Source: Burkholderiales bacterium
GTDB lineage: Bacteria; Pseudomonadota; Gammaproteobacteria; Burkholderiales; Burkholderiaceae_E
DNA length: 53,051 nt
Assembly: GCA_017307915.1 (NCBI GenBank)
Contig: JAFKGG010000370.1
Span: 1 to 53,051, forward strand
Reading direction: 5' to 3'
Shown: piece by piece, positions 1-53,051 of the stretch
How positions within the stretch are numbered: position 1 is the first letter of the stretch
Layout of the letters: every line of letters starts with the position of its first letter
Made by a program: the position numbers and the translations under genes
Notes under the pieces: model-generated
What the model was told of the DNA's origin: nothing
What the model saw: the letters and a program-made list of their open reading frames with translations, nothing else
Databases searched by the model: none

Positions 1-1
1 C

Positions 2-1033
2 GTGTGTGCGCGTCGCGGCATGAAGGTCTGTCGGGAAAAGCGCGGCAGTCGCACCGATTTCCATGGCCCGTATCACCAGTGTAATTACGACCTCAAGGGC
101 AATCTTCAGGGCGTGCCGTTCCGTCGGGGCGTGAAGCAGGACGGCAAGGTCAACGGCGGCATGCCGAAGGATTTCCGCAATGCCGATCACGGCCTGTTGC
201 GGCTGCGCGTGACGACCCGGCACGGCGTGATCTTCGCTTCGTATTCAGACGACGTGGAGCCGATCGAAGAATATCTGACGCCCGAGATCCTCGCCGATTT
301 CGACGTGGTGTTCGCGGGCCGCAAGCTGAAGATTCTCGGCTACTACCGCAACGAGTTGCCGTGCAACTGGAAGATGTATCACGAGAATCTGAAGGATCCC
401 TACCACGCCACGCTGCTGCATTCGTTCCTGGTGGTGTTCGGGCTGCTGGTGGCCGGCAACAAGTCGATGATGCTGGCCGACGGCAAGCACGGCCGCCACG
501 GCACGATGGGCTCGGCCAAGACCGAAGACAAGTACGCCACCGTCAGCGAAGAAAACAAAAAGGAGATGCGCTCGTTCCACGAAGGGCTGCGGCTGCGCGA
601 CGACCGCTTCCTCGAATTCGTGCGCGAGTTCGATTCGCCGTGGTCGGTGACGATGCAGACGATCTGGCCGAACCTGATCGTGCAGCGCGAGATGAACACG
701 CTGGGCGTGCGCCACATCATTCCGAACGGGCCGAACAGCCAGATCATGCAGTGGACGATGTTCGGCTATGAAGATGATTCGCCCGAGATGCAGCGCCACC
801 GGCTGCGGCAGGGCAACCTGATGGGGCCCTCGGGTTTCCTCGGCCTGGAAGACAACGAGGCGATGAAATTCGTGCAGGAAGGCATCCGCCGCACCAACAG
901 CGATCTGCACGTGCTCAAGCTCGACAGCGGTCGCGTCGGCACATCGGAGTCGTTGATCTCGGAGGCGGCGATCCGCGCCATGTACAAGTACTACCGCGAA
1001 GTGATGGGCTTTGTCCCGGAGGCCGCCAAATGA
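2..1033 (+). CDS. Rieske ring-hydroxylating oxygenase alpha subunit (5'-partial), salicylate-5-hydroxylase/6-hydroxypicolinate-monooxygenase type
   Basis: The C-terminal 343 residues of a Rieske non-haem iron oxygenase large subunit are visible; the start lies before the window. The catalytic iron site is intact (D-P-Y-H then L-L-H, about residues 132-141), and the stretch GVPFRRGVKQDGKVNGGMP is typical of the NagG (salicylate 5-hydroxylase) branch. The Rieske cluster looks damaged: where the family has C-A-H-R-G and C-P-Y-H-Q-W this copy reads C-A-R-R-G and G-P-Y-H-Q-C, so two of the four cluster ligands are replaced, all within the first 90 bases of the window. The stop overlaps the beta-subunit start (ATGA). 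The next genes (decarboxylase, maleate isomerase, 2,5-dihydroxypyridine dioxygenase, maleamate amidase) suggest the substrate is 6-hydroxypicolinate rather than salicylate; that is inferred from context. Ferredoxin and reductase would have to lie upstream, outside the window. Confidence 0.85.
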   Translation: MCARRGMKVCREKRGSRTDFHGPYHQCNYDLKGNLQGVPFRRGVKQDGKVNGGMPKDFRNADHGLLRLRVTTRHGVIFASYSDDVEPIEEYLTPEILADFDVVFAGRKLKILGYYRNELPCNWKMYHENLKDPYHATLLHSFLVVFGLLVAGNKSMMLADGKHGRHGTMGSAKTEDKYATVSEENKKEMRSFHEGLRLRDDRFLEFVREFDSPWSVTMQTIWPNLIVQREMNTLGVRHIIPNGPNSQIMQWTMFGYEDDSPEMQRHRLRQGNLMGPSGFLGLEDNEAMKFVQEGIRRTNSDLHVLKLDSGRVGTSESLISEAAIRAMYKYYREVMGFVPEAAK

Positions 1034-1545
1034 AGGAACTGCTCGTCTATCAGCCGCGCAGCCTGGCGCCGGAGCGCGCCATCGCGCTGCGCTGCGAGAT
1101 CGAGGAATTCAATGCCGACTATTGCGCGGCGCTCGATGCCAACCAGGTCGAACTCTGGCCTGACTTCTTCACCGAAGATGCGATCTACCGGATCACCGGG
1201 CGCGAGAACGCCGAGCGCGATCTGGTCGTCGGGCTGGTGTATGCCGAAGGCCGCGACATGATGCACGACCGTGCCGTGGCGATCGCACGCACGCAGATGT
1301 TCGCGCCGCGCTACACGCTGCACGTGCTCGGGCAGACGCGCGTGATCAACGAATCCGAGCAGGGCATCCGCTCGCAGACCGCGTTCATGCTGTTGCAGAC
1401 GCTGGTCGAAGGGCCGACCACGCTGCATCTGGCCGGCACTTTCCATGATCGCTTCGTGCGCGTCGACGGCGCGCTGAAACTGGCCGAACGGCAGGTGATT
1501 CACGACACCAACGTACTGGCCAACGATCTCGTCTACCCGGTATGA
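1030..1545 (+). CDS. Ring-hydroxylating oxygenase beta (small) subunit
   Basis: A 171-residue protein of the SnoaL-like aromatic-ring-hydroxylating beta-subunit family. It begins with a helix (about residues 14-35, ERAIALRCEIEEFNADYC) followed by a D-x2-F-F-T-E-D-A-x-Y segment, the usual start of the cone-shaped beta fold. Beta subunits are structural in the alpha3beta3 oxygenase and carry no cofactor. The ATG overlaps the alpha-subunit stop by four bases, and its own stop overlaps a possible upstream ATG of the next gene, so the genes are translationally coupled. Its pairing with a NagG-like alpha subunit supports one oxygenase, probably the hydroxylase of a pyridine-carboxylate (picolinate-type) pathway. 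Confidence 0.85.
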   Translation: MKELLVYQPRSLAPERAIALRCEIEEFNADYCAALDANQVELWPDFFTEDAIYRITGRENAERDLVVGLVYAEGRDMMHDRAVAIARTQMFAPRYTLHVLGQTRVINESEQGIRSQTAFMLLQTLVEGPTTLHLAGTFHDRFVRVDGALKLAERQVIHDTNVLANDLVYPV

Positions 1546-1580
1546 CCGTGGTAGCCCATTTGCTTTCTGGAGACCACGCC

Positions 1581-2543
1581 GTGGCACGCATCCCGAAGAT
1601 CGCTTTCGAAGAGCATTACACGGCGCCCGGTTTCGCCGACTATTCGAAGGCATTCACCCAGCACATCTCGCCCGAGCTGGCCGCCTACCTGGGCCAGCGG
1701 CTGAACGATTTCGATGAGTTGCGCATCCAGGAAATGGATGCGGCCGGCGTCGAATACGTGATCCTGTCGCAGACCGGGCCCGGCGTACAGGCCGAGCCCG
1801 ACCTGCAGCAGGCACTTCGCCTGGCGGCGCAGAACAACGATTTCCTGGCCCAGCGCATCGCTGCGCATCCGACGCGGCTGGGCGGCTTCGCGCACCTGGC
1901 GATGCAGGATCCGGCCAAGGCCGCTGACGAACTGGAGCGCACCGTCAAGCAGCTCGGCTTCAAGGGTGCGCTGGTCAACGGCCACACGCGCGGCGTCTAT
2001 TACGACGACCGTGCCTATGACGTGTTCTGGGAACGGCTGCAAGCGCTCGACGTGCCGCTGTATCTGCACCCGATCGATCCGTTCACGGTGCCGCACGTGT
2101 ATGGCGGGCACCCCGAGATAGTCGGCGCCTGCTGGGGCTGGGGCGTCGAGACCGCGTCGCACGCGCTGCGGCTGCTGTTCGGCGGTGTGTTCGACCGCTT
2201 TCCGCGCGTGAAGGTGATCCTGGGCCACATGGGCGAGGGTCTGCCGTTTCAGCGCTGGCGCTTCGACAGCCGCTTCGCCGTCTATCCGCACGGCGTCACG
2301 CTGCAGCGCAAGCCCTCGGAATACATCGGCAGCAACATCGTCATCACCACCTCGGGTGTATGCTCGGGCGCGACGGTGGCCGGCGCGGTGGCCGAGATGG
2401 GGGCCGAGGCGGTACTGTTCTCGATCGACTATCCGTATGAATCGACGGCGCTGGCGGCCGAGTTCATCGAGTCGGCGCCGATCTCGGAAGAGGCGCGCCG
2501 GCTGGTGTGCTATGACAATGCCAAGCGGCTGTTCAAGCTATAG
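1581..2543 (+). CDS. Amidohydrolase-2 family decarboxylase (gamma-resorcylate/3,6-dihydroxypicolinate decarboxylase type)
   Basis: A TIM-barrel metal-dependent decarboxylase of about 320 residues. Visible metal or catalytic motifs are the N-terminal F-E-E-H-Y, Y-L-H-P-I-D-P-F, G-H-M-G-E-G-L-P and the late F-S-I-D-Y-P-Y-E aspartate, the same order as in gamma-resorcylate and 2,3-dihydroxybenzoate decarboxylases, which remove an aromatic carboxylate non-oxidatively. I chose the GTG at 1581 because GGAG at 1569-1572 sits eight bases before it and family members begin at this point; an in-frame ATG at 1542 overlapping the preceding stop is the alternative. In the picolinate pathway an enzyme of this family (PicC) decarboxylates 3,6-dihydroxypicolinate to 2,5-dihydroxypyridine, the substrate of the dioxygenase two genes downstream. 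The family is clear; the exact substrate is inferred from context. Confidence 0.85.
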   Translation: MARIPKIAFEEHYTAPGFADYSKAFTQHISPELAAYLGQRLNDFDELRIQEMDAAGVEYVILSQTGPGVQAEPDLQQALRLAAQNNDFLAQRIAAHPTRLGGFAHLAMQDPAKAADELERTVKQLGFKGALVNGHTRGVYYDDRAYDVFWERLQALDVPLYLHPIDPFTVPHVYGGHPEIVGACWGWGVETASHALRLLFGGVFDRFPRVKVILGHMGEGLPFQRWRFDSRFAVYPHGVTLQRKPSEYIGSNIVITTSGVCSGATVAGAVAEMGAEAVLFSIDYPYESTALAAEFIESAPISEEARRLVCYDNAKRLFKL

Positions 2544-2561
2544 CAGAGAAGGAAATTCGCC

Positions 2562-3314
2562 ATGCAGAAGCTCTATCGCATCGGGCAGATCGTGCCCAGC
2601 TCGAACACCACGATGGAAACCGAGATCCCGGCGATGCTGCTGGCGCGCCAGCAGATCCGGCCCGAGCGCTTCACCTTCCACAGCAGCCGCATGCGGATGA
2701 AAAAGGTGGTGAAGGAAGAGCTGGCTGCGATGGACGCCGAATCCGACCGCTGCGCGATCGAGCTGTCGGATGCGCGCGTCGACGTGCTCGGCTATGCCTG
2801 CCTGGTGGCGATCATGGCGATGGGCCATGGCTATCACCGCGTTTCGCAACAGCGGCTGGGCCAGCGCACGCAGGAAAACGGCGCGCCGGCGCCGGTGATC
2901 ACCAGCGCCGGCGCGCTGGTCGATGCGCTGAAAGTGATCGGCGCCGAGCGCATCGTGGTGGTGGCGCCGTACATGCAGCCGCTGACCGATCTGGTGGTGG
3001 ATTACATCCGCAACGAAGGCCACACGGTGGTTGATTCGCGCGCGCTGCAGATTCCCGATAACCTGGAAGTGGGCCGCCACGATGCGCAGCGCCTACCCGG
3101 CATCGTCAGCCAGCTCGACTATGCCAATGCCGACGCGATCGTGCTGTCGGCCTGCGTTCAGATGCCGTCGCTGCCGGTGATCGCCAAGGTCGAGGCGATG
3201 ACGCGCAAGCCGGTGATCACCGCGGCGGTGGCCACCACCTACGCGATGCTCAAGGCGCTCGACCTGGAGCCGGTGGTGCCTGGCGCCGGCGCATTGTTGT
3301 CGGGCGCGTATTGA
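2562..3314 (+). CDS. nicE: Maleate cis-trans isomerase
   Basis: A 250-residue member of the Asp/Glu racemase superfamily that converts maleate to fumarate, the last step before the TCA cycle in 2,5-dihydroxypyridine degradation. The opening IGQIVPSSNTTMETEIPA and the segment FTFHSSRMRM are near-identical to known maleate isomerases (MaiA/NicE). The two catalytic cysteines are in the expected places: Cys80 in YACLVAIM and Cys198 in SACVQMPS. AGAGAAGG-like ribosome-binding sequence lies just before the ATG. The gene sits between the decarboxylase and the dihydroxypyridine dioxygenase on the same strand with short gaps. In a picolinate cluster it would carry the name picG; maiA is a further synonym. 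Confidence 0.95.
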   Translation: MQKLYRIGQIVPSSNTTMETEIPAMLLARQQIRPERFTFHSSRMRMKKVVKEELAAMDAESDRCAIELSDARVDVLGYACLVAIMAMGHGYHRVSQQRLGQRTQENGAPAPVITSAGALVDALKVIGAERIVVVAPYMQPLTDLVVDYIRNEGHTVVDSRALQIPDNLEVGRHDAQRLPGIVSQLDYANADAIVLSACVQMPSLPVIAKVEAMTRKPVITAAVATTYAMLKALDLEPVVPGAGALLSGAY

Positions 3315-3347
3315 CTCCGCCCTGAGCCCGCAACCTGGAGTTTCATC

Positions 3348-4394
3348 ATGCCTGTCGGCGACTATCAACTGATCCAGGCTTGGCAGAAAGTGCTCGAGCT
3401 GTCGCAGCTCAAGCCGGGTCAGGCGGTCACCATCCTGACCAGCGCGGCCACGCACCCGCAGAACCTGTCGGCCGCCACGGTGGCGGCGCAATCGCTGGGG
3501 GCCGTCGTCAGCCGGCTCGATCTGCCGCCGCTGAACGCCGACAAGGCGCTCAGCCGCGACCCGTTCGCCTACCTGGGCGAGACGCCGCTGACCGGCAACC
3601 GGCCGGCGCTGGCGGCGCTCAAATCCAGCGATCTGGTGATCGACCTGATGACCTTGCTGTTCTCGCCCGAGCAGCACGAGATCCTGGCCGGTGGCACCAA
3701 GATCCTGCTGGCGGTGGAGCCGCCCGAGGTGCTGGTACGCACCGTGCCCACGTTGGCCGATCGCGCGCGGGTGCGCGCCGCCTGCGAGCGGCTGGGCCGT
3801 GCCAAGACCATGACGGTCACTTCGCGCGCCGGCACCGAGATCAATTTCGCGCTCGGCGAGTTTCCGGTGGTCGGCGAATACGGCTTCGTCGATGAGCCCG
3901 GGCGCTGGGATCACTGGCCCAGCGGCTTTCTGTTCACCTTCGCCAACGAGGGCGGTTCCAACGGCCGCATCGTGATCGACCGCGGCGACATCGTGCTGCC
4001 GCAGAAAAACTACGTGGCCGAGCCGATCACGCTGACGGTGGAGAAGGGCTTCGTCACCCGTATCGAGGGCGGCATCGACGCCGAGTTGCTGCGCGAATAC
4101 ATGGCCTCGTTCAAAGACCCCGAGGCTTATGCGATCTCGCACATCGGCTGGGGCTTGCAACCGCGCACCTACTGGTCGACGCTGTCGCTGTATGATCGCG
4201 AGCAGACGATCGCGATGGACGCGCGCGCCTTCGAGGGCAACTTCCTGTTCTCGCTGGGCCCGAACAACGAGGCCGGCGGCGCGCGCACCACCGCCTGCCA
4301 TATCGACATACCGCTACGCGCCTGCACCGTGAGCCTGGACGGCGAAGCCGTGGTTCGCGATGGCCAGGTGCTCGATGGAGAGAACGCACGATGA
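3348..4394 (+). CDS. nicX: 2,5-dihydroxypyridine 5,6-dioxygenase (copy 1)
   Basis: A 348-residue mononuclear Fe(II) extradiol-type dioxygenase that opens 2,5-dihydroxypyridine to N-formylmaleamate. The three iron ligands known for NicX fall at the same positions here: His265 in SHIGWGLQPR, and His318 and Asp320 in CHIDIPLR. Other family blocks are GRWDHWPSGF and LGPNNEAGG. The ATG has GGAG a few bases upstream. The 3' end overlaps the maleamate amidohydrolase start by four bases. A paralogue of the same length and with the same ligands is encoded at 10047-11105 in the neighbouring nicotinate module, so this copy probably serves the picolinate branch (picD in that nomenclature). Confidence 0.95.
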   Translation: MPVGDYQLIQAWQKVLELSQLKPGQAVTILTSAATHPQNLSAATVAAQSLGAVVSRLDLPPLNADKALSRDPFAYLGETPLTGNRPALAALKSSDLVIDLMTLLFSPEQHEILAGGTKILLAVEPPEVLVRTVPTLADRARVRAACERLGRAKTMTVTSRAGTEINFALGEFPVVGEYGFVDEPGRWDHWPSGFLFTFANEGGSNGRIVIDRGDIVLPQKNYVAEPITLTVEKGFVTRIEGGIDAELLREYMASFKDPEAYAISHIGWGLQPRTYWSTLSLYDREQTIAMDARAFEGNFLFSLGPNNEAGGARTTACHIDIPLRACTVSLDGEAVVRDGQVLDGENAR

Positions 4395-5023
4395 GTGAAG
4401 CTGCCCGCAACGACGAATCCGCCGTCTACCAGCGCCAGGGCTTTGGCACGGCGATGGCGCCGCGGCCGCCCTACGGCGTGCTGATCGTCGACTTCGTCAA
4501 CGGCTTTGCCGATCCGGCACAGTTCGGCGGGGGCAACATCGCGTCGGCGATCGAACGCACGGTGGGCCTGCTGGCCGCAGCGCGCGAGCGCGGCTGGCCG
4601 GTGGCGCATACGCGCATCGTGTTTGCCGACGACGATGCCGACGGCAACATCTTCACGCTGAAGGTGCCGGGCCTGCTGACGCTGAAGGAAGACACTCCGG
4701 CCAGCCAGGTGGTGCCGCAACTGACGCCGCGCGTGGGCGAACTGGTGGTTCGCAAGACGCTGCCCTCGGGTTTCTCCGGCACTTCTCTGGCGGCCTGGCT
4801 CACGCAGAAGGGCGTGCACACGCTGCTGGTGGCGGGTTGCACCACCAGCGGCTGCGTGCGCGCCAGCGTGGTCGATGCAATGTGCGGCGGCTTCCGGCCG
4901 CTGGTGGTCACCGATTGCGTCGGCGATCGCGCGATCGGCCCGCACGAGGCCAATCTGTTCGACATGGAGCAGAAATACGCGATTCTGATGTCGCGCGACG
5001 AGGCACTGGCCGCCACGGCTTGA
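4391..5023 (+). CDS. nicF: Maleamate amidohydrolase
   Basis: A 210-residue cysteine hydrolase of the isochorismatase-like family, deamidating maleamate to maleate. The catalytic triad is visible: Asp34 in LIVDFVNGF, Lys122 in VVRKTLPSGFSGT, and the nucleophile Cys155 in GCTTSGCVRAS. The SGFSGT element after the lysine is shared with NicF and N-carbamoylsarcosine amidase. It is the last plus-strand gene of the operon, joined by ATGA to the dioxygenase gene. The pathway needs an N-formylmaleamate deformylase between NicX and NicF, and none is encoded in this operon as seen. Confidence 0.93.
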   Translation: MSEAARNDESAVYQRQGFGTAMAPRPPYGVLIVDFVNGFADPAQFGGGNIASAIERTVGLLAAARERGWPVAHTRIVFADDDADGNIFTLKVPGLLTLKEDTPASQVVPQLTPRVGELVVRKTLPSGFSGTSLAAWLTQKGVHTLLVAGCTTSGCVRASVVDAMCGGFRPLVVTDCVGDRAIGPHEANLFDMEQKYAILMSRDEALAATA

Positions 5024-5050
5024 AGCGAATTCGCCGTGGGGGGCTGCGAC

Positions 5051-5068
5051 AAGGGCTGATCGGCCCTT
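5051..5068. terminator. Possible bidirectional terminator between nicF and the MarR gene
   Basis: AAGGGC (5051-5056) pairs with GCCCTT (5063-5068) around a six-base loop, in the 43-base gap between two convergent genes. The stem is short and there is no long T-run, so the assignment is tentative. Confidence 0.3.
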
Positions 5069-5591
5069 ATAGCCCTTTCAGCGAAGTGCGGCTGTACTGA
5101 TTGTTGGCTTCGACCAGCGTTGCCAGCAGCTTCATGAAGATCGCCTGATTGCGCACCGACAGCGGCGACAGCAGCCGCCGCTGCGCGCGCAGCATGCCGT
5201 CTTGCAACTGGCCCATCACGCGCAGGCCTTCAGGCGTGATTGCAGCCTGCCGCGAGCGGCGATCGAGCGCGTTGGTACGCCGCTCGATCAAGCCCTTTTC
5301 CTGCAGGCGCTTGAGCACATCGGCCGTGGTGGTGCGATCGAGCCCGAGCTCCATGGCCAGCGCCGTCTGGTCGAGCCAGGGGCTCAGCGATAGGGCCGTG
5401 AGAATGCCGTACTGCACCGGCGTGACGTTTTGCTCGGTGCATTCCTCGAAGAACATCGCATAGTGGATCTGGTTCAAGCGCCGCACCAGATAGCCGGGGC
5501 GCGACCACAGCACCTGTTTGGTCGGATCGAACGCTAGCTCGGAGCTGGGTCTTTTCTTGCGCTTGTTTGCTTGCGAGCCAGTCGCTGCCAT
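5067..5591 (-). CDS. MarR family transcriptional regulator (NicR/PicR-like)
   Basis: A 174-residue winged-helix repressor of the MarR family. The N-terminus is basic (KRKKRP); the DNA-binding core is LDQTALAMELGLDRTTTADVLKRLQEKGLIERR followed by the wing residues D-R-R-S-R, about residues 75-115 (quoted here in parts: helix-turn-helix LAMELGLDRTTTADVLKRL). NicR and PicR, which control nicotinate and picolinate catabolism in other bacteria, belong to this family. It converges on the operon ending in nicF. A dyad TTAGT-N6-ACTAA lies 29 bases upstream of its start, a plausible autoregulatory site. Which of the two local MarR proteins governs which operon cannot be told from sequence alone. Confidence 0.9.
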   Translation of the reverse strand: MAATGSQANKRKKRPSSELAFDPTKQVLWSRPGYLVRRLNQIHYAMFFEECTEQNVTPVQYGILTALSLSPWLDQTALAMELGLDRTTTADVLKRLQEKGLIERRTNALDRRSRQAAITPEGLRVMGQLQDGMLRAQRRLLSPLSVRNQAIFMKLLATLVEANNQYSRTSLKGL

Positions 5592-5619
5592 TTATGGATC
5601 CGCTATCGATGAGTTTTCT

Positions 5620-5635
5620 TTAGTGTACTGACTAA
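5620..5635. promoter_or_regulatory. Inverted repeat TTAGT-N6-ACTAA upstream of the MarR gene
   Basis: A perfect five-base inverted repeat with a six-base spacer (TTAGTGTACTGACTAA) lies 29-44 bases before the start of the MarR gene at 5591. It contains TAGTGTAC, which also occurs in the nicC operator at 6038-6051, so the two sites may be read by related MarR proteins. Its position fits autorepression; this is inference. Confidence 0.5.
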
Positions 5636-5822
5636 TTCGCCGAAATAGGCGTGGTCACTGCATATTTTTGATCTGGCGCCAAACTATCACATCGCGGCCG
5701 CAGCGCCGGCGATTGTCTCGCTGAATGCGGCTGCATTTTGTCGCCAGGATGCCGAAGATGATGCTGCCGGCCGGGCAGCGCGCAGGCTGTGGACAAGTCT
5801 GCGGATAAGTGCTGAGCAAGCC

Positions 5823-5863
5823 TTGCACAAGACGTGTGCAAATTGTGCCCAAGCTTGGGACAA
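5823..5863. repeat. Two adjacent perfect dyads
   Basis: TTGCACA (5823-5829) and TGTGCAA (5835-5841) form a seven-base inverted repeat around a five-base spacer. Two bases further on, the 12-base perfect palindrome CCCAAGCTTGGG (5848-5859) is flanked by TTGT and ACAA, giving a longer dyad with one bulged G. Neither resembles the GTGTACAC sites nearby. They may be operators for a further regulator or a structured RNA element; I cannot assign them. Confidence 0.45.
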
Positions 5864-5941
5864 GCGCTTGAAAACGCGTGTGCAGCAGCCGGGAGAAGTT
5901 TTCAGCGAGTACCGCGGAGACCGTCAGCGGCGATGCACACG

Positions 5942-5964
5942 CAAATAGGGTGTGTTCAAAGTAT
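5942..5964. promoter_or_regulatory. GTGTGT operator-like site, upstream copy in the nicC region
   Basis: The 14 bases CAAATAGGGTGTGT at 5942-5955 are identical to 14701-14714 upstream of the TRAP operon; the right half (TCAAAG) is less conserved than in the other copies. It lies about 90 bases upstream of the nicC promoter site and may be an auxiliary operator. Confidence 0.5.
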
Positions 5965-6026
5965 TCCGGGCGCAATTCAGCATGCCGCGGACAAGGGCAA
6001 GGCTGGGCTGGTCGTCTGCGCAAGGC

Positions 6027-6055
6027 TTCGCAAAGTCTAGTGTACACACTATAAT
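6027..6055 (+). promoter_or_regulatory. Predicted sigma-70 promoter of nicC
   Basis: A perfect -10 box TATAAT (6050-6055) is preceded, after exactly 17 bases, by TTCGCA (6027-6032), four of six matches to the -35 consensus. Transcription would start near 6062, about 30 bases before the nicC start codon. The palindrome at 6038-6051 occupies the spacer and touches the -10 box, so a protein bound there should block RNA polymerase. Confidence 0.65.
6038..6051. promoter_or_regulatory. nicC operator: TAGTGT-AC-ACACTA dyad
   Basis: A perfect six-base inverted repeat with a two-base spacer, holding the core GTGTACAC (6040-6047). Read on the minus strand it aligns with the sites at 11223-11244 and 14701-14724. 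It overlaps the spacer and -10 box of the predicted nicC promoter. A MarR protein, perhaps the one at 7234-7797, is the natural candidate to bind. Confidence 0.65.
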
Positions 6056-6092
6056 CGGCCGAAATGCTCTCACGCGGAAATAGGAGGCTTCC

Positions 6093-7226
6093 TTGGCCGG
6101 AACACCACGCATTGCAATCATCGGCGCAGGTCTTGGCGGCTGCACCGCCGCCGCCCTCTTGCATCAGGCAGGTTACGAAGTGCGCCTTTACGAGCAGGCG
6201 CCTGCCTTCTCGCGGCTTGGTGCCGGCATCCATCTCGGGCCCAACCTGATGCAGGTCATGCGGCGCGTTGGCATAGAAGAGCAGCTGGTGAAGGTGGGCA
6301 ACGAGCCTGACTTCTGGTACAGCCGCGACGGCCGCACCGGCGAAATCACGGGCAAGGTGCCTTTGAGTGATTCGCGAGTGCGCTATGGCGCGCCCTATCT
6401 CACGATTCACCGGGGCGACTTCGCGCAGTTGCTGGCCGACGCCGTGCCGGCCAGCATATTGAAGTACGGCAAGAAGGTGGATAGCGTCGAAGACACCGGG
6501 GACGACGTCCGCTTGGTGTTTTCAGATGGCACGACCGAGACCGCAGACATCGTCGTGGGCGCGGACGGCGTGAACTCGGTGGTCCGGGAACGTCTGCTGG
6601 GGCCGGAGCTGCCCCAGCATACCGGCTATGCCGCGCACCGCGCAGTGTTCCGTACGCCGATGCAGTCGCTCGACCTGCCATTCGACATGTGCACCAAGTG
6701 GTGGGCCGACGACCGCCACATGATGGTTTACTACGTTACGCGCAAGAAGGATGAGATCTATTTCGTCACCGGCGTGCCCGGCGGCGAAGACTGGAATCTC
6801 GATGTGCGTTACACGCCCAGCACGAAGCAGGAGTTGCGCGAGACCTTCGCCGGCTGGCACCCCACCGTGCAGGCGTTGATCGAAGAAGCCCAGGAGATCA
6901 CCTTCTGGCCGTTGCTGGAGCGTGATCCGCTGCCGCTGTGGAGCCGCGGTCGCATGGTGCTGTTGGGGGACGCGTGCCACCCCATGAAGCCCCACATGGG
7001 CCAGGGCGCCGCGATGGCGATCGAAGATGCCGGCATGCTGGTGCGCTGCCTGCGCGAACTCGGGCCGCATCGCTACGAGCAGGCTTTCAAGCTGTATGAA
7101 ACCAATCGCAGCGGGCGCGCGGCGAAGGTGCAGAAGGTTTCTCACGAGAACACGTGGCTCAGGCGGGATGAAGATCCGTCATGGTGCTTCGGTTATGATG
7201 TGTTCTCCGTGCCTTTGATGCAGTAA
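6093..7226 (+). CDS. nicC: 6-hydroxynicotinate 3-monooxygenase
   Basis: A 377-residue FAD-dependent group A aromatic hydroxylase that converts 6-hydroxynicotinate to 2,5-dihydroxypyridine with loss of CO2, using NADH and O2. The FAD motifs are G-A-G-L-G-G near residue 11, the DG motif V-G-A-D-G around residue 155-159 and G-D-A-C-H-P near residue 292. Residues known to matter in NicC are conserved: His47 in AGIHLGP, and His209 and Tyr213 in DRHMMVYY. The start is TTG at 6093, supported by AGGAGG at 6082-6087 five bases upstream. The gene has its own promoter and operator and is followed after seven bases by a MarR regulator, so the two are probably co-transcribed. Identity to NicC of pseudomonads looks high throughout. 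Confidence 0.93.
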   Translation: MAGTPRIAIIGAGLGGCTAAALLHQAGYEVRLYEQAPAFSRLGAGIHLGPNLMQVMRRVGIEEQLVKVGNEPDFWYSRDGRTGEITGKVPLSDSRVRYGAPYLTIHRGDFAQLLADAVPASILKYGKKVDSVEDTGDDVRLVFSDGTTETADIVVGADGVNSVVRERLLGPELPQHTGYAAHRAVFRTPMQSLDLPFDMCTKWWADDRHMMVYYVTRKKDEIYFVTGVPGGEDWNLDVRYTPSTKQELRETFAGWHPTVQALIEEAQEITFWPLLERDPLPLWSRGRMVLLGDACHPMKPHMGQGAAMAIEDAGMLVRCLRELGPHRYEQAFKLYETNRSGRAAKVQKVSHENTWLRRDEDPSWCFGYDVFSVPLMQ

Positions 7227-7233
7227 CAAGCCT

Positions 7234-7797
7234 ATGGCGCGTTCGCGCGAACGGGGGGCTACCGCCCCCAAGTACGATTTCTCCGAGCAGGTGGGACATC
7301 TGCTGCGCCGCGCCTACCAGCGCCACGTCGCGATATTTCAACGGGTCGTACCGGATTCGCGTCTCACCGGCGCGCAATTCTGCGTGCTGTGCGCGCTGCG
7401 CGACCATGGGCCGGTTTCGATGAGCGAGATCTGCCGCTTCACGGCCATCGATCAGGCTACGGTGCGCGGCATCCTGGAGCGGTTGAAGGCACGCGATCTG
7501 GTCGCAACCTCAGCCGATGCAATCGATCGGCGCAAGGTCATCGTTGCGCTCAAGCCGGCGGGTGATGCGCTGTTGGACGACATCATGCCGGCCGCGCAGC
7601 ACATATCCGAGCTTACGACAGCCGGGTTGAACCCGGCCGAGCAGTTGGCGCTGCTGTTTCTGCTCCGGAAGTTGAGCGACGACGACAGCGAGGCGGCGGC
7701 CGAGCCGGCATCCGATGAAGTGCAGATCGGCGATGAATCGATCAGGCAGACACGGCGCTCCGATCGAGCAGCACGGAGCGCACGCGCTCGGGCGTGA
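7234..7797 (+). CDS. MarR family transcriptional regulator of the nicotinate module
   Basis: A 187-residue MarR-type protein. The winged helix spans about residues 55-105, with MSEICRFTAIDQATVRGILE as the recognition segment and D-A-I-D-R-R-K-V at the wing. An acidic then arginine-rich tail (about residues 150-187) is not typical of the family. The last 56 bases overlap the 3' end of the convergent molybdopterin-subunit gene. It sits seven bases after nicC, so it should be controlled by the nicC operator and may repress itself. It is the best candidate to read the GTGTACAC-type sites at nicC, nicA and the TRAP operon; this is inference from position. Confidence 0.88.
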   Translation: MARSRERGATAPKYDFSEQVGHLLRRAYQRHVAIFQRVVPDSRLTGAQFCVLCALRDHGPVSMSEICRFTAIDQATVRGILERLKARDLVATSADAIDRRKVIVALKPAGDALLDDIMPAAQHISELTTAGLNPAEQLALLFLLRKLSDDDSEAAAEPASDEVQIGDESIRQTRRSDRAARSARARA

Positions 7798-10072
7798 ACG
7801 GCGGACGCGGGAAGCGCTTTCCGGTCGCATCGAACAGCGCGTTTGCAATCGCGGCCGGCGCGGGCACCGACGTCGATTCGCCGGAGCCGAGCGGCGGCTC
7901 GTCGGGTCGCTCCATCAATACCAGTTCGATCTGCGGCAATTCGGGGAAGGTGAGCAGCGGGTAGGCGCCCCACTCGCGTGCGGCAGCGCCGTTGGCATCG
8001 AAGCGCACCTCTTCCTTCAGCACGCGGCTGAGCATCTGCACGATGTTGCCGTGCACTTGATGGCGCACGCCATCCGGGTTCACCATCAGCCCTGCGTCTT
8101 GCCCCACCGTTACGCGCTTGACGACGATCCGGCCGGTGGCGCAGTGGCACGCCAGCTCCACCGCCCAGGCGGCAAAGGCTGCCCCAAACCCGGGAAAGTT
8201 GCTGTGCACGTAACGTGCATAGCTCAGGCCGCATCCACGCACCCATCCCTCGTCATCGGCCCGGCCACCGGAGCCCGTTGCGCGAGCGTGCCAGCTGAAG
8301 CGCTCTGCGACGGCTTGCAAGAGTTCCCGGGCGCGCGCATCGGGCAGATGCGCGAGGCGGTAGTCCAGCGGGTCGGCGCCGGCTTGCACTGCCAGCTCGT
8401 CGATGAATGAGTCGTGCGCGAAGGAGTTCGGCAAGGCCGAGACACCGCGCAGCCAACTGGCTCGGACGATCGGCGCTACGTCATCGGTGGCGATGCGCAG
8501 ATGCGGATAGTGGTACGGCGGCACGGACGTCCGGCAACCCAGTTCCATCGGCCGCGGCGTATTGGGCATCGTGCCCGTCAACAACAATGCGAGCAGCGGC
8601 GCATCATTGGTAGGGTAACGGCTGAGCAGCTCGTATGACGACGGCGCGCCTTGCGCGTCCATGCTGCCGATGACATCGACGAGTTGCGCGGACCCCTTGG
8701 GTTCCCAGAGATGTTCCTGCTGACGCGACAGTTGTACGCGCACCGGCCGGCCGACGGCGCGCGCCAGCAAGGCCGCATCGCCGCCCACGTCGTCGGCGCA
8801 ATTGCGGCCATAGCAGCCGGAAGCCTCCATGCGAATGACGTCGATGTCGCCTTCGTCCATGCTCATCAGGCGCGACAGATCGGTGCGCAGCAGGTGCGGA
8901 TTCTGCGTGCCCGACCATACCTGCAGCCGGCCGCGATGAATGCGTGCGACCGAGCAGGACGGGCCGATGGAGCCATGCAGCTGATACGGCCACAGGTAGG
9001 TACGCCGCAGGACGTGCGCTGCCGCGCTGCGCGCTGCGTCGACGTCGCCGCGAGTCAGCAGTGGCCGCGGCTTGCCGGGCGCATTGCGCAGGCACGCCTC
9101 GAGATCGTCGAGGTTGGGGGTGCCGCGCAGCTCTTGCCAGCTTACCTTCAGCATGCGGGCCGCGAGCTCTGCGTTTTCCTCGCGCTCGGCGACGACACCG
9201 ACGAAATCGCCGATCACCACCACATCGATCAGGCCCGGCACATCGGCGACGGACGCGCGGTCGACGTGCAACAGGCTGGTGCCGACGAAGTCGCCGCAGT
9301 CTATGCCCGCATAAGGGGGGCGAACCACCCGGCCATGCAGCATGCCGGGCAGGCGCACGTCATGAACGAAGCTCAGTTGGCCGGTTGCTTTCGCGGGAAT
9401 GTCGACGCGCGCTTGCGAGCGCCCGACGATGCGGTATTGGCTCGCGGGTTTGGTCGGTGTTTCGATGTCCAGCGTCAGGCGCACCTGCTCCGGCCCGATC
9501 AGCTCGCCGTAGCGCACCATCGTTGCGGCGGCCGCGCCGGACGCATCGATGATCTCGAACGCGCCGTCTTGCGCGCGCAACTGACGTTCTCCGCCGAGTT
9601 TGTCGGCAAGCATGGCCTGCGCTCTGGCGTGTAGCCATGCGCGTGCCTGTGCGGCCGCGGCGCGTAACGGCACCGCCGTGATCTGCAGCGTTGCACTGGC
9701 GACGGTCGGCCCCTGGTTCGGCGCCGCACACGTGTGGCCGAGCACCATCGTCACGGCTTCGAACGGAACGTCGAGTTCTTCCGCGACGACCTGCGCGAGC
9801 GCGGTGCGAATGCCGGTGCCCAGATCGACATGGCCGTTGAATGCCATGATCCGGCCATCGGCGAGCACGGCGACGAAGATGTCCGGTTCCGGTTGCCGGT
9901 AGTGCGAAGTGTTGCCGAGCTTGCCGGGCGAAGCGATGGGCAGGACCGGCGGATCACGAACGACCAAGAGCGCCCCGGGCTCCCGCAACAGCGCTTCGCG
10001 CGTGGGCAGGCGCGGCGCTTGCAGCCGTTTCGCCGGCCCTCGCGAATCAGCCGTGCAGGGTTCCGGCGGCAT
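7742..10072 (-). CDS. Xanthine-dehydrogenase-family molybdopterin-binding subunit (nicotinate hydroxylase catalytic subunit)
   Basis: A 776-residue molybdenum hydroxylase large subunit without signal peptide. The order is: N-terminal Moco segment with VDLGTGIRTALAQVVAEEL (about residues 80-100), a hammerhead domain (about 205-310), the E-A-S-G-C-Y-G-R-N-C block standing where relatives have GGFGRR, and near the C-terminus L-G-S-G-E-S-T-S-V-P-A-P, whose glutamate (about residue 732) is the conserved catalytic base. ATG at 10072 is preferred over TTG at 10081; it overlaps the end of the upstream dioxygenase gene by 26 bases, so the two are coupled. In Pseudomonas NicB the molybdopterin and cytochrome parts are one chain. 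Here the intact Moco subunit is separate, and a decayed Moco-like domain is fused to the cytochrome encoded at 11756-14629. Hydroxylation of nicotinate at C6 is the inferred reaction. Confidence 0.87.
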   Translation of the reverse strand: MPPEPCTADSRGPAKRLQAPRLPTREALLREPGALLVVRDPPVLPIASPGKLGNTSHYRQPEPDIFVAVLADGRIMAFNGHVDLGTGIRTALAQVVAEELDVPFEAVTMVLGHTCAAPNQGPTVASATLQITAVPLRAAAAQARAWLHARAQAMLADKLGGERQLRAQDGAFEIIDASGAAAATMVRYGELIGPEQVRLTLDIETPTKPASQYRIVGRSQARVDIPAKATGQLSFVHDVRLPGMLHGRVVRPPYAGIDCGDFVGTSLLHVDRASVADVPGLIDVVVIGDFVGVVAEREENAELAARMLKVSWQELRGTPNLDDLEACLRNAPGKPRPLLTRGDVDAARSAAAHVLRRTYLWPYQLHGSIGPSCSVARIHRGRLQVWSGTQNPHLLRTDLSRLMSMDEGDIDVIRMEASGCYGRNCADDVGGDAALLARAVGRPVRVQLSRQQEHLWEPKGSAQLVDVIGSMDAQGAPSSYELLSRYPTNDAPLLALLLTGTMPNTPRPMELGCRTSVPPYHYPHLRIATDDVAPIVRASWLRGVSALPNSFAHDSFIDELAVQAGADPLDYRLAHLPDARARELLQAVAERFSWHARATGSGGRADDEGWVRGCGLSYARYVHSNFPGFGAAFAAWAVELACHCATGRIVVKRVTVGQDAGLMVNPDGVRHQVHGNIVQMLSRVLKEEVRFDANGAAAREWGAYPLLTFPELPQIELVLMERPDEPPLGSGESTSVPAPAAIANALFDATGKRFPRPPFTPERVRSVLLDRSAVSA

Positions 10073-11105
10073 CGAGACCAACCACTTTTCCGCGCGTCAC
10101 CACGTCGCGGCCGTCCAGGCGGATCGTGCAATTGCGGATCGGGATGTCGATGTGGCAGGCGGTGGTGCGCGAACCGCCAGCCTCGTTGTTGGGCCCGAGC
10201 GAGCACAGGAAGTTGCCCATGAAGGCGCGCGCCTCCTGGCCCGTCGTGGCCTCACGATCGTATAGAGACATGCCCGACCAGCGGGCTCGTGGCTGCAGTC
10301 CCCAGCCGATGTGCGACATGGCATACGCTTCGGGGTCGTCGAACGATGCCATGTAGTCTTCCAGCAGCTTGGCGTCGATGCCGCCTTCGATCCTGGTGCA
10401 GTAGCCATTGGTGATCGTGAGGGCCACCGGCGCGCTCACGTACGACTTCTGCGGCAGCAGGATGTCGCCGACGTCGAGGACGATGGTGCCGTTCGTCTGA
10501 GCCTCGTTGGGCCAGGTCAGGGCGAAGCCGCTCGGCCAGTGATCCCAGCGCCCCGGCTGGTCCACGAAACCGTATTCCTGAATGGCCGGATACTGGCCCA
10601 GCGGGCAGCGGACGTCGGTACCCGCCTCGGAGGTGATGTGCATTTCCTTGGCCTCGGCGATCTTGCGCGCCGCGGCCTGTACCCGCTCGCGGTCTTGCGC
10701 GTGCGGTACGAGCCGTACCAGCACTTCGGGCGGCTCAACGGCCAGCAGGATGCGTGTACCGCTCGCGAGAATCTCGGCCTGCTCGGGCGAAAACAGCAAG
10801 GTCATCAGGTCGATCACCATGCTGCTGGCTTTCAGCGCCGCCAGCGCAGCAGGGTTGCCGGTGAGTGCCGTCTCCCCTAGATAGGCGAACGGGTCTCGGC
10901 TCAATGAACGCGATCCGTTCATCGACGGCAGATCGAGCCGATTGACCACGGCGCCCAACGTGGTGGCGGCAATGGTGGCGCAGTGCAGCGTCTGGGGATG
11001 CGTCTGGGATCCGGTGAGGATGGTGAGCACTTCACCCCGTTTGACGTTCGAGAGCTGCAAGACCTGGGTCCAGGCCGCGATGAATTCGGTGTCATTGATC
11101 GCCAT
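10047..11105 (-). CDS. nicX: 2,5-dihydroxypyridine 5,6-dioxygenase (copy 2)
   Basis: A 352-residue paralogue of the protein at 3348-4394. Iron ligands His265 (SHIGWGLQPR), His318 and Asp320 (CHIDIPIR) are conserved at identical numbering, as are GRWDHWPSGF and LGPNNEAGG. It is the first gene of a two-gene minus-strand operon with the molybdopterin subunit, and divergent from the [2Fe-2S] subunit gene at 11263. Having one NicX per module suggests that the picolinate and nicotinate branches are induced separately but merge at N-formylmaleamate. The 156-base divergent promoter region carries a clear operator nearer the other gene and a weaker TAGGTGTATA half-site near 11148. Confidence 0.93.
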   Translation of the reverse strand: MAINDTEFIAAWTQVLQLSNVKRGEVLTILTGSQTHPQTLHCATIAATTLGAVVNRLDLPSMNGSRSLSRDPFAYLGETALTGNPAALAALKASSMVIDLMTLLFSPEQAEILASGTRILLAVEPPEVLVRLVPHAQDRERVQAAARKIAEAKEMHITSEAGTDVRCPLGQYPAIQEYGFVDQPGRWDHWPSGFALTWPNEAQTNGTIVLDVGDILLPQKSYVSAPVALTITNGYCTRIEGGIDAKLLEDYMASFDDPEAYAMSHIGWGLQPRARWSGMSLYDREATTGQEARAFMGNFLCSLGPNNEAGGSRTTACHIDIPIRNCTIRLDGRDVVTRGKVVGLDAAGTLHG

Positions 11106-11222
11106 GTCGGATCCGGTTTCGAAGCGCCAAACGCGAAGCCGCAGATTAGGTGTATAAATAGAATATTGTCAACTTTTCATTCCTGATTTTCATAGTAAAT
11201 CAGCGAATGCGGTTGCCCGGAA

Positions 11223-11244
11223 TATATGGTGTGTACACTGTTTA
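11223..11244. promoter_or_regulatory. Operator-like palindrome upstream of nicA
   Basis: The site reads TATATGGTGTGTACACTGTT with the perfect eight-base palindrome GTGTACAC at 11231-11238, 25 bases before the nicA start. It aligns with 14701-14724 and with the minus strand of 6036-6055. Being in the divergent region, it could act on both nicA and the nicX copy at 11105. Confidence 0.6.
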
Positions 11245-11262
11245 TTTGCCATTGCCTGCACC

Positions 11263-11781
11263 ATGACGCCCCCTGCCGTTCCACCTATGCCGCTTGCCTC
11301 GCTGCAGGTCAATGGGGAGCGCTGTAGCGTCCCTCCGGATGTTTCGCCCGCTACGCCGCTGTTGTACGTTCTAAGAAACGACCTTGGCTTGAACAGCCCC
11401 AAGTACGGCTGTGGGCTCGGTCAATGCGGCGCGTGCACGGTGCTGGTCGATGATCGCGCCTGCCGTTCGTGCATCACTCCGGTATCGCAGGTGCAGGGCC
11501 GTGCAGTGACCACGCTGGAGGGGCTGGCCGCCGATGGCCTGGACCCGGTGCAGCAGGCTTTCGTCGAGAAGCAGGCGGCCCAATGCGGCTATTGCACCAG
11601 CGGCTTCATCATGACCACCAAGGCCTTGCTGCGCCAATATCCCAATCCTACTGACGCTCAGATCGCGCAGGCACTGCGCTACAACCTTTGCCGGTGCGGG
11701 GCGCACGTCGAAATTCTTCAGGCCGTACGCCGCGCGGCCGAACTCATGGCACACGATGATTCCGACGCGACTGGCCGCTGA
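11263..11781 (+). CDS. nicA: (2Fe-2S)-binding subunit of nicotinate hydroxylase
   Basis: A 172-residue small subunit of a molybdenum hydroxylase with two [2Fe-2S] clusters. The plant-ferredoxin-type cluster uses the cysteines of GCGLGQCGACTVLVDDRAC (about residues 49-67), and the second uses CGYC (about 108-111) and the later C-R-C-G. It passes electrons from the molybdenum site to the next acceptor. The N-terminus has about 13 extra residues; an in-frame ATG at 11287 is possible. Its 3' end overlaps the tri-haem protein gene by 26 bases. There is no FAD subunit nearby, as expected when a cytochrome c rather than FAD takes the electrons. Confidence 0.92.
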   Translation: MTPPAVPPMPLASLQVNGERCSVPPDVSPATPLLYVLRNDLGLNSPKYGCGLGQCGACTVLVDDRACRSCITPVSQVQGRAVTTLEGLAADGLDPVQQAFVEKQAAQCGYCTSGFIMTTKALLRQYPNPTDAQIAQALRYNLCRCGAHVEILQAVRRAAELMAHDDSDATGR

Positions 11782-14629
11782 TCCGCTTCCGGATGAAGCG
11801 GCCCTGCTGTTTGGCGCCGTCGCGCGGCCCGTCGAGGTCGCCTGGGAGGTGGCCGGTAACCCGGCGCCGCGGCTGCTGCAGGTCGATGCCGGCAGCGCAG
11901 AGCGGCTGCCCGGCGTGGTGCGAGTCGTGGCGCGCGAGTCCTTCGTCGGCGTGGTGGCTCGCACGCCGGTGGCCGCACGGTATGCGGCCGGCGCCCTGAA
12001 GCTGCAATGGGCGCCGTTGCCGCGCGGCAATGCCACGGTCGACCCGTCTCCCGTCGTGGGTGCGCAGGGCGCTGCATCGGTGCTCTATCGTTGGCCCCTC
12101 AGACCGAAGGCAAGCGCGGCGCGCGTGGTGGCGCAATTGCGCCGTTCCCCCGAAGGTGCCCGCCTGCATGTCTGGGCACCGCTGGAGGATTTCGGCGATC
12201 TGCCTCGCGCGCTGGGCGCCCTGCTGGGTCTCGACCCGGCGGCAGTGGTCATGATGGGCACCGGGGGCGATCGGGTAGCCGATTACCGGGTGGCTTGCGC
12301 GGCGGCGGATGCGGCCCTGCTGGCGCAGGCGGTGGACAGGCCCGTTGCAGTGGACTGCCATCCTGAGGATGCCTTCCCCGGTGCGTATTGGCACACGACT
12401 GCGGTGAGCAGCCTGCCGGCGCACGGTGACACGGCCGAACGGCTGGCCGTGTCGGCACCGCTCGGATTGCCGCAGGCGCCGCCGCTCGCGCTGGTGCTGA
12501 CCGGCACGCCGTACTCGCATCGCCTTGCGGCCTCCTCGCCGCCGGCACTGCCCTACGGGGCGCAGGTGCACGCGCAAGCCGCCCCCGGTGCCGTTCCGCT
12601 GGGCCATGCCGATCATGCCTTGCATGAAGCCTTGGTGTTCGCCCTGGAATCGCAGCTTGATGAAAACGCACGAGCTGCGGGCCAGGATCCGGTTCAAGCG
12701 CGGCTGCAGCAGCTCGATGAACGCGGCGCCGCCCTGGTGCGCCGGGTCGCTGAGCGCGCCGGTTGGAGCCAGCCGCGCCCGCGTCTACGGGAAGACGGAC
12801 TGGCAGCGGGGCGTGGATTCGCCTATGCCCAGCTTTTTGCCGACTCGGACGGCGCTCAAGCGGTGCCGGGCTGGTCGGCCTGGGCGGTCGACGTCGTCGT
12901 CGACGAACGCACGGGCGACGTTCGCGTCGAACGCGTGGCGATGGGCCAGGACAGCGGCATGAGCGGCGCCGACGGCGCAGACCTGCCACGCCTGCAAGCC
13001 GAGGGCGAGGCCTATGCCCGCAGGCTGCTTGGCGGGAAAGCCTTCGACGATTGGCCGGCGGGGCCGATGGGCCAGGCCGTTGCGACTGACGGCGGCCTCG
13101 CCTTGCCGCAGGCGCTACCCGTGCCTGAGGCCAGGGCTGCGTTGCAGCCGGTGCTGCAGGTTCATCCGGCCGCGATGCTGCCCGCGGCGGCTGCCATCGC
13201 CAATGCGATCTTCGATGCCACCGGCGTTCGCATGCGCGAGCCGCCCTTCACGGGTGAAGCGCTGCTTGGCGCCCTGCGTGAGCGCGGCGCCGCTGCCGAC
13301 CGGCAGCGCAGTCGGCAGCGGACTCGCTCTGCGTTCGCTGCGCTGGGGGCCATGGTGGTGGGCGCCTCTGCGGCGATTTTCGCCGGTGGCCTCGGCACGC
13401 GCGCGATCGCTCCCACGGTGCCGCCGGCGGCAAACCTCTACTCGGTAGAAACGATCGAGCGCGGCCGCCTCGTCGCCGCGGCCGGCGATTGCGTCGCCTG
13501 CCATACGGCGCCGGGCGGGGTTCCGAACGCGGGCGGGCTCGCACTGCCTACGCCGTTCGGCACGATCTACTCCACCAACATCACCCCCGACGCGGAGACC
13601 GGCATCGGAGCGTGGAGCTACGCAGCCTTCGAGCGCGCAATGCGCCACGGCATCAGCCGCGATGGGCATCGGCTTTATCCTGCGTTCCCATACACCGCCT
13701 TCGCTCGCTTGAGCGACGGTGACATGCAGGCGCTGTACGCCTATCTGATGGCGCAAGCGCCGGTGGCGCAACGCGCGCCCGAGACCAGGCTGGACTTCCC
13801 GTTCAGTGCCCGGCCGCTGCTGGCGCTGTGGAATGCCGCTTTCCACGACGCGTCGAGTTTCCGTCCCGATCCCGCCCGTTCGGCGCAATGGAACCGCGGT
13901 GCCTATCTCGTGAATGGCATCGGCCATTGCGGTGCTTGCCACACGCCGCGCAATGCACTGGGTGCGGAGCGGGGCGCAACGGCATTCCTGAGCGGTGGCG
14001 AAGCCGAGGGCTGGCGCGCACCGGCTTTGGGCAAGCATTCCGGCGCGCCCATTCCGTGGACCGAGGAGGCGCTCTACGAATACTTGCGTTTTGGCAGTTC
14101 TGCCGAGCACGGGCCGGCAGGGGGGCCGATGCGGGCGGTGGTGCAAGGGCTGTCGCAGCTCGCGGAAAGCGATGTGCGCGCCATGGCGCATTACCTGGCG
14201 CACCTGCCCGACGGCGCCGCTGCGCCCGAGCAGAACCAGGTCGAAGCTGCTGCGCGCCGGCTGCAGCAACGCAGCGACGCTTTGTCTCCCGTCTTGAACG
14301 GGCCCGGCGCGCGCCTGTATGAAGGCGCATGCGCCGTGTGCCACGAGCCCGGTCTGGGCGGACTCGTTCCCGAGGCCAAGCTGCCCTTGGCGTTCAACAC
14401 CAACCTGCACGACGCACGGCCGGACAACCTGATCCAGGTTCTGCTGCACGGCATCGAGCCGGCGCAAGGCACGCTGTATGGCTCCATGCCGGCTTATGCC
14501 GACACTTTCGATGATCGACAGATCGCCGATCTCGTGCGCTATCTGCGGGCGCGTTTCGCTCCCGGCCAACCGCCGTGGCCGAAGCTGGAGAGCGATGTCG
14601 CGCGGGTGCGAGCGCAGCAGGCTCACTGA
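11756..14629 (+). CDS. Degenerate molybdopterin-like domain fused to membrane-anchored tri-haem cytochrome c
   Basis: A 957-residue protein. Residues 1-510 resemble the C-terminal two thirds of a molybdopterin subunit: hammerhead-like start, V-M-M-G-T-G-G-D-R block, and PAAAAIANAIFDATGVRMRE. It lacks the N-terminal Moco segment, and the catalytic Gly-Glu is replaced (L-Q-V-H-P-A, about residue 468). One hydrophobic helix follows (about 520-548), then three cytochrome c domains with haem motifs CVACH (579), CGACH (725) and CAVCH (859). The cytochromes should be periplasmic and feed electrons to the respiratory chain. The layout equals NicB of Pseudomonas with a non-catalytic front part. The catalytic role is probably taken by the subunit encoded at 7742-10072. 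The gene overlaps nicA by 26 bases. Confidence 0.85.
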   Translation: MIPTRLAADPLPDEAALLFGAVARPVEVAWEVAGNPAPRLLQVDAGSAERLPGVVRVVARESFVGVVARTPVAARYAAGALKLQWAPLPRGNATVDPSPVVGAQGAASVLYRWPLRPKASAARVVAQLRRSPEGARLHVWAPLEDFGDLPRALGALLGLDPAAVVMMGTGGDRVADYRVACAAADAALLAQAVDRPVAVDCHPEDAFPGAYWHTTAVSSLPAHGDTAERLAVSAPLGLPQAPPLALVLTGTPYSHRLAASSPPALPYGAQVHAQAAPGAVPLGHADHALHEALVFALESQLDENARAAGQDPVQARLQQLDERGAALVRRVAERAGWSQPRPRLREDGLAAGRGFAYAQLFADSDGAQAVPGWSAWAVDVVVDERTGDVRVERVAMGQDSGMSGADGADLPRLQAEGEAYARRLLGGKAFDDWPAGPMGQAVATDGGLALPQALPVPEARAALQPVLQVHPAAMLPAAAAIANAIFDATGVRMREPPFTGEALLGALRERGAAADRQRSRQRTRSAFAALGAMVVGASAAIFAGGLGTRAIAPTVPPAANLYSVETIERGRLVAAAGDCVACHTAPGGVPNAGGLALPTPFGTIYSTNITPDAETGIGAWSYAAFERAMRHGISRDGHRLYPAFPYTAFARLSDGDMQALYAYLMAQAPVAQRAPETRLDFPFSARPLLALWNAAFHDASSFRPDPARSAQWNRGAYLVNGIGHCGACHTPRNALGAERGATAFLSGGEAEGWRAPALGKHSGAPIPWTEEALYEYLRFGSSAEHGPAGGPMRAVVQGLSQLAESDVRAMAHYLAHLPDGAAAPEQNQVEAAARRLQQRSDALSPVLNGPGARLYEGACAVCHEPGLGGLVPEAKLPLAFNTNLHDARPDNLIQVLLHGIEPAQGTLYGSMPAYADTFDDRQIADLVRYLRARFAPGQPPWPKLESDVARVRAQQAH

Positions 14630-14700
14630 AGGCTCACTCAGGGCTGATGGCGTTCGAGTTTCCTGCTACGCCGGGAGCGCGCTGTGGCCGGTCTGCTGCA

Positions 14701-14724
14701 CAAATAGGGTGTGTGCACTGTTTT
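14701..14724. promoter_or_regulatory. Operator-like site upstream of the TRAP operon
   Basis: CAAATAGGGTGTGTGCACTGTTTT, of which the core GTGTGCAC (14711-14718) aligns with GTGTACAC at the nicA and nicC sites. The first 14 bases are identical to 5942-5955. It lies 167 bases before the TRAP binding-protein gene; a weaker half-site, CATACACTAC at 14821-14830, lies closer. Confidence 0.55.
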
Positions 14725-14890
14725 GCTGCATCTCGTCGCCAAGATGTGCGTCGTATGTGGCCGCAAAAAATAAGGCAAGACGATGAATTCACAACTTTCT
14801 TGCTCATAAGAATTACGACGCATACACTACAGTTTGAAATAAAGCTTTCAAATCAATCAAACGTCATTGGTCATTGAGAAAGGGTCATCC

Positions 14891-15880
14891 ATGAATAGAA
14901 TGTTTCTTGCCTTGCGCTCAATGGTGGTCGCGCTGGCGGTATCGGCGCTGGCAGTCCCGGCGTTCGCACAGGAGTTCCGCCTGCTCTCGAGTTGGGACAA
15001 GAACTACGCGTACAACCCGCACATGCTCGACCCGTTCATCAAGGGCGTGGAAACGGGTTCGAACGGCCGCATCAAGTTCGTCGTCAACGGTCCCGAGACG
15101 GTGCCGCCGTTCGAGCAGCTCGAGCCGGTGAGCTCCGGTGTATTCCAGTTCCTCTTCACGCATGGTTCCTACCACTTCGGCACCACGCCCGCGATGACGG
15201 TGGTCGAGGCGTTGCAGGGCGACCTGGCCGCGATACGCAAGTCGGGCCTGCTCGACATGCTGGACAAGCACTACCAGAAGTACCAGTTGAAACTGGTCAT
15301 GCTGGCCATCTCGCCGGAAGGCGCCTACAACATCATCCTGCGCAATCCGGTCAACGCGCAGGGCGACCTGGCCGGCCGCAAGATCCGCGGCATCTCGACC
15401 TACGGCGGCGTGGTGAAGATGCTGAACGGCGCGATGACCGTGCTGCCGGTCGGCGACGTCTACACCGGCCTGGAAAAAGGCTTGATCGACGGCACTGCAT
15501 GGCCGATCATCGGCGCGCTCGACTATCGCTGGAATGAAGTCGCCAAGCATCTGCTGCGGCCCGGTTTCGGCATCAACTATGAGCCGCTGTTCATGAACCT
15601 GGCCGCCTGGAACAAGCTGAGCAAGCAAGACCAGCAGTTGATGCTGAACGTTGCCCGCAAGGTGGAAGACGACTGGCACAAGAACGCCCAGGCGGTGTGG
15701 AAGAAAGAAGAAGCGCTGCTGCTGTCCAAGGGCATGAGCATCACCGAGATGGGCAGCGCCCAGAAACAGAAGCTCAGCGCGGCATGGTCCAGCGGCCTGC
15801 TCGAAACCGGTGCGGCCAAGGATCCGAAGTTCACCGCTGAACTGCGCAAGTTCGCCACCGAGAAGGGGCTGCTGAAGTGA
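14891..15880 (+). CDS. TRAP transporter substrate-binding protein (DctP family)
   Basis: A 329-residue periplasmic binding protein. A signal peptide spans about residues 1-27 and ends in A-L-A-V-P-A-F-A-Q. The mature protein has the family segments GRKIRGISTY and VGDVYTGLEKGLIDGTAWP, the latter around the conserved substrate-binding region. ATG at 14891 is chosen because AGAAAGGG precedes it and it directly opens the signal peptide. It is the first gene of a complete P-Q-M TRAP operon with overlapping stops and starts. An operator-like site shared with nicC and nicA lies upstream, so the ligand may be nicotinate or a related pyridine carboxylate; TRAP ligands are usually carboxylates. Confidence 0.9.
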   Translation: MNRMFLALRSMVVALAVSALAVPAFAQEFRLLSSWDKNYAYNPHMLDPFIKGVETGSNGRIKFVVNGPETVPPFEQLEPVSSGVFQFLFTHGSYHFGTTPAMTVVEALQGDLAAIRKSGLLDMLDKHYQKYQLKLVMLAISPEGAYNIILRNPVNAQGDLAGRKIRGISTYGGVVKMLNGAMTVLPVGDVYTGLEKGLIDGTAWPIIGALDYRWNEVAKHLLRPGFGINYEPLFMNLAAWNKLSKQDQQLMLNVARKVEDDWHKNAQAVWKKEEALLLSKGMSITEMGSAQKQKLSAAWSSGLLETGAAKDPKFTAELRKFATEKGLLK

Positions 15881-16407
15881 TTCTTGCCGCGCCGGTCACG
15901 CCGTGGCGCCGGGTTCTTCAGGCGCATGACGCGGTGACGGCGGCAGGGTTCCAGCTCGCCGCGTTGTGCCTGGCGGTGATCGTCTGCACCTACGTGATCG
16001 AGGTGACGCTGCGTTACCTCCTGAACTCGCCCACCTCGTGGGCGAGTTCGGCGGTTTCCTATCTGCTGTGCATCATCATCTTCGTGATGCTGCCCGAGCT
16101 GACGCGGCGCCGTTTCCACATCTTCATCAGCGTGCTGCCGGATGCGCTGTCCGAGCGCAACGCTACCTTGCTGATGAGATCGGGCTATCTGGCCGCCTTC
16201 CTGGCCTGCATGCTGGCGGCGTGGTTCTGCGCCGACGCCACCTATACGCAATACGTGGGCGACATCGAAACCCTGAACGAATGGCGCGTTCCGAAGTGGA
16301 CGGTGTCGATCTTCATTCCCTACGGCCTGGGTTCGAGCGGCCTGTATTTTCTGCGTAACGCATTGTCGAGTGAGCCGTATCGGGCTGTGGAGAGCGGTGC
16401 CTCATGA
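15877..16407 (+). CDS. TRAP transporter small permease (DctQ family)
   Basis: A 176-residue membrane protein with four hydrophobic segments (roughly residues 25-48, 58-76, 100-122 and 140-162), the usual topology of the TRAP small subunit. It starts with GTG at 15877 overlapping the binding-protein stop and ends in an ATGA overlap with the large permease gene. Its role is to support the large permease and dock the binding protein. Confidence 0.9.
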   Translation: MILAAPVTPWRRVLQAHDAVTAAGFQLAALCLAVIVCTYVIEVTLRYLLNSPTSWASSAVSYLLCIIIFVMLPELTRRRFHIFISVLPDALSERNATLLMRSGYLAAFLACMLAAWFCADATYTQYVGDIETLNEWRVPKWTVSIFIPYGLGSSGLYFLRNALSSEPYRAVESGAS

Positions 16408-17723
16408 CCTGGTGGATCGTTCTGACGGGCGGCGTCGGCATGCTGCTCGCCTTGTTGTTTCTCGGCCTGCCCATCTTCGTGTCGTTTCTGCTGCTGAACG
16501 TGGCGGGCCTGCTATACCTGATCGGCCCGCACGGGTTCGGCATGTTTGCCAACAGCATCTTCACCACTGCGAACATTGCCGAGCTTGCCGCGGTGCCGCT
16601 GTTCATCCTGATGGGCGAGCTGCTGTTCCGTTCCGGCGCGATGGAGGTGGTGCTGGATTCGCTGGATCGGCTGGTGGGCCGAATCCGCGGCCGGCAGTAC
16701 GTGCTGTGCATCGTGCTGTCGGCGATCCTGGGGGCTTTGTCGGGCGCGGCAATGGCGGTGGCGGGCCTGCTCGGGCGTTCGCTGTTTCCGACCATGCGCA
16801 AGCGCGGCTACGATCTTCACATGTCCGCCGGCACGCTGCTGGGGGGCGCCAGCCTCGATCCGATCATTCCGCCCAGCGTGCTGGCGATCATCATCGCGAC
16901 GCTGGCCAAGGTCTCCACCGGGCAGATGCTGATCGCCGGCATTCTGCCGGGCCTGATGCTGACGGGCATGTTCCTGATCTACGTCTTCATCCGGCTCCGG
17001 CTCAATCCCGCCCTGGCGCCCGATCTTTCCGCCGATCTGACGGATGAGTCGACGCGCGGCAGCGCGCTGGTGGCGTTCCTGAAGCTGCTGCCGGTGAGCA
17101 TCATCTTCTTTCTGGTCGTCGGCTTGATCATGCTCGGCGTGGCAACGCCGACGGAATCGGCCGCCAGCGGCGTCGTCGGGGCGCTGGTTCTGGCGCGCTA
17201 TTACGGCGGGCTCAGCCCCCGCATGATCAAGGAGTGCTTGTACTCGGCGGCCACGGTCACCGGCATGCTGCTGATCGTCATGTGCTGCGCCGCGATGTTC
17301 AGCCAGTTGCTGACCTTTTCCGGCGCGGTTCGCCAGCTCGGTGAAACCGTGCTGGCACTGAGCCTGCCGCCGACGGCGATGCTGTTCGTGATGCTGGCGG
17401 TGCCGTTCGTGTTGTTCCTGTTCCTGGACGCCACGTCGATCCTGATGGTGCTGATTCCGATCTACCTGCCGATTCTGGCCGTATACGGTTTCGACCCGAT
17501 CTGGTTCTGGACGCTGATCCTGGTGGTGGCCACGGTCGGGGCGCTGAGCCCGCCATTCGGCTATACCCTGTTCGCGTTCAAGAGCGCGGTGCCCGATATG
17601 CCGATGCGGGACATCTTCAAGGCGGCGTGGCCCTACGTATGGATCATCACCTTCGGTATCTTGCTGATGGCGATGTTCCCGCGCATCGTCACCTTCCTGC
17701 CGGAGCTGATGGCCGGGAAGTAG
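16404..17723 (+). CDS. TRAP transporter large permease (DctM family)
   Basis: A 439-residue polytopic permease, the sodium-coupled transport subunit of the TRAP system. It shows many hydrophobic helices and family blocks such as L-F-I-L-M-G-E-L-L near residue 70, GGASLDPIIPPS near residue 150 and LFLDATSILMVLIPIYLPI near residue 335. The start codon overlaps the small-permease stop. With the two upstream genes it forms a complete uptake system positioned directly after the nicotinate hydroxylase genes. Confidence 0.93.
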   Translation: MTWWIVLTGGVGMLLALLFLGLPIFVSFLLLNVAGLLYLIGPHGFGMFANSIFTTANIAELAAVPLFILMGELLFRSGAMEVVLDSLDRLVGRIRGRQYVLCIVLSAILGALSGAAMAVAGLLGRSLFPTMRKRGYDLHMSAGTLLGGASLDPIIPPSVLAIIIATLAKVSTGQMLIAGILPGLMLTGMFLIYVFIRLRLNPALAPDLSADLTDESTRGSALVAFLKLLPVSIIFFLVVGLIMLGVATPTESAASGVVGALVLARYYGGLSPRMIKECLYSAATVTGMLLIVMCCAAMFSQLLTFSGAVRQLGETVLALSLPPTAMLFVMLAVPFVLFLFLDATSILMVLIPIYLPILAVYGFDPIWFWTLILVVATVGALSPPFGYTLFAFKSAVPDMPMRDIFKAAWPYVWIITFGILLMAMFPRIVTFLPELMAGK

Positions 17724-17853
17724 CGGCGCCTACCGGGGCGATTGCATGGTGGTGTTTGGCGCCGGATAACAGGCTGTTCCGTAATTCGAGCTCGCCGCGC
17801 TGCGCTGCCATTGGCATTATCGGCCGGACGCCATCACTTCCCCGCCGCCTGCG

Positions 17854-18579
17854 ATGCCCTTCGTCGATACCGCGCAATCCCGCCTCTATTACGAGGTCTA
17901 CGGCAAGGGCCCGCCGCTGCTGGCGCTGCCGCCGGGCGGCATGGATGCGGGCATCGCGTTCTGGGACAAGACCGCGTTCCATCCGGTGGCGGCATTCGCC
18001 GACGCCTTTTCGGTGATCGTGTTCGACGAACGCCATTCCGGCCGCTCCAGCGGCAGCGTCGCGGCCGAATCGCCGTGGGACGCCTATGCGGCCGATCACC
18101 TGGCGCTGCTCGACCATCTGGGCCTGGCACGCGTGCATGCGTTTGGCTGCTGCATCGGTTGTTCGCACGCGCTGAAGCTGGCGCAATGCGCGCCGGCACG
18201 CGTCGCCTCGCTGGTGCTCGAACAGCCGGTGGGGCGCTCGCCCGACAACGGCGAGTTGCTCGCGCATGCCTGGCATGCCTGGGCGGCGCGGCTGGCGGCT
18301 CAACCCGACGGCCCGTCGCCGCAGGCGCTGGCGGCGTTCGCCGAAGCGATGTGGCAGGGCGACTTCGTGCTGAGCGTGCCGCGCGAGGCGGTGGCGGCCT
18401 GCACGCTGCCGATGCTGGTGCTGCCCGGCGTCGATGCCTTTCACCCGACCGCGGTCGGCGACGAGATTGCGGCACTGGCGCCGCGAGCGCAGCGGCTGCG
18501 CGGCTGGAAGGATTCGCCGCGGGCGATCGCCGACGCAGTTGCCGCGGTACGCGAGTTCCTGCTGCGACAGGCGATCTGA
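17854..18579 (+). CDS. Alpha/beta hydrolase with cysteine in the nucleophile elbow
   Basis: A 241-residue alpha/beta-hydrolase-fold protein with the early segment L-L-A-L-P-P-G-G and D-E-R-H-S-G-R-S. The nucleophile elbow reads F-G-C-C-I-G-C, so Cys replaces the usual Ser of G-x-S-x-G. The only later Asp-His candidates are D-A-F-H-P near residue 193; the usual histidine close to the C-terminus is absent (the segment is G-W-K-D-S-P). It follows the TRAP operon by 130 bases and converges with the next gene leaving one base between the stops. It could supply the missing N-formylmaleamate deformylase of the pyridine pathway, but it does not visibly resemble NicD, so that is a guess from position. 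Confidence 0.75.
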   Translation: MPFVDTAQSRLYYEVYGKGPPLLALPPGGMDAGIAFWDKTAFHPVAAFADAFSVIVFDERHSGRSSGSVAAESPWDAYAADHLALLDHLGLARVHAFGCCIGCSHALKLAQCAPARVASLVLEQPVGRSPDNGELLAHAWHAWAARLAAQPDGPSPQALAAFAEAMWQGDFVLSVPREAVAACTLPMLVLPGVDAFHPTAVGDEIAALAPRAQRLRGWKDSPRAIADAVAAVREFLLRQAI

Positions 18580-18580
18580 G

Positions 18581-19510
18581 CTACCCGCCTTCGCGCGCCG
18601 ACTCGGCCGCGGCCCGCCGGCGCGCCTGCCGTTCATAGACCAACTGCGGGTACAGCTCCATCGCCAACCCGCTCATCGGCAGCCAGGACTTCACGTCGTG
18701 CGCGGCGATCAGCGCATCGGCGATGTCCTTGCGCAGCAGCCCTTCGATCAGCTCGTCGCGGCCGACCAGCGTGTGTTCATCGAAGAAGCGGTCGAAGTAG
18801 CCCCAGTGCTCGATCGTCCAGCAGTTGCCCGTGCTGGCCTTGACCAGTTCGACGATGTCTTCCTCGGCCACGCCGTGCGCATGGGCCAGCCGCAGCGCCT
18901 CGAGGATGACGACGTGGCCGACGTGAAAGATCAGCCCGTTGACGAGCTTGCCGACCTGCCCGTTGCCGACGGCACCGAGGTGGAACACGTGCGTGCCCAT
19001 CGCATCGAGCAATGGCCGGCAGGCCTGCAATACCGTTGCTTCGCCGCCGACCAGGAAGCTGAGCGTGCCGGCGCGCGCGGCGATATTGGCGCCGCTCATC
19101 GGCGCATCCAGCACTTGCACGCCGCGCGCCCGTACCGCATCGGCCAGTTCGCGTGCTGCGCGCGGCGGCACCGTGCTGTGCACGATCAGCGTCTGGCCGG
19201 CGCGCATGTGTTCGAGCAGGCCCTGCGCTCCGAGCACCACGTCGCGCATCTGGCGCTCGTTGATCACGGCGACGCAGATGACGGGGCAGTGATCGGCCAG
19301 CTCGCGCAGCGAACCCGGCCTGGCGCCCAGTTCTTGCGCGCGCGCCAGCGCCGGCTGGCGCAGGTCGTTGACCCAGACCTGTGCCTGGGCGCGCAGCAGG
19401 TTGGCAACCATCGGCAGCCCGATGTCGCCCAGGCCGATGAAGCCGACGGTAGTGCCGTGCAGATCGGGGTAAGGCTGGCTGCGCGCGGGCGCTGCGGAAG
19501 TAGACGCCAT
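18581..19510 (-). CDS. NAD(P)-dependent oxidoreductase, 3-hydroxyisobutyrate dehydrogenase family
   Basis: A 309-residue beta-hydroxyacid dehydrogenase. The Rossmann motif is TVGFIGLGDIGLPMVANLL (about residues 21-39), the substrate-binding block is DAPMSGANIAARAGTLSFLV, and the catalytic lysine lies in GNGQVGKLVNGL. GAGGGAG upstream supports ATG at 19510. It is the last gene of a six-gene minus-strand operon (24269 to 18581). In that setting it may oxidise a hydroxy acid made after ring cleavage; the substrate is unknown. Confidence 0.88.
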   Translation of the reverse strand: MASTSAAPARSQPYPDLHGTTVGFIGLGDIGLPMVANLLRAQAQVWVNDLRQPALARAQELGARPGSLRELADHCPVICVAVINERQMRDVVLGAQGLLEHMRAGQTLIVHSTVPPRAARELADAVRARGVQVLDAPMSGANIAARAGTLSFLVGGEATVLQACRPLLDAMGTHVFHLGAVGNGQVGKLVNGLIFHVGHVVILEALRLAHAHGVAEEDIVELVKASTGNCWTIEHWGYFDRFFDEHTLVGRDELIEGLLRKDIADALIAAHDVKSWLPMSGLAMELYPQLVYERQARRRAAAESAREGG

Positions 19511-19521
19511 GATCGGCTCCC

Positions 19522-20853
19522 TCAAGGTTGCGGCGGATTGATGCCGGGCCGGCACCGATAGAACTCGCTCAGTGCGCCGACCCAGTCCTGCACTCCGGCC
19601 GGCATCAGCTTCGACGGCGCGCGCACGCCGTAGCCGCTGGTGTCGAACACGCCGGGCGGCGGCGTGCCCTGGTCGCGCAGCGCCTTGGCGGCGCGCAGGA
19701 ACACGCGCCGTGCCGATGCAATGCCCAGGTCGGCCTTGACCAGGTGTTCGCCGCTGCGGTCGGCGATCGGACCCATGCCTTCGGTCATCGCCTGATCCTG
19801 CGCGATGACGACCGGAATGCCGGTATAGCTGGTGGTGCGCTGCGCCTGCCGGTCGAGCAGATAGTCGTTGGCGCGATTGGCTTTCGTCATCCATTCGCTG
19901 CCGGGGTGCCGCGGGTCGCCTTTCTCGAAGCCGAGCGTGACGCCATACACTTCTTCGCCGAAGCGTTTTTCGTCGTCGGTCAGCGCGCGCAGCGGGTGCC
20001 AGGTGATCGAATAGATGAAATGATGTTCGTCGTCGATCGGGATGCGCGCATTGACGTTGGCCACCGGGTCGGCGCCCGAGCGCACCGGGCCCATCGCGTA
20101 GAACGGCAGCAGGAACACGTTCATGCGCCAGAACTCCTGCTCGCTCGACACCGGGCGCGAGGCCGCGATCAGCACGCGATGGTCGTCGGCTTCGACCTGA
20201 TAGTGCCAACCCGAGGTGGCCCAGTAGTAATCGGCGATGCGCTCGGTGCGCAGCGCCGACACGGCCTGGTCGCGCCTGGCCGCCGGCGCGGCCGAATGCA
20301 GGAACGGCGCGTGGCTCGGATCGATGACGCCTTCCAGCCCTTGCAGCCAGTTCTGTTCCTGGTAGATCTTGACGACGCTGATCTGCTCGTCGGGCAGATC
20401 CCAGAACTGGAAGCCGGGAAACGGCGGCGGCTCGCGTTCCGGCCCCATGTAGGCCCACAGCAGGTGGGCGCGCTCGACGACCGGATAGGCCGCGAGCCTG
20501 ATCCGTTCGCGCAGCGCCGGGTTGTCGGATTCGTTGGGCAGATCCAGGCAGCGGCCGGCGACGTCGAACTTCCAACCGTGATAGGCGCAGCGCAGGCCGC
20601 CTTCTTCGTTGCGGCCGAAGAACAGCGCCGCGCCGCGATGCGGACAGAATGCGCTGACCAGTCCGGGCCGGCCGGCGCTGTCGCGAAACGCGACCAGGTC
20701 TTCGCCCAGCAGGCGCACGCGCAGCGGATCGCAATCGGGGCCGGGCAGCTCGCTGGTCAGCGCCACCGGCACCCAGTAGTGGCGCATCAACCGCCCGCCC
20801 GGTGTTTGCGGGCCGCTGCGGCAGATCAGGTCGTTGTCGCTTGCACTGAGCAT
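19522..20853 (-). CDS. Aromatic ring-hydroxylating Rieske oxygenase, phthalate 4,5-dioxygenase-like
   Basis: A 443-residue single-component-type Rieske oxygenase. The cluster ligands are intact: CPHRGAALFF and CAYHGWKF (about residues 70-96). The mononuclear iron site is seen in GVIDPSHAPFLH (about residues 176-187). The general pattern matches the phthalate 4,5-dioxygenase (Pht3/OphA2) branch, which acts as homotrimers or hexamers without a beta subunit. It is flanked by an SDR and an extradiol dioxygenase, consistent with a dihydroxylation, dehydrogenation and meta-cleavage sequence. No reductase gene is in the window. The aromatic substrate is not known. Confidence 0.88.
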   Translation of the reverse strand: MLSASDNDLICRSGPQTPGGRLMRHYWVPVALTSELPGPDCDPLRVRLLGEDLVAFRDSAGRPGLVSAFCPHRGAALFFGRNEEGGLRCAYHGWKFDVAGRCLDLPNESDNPALRERIRLAAYPVVERAHLLWAYMGPEREPPPFPGFQFWDLPDEQISVVKIYQEQNWLQGLEGVIDPSHAPFLHSAAPAARRDQAVSALRTERIADYYWATSGWHYQVEADDHRVLIAASRPVSSEQEFWRMNVFLLPFYAMGPVRSGADPVANVNARIPIDDEHHFIYSITWHPLRALTDDEKRFGEEVYGVTLGFEKGDPRHPGSEWMTKANRANDYLLDRQAQRTTSYTGIPVVIAQDQAMTEGMGPIADRSGEHLVKADLGIASARRVFLRAAKALRDQGTPPPGVFDTSGYGVRAPSKLMPAGVQDWVGALSEFYRCRPGINPPQP

Positions 20854-20886
20854 GGAGACGCAATCCTCGGTCGTGGGCGGCGCGGA

Positions 20887-21648
20887 TCAGGCCATCACGT
20901 CGCCGCCATTGGGCGCCAGGCATTGGCCGGTGAAGAAGGCATCGGCCTGCGCGGCCAGGAACAGGTACGAAGGCAGCAGGTCGTCGACGGTGCCGGCGCG
21001 CTGCTGCGGAATTCGCGTACGCACTTCGCGCAGCCGCTCTTCGTTGCGGCCGGCTTCGTTGATCGGGGTCCAGGTGATGGTCGGTGCCACGCAGTTCACC
21101 GATACGTTGCGTGCGCCGATCTCCGCCACCGCTGCGCGCATCAGGCCCAGCAGACCGGCCTTCGATGCGCAATAGGCGGCGCATTGCGCGCGGCCGCGAA
21201 ACGCCAGCCCCGAAACGGTGTTGATGATGCGGCCGTGGTCGCGTCGCAGCATGCCGGGCAGCGCATGCTTGATGCACAGAAAGGCGCCGCGCAGGTTGGT
21301 GTCGAGCACGTCGTCCCAGGCGGCGAGCGTCAGCTCGGTGAGCGGCGCGGGCCGCACGATGCCGGCGTTGTTGATCAGAATGTCGAGTCGCCCGAAGCGC
21401 TGTTCGATGGCGGCGATCAGCGCGGCCACCTCGTCTTCGGAGCGCACGTCGGCGCGCAGCGCCAGCGCGCGGCCGCCGGCCGCGGCGATCTCGTGCACGG
21501 CGGCATCGGCTGCCGCTGCCTGCTCGCCGCCGGGGTGGTTGATGACGACGCAGGCGCCGTGGCGCGCCAGATGCGCGGCGACGGCGCGGCCGATGCCGCT
21601 GCTGGCGCCGGTCACCAGCGCGATTCTGTCTTGCAGGGCGGTGGCCAT
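20887..21648 (-). CDS. Short-chain dehydrogenase/reductase (putative cis-dihydrodiol dehydrogenase)
   Basis: A 253-residue classical SDR: cofactor motif TGASSGIG (about residues 14-21), N-N-A-G (about 92-95), and active site Y-C-A-S-K (about residues 158-162) with a preceding serine in T-V-S-G-L-A. Between a Rieske oxygenase and an extradiol dioxygenase it is well placed to rearomatise a cis-dihydrodiol to a catechol. This role is inferred from the operon; 3-oxoacyl reductase-like SDRs look similar. Confidence 0.85.
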   Translation of the reverse strand: MATALQDRIALVTGASSGIGRAVAAHLARHGACVVINHPGGEQAAAADAAVHEIAAAGGRALALRADVRSEDEVAALIAAIEQRFGRLDILINNAGIVRPAPLTELTLAAWDDVLDTNLRGAFLCIKHALPGMLRRDHGRIINTVSGLAFRGRAQCAAYCASKAGLLGLMRAAVAEIGARNVSVNCVAPTITWTPINEAGRNEERLREVRTRIPQQRAGTVDDLLPSYLFLAAQADAFFTGQCLAPNGGDVMA

Positions 21649-21660
21649 ATGCGCCGGCCC

Positions 21661-22587
21661 TCAGGCGCCCTGCCGCTCGCGCGGGCGCGGTGTTGGGGTC
21701 TCGATGCTGCCGACCGCGTATTTGCGCGGATCGTGCGGCGCACCCCATTCGTCGATCGATTCGGCCGCCAGTTTCAGCGTGCGCGGTGCGCGCGCGTCGC
21801 GCTCGGGGAACTCTTCCATGCCGAAGCTGTATTCGACGGTGAGTGCGTCGGGATCGAGGAAGTACAGGAACAGGCTGCCCGACGGCGGATGCCGGCCCGG
21901 CCCGAACACCACCGGCACGCCGGCCTTGCCGAAGCGCCAGAACGCCCTGCCGATGTCGTCGACCTCACTGACCATCAGGTTGACGTGGTGCAGCGCCGGC
22001 TGCGCGCTGCGGCCCAGCGCCAGGCAGTGATGATACGGATTGGGAAAGGCGCGCATGAACACGATTGCGCCGTCGACCTCGTCGGACACGCGAAAGTTCA
22101 GCACTTCGCGAAAGAAGCGCGCGGTGTCGGCCAGCTGCGGTGTCTTCAGCACGATGTGGCCCAGCCGCTGGATCTGCGCCACCGTGCTGGCATAGGCCGG
22201 GCCGCCGAGGTCGCGGCGTGATTCATAGAAGTCGAGCACCGCGGTGGTGTGCGGCTCGACGACGCGGACGCAGCGGCCCAGTCCCCAGGCATCGGCCTCG
22301 GCCGGGTCGAGCTCGTTCCAATCGACGCCGGCGGCATCGAGCGCGGCGCACAGCGCTTCGCGCGCCTGTGCCGATTCCAGCTCGAAGCCGATGCGCTTCA
22401 AGCCGGGCGCTGCGCCTTGGAACAGGATCAGGCCGTGCGGCCCCGGCCCGGTGCGAAACAGACGCGCGCCTTGCGGCCCCGGCTCGCCGCGCGCCGTGAC
22501 GCCGACCAGATCGCGGTAGAAGGCTTCGGAACGGTCCAGGTCGGTGACGTTCAGCGCCACGTAGCCAAGCTGCTTGTAGCGGATCAT
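21661..22587 (-). CDS. VOC-family extradiol ring-cleavage dioxygenase (catechol 2,3-dioxygenase-like)
   Basis: A 308-residue two-domain vicinal-oxygen-chelate protein. Each half begins with a G-Y-V-A-L-N-V or G-H-I-V-L-K-T strand (residues about 8 and 143). The iron ligands of the C-terminal domain are the His of L-G-H-I-V-L, the His of L-H-H-V-N-L-M-V and the Glu of T-V-E-Y-S-F-G-M-E. This fits type I extradiol enzymes of the 2,3-dihydroxybiphenyl/catechol class. It is next to a BphD/MhpC-type hydrolase that would cut the ring-fission product, with only 12 bases between the genes. Confidence 0.87.
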   Translation of the reverse strand: MIRYKQLGYVALNVTDLDRSEAFYRDLVGVTARGEPGPQGARLFRTGPGPHGLILFQGAAPGLKRIGFELESAQAREALCAALDAAGVDWNELDPAEADAWGLGRCVRVVEPHTTAVLDFYESRRDLGGPAYASTVAQIQRLGHIVLKTPQLADTARFFREVLNFRVSDEVDGAIVFMRAFPNPYHHCLALGRSAQPALHHVNLMVSEVDDIGRAFWRFGKAGVPVVFGPGRHPPSGSLFLYFLDPDALTVEYSFGMEEFPERDARAPRTLKLAAESIDEWGAPHDPRKYAVGSIETPTPRPRERQGA

Positions 22588-22599
22588 GCGTGCCGCCCC

Positions 22600-24269
<1,670 letters not shown>

Positions 24270-24366
24270 GGCGTGCTCTTTTCGGCTGGGGGAAAGGTCT
24301 GGCGGTTACGATACGAACGACATCGAGCGCCGGTCGGCGCGACAAGGAAGAGGGGCGAGACAGACG

Positions 24367-25281
24367 ATGGAAATCCTTTCGCTGAAGAACTTCGACATGG
24401 TCGATCTGCGGCTGTTCGTCTACGTGGTCGAAGCCAGCAGCATCCGCCGCGGCGCCGATCGCGCCTGTCTTTCTGCGCCGGCGGCCAGCGCTCGCATCAA
24501 GCACATCGAGGAACTGCTGGGCACGCCGCTGTTCGAGCGCACCAGCAAGGGCATGACCTTGACCACCGCCGGCCATGCGTTCCTCTACCATGCCCGGCGC
24601 ATGCTGATGCAGCTCGATGAGCTGGGGCGCGACATCCAGGCCTATACCCGCGGCGCCACCGGCCACCTGCGCGTGGCGGCGAACCCTACCGTGGTGGCCG
24701 AATACATGCCGGGGGTGATCCACGACTATCTGGTCAAGCATCCGCTGATCCAGGTCGATCTGCGCGAGCGCTTCAGCCCCGAGATCGTGCGCTTCGTCAG
24801 CGCCGGCACGGCCGACTTCGGCGTGGTCTCGGGTCACGTGCACACCGAGAACCTGGAAGTGATGGAATGCGGCTTCGTGCGCTTCGCGCTGGCGGTATCG
24901 ACCAGGCACCCGCTGGCCGCGCGCGACAGCATCGCGTTTGCCGAGTGCATGCAGTATGAACATATCGTGTTTCAAGACGTCAGCCCCACGCATCCGTTCA
25001 TGAATCAGATGAGCACCGCGCTGCGCGTGCCGCTGGCCATGCGCGTGCAGGCCGCCAACGTCGACGCGATGTGCCGGATGGTCGAGGCCAACATCGGCGT
25101 CGGTGTGGTGCCCGAACCGTCGGCACGGCGCTTTGCCCGCAGCGGCGGCATCAAGGTGCTGAGCCTGGAAGACGAACATGCCCGCTTCACGCTGTTGCTG
25201 TGCGCGCGCAACTTCGCGGCGCTGCCCTCGCATTGCCAGGACATGATCGACATGGTGATGGCGCTGAACATCTCTAGTTGA
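24367..25281 (+). CDS. LysR family transcriptional regulator
   Basis: A 304-residue LysR regulator. The helix-turn-helix occupies about residues 10-70 (SIRRGADRACLSAPAASARI then LLGTPLFERTSKGMTLTTAG), followed by an effector-binding domain from about residue 95. The recognition region is slightly unusual (C-L-S-A-P-A-A-S where many have L-N-x-S-Q-P-A-x-S). ATG at 24367 is the natural family start. It is divergent from the crotonase-led meta-cleavage operon with a 97-base gap, the classic LysR arrangement, and should activate that operon in response to an aromatic intermediate. Its 3' end overlaps the convergent Bug gene by eight bases. Confidence 0.9.
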   Translation: MEILSLKNFDMVDLRLFVYVVEASSIRRGADRACLSAPAASARIKHIEELLGTPLFERTSKGMTLTTAGHAFLYHARRMLMQLDELGRDIQAYTRGATGHLRVAANPTVVAEYMPGVIHDYLVKHPLIQVDLRERFSPEIVRFVSAGTADFGVVSGHVHTENLEVMECGFVRFALAVSTRHPLAARDSIAFAECMQYEHIVFQDVSPTHPFMNQMSTALRVPLAMRVQAANVDAMCRMVEANIGVGVVPEPSARRFARSGGIKVLSLEDEHARFTLLLCARNFAALPSHCQDMIDMVMALNISS

Positions 25282-26275
25282 CGGTGATGCGCGTCGTCTC
25301 CAGCATGTCGCTCCATTTGCGGTATTCGGTCTCGACCTTGGTGGCCAGCGCTTCGGGTGACGAGCCGATCGTGATCATGCCGGTGCTGTTGATCCGGTCG
25401 ATCAGTTTTGGGTCGCGCGCGGCCTTCTGGAACTCGCTGCTGAGGGTCGCCACCACGTTCTTGTCGGTGCCGGCGCGCACGAACAGCGCCTGCCACGAAC
25501 TGACTTCGAAGCCGGGCAGGTTCGAAGCCTCGGCAGCGGTCGGGATCTCGGGAACCATCGGGCTGCGCTGCAGCGACGTCACGGCCAGGATGCGCAGGCG
25601 GCCGGCCTTGTGGAAGTTGACGATCTGCTGGTTCAGCGACGCCAGCCAGTAGTGGGTCTCGCCCGACAAGGTCGCATTCAGCGCGCCGGCGAAGCCTTTC
25701 TGCGGCACGTGCACGGTGTCGATGCCCACCGCCTTGTTGTACATCTCCAGGCCCAGATGATCGCTGGCGCCGACGCTGGTGGTGGCGAAGTTCAGCTTGC
25801 CGGGATGGGCCTTGGCGTAGCTGACCAGCTCGGGCAGCGTACTGAAGCCGGCGTTCGGGTTGGCGACGATGGCCAGCGTCACGTCGACCAGATGGCTGAC
25901 CGGGATCAGCTGGCGCATCACGTCGGGTTCCTGCTTGCGCTTGAGATACTGGTTGATGGCCGGGGTCAGCACCTGCCCGCCGACCGTCGACAGCGCAATC
26001 GTGTAGCCGTCGGCCGGCGACGCAATCGTGGCGTTGGCAACGATCGCGCCGTTGGCGCCCGGCTTGTACTCGATGATCACCGGCTGGCCCAGGCTGGCCT
26101 GCAACTGGTCGCCGAACATGCGCGCCACCATGTCGGTGGGGCCGCCTGGCGGATTGGGAACCAGGATCTTGATCGGCTTGGATGGAAACGTCTGTGCCTG
26201 GGCGCACAGCGCGGTGGCAAAGGGCAGCAACAGCAGCGCGAAGGCGCGGCGCAAGGTGTGTCCAAGGGTACACAT
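25274..26275 (-). CDS. Bug/TctC-family tripartite tricarboxylate transporter substrate-binding protein
   Basis: A 333-residue periplasmic binding protein with a signal peptide (about residues 1-27, ending A-L-C-A-Q-A-Q). The mature start FPSKPIKILVPNPPGGPTDM and the block Y-K-P-G-A-N-G are diagnostic of the Bug family. No TctA/TctB permease is linked. It is the last gene of a three-gene minus-strand operon behind the acyl-CoA synthetase and a Rieske oxygenase, so its ligand may be the aromatic acid handled there. Confidence 0.92.
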   Translation of the reverse strand: MCTLGHTLRRAFALLLLPFATALCAQAQTFPSKPIKILVPNPPGGPTDMVARMFGDQLQASLGQPVIIEYKPGANGAIVANATIASPADGYTIALSTVGGQVLTPAINQYLKRKQEPDVMRQLIPVSHLVDVTLAIVANPNAGFSTLPELVSYAKAHPGKLNFATTSVGASDHLGLEMYNKAVGIDTVHVPQKGFAGALNATLSGETHYWLASLNQQIVNFHKAGRLRILAVTSLQRSPMVPEIPTAAEASNLPGFEVSSWQALFVRAGTDKNVVATLSSEFQKAARDPKLIDRINSTGMITIGSSPEALATKVETEYRKWSDMLETTRITVN

Positions 26276-26321
26276 GGCTTGTCTCCTCTTTGGCGAGTGA
26301 TGGCCGGCGGGCCGCGGCGTG

Positions 26322-28559
26322 TCAGTTCGTCACCATCAACGCGTCGATGCCGAGCAGGCCATCGCGCGTGCAGACGAAGGGGTTGATCTCGATTTCGGCG
26401 AGCCGCTCGCGCTGGTCGGCGATCAGCATCGACACGGCACTGATGGTGCGTGCGACGGCTTGCAGATCGATCGGCGCGCGGCCGCGAAAACCGCTCAGCA
26501 GCGCACGGCCCTTGAGACGATCGAGCATGGCGAGTGCCGTGCGCGGGCCGACCGGCGCCAGTTCGAGCACGCTGTCCTTGAGCAGCTCGACCAGTACGCC
26601 GCCCAAGGCGACTACCACCACCGGGCCGAACAGCGGGTCGATGCGCGCGCCGATCATGAGTTCGGGCTCGCCGCGGATCATCGGCTGCACGATGACGCCG
26701 TCGGCCGGTGCGTCAGCGCCCGGCGTATCGACGCCCGGCGTAACGACGCCCGGCGTATCGACGCGATAGGCAGCCGCATTGGCCAGCACGGTCTCGAAAG
26801 CGGCGCGCACGGCTCGTGCGTCGTTCAGGTTCAGCATGACGCCGCCGGCTTCGGTCTTGTGCGCGATGGCGCGGCTTTCGATCTTGACCGCAACCGGGTA
26901 GCCGAGCTGACCCGCGGCGGTGGCGGCCTGTGATGCCGTGGTGGCGAACAGCGCCGGCGCCATCGGTACGCCATAACGCTCGAGCAGATCGAAAGCGATG
27001 CGGCTCGGCACGATGCCGGGGTCTACTGCGTGCAGCGTTGCAGTCACTGCTTCGCGGGCGGCGAGGGCGGCCGGCGCTTGGGTGTCGTCCTGCGCTTGCA
27101 CCTGCATCTGCGCCTGCAACCAGTCGTCGCGCGCATACCAGGCTGCCAGCGTGCGAAAGCAGCGATCGGTGGAGCGAAACAGCGCCACCTGCGGATGCGA
27201 AGCGGTTTCGATCGCGCCTGGACCGTGCAGCCAGCCGTTGGTCCAGGTCGTGCAGGCGATCTTGCCGTGCTGTTGCGCGGCCGGCCCCAGCCCAGTCAGG
27301 CGATTGGTGACTGCCTCGGCGGCATAGCTGTGCGTGAGTACGACGCTGTCGAAGGCCGGGTCGGCGAGAAACGCCTCGCAGCAATCGGCGATCGCCGATG
27401 GATTGTTGACCGCCGCGCCGGTGACGTCGCATGGGTTGCCGGCCTGCGCGAAGTCGGGCAGCAGCGCGGCGAGTCGATCGGCCAGCGCCGGCCCTGGCGG
27501 CGGCAGCGCCACGCCGTGCAGCTCGGCCTTGTCGGCGTGCGTGATGCAAAAGCCGCCCGAGATCGACACCACGCCGACCCCGCGTGCGCGCGGCGCCGGT
27601 GCCTTGGCGAAGAACGCCGCCGTCTCGGCGATGTCTTCGACGTTGTCGACGACGACCGCGCCGATGCGCCGGAACAATGCCGCATATGCCTCGTTGGAAC
27701 CGGCGATCGTGCCGGTGTGCGACAGGGCTGCCTGCGCACCGCGGCTGCCGGTGGCGATCTTGTGCACGATCAGCGGCTTGCCGGCGCGTCGCGCCGCTTC
27801 GCCGGCCTGCAGCATGCGCTGCGGATCGGTCAGACCTTCGAAGACACAGGCAATGGCGCGGCAGGCGTCGCTGTCGGCCAGGAAGCTGACGTAATCGGCG
27901 ACGTCGACATCGCAGGAATTGCCGGCCGTGAGTTGATGGCTGAACGGATAACCGAGCCGTGACCACTGCGCGATGGCGCTGCCTACCGCCCCCGATTGCG
28001 ACACCAGGCCGACGGCGTGTGGCGCCGGGGGCCGCATGTCGAGCCCGCCGGTGAAGCTCATCGCAAAGCCGCGCGCGAAGTTCATCAGGCCGACGCAGTT
28101 CGGGCCCGCAATGCGCATGTCGTAGCGTCCGGCCAGCGCCGTCAGCTCGTCTTGCTCGGCTTTGCGTATCGCGTCGCCGGTTTCGGCATAGCCCGAGGCG
28201 TAGAGGATCGCGGCGCGCACGCCCTTGCGGCCGCAATCGGCCAGCACCTTGCCGGTGGCTTCGCGTCCCACCGAGATCACCGCGCAATCGGGCGGCCGCG
28301 GCAGGTCGAGCACCGACGGATAGCAGCGCTGCTCGCCGATCCGTTCGTACCGCGCATTGACCAGGAAGACTTCGCCGTCGAACTGCGCCAGGTTGGCCAG
28401 TGTGCGTTCGCCGAAGCTGCCGGAGGTGGGCGATGCACCGACGATCACGATGCTGGTGGGTTCGACCAGCGCTGCCATCTGGCGATGGGTATAGACGCTG
28501 CGAGGAGCGGGTGCCGCGGCGCCGGCGACGATGGAGGCTGCGGGTTCGGTGGCGCGCAT
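26322..28559 (-). CDS. Acetyl-CoA synthetase (ADP-forming)-type acyl-CoA ligase
   Basis: A 745-residue fused alpha-beta NDP-forming acyl-CoA synthetase. Domains in order: CoA-binding Rossmann domain (about residues 30-130, S-I-V-I-V-G-A-S-P), two succinyl-CoA-ligase-like domains (about 150-460) with the phospho-histidine loop in A-L-S-H-T-G-T-I-A-G-S (about residue 279), then an ATP-grasp domain (about 515-740, A-V-K-I-E-S, ending EIEINPF). The ATP-grasp part contains a 15-base tandem repeat giving T-P-G-V-x units near residues 599-616. The start at 28559 leaves nine bases to the upstream Rieske gene. It probably activates an aromatic or short-chain acid to its CoA thioester; the substrate is unknown. 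Confidence 0.9.
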   Translation of the reverse strand: MRATEPAASIVAGAAAPAPRSVYTHRQMAALVEPTSIVIVGASPTSGSFGERTLANLAQFDGEVFLVNARYERIGEQRCYPSVLDLPRPPDCAVISVGREATGKVLADCGRKGVRAAILYASGYAETGDAIRKAEQDELTALAGRYDMRIAGPNCVGLMNFARGFAMSFTGGLDMRPPAPHAVGLVSQSGAVGSAIAQWSRLGYPFSHQLTAGNSCDVDVADYVSFLADSDACRAIACVFEGLTDPQRMLQAGEAARRAGKPLIVHKIATGSRGAQAALSHTGTIAGSNEAYAALFRRIGAVVVDNVEDIAETAAFFAKAPAPRARGVGVVSISGGFCITHADKAELHGVALPPPGPALADRLAALLPDFAQAGNPCDVTGAAVNNPSAIADCCEAFLADPAFDSVVLTHSYAAEAVTNRLTGLGPAAQQHGKIACTTWTNGWLHGPGAIETASHPQVALFRSTDRCFRTLAAWYARDDWLQAQMQVQAQDDTQAPAALAAREAVTATLHAVDPGIVPSRIAFDLLERYGVPMAPALFATTASQAATAAGQLGYPVAVKIESRAIAHKTEAGGVMLNLNDARAVRAAFETVLANAAAYRVDTPGVVTPGVDTPGADAPADGVIVQPMIRGEPELMIGARIDPLFGPVVVVALGGVLVELLKDSVLELAPVGPRTALAMLDRLKGRALLSGFRGRAPIDLQAVARTISAVSMLIADQRERLAEIEINPFVCTRDGLLGIDALMVTN
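26716..26760. repeat. In-frame 15-base tandem repeat, three copies
   Basis: Three consecutive units of ACGCCCGGCGTATCG (26716-26730, 26731-26745, 26746-26760), differing at one or two positions. On the coding strand they add T-P-G-V-D or T-P-G-V-V repeats inside the ATP-grasp domain of the acyl-CoA ligase. The length is a multiple of three, so copy number can change without frameshift. Confidence 0.85.
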
Positions 28560-28567
28560 CGATTGCC

Positions 28568-29782
28568 TCAGGCCGCGCTGCCGCTGGCGGCGACGCTGTC
28601 GGCGCCGGCAGTCGCGGTGGCCGCTGACGCTGCTACCGGCGCGGCCGTAGATGCCGGTGACACGTTCATCTGAGTGGCTGACGTGCCGGCGGAAGAGGCC
28701 GCAAAAGCGGTCGCGGAGGCCCCCGTGCCAGCCGCCGTCGCCGCGATCAGGCGGCGCCACTTGACCACGCCGACGTCGGTGGACGACAGTCGTTCCGGCG
28801 CGGCGTAATCCTGCCGTTCGAACACGACCTTGTCCTGGCCGATGAACAGCTTGAGCAGACTCCACGATGCCCACAGCCGATAGTAGATGGCGTAGGTGAT
28901 CGCTTGAAGGCCCGGCGCATGGCGCGTCGAGAACAGGAAGGCGCGCACGCGGTTCTCTTCGACCGGCACCATCCAGCGCACGAACATCAGGCTGGAGAAG
29001 CCCACGCGCACCAGACAGGGCAGGCGTAGTTGCGTGGTCGGATACTCGCCGGGCACCGGCGCGCTGACGTTGAAGCGCCGCCACCACACCTGCCGCGGCC
29101 ACTTGCCGACCTGCGGATAGGTATCCTGGGTCGGCCCCATCTTGGTATAGCGATAGTCGATGGCCCGCCCGTCGGCACTCAGCTCGGCGCCCACCTGCAC
29201 CCAGGCCGGCAGCTTGCGGAACAGATAGAACGGCGAGCGGCGATGCACGAACACGTCGTGTGAATCCATCAGATTCTCGGTGGCCGGCAGCCAGCTGCAA
29301 GCCCATTCCTCGATGTGATAGTTGACCGTGTTGCGGCCGCTGGCCAGTTCCGGCGGCAGGTCTGCATCGAGCGACCGCGGCGGGCCGTCGCCGACGAACA
29401 CCCACACCAGTCCGCAGCGCTCTTCGGTCGCGTAGGTGCGCACCTTGACCTTAGCCGGCAGCGTCGAGTCGGGGCCTTCGTTGAGCGCGGTGACGCACTG
29501 GCCGCTCATGTCGAAGGTCCAGCCGTGATACAGGCACGAGACGGTGCCGGGAAAATGCTGCTTGCCGTAGGACAGCGGCAGGCCGCGGTGCGGGCACCGG
29601 TCGTGAAACGCATGCACGCGCCCGTTGTCGCGCATCAGCATGATGTCTTCACCCAGCATCCGCACCGTTACCGGCTTCTTGCCGACCTTCGAGGCGCGGA
29701 TGGCCGGATACCAGTATTCGCGCAGCCCGAGCCTGGGCAGCGTGCTGCGGATGTCGTGCGTTCGCGCCGATGCGGTATTCAT
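28568..29782 (-). CDS. Rieske (2Fe-2S) aromatic oxygenase with low-complexity C-terminal tail
   Basis: A 404-residue Rieske oxygenase of the vanillate-demethylase/pheophorbide-oxygenase type. Cluster motifs CPHRGLPL and CLYHGWTF are intact (about residues 63-90); the mononuclear iron region is ENLMDSHDVFVHRRSP (about 164-180). The last 60 or so residues are almost only Ala, Ser, Thr and Gly and have no counterpart in the family that I know. It leads a minus-strand operon with the acyl-CoA ligase and a Bug protein, and is divergent from a metallo-beta-lactamase-fold hydrolase. Substrate and redox partner are not visible here. Confidence 0.87.
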   Translation of the reverse strand: MNTASARTHDIRSTLPRLGLREYWYPAIRASKVGKKPVTVRMLGEDIMLMRDNGRVHAFHDRCPHRGLPLSYGKQHFPGTVSCLYHGWTFDMSGQCVTALNEGPDSTLPAKVKVRTYATEERCGLVWVFVGDGPPRSLDADLPPELASGRNTVNYHIEEWACSWLPATENLMDSHDVFVHRRSPFYLFRKLPAWVQVGAELSADGRAIDYRYTKMGPTQDTYPQVGKWPRQVWWRRFNVSAPVPGEYPTTQLRLPCLVRVGFSSLMFVRWMVPVEENRVRAFLFSTRHAPGLQAITYAIYYRLWASWSLLKLFIGQDKVVFERQDYAAPERLSSTDVGVVKWRRLIAATAAGTGASATAFAASSAGTSATQMNVSPASTAAPVAASAATATAGADSVAASGSAA

Positions 29783-29900
29783 GTCTCTTCCTGTGGCGGT
29801 GCCTCGTAGGGCAAAGCTGCCTACGCAGCGTCTTGCCGGCCGTCTGTTTCGAGCAAGAATAGGCGGCGCACAGCAGGGTCACAAGCTTTGAATATCGAAC

Positions 29901-29927
29901 GGCGTGTTCGTTCGAGCGATACACGCC
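29901..29927. promoter_or_regulatory. Inverted repeat in divergent promoter region
   Basis: GGCGTGT (29901-29907) and ACACGCC (29921-29927) form a perfect seven-base inverted repeat with a 13-base spacer, in the 240-base gap between the divergent Rieske (29782) and hydrolase (30023) genes. A further ACGGCGTGTACGG follows at 29945. A two-way operator is plausible; no regulator gene is adjacent. Confidence 0.4.
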
Positions 29928-30022
29928 GCGTTCGGCGGCGCGAAACGGCGTGTACGGATATTCGACCTTGTGCCCGGGCGCGGCGACTCTTACGGTGATG
30001 CTTTTCGCTTCTGGCCGCGGCG

Positions 30023-30931
30023 ATGCGTTCCCTGCAACTCGGCAGCATCCGGATCGACAAGGTCGGCGAGATCGATACGCTGTGGTTCGACCCGGCATGG
30101 CTTTATCCGGGTATCGAACCGGCGATGCTGCGGCATGCGTCGCTGCGCGATGCGCGGTTGGTCGAGCCCGTTTCGCAGCGCCTGGCGTTGAGCTTTCACA
30201 GCTATCTGATCCGTGCGCCAGGCTGGTGCATGCTGGTCGATACCTGCAACGGCAACCACAAGACACGGCCGCCGGCCATGGCTTGGCAGCATCAGCTTGC
30301 GTCAGACCGTTACCTGACCAATCTTGCTGCGCTCGGGCTGCAGCCGACCGACGTCGACGCCGTACTGTGCACGCATCTGCACGCCGACCACGTCGGCTGG
30401 AACACGCGGCTGGCAGACGGCCGCTGGGTGCCGACCTTTGCCAACGCGCGCTATCTGTTTGCGCGCCGCGAGTTCGAGCACTGGGCCGCGTTGCACGTCG
30501 CGGGCCCGCCCGAACGGGCCGGCCATGGTGCCTTCGCCGATAGCGTGCTGCCGGTGCTGGCGGCCGGCCAGGCCGACCTGATCGATGACGATCATGCCGT
30601 GCTGACGCATCTGCACGATCGCATCTGGTTGGCCGCCTCGCCGGGCCACACGCCTGGGCACGTCAGCGTGCATGTCGCGGCGGGCGGCGGCGCGGCGGTG
30701 CTGTGCGGCGACGTGATCCACCACCCGGTCGGTATCCACGAGCCGCAACTGTATTCGATCGGCGACGCCGACCGCGCGCTGGCTGAACGCACGCGGCGGC
30801 GCCTGCTCGAGCACTGCGCCGGCAGCGGGGCACTGCTGTTACCGGCGCACTTTCCGTCGCCGACGGCGGCGCGTGTTCACGACGTCGGCGGTGGCCGCTT
30901 CTGCTTTGCGTTCGACGACGCGCTCGCATGA
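30023..30931 (+). CDS. Metallo-beta-lactamase-fold hydrolase
   Basis: A 302-residue MBL-fold protein. The metal motif is T-H-L-H-A-D-H-V-G-W (about residues 117-126), with a later S-P-G-H-T-P-G-H (about 207-214), the Asp in L-C-G-D-V-I-H-H (about 228) and a final His in P-A-H-F-P. This is a complete binuclear zinc site. It is followed after 34 bases by a BenD-like dehydrogenase. A lactonase or ester/thioester hydrolase role in the aromatic pathway is likely but not provable from motifs. Confidence 0.87.
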   Translation: MRSLQLGSIRIDKVGEIDTLWFDPAWLYPGIEPAMLRHASLRDARLVEPVSQRLALSFHSYLIRAPGWCMLVDTCNGNHKTRPPAMAWQHQLASDRYLTNLAALGLQPTDVDAVLCTHLHADHVGWNTRLADGRWVPTFANARYLFARREFEHWAALHVAGPPERAGHGAFADSVLPVLAAGQADLIDDDHAVLTHLHDRIWLAASPGHTPGHVSVHVAAGGGAAVLCGDVIHHPVGIHEPQLYSIGDADRALAERTRRRLLEHCAGSGALLLPAHFPSPTAARVHDVGGGRFCFAFDDALA

Positions 30932-30965
30932 CGAGCGCTTTTCAGTTCCATCCCGGAGATGCGCA

Positions 30966-31799
30966 TTGAACCTCTCGCATGAACCTTCGCTTACGCATCC
31001 CCTGGGCACCGACCGCCTGCGCGATAAGGTATGCATCGTCACCGGGGCCGGTCAGGGCATCGGGCGCGCGGCGGCGCGGCGGCTGGCTGCCGAAGGCGCG
31101 ATCGTCATCTGCGCCGATGCCAGCGAGGCGGCGGCCGAGCGGACGGTGTCAGAGTTGCTGGCCGATGGCGTGCACGCGCTGAAGTTCGTCGGCGATCTGA
31201 TGGTCTACGACAACTGCCAGGCGCTGATCGATCTGGCCATCGAGCGCTTCGGGCGGATCGATGCGCTGGTCAACAATGTCGGCGGTGCTACCGACCTGAA
31301 GCCCTTTCATGAATGGGAACCGCAGGCGATCCAGGATGAGATGAATCGCAGCATTCTGCCGACACTATGGTGCTGCCGCGCGGCGCTGCCGCACATGCTG
31401 CGCCGCCGCTATGGCCGCATCGTCAACGTCGGCGCGGAATCGGCACGCAATGGCTTGTGGGATCGCGCACCGTACAACGCCGGAAAAGGCGGCGTGCTGG
31501 CGCTGACCACCAGCATTGCGCGCGAGACGGCGCCCTACGGCATCACTTGCAATTGCGTATCGCCGGGGCCGACCGAGTCGGAACACGACCGCATCGTCGA
31601 ACGCGGCATCCGCACCCGCGCGGCCGCGTCGTCGAACTACATGATCGAGCTCAACGACAAGATGATGGGCACCGTGCCGATGAACCGGCGCGGCACGGTC
31701 TACGAGCACGCGGCGGCGATCGCGTTCATGGCTTCCGACGACGTCGGCCACATCACCGGGCAGGTGCTCAGCGCCGGCGGCGGCATGAACATGCTGTGA
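30966..31799 (+). CDS. SDR family oxidoreductase, benzoate-diol dehydrogenase (BenD)-like
   Basis: A 277-residue SDR. Cofactor motif TGAGQGIG (about residues 24-31), L-V-N-N-V-G-G-A (about 101-108) and active site Y-N-A-G-K (about 177-181). The block ILPTLWCCRAALPHML is close to BenD, which oxidises a cis-diol carboxylate with decarboxylation to catechol; note that the third N-N-A-G residue is Val, as in BenD. I chose TTG at 30966 because GGAGA lies seven bases upstream at 30955-30959 and no ATG or GTG in frame is better placed. It follows the MBL hydrolase and lies near a Rieske oxygenase, so diol dehydrogenation is plausible. Confidence 0.85.
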   Translation: MNLSHEPSLTHPLGTDRLRDKVCIVTGAGQGIGRAAARRLAAEGAIVICADASEAAAERTVSELLADGVHALKFVGDLMVYDNCQALIDLAIERFGRIDALVNNVGGATDLKPFHEWEPQAIQDEMNRSILPTLWCCRAALPHMLRRRYGRIVNVGAESARNGLWDRAPYNAGKGGVLALTTSIARETAPYGITCNCVSPGPTESEHDRIVERGIRTRAAASSNYMIELNDKMMGTVPMNRRGTVYEHAAAIAFMASDDVGHITGQVLSAGGGMNML

Positions 31800-31814
31800 A
31801 CGCTTCGGCGCCGG

Positions 31815-32942
31815 TCAACCGCCGGCGCGCAGGCGTTCGACGCGTTCAGCCGTCTGCGGATGGCTGCGCAGCCAGAGCTTGGAGTCAGCGGCTTTGCGCC
31901 GAGGCGCGTTCTGCAGCTTTTCCAGCATGCTGACCAGCGGTTCGCTGGAGCGGCCCTGCGCGCGCAGCAGCCGGGCGGCGAAGTCGTCGGCGGCGAACTC
32001 CATGTCGCGCGAATAGGCGGCCTGCGCCAGCAGCGTCGGGCCGGTGGCCAGCCAGCCGCTGAAATCGCCCAGGTACCATGAAGTCACCAGCGCCACTGCC
32101 GAGCTTTGCAGCAGCAGGCGCAGGCCATGCCGTTCGTGCACGTGGCCCAGCTCGTGCGCAAGCACGGCCAGCACTTCGTCGTCATCGGCGGCGAGTTCGA
32201 CCAGGGCATCGGTGACGATCAGCGTGCCGTCGGGCAGCGCGAATGCATTGGCGCCGATCTTCGGCGCCGAGCGAAACAGCAGCCGATGCGCGATCGGCCG
32301 GCCATCGACGTGCGCGAAATCCTGCAACGCCTGTTCGAGCCGTTGCTGGCGCGCGGCTTCGAGTTCGCTCGGGGCCAGCAGGTCGGCTTCCAGCGTCTGC
32401 AAGGCCTGTTGCGACAGCAGTGTGACGGTGGCCGCCGGCACCAGCGGCGCGGCCTGCCGGGCCGCCCACGGCAGGCTGTCGTGCCAGCCGAACCAGCCCA
32501 GCAGGATCAGCGCCAGCAGCGCGATCGCCACCGTGCGCGGCGTGCGTGCCCAGCGCACCGCGGCGCGGTCGCGCTGGCCGCTCAGGTGCAGCAGCCGGGC
32601 AAAGGCGGCGTGGTCGCGTACTTCGACGTGAGCGCCGTCATCGAAGGTGATGAGCCGTGGCGCGTTGCCCATCGGCTCGGACAACCGCAGCCGGGCCAGC
32701 GGTTCGCTGCGGCCGACGGCACCGTGCACGGCCAGCGTGTCGCCTTGCAGCGTCAGCACGACCGGCTGCGCGCGAGCGCTGCGGCCGTCGAAATACAAAC
32801 CTTCGACCGTCGGCGCGGCGCTTTCGGTCGAAGGCGCTGCGCCGGCGTGGCCGGGGCCGTTGCCGCCGTCCGCGGGCTGCGCGCTATGCGCCGGCGCAGC
32901 CGGCGAACCGGCCGCGCCCGGCTCAGAGCCCGAGGTCGACAT
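31815..32942 (-). CDS. M48 family membrane metalloprotease
   Basis: A 375-residue protein with zinc motif A-H-E-L-G-H-V-H-E-R-H (about residue 260) and the downstream glutamate in E-F-A-A-D-D. A single hydrophobic helix (about residues 137-155, VAIALLALILLGWFGW) anchors it, giving an HtpX/BepA-like membrane protease with the catalytic domain after the helix. The N-terminal 50 residues are rich in Ala, Pro and Gly. ATG at 32942 overlaps the DUF898 gene by 20 bases; an in-frame ATG at 32984 is the alternative. Pairing with a DUF898 (YjgN-like) membrane protein is a recurrent arrangement and suggests a joint role in envelope quality control. Confidence 0.9.
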   Translation of the reverse strand: MSTSGSEPGAAGSPAAPAHSAQPADGGNGPGHAGAAPSTESAAPTVEGLYFDGRSARAQPVVLTLQGDTLAVHGAVGRSEPLARLRLSEPMGNAPRLITFDDGAHVEVRDHAAFARLLHLSGQRDRAAVRWARTPRTVAIALLALILLGWFGWHDSLPWAARQAAPLVPAATVTLLSQQALQTLEADLLAPSELEAARQQRLEQALQDFAHVDGRPIAHRLLFRSAPKIGANAFALPDGTLIVTDALVELAADDDEVLAVLAHELGHVHERHGLRLLLQSSAVALVTSWYLGDFSGWLATGPTLLAQAAYSRDMEFAADDFAARLLRAQGRSSEPLVSMLEKLQNAPRRKAADSKLWLRSHPQTAERVERLRAGG

Positions 32943-33975
32943 CGAACAGATCGGCAGCGCCTTCGCCGGTGGCGCTGACCGCACTGGATTGTCCCGCGAC
33001 GAAATCGTCGAGCGAGCCGGCGCTGATCATCGATACCGATTCGATCCGATAACGCGCGCTGCGGATCGCGGCGAACGGGATGAACAGGCCCAGCGTGAAC
33101 ACGATGGCGAGCAGATTGGTCACCGCGATCAGGTACAGCCGGCGCGCGCTGACGCGCGACTCGAAGCGATGCGCGCCCAGTTGCGTGTGGTTCCACACCA
33201 GGTTCTGCGTGCGTGCGGTCAGGTACGGGCCGACCGCCAGCAGCGCCGCGATCATGATCAGCGGCACGAGCGAGATGGCCTGCGTGCGCGAAGCGATGGT
33301 TGCACCCAGCAGCAGTGCGACGCCGATGGCCGCCAGCATCAGCAGCCCGAGCGCGACCAGATAGACGCGATAGAAGGCGCCGACGCCGACGTCGAACGAA
33401 AAGCCGGTGGCGCCGAAGCGCAGGTTCTGCTGCTGATAGCGCTTCAAGCGCTGATGCCACATCGGCGCGAGCAGCCACAGCGTGAGCGCGCTCAGCGCCG
33501 GCCACAGCAGGAACACCGAATACGCGCCGCCGCCCTGGCCGTCGAACGCGAAGCGCAACCCGCGCCAACTGGTGTTGTGCGCCCGAAAGCGCAGCGAGCG
33601 CATCAGTAGCAGCGGCAGGACCGCGGCCAGCGCGAGGAAGGCGATCACCGCCAGCGGCGCCGAGAACTCGGCCGCCACGTTGTAGACGATCAGCAGGACC
33701 AGCGCGATGATGCGCCCTTTGAGGATCGCCGTCGGGCTGCCGTGATAGTCGAACGGCGAGCCGGCCAGCAGTGTGTTGCGATGGAAGTATTGCAGCCGCC
33801 GCACCTTGGCCCACGCCGAATATATGCCGAGCGTGAACACGGTGAGCAGCAGGTTGACGATCCAGATGCCGAAGTATTCGCCGCCGCGCCCGGTGAAGCG
33901 TAGCGGTTCGGCCGAGCCAGTCGGATCGCCGAGCGGCGGCACGTCGAATGAAGCGTTCGAAGAGAAATCGGTCAT
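32923..33975 (-). CDS. DUF898 (YjgN family) integral membrane protein
   Basis: A 350-residue polytopic membrane protein. The family hallmarks are present twice: G-x-G-G-E-Y-F-G-I-W-I-V-N-L-L-L-T-V-F-T-L-G-I-Y-S-A-W-A-K-V-R-type opening (residues about 30-62, here in outline) and a C-terminal NLLAIVFTLGLFIPFAAIR. At least six hydrophobic segments can be seen. Its function is not established. It is co-transcribed with, and overlaps, the downstream M48 protease gene. Confidence 0.88.
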   Translation of the reverse strand: MTDFSSNASFDVPPLGDPTGSAEPLRFTGRGGEYFGIWIVNLLLTVFTLGIYSAWAKVRRLQYFHRNTLLAGSPFDYHGSPTAILKGRIIALVLLIVYNVAAEFSAPLAVIAFLALAAVLPLLLMRSLRFRAHNTSWRGLRFAFDGQGGGAYSVFLLWPALSALTLWLLAPMWHQRLKRYQQQNLRFGATGFSFDVGVGAFYRVYLVALGLLMLAAIGVALLLGATIASRTQAISLVPLIMIAALLAVGPYLTARTQNLVWNHTQLGAHRFESRVSARRLYLIAVTNLLAIVFTLGLFIPFAAIRSARYRIESVSMISAGSLDDFVAGQSSAVSATGEGAADLFDVDLGL

Positions 33976-34120
33976 GGCAGGGCAGCAGGCGATGAGGCTG
34001 CCGATATTGTCAGATGCCGACTTCGTGTGCAAACCGCCGCCGTGACGACGCAGCGGGGCGCGGCCGACCGAACCGCGCCCCCGATCGAGCCGCACCCGCC
34101 CGAACGGCGAGTGCCCTGGC

Positions 34121-35395
34121 TCAGGCCGCGGCCAGCGCCTGTTCCAGGTCTTCCTTCAGATCATCGATGTGCTCGATGCCGATCGACAGGCGCACCATGT
34201 CTTCGCTGACGCCGGCGCGGGCCAGCTCTTCGGGGCTGAGCTGCCGGTGCGTGGTCGAGGCCGGATGCGTGGCCAGCGACTTGGCGTCGCCGATGTTGAC
34301 CAGCCGCGTGAACAGCTTGAACGCGTCGAGCACGCGCGCGCCGGCTTCGCGACCGCCGCTCTTCAGGCCGAACGACAGGATGCCCGAGGCACGGCCGTTC
34401 ATGTACTTGCGGACCAGCCCGTATTCGGGGTGATCGGGTAGGCCGGCATAGTTGACCCAGCCCACCTTCGGATGCTCGTTCAGATACTGCGCGATGGCCA
34501 GCGAGTTATCGCAGATGCGGTCCATGCGCAGCGCCAGCGTTTCGATGCCTTGCAGGATCAGGAACGCGTTCATCGGCGAGATCGCCGCGCCGGTGTTGCG
34601 CAGCGGCACGACGCGCGCGCGGCCGATGTAGGCGGCCGGGCCCAGCGCTTCGGTGTAGACCACGCCGTGGTAGCTGACGTCGGGTTCGTTCAGGCGCTTG
34701 AAACGCGCCTTGTGCTCGGCCCACGGAAACTTGCCGCTGTCGACGATGGCGCCGGCCACGCTGTTGCCGTGGCCGCCCAGGTACTTGGTCAGCGAATGCA
34801 CGACGATGTCGGCGCCGTGCTCAAACGGCCGGCACAGATAAGGGCTGGGTACCGTGTTGTCGACGATCAGCGGAATGCCGTGCGCATGCGCCACCTGCGC
34901 CAGCGCTTCGAAGTCGGTGACGTTGCCCAGCGGGTTGCCGATCGATTCGCAGAAGATCGCCTTGGTGCGCGCATCGATCAGCGGAGCGAAGCTTTCCGGC
35001 TTGCGCGGATCGGCAAAGCGCGTCTGGATACCGAGTTGCGGAAACGTATGCGCGAACAGATTGTAGGTGCCGCCGTACAGCGCGCTGGCCGACACGATGT
35101 TGTCGCCGGCTTCGGCGATCGTCTGGATCGCATAGGTGATCGCCGCCATGCCCGAGGCCAGCGCCAGTGCGCCGATGCCGCCTTCGAGTGCCGCGACGCG
35201 CTTTTCCAGCACGTCTTCGGTCGGGTTCATGATGCGGGTATAGATATTGCCCGGCACCTTCAGGTCGAACAGGTCGGCGCCGTGCTGCGCGCTGTCGAAC
35301 GCATAGGCGACGGTCTGGTAGATCGGCACCGCCACCGCCTTGGTGGTGGGCTCGGGACTGTAGCCGGCGTGGACGGCGAGAGTTTCAATGCGCAT
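34121..35395 (-). CDS. metY: O-acetylhomoserine aminocarboxypropyltransferase/cysteine synthase
   Basis: A 424-residue PLP enzyme of the Cys/Met metabolism family, making homocysteine from O-acetylhomoserine and sulfide in the cytoplasm. The N-terminal [13 protein letters not shown], the phosphate-binding A-L-A-S-G-M-A-A (about residue 80) and the PLP lysine in [11 protein letters not shown] (about residue 207) are plain, as is the long insert near [14 protein letters not shown] that separates MetY from MetB. GAGGAGG five bases before ATG 35395 fixes the start. MetZ (O-succinylhomoserine sulfhydrylase) is a less likely reading because of the length. I see no SAM or SAH riboswitch in the short upstream gap. 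Confidence 0.92.
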
Positions 35396-35494
35396 GTAGC
35401 CTCCTCGGGGTGGGGCCGGCATTGTGTCATGCCTGCGCCCGCGGTGCCCCTTCATGTCGTTTGCGCATGAGCATCTGCCCGGCTGCGCAGAACC

Positions 35495-36898
35495 TCAGGT
35501 CGCCCGATCGGCGATGGTGCTCGAGCGCCCCCGCCCCCATGCGCTCAGCATGGCCAGAATGACCGCGCCCACCGCCAGCACCGCCACGCCGACCAGCGCG
35601 CCGATCTTCACGTAGACCAGCGACGAATACAGCATGTACAGGCACACCAGCGCGAACAGGATCGGCAGCACCGGATACAGCGGCACGCGGAATGGCCGCA
35701 CCGTGCCCGGATCCTTGAAGCGCAGCACGATCAGCGCCACGGTGGACAGCAGGAAGAAGGTCCAGAACACCGGCGCCGTATAGTCGACCATCGTCTGGAA
35801 GCCGCTGCGCGTGGTGCTGCCCAGCGCAATCAGCGCCAAGGCGACGGCGCCCTGCACCAGCAGCGCATTGGTCGGCGTGGCGCGCTCGGCGTTCCAGCGG
35901 CCGAGTTTTTCCAGCGCCGGCCAATCGTTGCCGACCGCGAAATTGGTGCGTGCGCCGACGAGCATCGTTGCATTGATCGAGGTCAGCGAGGCAATCGCCA
36001 CCATGATCGAGATCAGCGTCTCGCCGGTGCGGCCGAAGGCGACCTTCATCAGGTCGGCGGCCACCGCGTTGCTGTCGGCCATGCCCTTCAGGCCCAGGCC
36101 ATGCAGATAGGCCCAGTTCACCAGCAGGTACAGCGCCGTGATCAGCGAGATGCTGATGATCAGCGCGCGCAGCATGTTGCGCTTGACGTCGGCCAGCTCG
36201 GCGCCCAGATAGGCGGCTTCGTTCCAGCCGCCGTAGGTGAGCAGCACGAACACCATCGCCAGCCCGAACATCGACCAGTTGGGTGCGCTGGCTGCTGCCG
36301 CCTGCGCTGCCGGTGCGGCGGCCGGGGCGCCGAGCCCCTGCGTGATCAGGTAGAGACCGGCGACCACCACCAGCAGCAGGCCGCCGACCTCGGCCAGCGT
36401 CAGCCAGCCCTGCGTGGCGGCGCTGGCGCGGGTGCCGCGCAGGTTGATCCAGCCCAGTACCAGCACCGAGGCGGCGGCGTAGACCGCTTCGCTGTACGGG
36501 CCCAGCCGCAGCAACTGGCTCATGTAATCGCCGAACACGTAGGCCAGCAACGCGATCGACCCGGTGGTGATCACCGCAAAGCGCGCCCATGCGAACAGGA
36601 ACGCGATCTGCCTGCCGTAGGCGCGCAGCAGGAAGTGGTAATCGCCGCCGGCGTTCGGATAGGTGGTGGCCAGTTCCGCATAGCACAGCGCACCGATCAA
36701 GGACACCAGGCCACCCAGGGCCCAGGCGATGAACATCCAGTCGGTGGAGCCGGTGAACTGCGCCACCAGCGAAGGCGCCTTGAAGATGCCGGCGCCGATG
36801 ACGATGCCGACGATGATGGCCACGGCGTGGCGCAGCGCGAGCGTCGGTTGCGGCATCTGCCGCTGGGTGCCCGTGGGGGTACTGTGTTCAGCCGCCAT
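35495..36898 (-). CDS. APC family amino acid permease
   Basis: A 467-residue inner-membrane transporter with about twelve hydrophobic helices. The first helix holds V-G-I-V-I-G-A-G-I-F-K, the substrate-site motif of the amino acid-polyamine-organocation superfamily, and a later segment YGGWNEAAYLGAEL is typical of the L-amino-acid/exchanger branch. ATG at 36898 overlaps the 3' end of the upstream methyltransferase gene by 11 bases. Substrate unknown. Confidence 0.9.
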   Translation of the reverse strand: MAAEHSTPTGTQRQMPQPTLALRHAVAIIVGIVIGAGIFKAPSLVAQFTGSTDWMFIAWALGGLVSLIGALCYAELATTYPNAGGDYHFLLRAYGRQIAFLFAWARFAVITTGSIALLAYVFGDYMSQLLRLGPYSEAVYAAASVLVLGWINLRGTRASAATQGWLTLAEVGGLLLVVVAGLYLITQGLGAPAAAPAAQAAAASAPNWSMFGLAMVFVLLTYGGWNEAAYLGAELADVKRNMLRALIISISLITALYLLVNWAYLHGLGLKGMADSNAVAADLMKVAFGRTGETLISIMVAIASLTSINATMLVGARTNFAVGNDWPALEKLGRWNAERATPTNALLVQGAVALALIALGSTTRSGFQTMVDYTAPVFWTFFLLSTVALIVLRFKDPGTVRPFRVPLYPVLPILFALVCLYMLYSSLVYVKIGALVGVAVLAVGAVILAMLSAWGRGRSSTIADRAT

Positions 36899-37889
36899 AG
36901 ATTTCGGTTTGGGTGACGGGGCCGGAGCCGTTGATGGAAGGGGTATTGCCGACGCGTTCGGCGATGAATTCGCCGTCGCGCCCGGCGCCGGTGACGCGGC
37001 CTTCGATCCGGCGTTCGCTGACGCGGCCGGTGAATTGCCGCGGTCGCCCGCTCGGATCGGTGAAGCCGAACGAGATGCGCTCGCCGACCAGGCGCGGCTC
37101 GCGCAAGGAGGTGGCCAGGCCCTTGAAGTCGGCGCGGCCGCGAACCGTCTGGAAAGATTGCTCCATCCACAGCGAGCCGATGATCGGATCGGCGCCGCCG
37201 TCGGCCGCGGCAAAGCGCAGCGACCATTCGCCGCCCGCATTGGCCGGCACCACCCACAGATGGGCCGATTGCGAGCCGATGCTGGAGGTTTCGTCGGGCT
37301 GCCAGTCGCCCATGCGGAACTCGTGCGATACCACCCGCGTGCCCGGCTTCATCGCCATCAGCGTGTGCCGCAGCCGCAGGTTCAGGTGCGGCATCAGGTA
37401 CATGGTGACCACGGTGGCGGTGGAGAAGTCGGCGGCGAAGATGTCGCCGCGCATGAACTTGGCGCGTGCCGCCACGCCGGCTGCCGCGGCGCGGCGCTCG
37501 GACAGCGCGACCATGTCGGGGTTGTATTCGATGCCGAGCCCGCGCGCGCCGAATTCACGCGCCGCGGCGATGACGATCTTGCCGTCGCCCGAGCCGAGAT
37601 CGACCACGTAGTCTTCGGGCCTGACCTGGGCCATCGCCAGCATGCGCGTGGTCAGCGCATCGGGCGTGGGTACCCAGATCACGTCCTTGCCGGACTGGCC
37701 GCGGCGTGGTTCAAAGCCGTTGTTGGCTTGCGCCAGTTGCAGCGCGCCGGCGCCATCGCCGCGCATCGCGCCTGCGCGCAGGGCAGCGGCCGAGGTGGCG
37801 GCATTGGCGGCGCCGGCCAGCAGGGTGGAACCGGCGGCGGCCAGCAATGCGCGGCGGCGGGCTCGAAAGTGCGGGGCGTGAGATAGCAT
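36888..37889 (-). CDS. Exported class I SAM-dependent methyltransferase-like protein
   Basis: A 333-residue protein. The N-terminus RARRRALLAAAGSTLLAGAA looks like a Tat-type signal ending at A-N-A (about residue 30). The methyltransferase core follows: motif I V-V-D-L-G-S-G-D-G-K (about residues 95-104), the acidic loop G-I-E-Y-N-P-D-M, and motif II/III G-D-I-F-A-A-D-F. The second half (about 200-333) is a beta-rich domain I do not recognise. SAM is not known to be supplied to the periplasm, so an exported methyltransferase is odd; the signal may instead serve as a membrane anchor. It overlaps the permease gene. Confidence 0.8.
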   Translation of the reverse strand: MLSHAPHFRARRRALLAAAGSTLLAGAANAATSAAALRAGAMRGDGAGALQLAQANNGFEPRRGQSGKDVIWVPTPDALTTRMLAMAQVRPEDYVVDLGSGDGKIVIAAAREFGARGLGIEYNPDMVALSERRAAAAGVAARAKFMRGDIFAADFSTATVVTMYLMPHLNLRLRHTLMAMKPGTRVVSHEFRMGDWQPDETSSIGSQSAHLWVVPANAGGEWSLRFAAADGGADPIIGSLWMEQSFQTVRGRADFKGLATSLREPRLVGERISFGFTDPSGRPRQFTGRVSERRIEGRVTGAGRDGEFIAERVGNTPSINGSGPVTQTEIYGG

Positions 37890-38096
37890 CGAGGCAGTCT
37901 AAGGGTGGAATTACGGCCGAACGATGGATTCTCCACTGCCCGCTATCGGGTATTCAAGCCGCATTGCAGCAGTGGCGGCCATCGCCGCTGCCGTTGCTGG
38001 CAAAACGCAGGCTTGCGCGGCCGTCGCGCGTGCCGTTGCGGCATGCCCGCGATTCTCAGAATCTGCGCGCGAGCGCACCGTACGCGGCGATCTTCG

Positions 38097-39056
38097 ATGG
38101 AACTGAGGCAACTGCGCTACTTCGTCCGAGTCGTGGAATGCGGCTCGATGAGCCGTGCCGCGATCGACCTGGACATGGTCCAGTCGGCGCTCAGCCAGCA
38201 GATCTCGCGGCTGGAAGGCGAGCTGTCCACGCGGCTCTTGCACCGCACGCCGCAGGGCGTGGCGCCGACCGAGGCGGGGGTGGCGTTCTTTCGCGAGGCG
38301 CAGCTCACGCTGCGCCATGCCGAACAGGCGGTGCGCGCGGCGCAGCAGGCGCGCTTGTCGGGTTCGGTCACCGTGGGGCTGGCGCCGACCACCTCGGCCA
38401 TGCTGGGCCTGCCGCTGATGCAGGCGATGCGGCTGCGCTACCCCGACGTGCGGTTGCACATGGTCGAGAGCATGTCGGGCCATCTGTCGACCATGCTCGA
38501 TGCGCGCCAGCTCGACATCGCTGTGCTGTTCGACTCGCGCCTGCACCAGGCGCGGCAGGCCGGTGGCGGCCGCGGCTGGGAAATCGTGCCGCTGCTGGAA
38601 GAAGAACTGTTCCTGATCCGCCGCGCGGCCGCCCCGCGCATGCCGGCTGAACTGGCGATCGCCGACCTGGCCGATGAGCCGCTGATCCTGCCCACCGGCC
38701 CGCACGGCCTGCGCAGCACGCTGGACACCGCCTTTGCCGGCGCCGGCGTGGCGCCGCGCGTGGTGCTCGAGGTGGATTCGCTGGCCATGCTGATGACGGC
38801 GGTCGATGCCGGCCTGGGCAGCACCTTGCAGCCCTGGGCGGCGCTGGGCCGCTACCCCGATGCAGCGCAGCGTTTCCAGTGCGCCCGCCTGACCGATGCG
38901 CCGGCGCGCCGCGTCAACCTGTTGTGCAGCCTCTCCGACGCTGAGCTGTCACCGGCTGCGCTGGCTGCTCGCGTGGTGTTGGAAGACTGCGTGCGCACCC
39001 TGGTGGCGCAAGGGCGCTGGGTCGGCGCCGTGGCGATTTCCCATCGGTTTTCGTGA
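38097..39056 (+). CDS. LysR family transcriptional regulator
   Basis: A 319-residue LysR protein beginning M-E-L-R-Q-L-R-Y-F-V-R-V-V, with helix-turn-helix MSRAAIDLDMVQSALSQQIS (about residues 18-37) and effector domain from about residue 90. The pattern resembles Nac/CbbR-like regulators found beside Bug genes. It is divergent from the methyltransferase gene (207-base gap) and 146 bases upstream of a Bug protein gene on the same strand, which it may control. Confidence 0.9.
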   Translation: MELRQLRYFVRVVECGSMSRAAIDLDMVQSALSQQISRLEGELSTRLLHRTPQGVAPTEAGVAFFREAQLTLRHAEQAVRAAQQARLSGSVTVGLAPTTSAMLGLPLMQAMRLRYPDVRLHMVESMSGHLSTMLDARQLDIAVLFDSRLHQARQAGGGRGWEIVPLLEEELFLIRRAAAPRMPAELAIADLADEPLILPTGPHGLRSTLDTAFAGAGVAPRVVLEVDSLAMLMTAVDAGLGSTLQPWAALGRYPDAAQRFQCARLTDAPARRVNLLCSLSDAELSPAALAARVVLEDCVRTLVAQGRWVGAVAISHRFS

Positions 39057-39202
39057 TACCCCCATGATGCATGCCGATTGCGTACGCTGAAAGGCCCCGG
39101 CTATAGTTTCCTGTTGACTACCTTCAGGCAGGCGAGACCGCGGACCGGGATTGCAGCGCTTCCGATCGGCGCCGATCGCGGCCCAACCCAGGAGACCCTG
39201 CA

Positions 39203-40180
39203 ATGAACAAACGCCATGTGTTGCGTGCCGGCGGGCTTGCCGCCTGTGCCCTGCTGTTCGGCGGCCCTGCCCAGGCCCAGGAATTTCCGCCCACCAAGCC
39301 GATTACGCTGGTGGTGGGCTTCGCCGCCGGCGGCGCGGCCGATTCGGCGGCGCGCCTGATCGCCAAGAAGCTCAGCGACAACATCGGCCAGTCGATCGTG
39401 GTGGAAAACCGCGGCGGGGCAGGCGGCAACATCGCTCACCAGCAAGTGGCCAATGCGGCTCCCGACGGCACCGTGCTGCTGCTCGGTTCGGTCGGGCCGC
39501 TGACCATCGCGCCGCACATCATGAAGGTGAGCTACGACCCGTTCAAGGATCTGGCGCCGATCTCGGGCGGCGTCTATTTCCCGAACGTGCTGGTGGTGCA
39601 CAAGGGCCTGGGGGTGAAGACGCTGGCCGAATTCGTGCAGCTTGCCAAGAAGAAGGCCGGCGGTGTCGACTTCGCTTCCACCGGCGCGGGCTCGGCCTCG
39701 CATCTGGCCGGCGAGCTGTTCAACCAGCGCGCCGGTGTCGACATGGTGCACGTGCCTTACAAGGGCGGCGCGCCGGCGCTGCTCGACCTGCTGGGCGAGC
39801 GCGTGGCCTCGTATTTCTCGGCGCCGCCGACGGCGATGCCGCACATCGAGTCCGGCCGCCTGATCCCGCTGGCCACCACCGGGTTGACGCGCCCGGGCTA
39901 CATGCCCAACGTGCCCACCGTGGCCGAGGCCGGCTATCCCGGCTTCGAGGCGCTGAACTGGTATGCCTTCGTGGCGCCGGGCAAGACGCCGGCGCCCCTG
40001 CTCGATCGCTGGAACCAGGAAATCGTCAAGGCGCTGAATGACCCGGGCGTGAAGGCCGCGCTCGACAAGCACGGCCTGACGCCGCATCCCACCACGCGTG
40101 CCGAATTCGCGACCTTCATGAAGAAGGAATCCGAGCAGTGGGGCGCGATCGTCAGGGAGCGCAAGATCACGGCGAACTGA
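39203..40180 (+). CDS. Bug/TctC-family substrate-binding protein
   Basis: A 325-residue periplasmic binding protein. Signal peptide about residues 1-28 (ending P-A-Q-A-Q); mature opening FPPTKPITLVVGFAAGGAAD, then VVENRGGAGGNIA. AGGAGA upstream of the ATG supports the start. It follows a LysR gene and converges with a dienelactone-hydrolase-family gene; no permease is linked. Confidence 0.92.
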   Translation: MNKRHVLRAGGLAACALLFGGPAQAQEFPPTKPITLVVGFAAGGAADSAARLIAKKLSDNIGQSIVVENRGGAGGNIAHQQVANAAPDGTVLLLGSVGPLTIAPHIMKVSYDPFKDLAPISGGVYFPNVLVVHKGLGVKTLAEFVQLAKKKAGGVDFASTGAGSASHLAGELFNQRAGVDMVHVPYKGGAPALLDLLGERVASYFSAPPTAMPHIESGRLIPLATTGLTRPGYMPNVPTVAEAGYPGFEALNWYAFVAPGKTPAPLLDRWNQEIVKALNDPGVKAALDKHGLTPHPTTRAEFATFMKKESEQWGAIVRERKITAN

Positions 40181-40191
40181 AACGCGCGTCC

Positions 40192-40211
40192 AGGGCGTAT
40201 TGACACGCCCT
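40192..40211. terminator. Possible bidirectional terminator
   Basis: AGGGCGT (40192-40198) pairs with ACGCCCT (40205-40211) around a six-base loop, placed between the convergent Bug (ends 40180) and dienelactone hydrolase (ends 40228) genes. There is no T-run, but the position and the GC-rich stem fit a transcription stop for both. Confidence 0.4.
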
Positions 40212-40227
40212 AGTCGGGCGCGTGGCT

Positions 40228-40899
40228 TCAGCCCACGTGCTTGGCCAGGAACTCCAGCGTGCGCGTGCGCGCCAGCGCCGAAGCCGCGGCGTGGTATGAG
40301 CCGCGTTGATCGCAGTTGAAGCCGTGGCCGGCGCCTTCGTAGAAGTACGAGGTGGTGCCCGGGTGCTTGGCAATCACGGCGCGCGCCGCGTCGGGCGTCG
40401 GCGACTTGTCTTCCTCGCCGAACTGGAACAGGACCGGGCACTTCGGCTGTTCGTCGGCAAAGTTCGGAATGCCGCCGCCGTAGTATGGAATCGACGCGGC
40501 CAGGCCCGGCACGCGCGCGGCCGCCACCCAGGCGACGGTGCCGCCCCAGCAGTAGCCGACCACGGCCACCTTGCCGGCGCCGGCGGCCAGCGCCACCGCG
40601 GCGCTCACGTCCTTGATCGCATCGGCCATGTCGATCTTCTGCATCAGCGCGATGCCGGCCTGGATCTCGTCGGGCGAATAGCCGCTTTCGAAATCGCGCT
40701 TGACGCGATCGAACAGCGCCGGCGCGATCGCCAGATAGCCATCGGCGGCATAGCCGTCGGCCACCGAGCGGATGTGGCTGTTGATGCCGAAGATTTCCGG
40801 CGCGATGACGATGGCGCCGCGCGGCTTGCCGGCGGGATCGGCGCGATAGGCCTTGAATTGGTGGCCGTCGGCCGCGGTGAGTTCGATGAAGCTACCCAT
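40228..40899 (-). CDS. Dienelactone hydrolase family protein
   Basis: A 223-residue alpha/beta hydrolase. The nucleophile elbow is G-Y-C-W-G-G (Cys about residue 117), the acid lies in F-G-E-E-D-K and the His in G-A-G-H-G-F-N-C, the complete carboxymethylenebutenolidase triad. The early E-I-F-G-I-N-S-H-I-R carries the usual glutamate. AAGGAG eight bases before ATG 40899 sets the start. Members hydrolyse dienelactone in modified ortho-cleavage, but many act on other substrates. Confidence 0.9.
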   Translation of the reverse strand: MGSFIELTAADGHQFKAYRADPAGKPRGAIVIAPEIFGINSHIRSVADGYAADGYLAIAPALFDRVKRDFESGYSPDEIQAGIALMQKIDMADAIKDVSAAVALAAGAGKVAVVGYCWGGTVAWVAAARVPGLAASIPYYGGGIPNFADEQPKCPVLFQFGEEDKSPTPDAARAVIAKHPGTTSYFYEGAGHGFNCDQRGSYHAAASALARTRTLEFLAKHVG

Positions 40900-40971
40900 T
40901 TTTTGTTTCTCCTTGCCTTCCACGATTGGATTACAGCGTGCCGTTCATGCCCGGCCACTCGATCGTTGCGC

Positions 40972-41814
40972 TCAGAACAGCACCGAGCTGAGCTTGCGCC
41001 GCCACTCCGAAACGAGCTGCGGCTGGGCCTGCGCCAGCCCGAACACTTCGATCATCTTCTTGCGGCCGATGTCGTCGCCGAACTGGCGGTCGCGCTGCAC
41101 GATTTCGAGCAGCTGCTCGAACGCGCCGGCCCAGGCCTTGTTGCCGATGTAATGCTCGGCCAGGTCGAGCCGTGCCTGCAGGTCGGCTGCGTTGGCCGCC
41201 ACGCGCGCCAGCAGCTCGGGCGGCGCCGCGGTGGCGTTTTCGAGCTGCTGCCGGACCTGCGCGACCAGTGCCTGCACCTGCGGATCACCCAGCGCCTGCG
41301 GGGCGAGCTGTTCGAGCTGCGCCTGCGCAGCCCCGGGGTCCTGCTCCTGCAACAGCAGTTGCGCATACATCAGCCGCGCCGAATCGTTTTCCGGGTCGGC
41401 GGCCAGCGCGGTCTTCAGGTGCTCGACGGCGGCGGCGGTGTCGCCGCGGTCGAATGCCTGCATCGCCAGGTCGAACTCGGCGTCGCCCGGGTTGGGCAGC
41501 AGCCGGTCGATGAACTCGCGCAACTGGCCTTCGGGCATCGCGCCCTGGAACTGGTCGACCGGGCGGCCGCCGCTGATCGCGAACACGGTCGGGATCGAGC
41601 GGATCTTGAAATGCTGGGCCAGCTCGGGCTCGGCGTCGGTGTCGACCTTGACCAGCGTGAAGCGGCCGCCGTATTGCTGTTCGAGCTTCTCCAGCATCGG
41701 GCCGAGCGTCTTGCACGGGCCGCACCACGGCGCCCAGAAGTCGAGCAATACCGGGGCGGTCATCGACGCGTCGATCACGTCGGTTTGGAATCGTTCGAGC
41801 GTGGTTTCGATCAT
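40972..41814 (-). CDS. cnoX: Thioredoxin-TPR co-chaperone (CnoX/YbbN family)
   Basis: A 280-residue protein: thioredoxin domain (about residues 1-110) with active site F-W-A-P-W-C-G-P-C-K and cis-proline in S-I-P-T-V, followed by a TPR-like helical domain (about 115-280). This is the YbbN/CnoX layout, a chaperedoxin that protects proteins during bleach or heat stress and hands them to GroEL. E. coli YbbN has S-x-x-C in the site, whereas this copy keeps both cysteines, so it may also have reductase activity. Confidence 0.9.
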   Translation of the reverse strand: MIETTLERFQTDVIDASMTAPVLLDFWAPWCGPCKTLGPMLEKLEQQYGGRFTLVKVDTDAEPELAQHFKIRSIPTVFAISGGRPVDQFQGAMPEGQLREFIDRLLPNPGDAEFDLAMQAFDRGDTAAAVEHLKTALAADPENDSARLMYAQLLLQEQDPGAAQAQLEQLAPQALGDPQVQALVAQVRQQLENATAAPPELLARVAANAADLQARLDLAEHYIGNKAWAGAFEQLLEIVQRDRQFGDDIGRKKMIEVFGLAQAQPQLVSEWRRKLSSVLF

Positions 41815-41899
41815 GGCACGTCGGCGGCTACGGAGAACGGATGGCGATGTTAACGCAGCCGCGCCGCCCTGGCGCGTTTAGCGGCTGTTATCGAACAGG

Positions 41900-42082
41900 C
41901 TAATGCACCGCTGCCAGCGGCACGGCACCGTCGGGCGCGCCGGCCAGCAGCAGTACCAGCACGAAGCCGATCGGCACCGCCACGCGTGCGGCGGCGTAAA
42001 AAAGCTGCCGGCGCAGTTCGTGGTCGGGCAGCAGCGATTGCAGGCGCGCGAACGCGAGCGACGCGAGAATGAGCGACGTCAT
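41900..42082 (-). CDS. Small membrane protein, 60 residues
   Basis: A short reading frame preceded by CAGGAGG six bases before ATG 42082. The product has a helical start (MTSLILASLAFARLQSLLP), a basic middle and one hydrophobic segment (about residues 34-50, VAVPIGFVLVLLLAGAP). I do not recognise it. The strong ribosome-binding site and clean transmembrane segment are the main support. Confidence 0.6.
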   Translation of the reverse strand: MTSLILASLAFARLQSLLPDHELRRQLFYAAARVAVPIGFVLVLLLAGAPDGAVPLAAVH

Positions 42083-42225
42083 GGGAACCTCCTGCGGTTC
42101 GGTTCGATAGCGACAGGCGCGCGCAGGCGGGCCGCGCCCGAGCGACGGGGCGGTGCGAGACGGCACGCGCGGATTCAGCGATGGAGCTGGCGAACGGCGC
42201 TAAGGCCCGGTATCAACGGGACGGC

Positions 42226-42267
42226 GCAACGCAAGGAGGATCGACATGACCGGGTGCCTTGCGTTGC
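42226..42267 (+). promoter_or_regulatory. Stem-loop sequestering a ribosome-binding site
   Basis: GCAACGCAAGG (42226-42236) is perfectly complementary to CCTTGCGTTGC (42257-42267), loop of 20 bases. The Shine-Dalgarno AAGGAGGA (42233-42240) lies partly in the stem and the ATG at 42246 in the loop, so folding would affect translation of the micro-ORF. Confidence 0.5.
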
Positions 42268-42281
42268 CTCCGCGCCGGTAA
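42246..42281 (+). CDS. Candidate leader peptide, 11 residues
   Basis: ATG at 42246 with AAGGAGG at 42233-42239 and TAA at 42279 encodes MTGCLALPPRR. The frame is far too short to judge by composition; the strong ribosome-binding site and its inclusion in a hairpin are the reasons to list it. The HNH gene begins 151 bases downstream. Confidence 0.3.
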   Translation: MTGCLALPPRR

Positions 42282-42337
42282 GCACGGATTGACATGGGGA
42301 CACCTCAAAGGAAGAAATACAGCGAAACTTCAATGAA

Positions 42338-42358
42338 AACAGGGCTTTTGACCCTGTT
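42338..42358. terminator. Hairpin, possible terminator on the minus strand
   Basis: AACAGGG (42338-42344) pairs with CCCTGTT (42352-42358), loop of seven bases. Read on the minus strand the stem is followed by TTTTC, a short T-run. No minus-strand gene ends here, so an RNA processing or attenuator role is equally possible. Confidence 0.3.
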
Positions 42359-42432
42359 CACATTATACCGCCGGCGCCGATTCCCTGCTGAGCGGGGCCT
42401 CGGCGAACAATTTTGTTGCGCCGTGCTGCACA

Positions 42433-43089
42433 ATGGATGAATCGCACCACTTGCGGGAGCGCTCAGTGCCGTTGGGTCCGGTCGGAATGGGAACTTCGTC
42501 TTCTGTGAGCATTCTCGTGCTCGATGCCGGCGGCACGCCGCGCCGCTGGATCGACGTCGAGGAAGCGGTCGGCTATTACTACAAGCGCCAGGTCGCCTGG
42601 GATCTGGGCGAGCACGCGTTTACGCTGCGTGGCGGCGTGAACCGCGCCACCGGCGAACGTTCGACGCTGACGCTGCGCTCGATCGTGGCGGTGCGCGGCG
42701 ATTGCAGCCGCCGCGCGCGTTTCGAGCACACGCCGGCGCTGACCCGGTCGATGCTGTTCGCGCGCGACCGTTTCATCTGCGCCTATTGCGGCGGCCGGTT
42801 CCGCCCGGGCGATCTCACCGCCGAGCACGTGCAGCCGCAAAGCCGCGGCGGGCGCTGCACCTGGACCAACCTGGTCAGCGCCTGCAAACCGTGCAACCTG
42901 CGCAAGGGCAATCGCACGCCGGAGCAGGCACGAATGCCGCTACTGTATGTCCCGTATGTACCCAGCCTGCACGAAGCCTTCATCCTGCGCAACCGGCGCA
43001 TCCTGGCCGACCAGATGGAGTTTCTGATGGCCGGCGTGCCGGCGACGTCGCGGCTGCACGCTGCCGATGGGATGGCTGCCGCAATCTGA
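42433..43089 (+). CDS. HNH endonuclease family protein
   Basis: A 218-residue HNH protein of the kind common in proteobacterial chromosomes. The zinc knuckles C-A-Y-C-G-G and C-K-P-C-N-L frame the core L-T-A-E-H-V-Q-P-Q-S-R-G-G (about residues 118-158). N-terminal 100 residues form a domain typical of this group (V-L-D-A-G-G-T-P-R-R-W-I). ATG at 42433 is taken; ATG at 42487 is possible. No mobile-element or restriction partner is adjacent. Confidence 0.87.
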   Translation: MDESHHLRERSVPLGPVGMGTSSSVSILVLDAGGTPRRWIDVEEAVGYYYKRQVAWDLGEHAFTLRGGVNRATGERSTLTLRSIVAVRGDCSRRARFEHTPALTRSMLFARDRFICAYCGGRFRPGDLTAEHVQPQSRGGRCTWTNLVSACKPCNLRKGNRTPEQARMPLLYVPYVPSLHEAFILRNRRILADQMEFLMAGVPATSRLHAADGMAAAI

Positions 43090-43130
43090 TCGCGCGGCCT
43101 TATCGCAACCGCACCGGACCGACGCCGACC

Positions 43131-43892
43131 ATGGAATGGCTGACCGACCCGCAGGCCTGGATCGCATTGGCCACGTTGGCCGCACTGGAAATCGTGCTGG
43201 GCGTGGACAACATCATCTTCATCTCGATCCTGGTCGGGCGGCTGCCGGCCGGGCAGCGCGACCGCGCACGCATACTCGGCCTGGGGCTGGCGATGGCGTC
43301 GCGGCTGCTGCTGTTGCTGTCGATCGCGTGGATCATGCGGCTGACCGCGCCGCTGTTCGAGGTGCTGGGCCGCGAGATCTCGGGGCGCGACATCATCCTG
43401 ATCGGCGGCGGGCTGTTCCTGTTATGGAAGAGCGTGCACGAGATCCACAAGGCGCTCGAGGTCGACCCGCAGGCGCATCCGGATGCGGCCGCCGTGGTGG
43501 CGGCGTCGTTCGGCGGCATCCTGGTGCAGATCGCCCTCATCGACATCGTGTTCTCGCTCGACTCGGTGATCACCGCCGTCGGCCTGGTCGACGAGGTGCC
43601 GATCATGGTGGTGGCGATCGTGCTGGCGGTGCTGGTGATGATGTTCGCGGCCAAGCCGATCGGCGAATTCGTCGACCGGCATCCGACCGTGAAGATGCTG
43701 GCGCTGGCCTTCCTGGTGCTGGTCGGCGTGCTGCTGATCGCCGAAGGTTTCGGCCAGCACATTTCCAAGGGCTACGTCTATTTCGCGATGGCCTTCTCGG
43801 TAGCGGTGGAAATGCTCAACATCCGGCTGCGCTCCCGGCAGGCCGCGCCGATAAAGTTGCACAGGAAGCTGCCGGGGCCGCCGCCAGCCTGA
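43131..43892 (+). CDS. TerC family integral membrane protein
   Basis: A 253-residue membrane protein with about seven helices. The TerC signature is clear: LEIVLGVDNIIFISILVGRL (residues 19-38) and, later, I-D-I-V-F-S-L-D-S-V-I-T-A-V (about residues 137-150), which carry the paired acidic residues of the family. Homologues (for example YgdQ, Alx) are linked to manganese export or tellurite resistance. ATG at 43131 is the first residue of the family alignment. Confidence 0.92.
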   Translation: MEWLTDPQAWIALATLAALEIVLGVDNIIFISILVGRLPAGQRDRARILGLGLAMASRLLLLLSIAWIMRLTAPLFEVLGREISGRDIILIGGGLFLLWKSVHEIHKALEVDPQAHPDAAAVVAASFGGILVQIALIDIVFSLDSVITAVGLVDEVPIMVVAIVLAVLVMMFAAKPIGEFVDRHPTVKMLALAFLVLVGVLLIAEGFGQHISKGYVYFAMAFSVAVEMLNIRLRSRQAAPIKLHRKLPGPPPA

Positions 43893-43945
43893 GCGCCGCC
43901 GCGCCCTCTGGCTGGTCGGCCGCGCCGGCGCGGCGCAAACGTGCT

Positions 43946-44533
43946 TCAGCCGGCCTCGCGCCCGCCGTCGGACAGCGCCAGCAGCCGCTGCGCGATGCGC
44001 GCCAGGCAGGCATCGCGCACGCCGTGTTCTTCCAGCGCGCGCCAGGTGTTGATCGCATAGTCGCGGTTCGGCCCGCGCTGGCCGCAGCAGCCGGTCAGCT
44101 TGCACAGGATCTCGTCGTCGGTCAGCCGCCGGTATGAATCGATGCCGCGGTTGGCGACGAAGGTCAGCGCGCGCACCGGCTCGCCGCTGGCGCACTGCAC
44201 GGTGACGATGGCTGGGTGATAGACGCGGTTTTCGGGCTGCGGCACCTCGCGCGCATAGAGCTGCGCGATCGATAGCAGCCGGCTGGCCGCCGGCAGCCGA
44301 TAGGCGATGCCGATGCAGCTGCCGCCGCGATCGAGCCCGAGCACGACGCCGGGCTGCTCGGGCGTGCCGCGATAGCGCGTCGAGCTGATGCAAAAAGCCC
44401 GGTGATAGCCACGCAGCCGCGCCAACTCGGCGCGGTCGAATTCGATCTCCGGGTTCCAGATCAGAGAGCCATAGCCGAACACCCAGTCGGTGTCGACGGC
44501 GTTGGGGTCCATCCATGCCATGACCATAAGCAT
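43946..44533 (-). CDS. Gamma-glutamylcyclotransferase (ChaC-like)
   Basis: A 195-residue cytoplasmic enzyme with the signature V-F-G-Y-G-S-L-I-W-N-P (about residues 18-28) and P-E-N-R-V-Y, as in ChaC proteins, which degrade glutathione to 5-oxoproline and Cys-Gly. The catalytic Glu of the family could be in R-E-V-P-Q-P-E or in a nearby position. Several ATGs are clustered (44533, 44527, 44521, 44512) with no clear ribosome-binding site, so the start is uncertain by a few residues. Confidence 0.88.
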   Translation of the reverse strand: MLMVMAWMDPNAVDTDWVFGYGSLIWNPEIEFDRAELARLRGYHRAFCISSTRYRGTPEQPGVVLGLDRGGSCIGIAYRLPAASRLLSIAQLYAREVPQPENRVYHPAIVTVQCASGEPVRALTFVANRGIDSYRRLTDDEILCKLTGCCGQRGPNRDYAINTWRALEEHGVRDACLARIAQRLLALSDGGREAG

Positions 44534-44749
44534 ACCGTTGAACGGCGATTGAGCAGGTACGCGACATGGATGGGCGGCGTATCGCCGTGATTGCCGGCTG
44601 ACGATCGCTGCGCGGCGCGCGGCGAACCGTGTGGCGGCGGCGACACGCGGCGTGGGCCGTTTCGGGGCGCCGGCGCACGCCGGCGGTGCGAATGCCGGGC
44701 GCGCGCGGTGCATCGGCACCGATGCCCGTGCAGCGATGACGAAGGTCAT

Positions 44750-44762
44750 TCAAGTCTCTTGA
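44750..44762. promoter_or_regulatory. TCAAG-N3-CTTGA operator candidate (Bug gene side)
   Basis: A perfect five-base inverted repeat (TCAAGTCTCTTGA) 61 bases before the Bug gene at 44824. The same dyad, with similar flanking bases ATTCAAGT..CTTGACT and a following TGCATGTG-like segment, is at 46767-46779 on the other side of the XRE-cupin regulator gene. Confidence 0.6.
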
Positions 44763-44823
44763 CTGTCGTGCATGTGTCATGCAATCTGTGGCCTCGATCC
44801 GAACGACACCACGGAGTTCCACC

Positions 44824-45801
44824 ATGCTTGCTGGTTTCACGCGCCGGGCGGCGCTGATCGCGGTTTCGTTGTCCTGTCTCAGTGGCGCTGCGTGGGCGCA
44901 GGCCTCATTTCCGAACAAGAGCGTGCGACTGCTGGTCGGCTTTTCGGCCGGCGGTTCGGCCGACCTGGTGGCACGCCTGCTGGCCGAAGAGCTGCGTCCC
45001 GAATGGGGCCAGACGGTGGTGGTCGAGAACCGCGTCGGCGCCGGTGGCGCGATCGCGGCCGACATGGTGGCCAAGGCGCCGCCCGACGGCTACAACCTGC
45101 TGGTGACGACGGCCTCGCACACCGCGCTGGGCGCCCTGAAAAAGCAGCTGCCGTACGACTCGCTGAACAGCTTCACGCCGATCAATCTGTTCGCGTCGGC
45201 GCCCAATGCGCTGGTGACGCGCGCCGATTCGCCGCTGCGCACGCTGCCCGCGTTCCTGGCGGCGGCCAAGTCCAAGCCGGGCGAAGTCACCTATGCCACC
45301 TCGGCGGTCGGCGGCATCCTGCATTTCGCTGGCGAGCAGTTCGCGCACGCCGCCGGCATCAAGCTCAACCACGTGCCGTACAAGGGCGCCAACGACGTCG
45401 TGCTGGCGGTGCTGTCGAGCACCGTGCAATCGTCATGGTCGGTGGTGAGTGCGGCGATTCCGCTGGTGGCGCCCGACAAGCTGCACATCGTCGCGGTGGC
45501 CAGCGACAAGCGTTCGGCGCTGGTGCCCGACGTGCCCACGTTCGCCGAGCTGGGCGTGCCCGGCATGAAGAGCGACACCTGGTTCGGCGTGCTCGGCCCG
45601 GCCAACCTGCCGCCGGACGTCACGCGGCGCATCAACGATTCGCTGCAGAAGCTGTTGAGCAAACCCGACGTGAAGGCGAAGCTGTTCAAGCTGGGCGCCG
45701 AGCCCAAGGGGCTGGGGCCGGTCGAGTTCCGCGAGCAGGTGAAAAACGAGCTGGAGCAGTTCGCGGTGATCGCCAAGGCGGCCAACATCTCGGCGGACTG
45801 A
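44824..45801 (+). CDS. Bug/TctC-family substrate-binding protein
   Basis: A 325-residue periplasmic binding protein. Signal peptide about residues 1-26 (ends G-A-A-W-A-Q-A); mature start FPNKSVRLLVGFSAGGSADL and V-E-N-R-V-G-A-G-G-A-I. ATG at 44824 has ACGGAG nine bases upstream. It converges with the XRE-cupin regulator gene and has a candidate operator for it upstream, so it probably belongs to the catabolic island to the right. Confidence 0.92.
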   Translation: MLAGFTRRAALIAVSLSCLSGAAWAQASFPNKSVRLLVGFSAGGSADLVARLLAEELRPEWGQTVVVENRVGAGGAIAADMVAKAPPDGYNLLVTTASHTALGALKKQLPYDSLNSFTPINLFASAPNALVTRADSPLRTLPAFLAAAKSKPGEVTYATSAVGGILHFAGEQFAHAAGIKLNHVPYKGANDVVLAVLSSTVQSSWSVVSAAIPLVAPDKLHIVAVASDKRSALVPDVPTFAELGVPGMKSDTWFGVLGPANLPPDVTRRINDSLQKLLSKPDVKAKLFKLGAEPKGLGPVEFREQVKNELEQFAVIAKAANISAD

Positions 45802-45852
45802 GCGCGTCGGGCGCGGTGCCGGCCCGCAGCAGATGGGCTGGCTGGCCGCGCC

Positions 45853-46689
45853 TCAGAACGTCGGCGGCGTGTTGATCCACAGCACCCAGGTCTCGACGCT
45901 GCCGGGATTGCGGTAGCTGTGCAGCAGCTCGGAAGGGAAGAAGAACGAATCGCCGGCGTTCAGCAGATGCAGTTCGTTGGCAACGTTCAGCTCGAACCTG
46001 CCCTTGAGCACGTAGCCGACTTCCTCGCCCTTGTGCGTGATCGCGCCCTGGCTGCCGCCGCCCGGCGCGATCTTGTGGATCGAACCTGACAGCAGCTTGC
46101 CTTCCGGATACGGCACCAGCCACTCGATGCTGACGCCGACGTCCTGACCGCCGCGACGCGGGTGGCTGGTCTTGATCTCGGGGCGTTCGCCCTGGCGCAT
46201 CACGATGCGCGACTGCGAGGCGGGATTGGCGAACAGGAAGCCGATCGACGTATCGAGATGCTTGACGATCCGGTGCAGCATCTGCAGCGACGGCACGGCG
46301 CGCTCGTTCTCGATCTTCGACAGCAGGCTTTCGGAACAGCCGACCTGGTCGGCCAGGTCGCGCAGCGTCAGGCCGGCGACCAGCCGCGCGTGGCGCAGGT
46401 TGCGGCCGATGTATTGCGGATGCTCGTCGTTGTCGGTGAGGCTGGGAGCGGCTCTGGCAACCGTTCGGGTGGCGTCGGCCTTGGCGGAGCGGCGCTTTGG
46501 CGCAGCGGCAGCCTGCGCGGCAGCAGGCTTCGGAGCAGCCCCCTTCGCAGCGGTGCTGTTCGCAGCGGCGCCCTTTGCTGCGTTACTGGCCGCCGGCGTG
46601 CGCGCTGCCTGCTTCGCGCCGCGCCGCGCCGGTTGCGGCAGCGGCGCAGCCTGCGCCACGGGCGCCGGTCCATCTTCGATCGATTTCAA
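45853..46689 (-). CDS. XRE-type HTH and cupin regulator with Ala/Lys/Pro-rich N-terminus
   Basis: A 278-residue regulator. Residues 1-85 are very rich in Ala, Lys and Pro (for example NAAKGAAANSTAAKGAAPKP), resembling histone-H1-like tails. Residues 93-150 are an XRE helix-turn-helix (LTLRDLADQVGCSESLLSKI), and residues 200-275 a cupin (HKGEEVGYVLKGRFELN, then GDSFFFPSELLHSYRNPG). Such HTH-cupin proteins (PuuR-like) sense small metabolites. Matching dyads flank the gene. It is divergent from the M20 amidohydrolase operon, which it likely controls. Confidence 0.9.
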   Translation of the reverse strand: MKSIEDGPAPVAQAAPLPQPARRGAKQAARTPAASNAAKGAAANSTAAKGAAPKPAAAQAAAAPKRRSAKADATRTVARAAPSLTDNDEHPQYIGRNLRHARLVAGLTLRDLADQVGCSESLLSKIENERAVPSLQMLHRIVKHLDTSIGFLFANPASQSRIVMRQGERPEIKTSHPRRGGQDVGVSIEWLVPYPEGKLLSGSIHKIAPGGGSQGAITHKGEEVGYVLKGRFELNVANELHLLNAGDSFFFPSELLHSYRNPGSVETWVLWINTPPTF

Positions 46690-46766
46690 CGGCAGGTCTC
46701 CGAAAAACGGACGGTTGCTGAATCTTAGCCGATCCGGCTCTGCCGGCTACCCAATATTCATGCTAT

Positions 46767-46779
46767 TCAAGTAACTTGA
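46767..46779. promoter_or_regulatory. TCAAG-N3-CTTGA operator candidate (M20 gene side)
   Basis: TCAAGTAACTTGA, a perfect five-base inverted repeat, 78 bases upstream of the XRE-cupin gene and 81 bases upstream of the M20 gene, in their shared promoter region. It matches the dyad at 44750-44762. Confidence 0.6.
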
Positions 46780-46860
46780 CTTTGATGCATGTGCAGACCA
46801 ACATGTTGCCTGTCAAGAAATCGGCGGAGAGGCAGCAATGCACGTGGGCGGGGGCAGGGC

Positions 46861-48054
46861 ATGACACTCGAGCAGCGCACGCTTGAGCTGGCGCGCGAGC
46901 TGATCGCCATTGATTCGACCAGCAATGGCGGTACCGAAGACGGCTGTGCGCGGCTGCTCGGCGGCCTGCTGGCCGAGGCGGGCTTCCAGGTGCGCTATTT
47001 CGAGTTTGCCGCCGGGCGCACCGGGCTGGTGGCCGAGCTGGGCCGTGGCGGCGATGCGGCGAGCCAGCCGCGCAAGCCGATCTGCTTCACCGGACACCTC
47101 GACACGGTGCCGTTCGGCCAGGCCCCGTGGTCGATGCCGCCGCTATCGGGCAGCGTGCGCGACGGCCGGCTGTATGGCCGTGGCGCCTGCGATATGAAAG
47201 CCGGCGTCGCCGCCGTGGTGATGGCTGCGCTGGCCAATGCGGCGCTGCTGCGCGAAACCGCTGGCGCGATGCTGGTGCTGACCGCCGGCGAGGAAACCGG
47301 CTGCCAGGGTGCGGCCGACATGGTGCGCCGCGGGCTCGACATGCGGCGCGCCGGCGCCATCGTGGTGGCCGAGCCGACCGCCAACCAGCCGCTGCTGGGT
47401 CACAAGGGCGCGCTGTGGCTGCAACTGTCGACGGCCGGCATCGGCGCGCACGGCTCGATGCCCGAGCGCGGCGACAACGCGCTGCTCAAGGGCGCCTACC
47501 TGGCCACCCGGCTGGCGCAGTTCCGTTTCAGCGTCGCCATGCATAGTCAGCTCGGCCTGCCGTCGCTGAACGTCGGCACGTTTCGCTCGGGCTCCAGCGT
47601 GAACATGGTGCCCGACCGTGCCGAACTGGGCGTCGATATCCGTACCACGCCGGGCATGCGGCACGATGACGTGGTGGCCGAGCTGTCGAACCACTTGCAG
47701 CCGGCCGAATACTCGGTGCAGCGGCTGCTCGACCTGCCCGGCGTCTGGACCGATCCCGAGCAGCCGTGGATCCGCGGCGTGCTGGCGCGGCTGGCGCAGC
47801 GTCGCGGCCAGGCAGAGGCGATGCCCTTGCGCGGCGCCAGCTATTTCACCGATTCCTGTGTGCTAGGGCCGGCCAGCGGCAATGCGCCGGTGTTGATCCT
47901 GGGCCCCGGCGATCCGAAGATGGCGCACCAGACCGACGAATATTGCGAGATCGCGCAGATCGATGAAGCATTGGCGATCTACGGCGATCTGCTGCAGAGC
48001 TGGTGCCTGAACCTTGCGCCGCCGGCTGCGCAGCTGGCAGGAGTATCGACATGA
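46861..48054 (+). CDS. M20 family metallohydrolase (ArgE/DapE type)
   Basis: A 397-residue zinc amidohydrolase. Motifs in order: F-T-G-H-L-D-T-V-P-F (about residues 78-87), G-R-G-A-C-D-M-K-A-G (about 107-116), T-A-G-E-E-T-G-C (catalytic Glu pair, about 141-148), V-A-E-P-T and the late M-A-H-Q-T-D-E His. The dimerisation domain lies about residues 180-290. The family removes acyl groups from amines or cleaves dipeptides. In an operon with RidA-like and Rieske proteins, hydrolysis of an N-acylated substrate that feeds the oxygenase is plausible. Its stop overlaps the next start by four bases. Confidence 0.9.
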   Translation: MTLEQRTLELARELIAIDSTSNGGTEDGCARLLGGLLAEAGFQVRYFEFAAGRTGLVAELGRGGDAASQPRKPICFTGHLDTVPFGQAPWSMPPLSGSVRDGRLYGRGACDMKAGVAAVVMAALANAALLRETAGAMLVLTAGEETGCQGAADMVRRGLDMRRAGAIVVAEPTANQPLLGHKGALWLQLSTAGIGAHGSMPERGDNALLKGAYLATRLAQFRFSVAMHSQLGLPSLNVGTFRSGSSVNMVPDRAELGVDIRTTPGMRHDDVVAELSNHLQPAEYSVQRLLDLPGVWTDPEQPWIRGVLARLAQRRGQAEAMPLRGASYFTDSCVLGPASGNAPVLILGPGDPKMAHQTDEYCEIAQIDEALAIYGDLLQSWCLNLAPPAAQLAGVST

Positions 48055-49301
48055 CAGGCAGCAATCCGTCGCCCGACTGGGTGATGCCAAAGCGCACGCG
48101 CCGCGGCGAGCGGCTGTACGTCGGCAACGTGCTGCCGGTCTCGGCCGACGGCAACTTCCAGGCTGGCGCCGACATCGGTGCGCAGACGCACGCGGTATTC
48201 CAACGGCTGCGCGACGCGCTGGCCGCGGCTGGTGCCGAGCTGGCCGATCTGGTGCGCATCAACACCTATTACGTCTATCACGGCCCTGAAGACGGCGCCA
48301 CGCGCTACTGGGAACAGATGACGGCGGTGCGCCTGCAATACTTCGCCGACCCCGGCCCGGTTGGTACCGCGGTGCGCGTGGCCGGCACGGCGCTCGACGG
48401 TGCGCTGATCCAGCTCGAAGCCGAGGCGCTGCTGCCCGCCGAGCGCGCGGCGCGCCAGCGCATCATGCCGACCGACAGTTGGGACTGGAGCGTGCCGGTG
48501 CCCTTGTCGCAGGGCTGGCGGCATGGCGATTACGTCTGGGTCGGCGGCCAGGTATGCGCCGACCGGCAGGGCCGCGCCGTGTCGCTCGGCGATCTCGACG
48601 CGCAGACCACGACGGTGCTGCGCTACATCTCCAACGTGCTGCGCGACGCCGGCGCAGGCGCCGAACAACTACTGCATCTGAAGATCTGCTATCTGCACGA
48701 TGGCGATGCAGCGGCGGCCGAGCGGCGGCTGGCGGCGATCGTGGCGCGCATCGAAGCGACCTATGGCGCGGCGGTGCCGGCGATCACCGCGTTCGGCGTC
48801 AACCTGCTGTATGAAGGCTTGCTGCTGGAGATCGACGCCAGCGCCGTGGTGGCCGAGCCGCGCGTCGATCTGGCCCTGGGTGGGCGCGCCGGTGCGGACT
48901 CGAACGGCGGCGCTGCGAGCGCGGACGGCGATGGCACCAACGTGAATTCAGCCGCGCGGCTGCGCGCATCGCGTCGCGGCCGCTATCTGCAGTTGAGCGG
49001 GCACAGCCTTGCTCCGACGGCGGCCGACCCGTCACTCGACGGCTGGCTCCTTGCCAGCGCCCGGCAATGCCTGGCAACGGTCGCGCAGGCCGGCGGCCGC
49101 GCCGCCGACGTCTGCCGGCTGACCGTGTTCGTGGCGGCTCCGGCCTGGCGCCGCGCCGGGCTGAACGATGCCGGGCCCTTGCAGCGCCGTTTGCTGGCCT
49201 TGTGGCCAGCCGGCGCGGCGCCGTCGATCACGGTGTCGGTGGTCGAAGGTCTGCCCGGCGATGCGCCCTTGCAGGTCGACGCCTTGGCCTGGCTCGATTG
49301 A
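48051..49301 (+). CDS. Three-domain RidA-like (YjgF/YER057c) protein
   Basis: A 416-residue protein with three consecutive RidA-like modules, about residues 8-130, 148-280 and 300-416, joined by a Gly/Ala/Ser/Asp-rich linker before the third. RidA proteins are small (about 130 residues) enamine/imine deaminases that form trimers. By eye, the arginine that binds the carboxylate in E. coli RidA is not found at the equivalent place in any module (G, G and E/G), so this may be a Rid subfamily with another chemistry. One chain with three modules could mimic the trimer. It is coupled to the M20 gene (ATGA) and followed after 49 bases by a Rieske oxygenase gene. Confidence 0.8.
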   Translation: MTGSNPSPDWVMPKRTRRGERLYVGNVLPVSADGNFQAGADIGAQTHAVFQRLRDALAAAGAELADLVRINTYYVYHGPEDGATRYWEQMTAVRLQYFADPGPVGTAVRVAGTALDGALIQLEAEALLPAERAARQRIMPTDSWDWSVPVPLSQGWRHGDYVWVGGQVCADRQGRAVSLGDLDAQTTTVLRYISNVLRDAGAGAEQLLHLKICYLHDGDAAAAERRLAAIVARIEATYGAAVPAITAFGVNLLYEGLLLEIDASAVVAEPRVDLALGGRAGADSNGGAASADGDGTNVNSAARLRASRRGRYLQLSGHSLAPTAADPSLDGWLLASARQCLATVAQAGGRAADVCRLTVFVAAPAWRRAGLNDAGPLQRRLLALWPAGAAPSITVSVVEGLPGDAPLQVDALAWLD

Positions 49302-49350
49302 TGCATGTTCGAACGATCAATGCTCCAAGCATGAAGCGGAAGGAAAAACG

Positions 49351-50673
49351 ATGTCCAGCGTACTGAAATTCTCTGCGCCGGGAGGTTCAGGCAGCCGCTA
49401 TGACAAGCTGGTGCTGCCCAACGGCATGGTGCACCGTTCGGTCTACACCGATCCGCAGATCTTCGAAGAAGAGATGACGAAGATCTTCGGCGGCAGCTGG
49501 GTGTTCCTGCTGCATGAAGGCGAGATTCCCAAGCCGAACGATTACAAAACGATCACCGTGGGCCGGCGGCCGACGATCGTGACGCGCACCGCCGATGGCG
49601 AGATCGTCGCGCTGCTGAACCGCTGCACGCATCGCGCCAGCCCGGTGTGCATCGACGAAGGCGGCAATGCGCGGCGCTTCACCTGTCCGTATCACGGCTG
49701 GATCTTCTCGAACAAGGGCGAGCTGGTGTCGGTGGCCTTCCCCGAGGGCTATGGCCCCGATTTCGACATGAAGGCGCACAACCTGGGCCGCTTTCCGCGC
49801 GTCGAGTCGTATCGCGGCTTCGTGTTCGGCTCGCTGAACCCCGACGTGGAACCGCTGCTCGAATGGATGGGTCCGGCGCGCGAAACGCTGGACTGGAGCA
49901 TCGATCGCGACAAGGCCGGGCCGGGCGGCGTGAAGGTCATCAAGGGCATCCAGATGACCTACAAGGGCAACTGGAAGCACCAGAACGACAACAATACCGA
50001 CGGCTATCACACGCCGTTCCTGCACAAGGCCACCAACGTGATGAACCGGCTGCGCCACGGGCCGGGCAAGTGGCTGTCGCACGTCAACGACAATACCGAG
50101 ATGATCTGCCAGTACCTGGGCCATGGCCACAAGCTGGGCGATCATCGCGCCGAGCTGCGTTCGGCCTGGCAGCAGTCGCGGCCGATTCCGGGGCGCGAGG
50201 CTTTTGCCGATTCGCTGATCGAGCAGATCGGCGAAGCGATGGCGCACGAGTATCTGGAGCTGGTCGGGCGCGCCGGCATCAACCTGATCCTGTATCCGAA
50301 CCTGTTCGTGATGGGCAATGGCACCTTCGCGGTGTTCGAGCCGGTGGCGGTGGACCTGACCAATGTGCGCTACTACACGACGCTGATCAACGATGCGCCC
50401 GAGCAGGTCAATCAGCTGCGCATCCGCTTCGACGAAGATTTCCACAACGTGGGGTCGCGCGACGACAGCGAGGTGATGGAGCTGGTGCAGCACGTGCTGA
50501 CCGTGGTGCCCGAGATGGAATGGCTCGACGTGAGCCGCGGCATGGTGCGCCAGAAGGTCGACCCCAAGACCGGCGTGATCACCAGCAACAAGACCGACGA
50601 CACGGCGATTCGTGGGGCTTATGAGCACTGGAAATACCTGATGAGCCGCGACGTGCGCACCTCGGTGGTCTAG
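49351..50673 (+). CDS. Aromatic ring-hydroxylating dioxygenase alpha subunit
   Basis: A 440-residue Rieske oxygenase large subunit. Cluster ligands are in C-T-H-R-A-S (about residue 91) and C-P-Y-H-G-W (about 113); the catalytic iron triad is in DNNTDGYHTPFLH (about residues 212-224) with the carboxylate further on. A beta subunit follows, so this is a two-subunit oxygenase of the benzoate/anthranilate/toluate kind. AAGGAA precedes ATG 49351. Substrate unknown; the upstream M20 and RidA genes hint at an amino- or acylamino-aromatic. Reductase absent from the window. Confidence 0.88.
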   Translation: MSSVLKFSAPGGSGSRYDKLVLPNGMVHRSVYTDPQIFEEEMTKIFGGSWVFLLHEGEIPKPNDYKTITVGRRPTIVTRTADGEIVALLNRCTHRASPVCIDEGGNARRFTCPYHGWIFSNKGELVSVAFPEGYGPDFDMKAHNLGRFPRVESYRGFVFGSLNPDVEPLLEWMGPARETLDWSIDRDKAGPGGVKVIKGIQMTYKGNWKHQNDNNTDGYHTPFLHKATNVMNRLRHGPGKWLSHVNDNTEMICQYLGHGHKLGDHRAELRSAWQQSRPIPGREAFADSLIEQIGEAMAHEYLELVGRAGINLILYPNLFVMGNGTFAVFEPVAVDLTNVRYYTTLINDAPEQVNQLRIRFDEDFHNVGSRDDSEVMELVQHVLTVVPEMEWLDVSRGMVRQKVDPKTGVITSNKTDDTAIRGAYEHWKYLMSRDVRTSVV

Positions 50674-50727
50674 GGCGCTGTCGCGCCGTCAGCAGCCCGC
50701 CCGCCGATCACCGCACCAGGACGAACC

Positions 50728-51354
50728 ATGAACACTCTTGCTTCTTCAGCCCCGCAGGCGCCCGCTGCGGGCAGTCTGTCGAGCTTCAACGACGATGGCC
50801 GCTATCTCGACGCGGCACGCCTGCAATCGGCCGAAGCCTTCGCCGTGCGGATGAGCGGGCGCAGCGACGTCGGCGTCTGTGGTCCGGCCGAGCTGCACCG
50901 CGTCGAGCAGTTCCTTTATCACGAAGCGCGGCTGCTCGATGCGCGCCGCTATCGCGACTGGTTCGAGCTGCTCACCGACGATTTCGTCTACTGGATCCCC
51001 AGCACCTGGGGTCGCGCTTCGCTGCACGACGACGTGTCGGTGAACTTCGATGACCGACGCCGCATTCTGGATCGCATTGCGTTCACCACCTCGGGCGTTC
51101 AGATCGCGCAGATGCCGCCGTCGCGCACGCTGCGTTCGCTGTCGAACGTGCAGGCCTGGCCGGGCGAAGAGGGCGGCTTCGAGGTGGCGGCCGGCATCAC
51201 GATCTGGTCGCACCGGCGCAAGCACACCGTATCGTTCATTGGCCACCTGCGCGCGCAACTGGCGCTGCGCGGTGATTCGTTCGCGATCAGAACGCGCATC
51301 ATCGAGCTGCTCGACTGCGACGAGCCGCAGGGCAACAACAGCTTCATTCTCTGA
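50728..51354 (+). CDS. Aromatic ring-hydroxylating dioxygenase beta subunit
   Basis: A 208-residue beta subunit. From about residue 55 it shows the family pattern E-x-x-L-Y-x-E-A-R-L-L-D-x-R-x-Y-x-x-W-x-x-L-L-T-D-D-x-x-Y-W-I-P, and near the C-terminus I-R-x-R-I-I-E-L-L-D. The first 40 residues are a low-complexity extension. It follows the alpha gene by 54 bases and overlaps the glyoxalase gene by one base (TGATG). Confidence 0.9.
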   Translation: MNTLASSAPQAPAAGSLSSFNDDGRYLDAARLQSAEAFAVRMSGRSDVGVCGPAELHRVEQFLYHEARLLDARRYRDWFELLTDDFVYWIPSTWGRASLHDDVSVNFDDRRRILDRIAFTTSGVQIAQMPPSRTLRSLSNVQAWPGEEGGFEVAAGITIWSHRRKHTVSFIGHLRAQLALRGDSFAIRTRIIELLDCDEPQGNNSFIL

Positions 51355-51803
51355 TGACCGGCACCATGAGCACTCCCACCGATCGAGACGCCGCGCGCAA
51401 CTGGCAGCCGCGGCTGGCGCACACGATGCTGCGCGTGAAGGATCTGGACCGTTCGCTGAAGTTCTACGTCGACCTGCTCGGCATGCAGGTGCTGCGCAGC
51501 ACCGAATACCCGGACGGCAAGTTCACCAATACCTTCATCGGCTACGGCCCCGAGAGCCAGTTCCCGGCGATCGAGCTGACCTACAACTGGGGCCGTGAAG
51601 CGCCGTACACGCACGGTGACGGCTACGGCCACATCGCTCTCGACGTCGAAGATGTCTATGGCTTTTGCGAGCACTTGGCTCGCGCCGGCGTGAAGATCAC
51701 GCGGCCGCCGGGGCCGATGAAGCACGGCACGCGCGTGCTGGCGTTCATCGAAGACCCGGACGGCTACAAGGTGGAGATCGCGCAGCCCTGGCGCGCAAGC
51801 TGA
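51354..51803 (+). CDS. gloA: Lactoylglutathione lyase (glyoxalase I)
   Basis: A 149-residue VOC-fold enzyme close to E. coli GloA. The four metal ligands are all visible: His in A-H-T-M-L-R-V, Glu in A-I-E-L-T-Y-N-W-G, His in Y-G-H-I-A-L-D-V and Glu in Y-K-V-E-I. It isomerises the methylglyoxal-glutathione hemithioacetal. ATG at 51354 overlaps the beta-subunit stop; ATG at 51366 is an alternative. Placement in a Rieske operon is unusual and may mean that it acts on a glutathione adduct or aldehyde from the pathway. Confidence 0.9.
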   Translation: MTGTMSTPTDRDAARNWQPRLAHTMLRVKDLDRSLKFYVDLLGMQVLRSTEYPDGKFTNTFIGYGPESQFPAIELTYNWGREAPYTHGDGYGHIALDVEDVYGFCEHLARAGVKITRPPGPMKHGTRVLAFIEDPDGYKVEIAQPWRAS

Positions 51804-51843
51804 GAGCCGGCGAGGCCGCGCGGCCGGCCGCGCCGTCATTCGA

Positions 51844-52836
51844 TCATTCGATGCGGATGCCGCGTTCCTTGATCAGCGTGCCCCAGCGCGCCGTCTCGGC
51901 CTGCACGAAGGCGGCGAACGGTTCCGGCCCGACGTAGGTGACGTTGATGCCGGCTTCGCGCAGCCGTTCGACGATGTCGGGCTTGGCGATCACCTTCTGA
52001 TAGGCCGCCGCCAGCTTCTGCACCACGGACTCGGGCGTGCCGCTGCGCACGGCGAAGCCGAACCACGATTCCATCGCGAAATCCTTGACGCCGGATTCGG
52101 CGATGGTCGGCACCGTCGGGAACTCGCGCACGCGCTGTGCGCCGGCCACGGCGATGGCGCGCAAGCTGCCGGCCTTGATGTGGTTGCGCACCGCTGCGCG
52201 ATCCGACAGCATCAGCGAGATCTGCCCTGACAGCAGGTCTTGCACGGCCGGCGCGGCGCCGCGATAGGCCACCGGCGACACCTTCATGCCGGTCTTCGAC
52301 GCCAGCAGTTCCATGCCCAGATGATGCGGCGTGCCGATACCCGGCACGCCGTAGGTGAGGCCGGCGGGGGATTGCGCGATCGCCTGGCGCAGCTCCTCGA
52401 GCGTGCTCACCGCCAGCACCTTGGGATTGACCACCAGCATGTAGTCATAAGTGCCGGCCTTGGCCACCGGGCGCAGGTCGCGTTCGGCGTCGTAGGGCAG
52501 GTTCTTCTGCAGGTGCGCGTTGACCGAGTGGATGCTGACCTCGGACAGCAGCACGTTGTAGCCGTCGGCCGGCAGTGCCCGGCCAATGGCGGCGGCGCCG
52601 ACGCTGCCCGAGGCGCCGGGGCGGTTCTCGACCACGATCGTCTGGCCCAGCGCCTCGCCCAGTGCCGGCGCCACCGTGCGGGCGAACACGTCGTTGCCGC
52701 CGCCGGGGGCGAAGGGCACGATCAGGCGGATCGGCTGGTTCGGATAGGCGTCTTGCGCCTGGGCTGCGCCGGTCGCAAGAGCCGCGGCGGCGGCGATGGC
52801 GCTGGTCAGCAGCAGCGTGCCCAGGCGGCGGCGCAT
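51844..52836 (-). CDS. Bug/TctC-family substrate-binding protein
   Basis: A 330-residue periplasmic binding protein: signal peptide about residues 1-28 (RRR start, ending A-A-Q-A-Q), mature opening YPNQPIRLIVPFAPGGGNDV and VVENRPGASGS. ATG at 52836 opens a normal signal peptide; an in-frame ATG at 52899 would add 21 polar residues. Convergent with gloA. It is the fourth Bug protein in the window. Confidence 0.9.
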   Translation of the reverse strand: MRRRLGTLLLTSAIAAAAALATGAAQAQDAYPNQPIRLIVPFAPGGGNDVFARTVAPALGEALGQTIVVENRPGASGSVGAAAIGRALPADGYNVLLSEVSIHSVNAHLQKNLPYDAERDLRPVAKAGTYDYMLVVNPKVLAVSTLEELRQAIAQSPAGLTYGVPGIGTPHHLGMELLASKTGMKVSPVAYRGAAPAVQDLLSGQISLMLSDRAAVRNHIKAGSLRAIAVAGAQRVREFPTVPTIAESGVKDFAMESWFGFAVRSGTPESVVQKLAAAYQKVIAKPDIVERLREAGINVTYVGPEPFAAFVQAETARWGTLIKERGIRIE

Positions 52837-52899
52837 CGGGTCGGTATGACGCGAAGTGCCGCGCTGCGTCCGGGTCGTCTCGGGTCGATGGGAATGCAT

Positions 52900-53051
52900 G
52901 TCGTCTTATATGGACGCCTCCCGTGTGGCAAGCGAGTTCTTGAAGTTCTGACTGAGCGGTAAACGGCTGCGGTCTTATATCCGGCCTGTTTGTGCGGATC
53001 GGACCGAAGCCCGCCCGCTGGCCTTGATGGTCATGCGCGGGGCCGGTGCTC
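52900..53051. other. Upstream region of the last Bug gene, no gene seen
   Basis: About 150 bases without a supported gene. GTCTTATAT occurs twice in the same orientation (about 52903 and 52972), which may be a promoter or regulator element for the minus-strand Bug gene. Confidence 0.3.

Follow-up and report, generated by a model that had tools for sequence, protein, structure and literature searches.

The question raised by this locus is which of two molybdopterin-like chains, encoded on either side of the gene for the small subunit NicA, is the catalytic one in what appears to be a nicotinate hydroxylase, and why the other should have been kept. In the window analysed here (the whole stretch of 53,051 nucleotides from a Burkholderiales bacterium) the two reading frames concerned, of 776 and 957 residues, lie exactly where the original prediction had placed them (Table 1). 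The minus-strand frame of nicB1 is 779 residues long and ends at 7742, the 776-residue form being that which begins at the ATG at 10072. NicA contains both Fer2 and Fer2_2, and the 3′ end of its gene overlaps the adjoining nicB2 by 26 bases; the second NicX-like gene stands between nicA and the divergent nicB1. The likely substrate is nicotinate, with hydroxylation at C6, judging from neighbouring genes homologous to those of other nic-type loci.

Table 1 Positions of the genes and domains discussed, in window coordinates.
Feature	Position	Strand	Description
nicB1	7742..10072	-	complete stand-alone molybdopterin subunit, 776 aa
Glu732 codon of NicB1	7877..7879	-	conserved catalytic Glu column
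second NicX-like gene	10050..11105	-	overlaps nicB1 start; 66% identity to window 3348-4391
nicA	11263..11781	+	small subunit, Fer2 + Fer2_2 (two [2Fe-2S])
nicB2	11756..14629	+	pseudo-molybdopterin domain + hydrophobic segment + three-haem cytochrome c, 957 aa
eroded molybdopterin-like domain of NicB2	11798..13297	+	residues ~15-514, homologous to NicB1 ~242-773
hydrophobic segment AFAALGAMVVGASAAIFAG of NicB2	13331..13387	+	residues 526-544, probable membrane anchor
tri-haem cytochrome c domain of NicB2	13412..14626	+	three CxxCH

That a complete and separate molybdopterin subunit is divergently encoded, as had been proposed, is borne out by the Pfam domains MoCoBD_1 and MoCoBD_2 (both above cut-off) and by the presence in NicB1 of all six Moco segments examined, namely DLGTG, NQGPT, GCYGRN, LRGVSALPN, GQD...HQVHGN and GxGES; in its Moco segments and catalytic Glu the chain has what is required of a catalytic subunit of the xanthine oxidase family. 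The six segments are near-invariant across 71 NicB1 and 10 single-chain NicB rows of an alignment of 158 rows (from which seven of 400 residues or fewer were left out), and the column of Glu732, which we take to be that of the catalytic Glu of the xanthine oxidase family, holds Glu in all 10 single-chain rows and in 70 of the 71 NicB1 rows, the exception (L093) being truncated where its contig ends. In Alcaligenes faecalis AU14 and in one Bordetella genome NicB1 and NicB2 are the only matches to the NicB1 of the window at E ≤ 1e-20; further NicB1-like copies are present in Delftia and Cupriavidus genomes, so that NicB1 is not the sole catalytic candidate everywhere.

The N-terminal half of NicB2 is clearly related to this chain (31% identity over 565 aligned positions by BLASTP, E 3e-32; probability 100, E 1.7e-73 over 494 columns by profile–profile comparison), and its profile finds PaoC (5g5h) as best match in the PDB, with E 3.9e-31, as well as chain C of 8gy3 over profile positions 45-526. 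However, the first ~240 residues of NicB1 have no counterpart in it, which agrees with the prediction of a shortened domain that has lost the N-terminal Moco segment, and the GSGES containing Glu732 aligns with QVHPA, so that the catalytic Gly-Glu is indeed gone. Pfam recognises only cytochrome c domains in the 957-residue chain. A full set of Moco-binding residues there would have spoken against the original prediction, and none was found: the chain lacks both the Moco segments and the catalytic Glu of the family, and in none of the 77 aligned NicB2 rows is any of the six segments intact, all being deleted or replaced. A DLGTG-type segment is likewise absent from all 76 joined molybdopterin–cytochrome frames among 80 named loci. 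Some rows go against this reading: two of the 77 (L144 and L145) have Glu in the catalytic column, though not within GxGE; GxGE occurs elsewhere in 11 of the 76 joined frames, in L116 and L142 in a variable stretch that precedes the site and belongs to the domain's final 110 residues; and L168 has it somewhere before the haems, outside the tail examined. Most likely, then, NicB2 carries as its N-terminal half a copy of a molybdopterin subunit that has no cofactor and is catalytically dead (below, the pseudo-domain). Of the two chains NicB1 alone has the Moco segments, and it alone looks capable of catalysis.

The discussion section of PMC6403243 states, with reference to Zhang 2018, that the enzyme of Alcaligenes faecalis JQ135 has two molybdenum subunits, NicB1 and NicB2. 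That molybdenum should be present in both chains is nevertheless highly improbable, given that no NicB2 row retains a segment, that two of the six are deleted outright in 76/77 and 77/77 rows, and that matches to the two MoCoBD families are weak, being seen in 29/70 and 25/70 NicB2 members and not in that of the window.

The combination is widespread. A scan of named loci with a peptide pattern biased towards NicB2 ([LS]PAAAA[IV][AG]N) left 80 of 103 loci, and 71 of the 80, from many genera, have the eroded and complete chains together, NicB2 being defined for this count by the absence of DLGTG; five more NicB2 loci (L168 among them) were found in the class outside the order. Because the pair recurs in this way, and because a six-frame pattern search of the whole window finds a single DLGTG-type segment, in the 776-residue chain, a single nicB broken by an assembly or frame artefact can be ruled out. 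By codon position, the G+C content broadly matches the neighbours', the pseudo-domain having a higher first-position value (0.83, as against 0.63-0.73). An adjacent nicA was called in 73 of the 80 loci, six of the other seven being cut at an end and the last (L129) being a script miss. Four loci have no joined frame: L093, L106 and L136 are truncated at one end, and in Paenalcaligenes niemegkensis (L092) the pseudo-domain and the cytochrome occupy two overlapping open frames. L122 is exceptional in having the genes on the same strand, with a long branch and a NicB1 outside the group.

Beyond the pseudo-domain, residues 526-544 of NicB2 probably anchor the protein in the membrane, with its N-terminus on the inner side, as suggested by their hydrophobic sequence and the more positive charge on their N side. 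The charge bias is present in 77 of 78 NicB2 proteins, and the mean KD of the segment reaches 1.6 in 28 of these; the N-termini reach that value in only 2 of 76, the highest (L120) being cut at a contig end. Three CxxCH motifs, the number in the window, are found in 69 of the 76 joined frames, with four in 4 and fewer in 3. The cytochrome and NicB1 have their best PDB matches in one and the same complex, 8gy3, which we take to be a Gluconobacter aldehyde dehydrogenase: the cytochrome c subunit (chain A) matches that of NicB2 with E 1.3e-99, and the large subunit (chain C) matches NicB1 with E 5e-39. The cytochrome chain of 8gy3, however, has 444 residues and aligns from residue 7, leaving no room for a pseudo-domain.

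Among related enzymes, Pseudomonas putida KT2440 has a single-chain NicB together with NicA, and in same-genus relatives of the present bacterium such a NicB likewise joins molybdopterin domain, hydrophobic segment and tri-haem cytochrome. There one chain does both jobs, whereas in the window an active molybdopterin domain and a tri-haem cytochrome are on two chains, with a dead copy of the former on the latter. As to novelty the original prediction went too far: besides the recurrence of the pair just described, tripartite NicA/NicB1/NicB2 nicotinate hydroxylases have been published for Bordetella, Burkholderia gladioli, Delftia and Alcaligenes faecalis JQ135, with the same three genes and with nic pathway genes, and as far as the accessible parts of these accounts go the window differs in gene order and in a second nicX beside nicB1. 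The order listed for Delftia Cs1-4 (nicB2, nicA, nicC, nicE, nicD, nicX, nicF, nicB1; PMC4572682) fits that of L057, nicD being outside our reference set. The three-part arrangement is thus already known, and what is new, relative to the available portions of the literature, is a clearer molecular reading of the NicB2 domain as dead: in such portions of the published accounts (e.g. PMC4572682, PMC6403243) it is not so called, and those of PMC10293998, PMC6837509 and PMC10331938 contain nothing on the domains of NicB2. The nicotinate dehydrogenase NdhS/NdhL/NdhM (21, 82 and 46 kDa; three genes), compared here by its description in the review PMC10331938, also has three chains, with an 82-kDa molybdenum chain of about the size of NicB1, but its 46-kDa chain, described there as a flavoprotein, is not large enough for NicB2.

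A closer comparison is provided by a Tat-type system (G164 and the second copies of Delftia), which resembles the window in consisting of NicA, a molybdopterin chain 51-53% identical to NicB1 and a separate tri-haem cytochrome, but differs in that the molybdopterin chain has a Tat-like signal and the cytochrome has no pseudo-domain. In a sample of 399 genomes of the order, scored for the top two candidates in each genome so that counts are lower bounds, stand-alone NicB1 chains lacking a Tat signal had an eroded NicB2 alongside in 7/7 cases, and Tat-type copies a cytochrome without the pseudo-domain in 2/2. A loose Tat pattern occurs in 3 of 72 NicB1 N-termini, one of the three (L072) being ambiguous.

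The explanation that we consider probable is that of a tripartite NicA-NicB1-NicB2 nicotinate hydroxylase in which NicB1 catalyses, the pseudo-domain serving to dock NicA-NicB1 onto the cytochrome in the membrane. NicB1 would carry the molybdenum cofactor and hydroxylate nicotinate, NicA would pass electrons through its two [2Fe-2S] clusters, and NicB2, as a membrane-anchored three-haem cytochrome c, would take them up; its pseudo-domain would have been kept because it tethers NicA and NicB1 to the membrane-bound cytochrome. For the complex as a whole, docking, a position on the cytoplasmic side and the route of the electrons are what we infer. Two parts of the original prediction are supported, catalysis by the stand-alone chain on the strength of its Moco segments and retention of the eroded domain on that of constraint and a wide clade; its docking function keeps the probable status just given. 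Should NicA and NicB1 reside in the cytoplasm and the haems in the periplasm, electrons would have to pass through the membrane; a transmembrane carrier between them is not visible. The same puzzle attaches to single-chain NicB. For the NicB group the question is thereby sharpened, namely how electrons get from a chain with no evident export signal to c-type haems.

Purifying selection acts on the pseudo-domain, and its persistence under constraint in a wide clade fits a structural role. Its median dN/dS of 0.315 is, however, about twice that of NicB1 (0.163) or of the cytochrome (0.151), its branches are much longer in all three trees, and of 235 NicB1 columns at least 97% conserved it keeps 30, with 67 mostly gaps. 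In these respects it resembles a passive remnant, slowly decaying and serving only to let NicB2 fold and to keep its anchor in frame, which counts against the docking explanation, as would the separate frames of L092 if these are not a sequencing error. We regard such a remnant as rather unlikely, because the pair extends through many genera and to the five loci outside the order, dN/dS never exceeds 0.514 across 133 usable pairs, and 22 NicB2 columns (the scan pattern itself having selected some of these) are invariant in 70 sequences; in addition, the cytochromes beside Tat-type copies imply that a cytochrome of this kind can in itself do without the domain. Dead paralogous subunits can also act as regulatory or maturation factors, and the pseudo-domain might, for instance, hold apo-NicB1 until Moco insertion rather than serve as a permanent dock. 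The divergence of nicB1 from nicA-nicB2 in 70 of the 71 loci with both genes would suit this, but fusion to the cytochrome acceptor is a better fit to a permanent place in the complex, and we think such a regulatory or maturation role improbable.

More tentatively, the docking explanation may be taken further: the pseudo-domain could be a docking half specialised for the cytoplasmic side, pairing with NicB1-NicA and passing electrons through or along the anchor to the haems across the membrane, and retained because this enzyme line, unlike the Tat-exported type, no longer exports its catalytic chain by Tat and has to work across the membrane. What is gained in any case is a clarified view of a widespread enzyme, in which one of two molybdopterin-like chains looks catalytic, and a long-retained pseudoenzyme subunit of a molybdenum hydroxylase for which the single-chain and Tat-exported relatives are natural controls.

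As for origin, a fused nicB was probably duplicated, with opposite losses following, and the trees are compatible with alternative branching orders. NicB2 forms one side of a branch in each of three trees (SH-aLRT 99, 98 and 100), and NicB1 is grouped in 29/30, 24/25 and 11/11 rows. One tree places NicB2 with NicB1 among single-chain NicB, the other two place it apart from NicB1 and a single-chain row, and neither a NicB1+NicB2 clade (p-AU 0.757) nor a NicB1+single-chain clade (0.744) is rejected. An independent origin in this genome, which the single-chain NicB of same-genus relatives might have suggested, is unsupported, since the window chains lie inside a 29-row NicB1 clade and a 31-row NicB2 clade (SH-aLRT 99 for each). 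The cytochrome tree unites NicB2, single-chain NicB and L065 in one group (89), with two Caballeronia-type NicB2 rows outside the other 25.

The original prediction described two open reading frames, one of 957 residues (NicB2) with an eroded molybdopterin-like domain and one of 776 residues (NicB1) encoding a complete chain, and this proved correct as judged by the reading frames themselves, by Pfam and by alignment of the cofactor (Moco) segments. Pfam finds MoCoBD_2 and MoCoBD_1 in NicB1 (the best MoCoBD_2 stretch lying near the N-terminus, at residues 64-175, with MoCoBD_1 following at 340-573) and only cytochrome c domains in NicB2, while chain C of the PDB complex 8gy3 aligns with NicB1 over nearly its full length (NicB1 60-768 to 53-766). 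Homology to NicB1 covers residues 1-517 of NicB2 (BLASTP E 3e-32; profile-profile comparison of 494 columns, E 1.7e-73), whereas the N-terminal ~240 residues of NicB1 lack a counterpart in this pseudo-domain.

The alignment with NicB proposed in the same prediction was run on 71 NicB1, 10 single-chain NicB (the Pseudomonas type) and 77 NicB2 rows, 7 short rows being left out. Six segments, which we take to be those that bind Moco in this family, are near-invariant in the NicB1 and single-chain rows, namely HVDLGTG, NQGPT, GCYGRN, LRGVSALPN, the DAG/DTG-to-HGN stretch and GxGES; in this alignment none of the 77 NicB2 rows has an intact copy of any of them. The HVDLGTG and NQGPT positions are entirely gaps in 76 and 77 of these rows respectively, and for the other four segments median identity is 0 to 0.11. 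Of the GQD preceding the DAG/DTG stretch, the G and the D are mostly retained (96% and 77% of NicB2 rows). The Glu column has E in 70/71 NicB1, 10/10 single-chain and 2/77 NicB2 rows. Sequence support for the stand-alone chain as the probable catalyst, as had been suggested, is good.

Pairwise dN/dS (Nei-Gojobori; usable pairs 0.1<dS<1.2) has a median of 0.315 for the pseudo-domain (range 0.085-0.514; 133/154 pairs), 0.151 for the NicB2 cytochrome (140/149) and 0.163 for NicB1 (145/154). NicB2 has 66 columns that are at least 85% conserved, in 52 of which the majority residue of NicB1 is identical; the best-kept part is the tail LPAAAAIANA..DATGVR, part of which was itself selected for by the scan pattern. 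Given these values and columns, the pseudo-domain looks neither active nor freely drifting. In the proposed mechanism NicB1 would carry out catalysis, NicA (the small [2Fe-2S] subunit) would relay electrons and the NicB2 cytochrome would accept them, with the pseudo-domain, a plausible docking scaffold, most likely holding the soluble NicA-NicB1 pair to the membrane cytochrome.

As the N side of the hydrophobic stretch of NicB2 (residues 526-544) is the more positive, its N-terminus is predicted to lie inside; c-type haems are attached outside. No clear signal peptide was found in NicB1, and with a signal-less catalytic chain and haems outside, electrons would have to cross the membrane, in single-chain NicB also. 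Hydropathy alone separates poorly here, the N-terminal maximum being 1.32 (72 NicB1 rows) as against 1.31-1.82 in four relatives whose N-termini are Tat-like and show an RR motif that is absent from the NicB1 of the window. In NicB1 and single-chain NicB alike, the N-terminus (e.g. TRADFLAADGVLVVTREP) is reminiscent of a degraded Tat signal. In both, the stretch ahead of DLGTG is Tat-like minus the second arginine and the hydrophobic core. In both Tat-type lineages (genome G164 and the second copies of Delftia) the cytochrome has no pseudo-domain, a clean correlation in which the Tat side comprises two lineages only.

In three trees, obtained by quick searches and containing many very long NicB2 branches, the NicB2 pseudo-domains fall on one side of a branch (SH-aLRT 99, 98 and 100), as do the NicB1 chains with the exception of L122 (a locus of Achromobacter sp. 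HZ34). Tat-type copies split from NicB1, NicB2 and single-chain NicB together with support 100; the joining point of NicB2 differs between trees, neither placement being rejected. The cytochrome tree puts NicB2 with single-chain NicB and the cytochromes of locus L065, apart from ten other tri-haem cytochromes. The simplest reading of these sequences is that a fused nicB was probably duplicated, opposite losses then following. In L122 (6072-11587) nicA, nicB2 and nicB1 all lie on the same strand; the NicB2 of this locus forms a very long branch and the NicB1 falls outside the NicB1 group; perhaps this enzyme has a different substrate. In Paenalcaligenes niemegkensis (L092, 9824-12782) pseudo-domain and cytochrome occupy two overlapping open frames, which may reflect either a genuine split or an error in the sequence.

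When named genomes were scanned, with seven pseudo-domains of NicB2 as queries, 103 relatives emerged, of which 80 were retained. NicB1 is present alongside in 71, the remaining nine loci lying either at the end of a contig or on one of ~10 kb or less, and the gene pair is divergent in 70 of the 71. A four-base nicA-nicB2 overlap (ATGA or GTGA) occurs in 54/74 scored loci (one of the 74 from outside the named set), the nicB2 start codon being the script's choice nearest the nicA stop; in the window the two frames share 26 bases. Across 399 genomes from the order, NicB1 has 15 matches at 50% identity or more (the next best being at most 42%); these comprise seven stand-alone chains with eroded NicB2, the window's included, six single-chain forms and two of Tat type with a plain cytochrome. 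Five further NicB1/NicB2 pairs come from other orders of the class.

The system is of a kind already known, to which the window adds another case. A tripartite NicA, NicB1, NicB2 enzyme is named for Burkholderia gladioli and Bordetella (PMC10269826), nicB1 and nicB2 are listed for Delftia (PMC4572682), three components with two molybdenum-containing subunits are described for A. faecalis JQ135, as proved by Zhang et al. according to PMC6403243, an enzyme encoded by three genes (products of 21, 82 and 46 kDa) is given in PMC10331938, and Alcaligenes aquatilis QD168 is recorded as growing on nicotinate (PMC6460240). Searches of open-licence literature yielded no passage stating that the active site of NicB2 is lost, though print beyond it may contain one.

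The cluster is of nic type, predicted to serve nicotinate degradation; its gene names are taken from shared gene content and from the Delftia listing (PMC4572682).

Genes of the nic-type cluster in the window
Gene	Position	Strand	Remark
NicX-like gene	3348-4394	+	same cluster
nicB1	7742-10072	-	776-aa form of the ORF
second NicX-like gene	10050-11105	-	between nicB1 and nicB2
nicA	11263-11781	+	between nicB1 and nicB2
nicB2	11756-14629	+	957-aa ORF

Two NicX-like ring-cleavage genes (66% identity, the first compared over 3348-4391) occur in one cluster, the second immediately preceding and overlapping nicB1. At 2562-4394 nicD is missing between nicE and nicX, where a NicD-like gene is found in another locus (L055). 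In the window's genome that gene is matched best (75% identity) on another contig, C138, close to a third NicX-like gene, a NicE-like gene and one of FMO type. Directly 5' of nicE (2-2543) are genes for the alpha and beta subunits of a ring-hydroxylating oxygenase and for an Amidohydro_2 protein, perhaps belonging to a second aromatic pathway, and directly 3' of nicB2 (14867-17723) are the TRAP transporter genes DctP, DctQ and DctM, a candidate importer.
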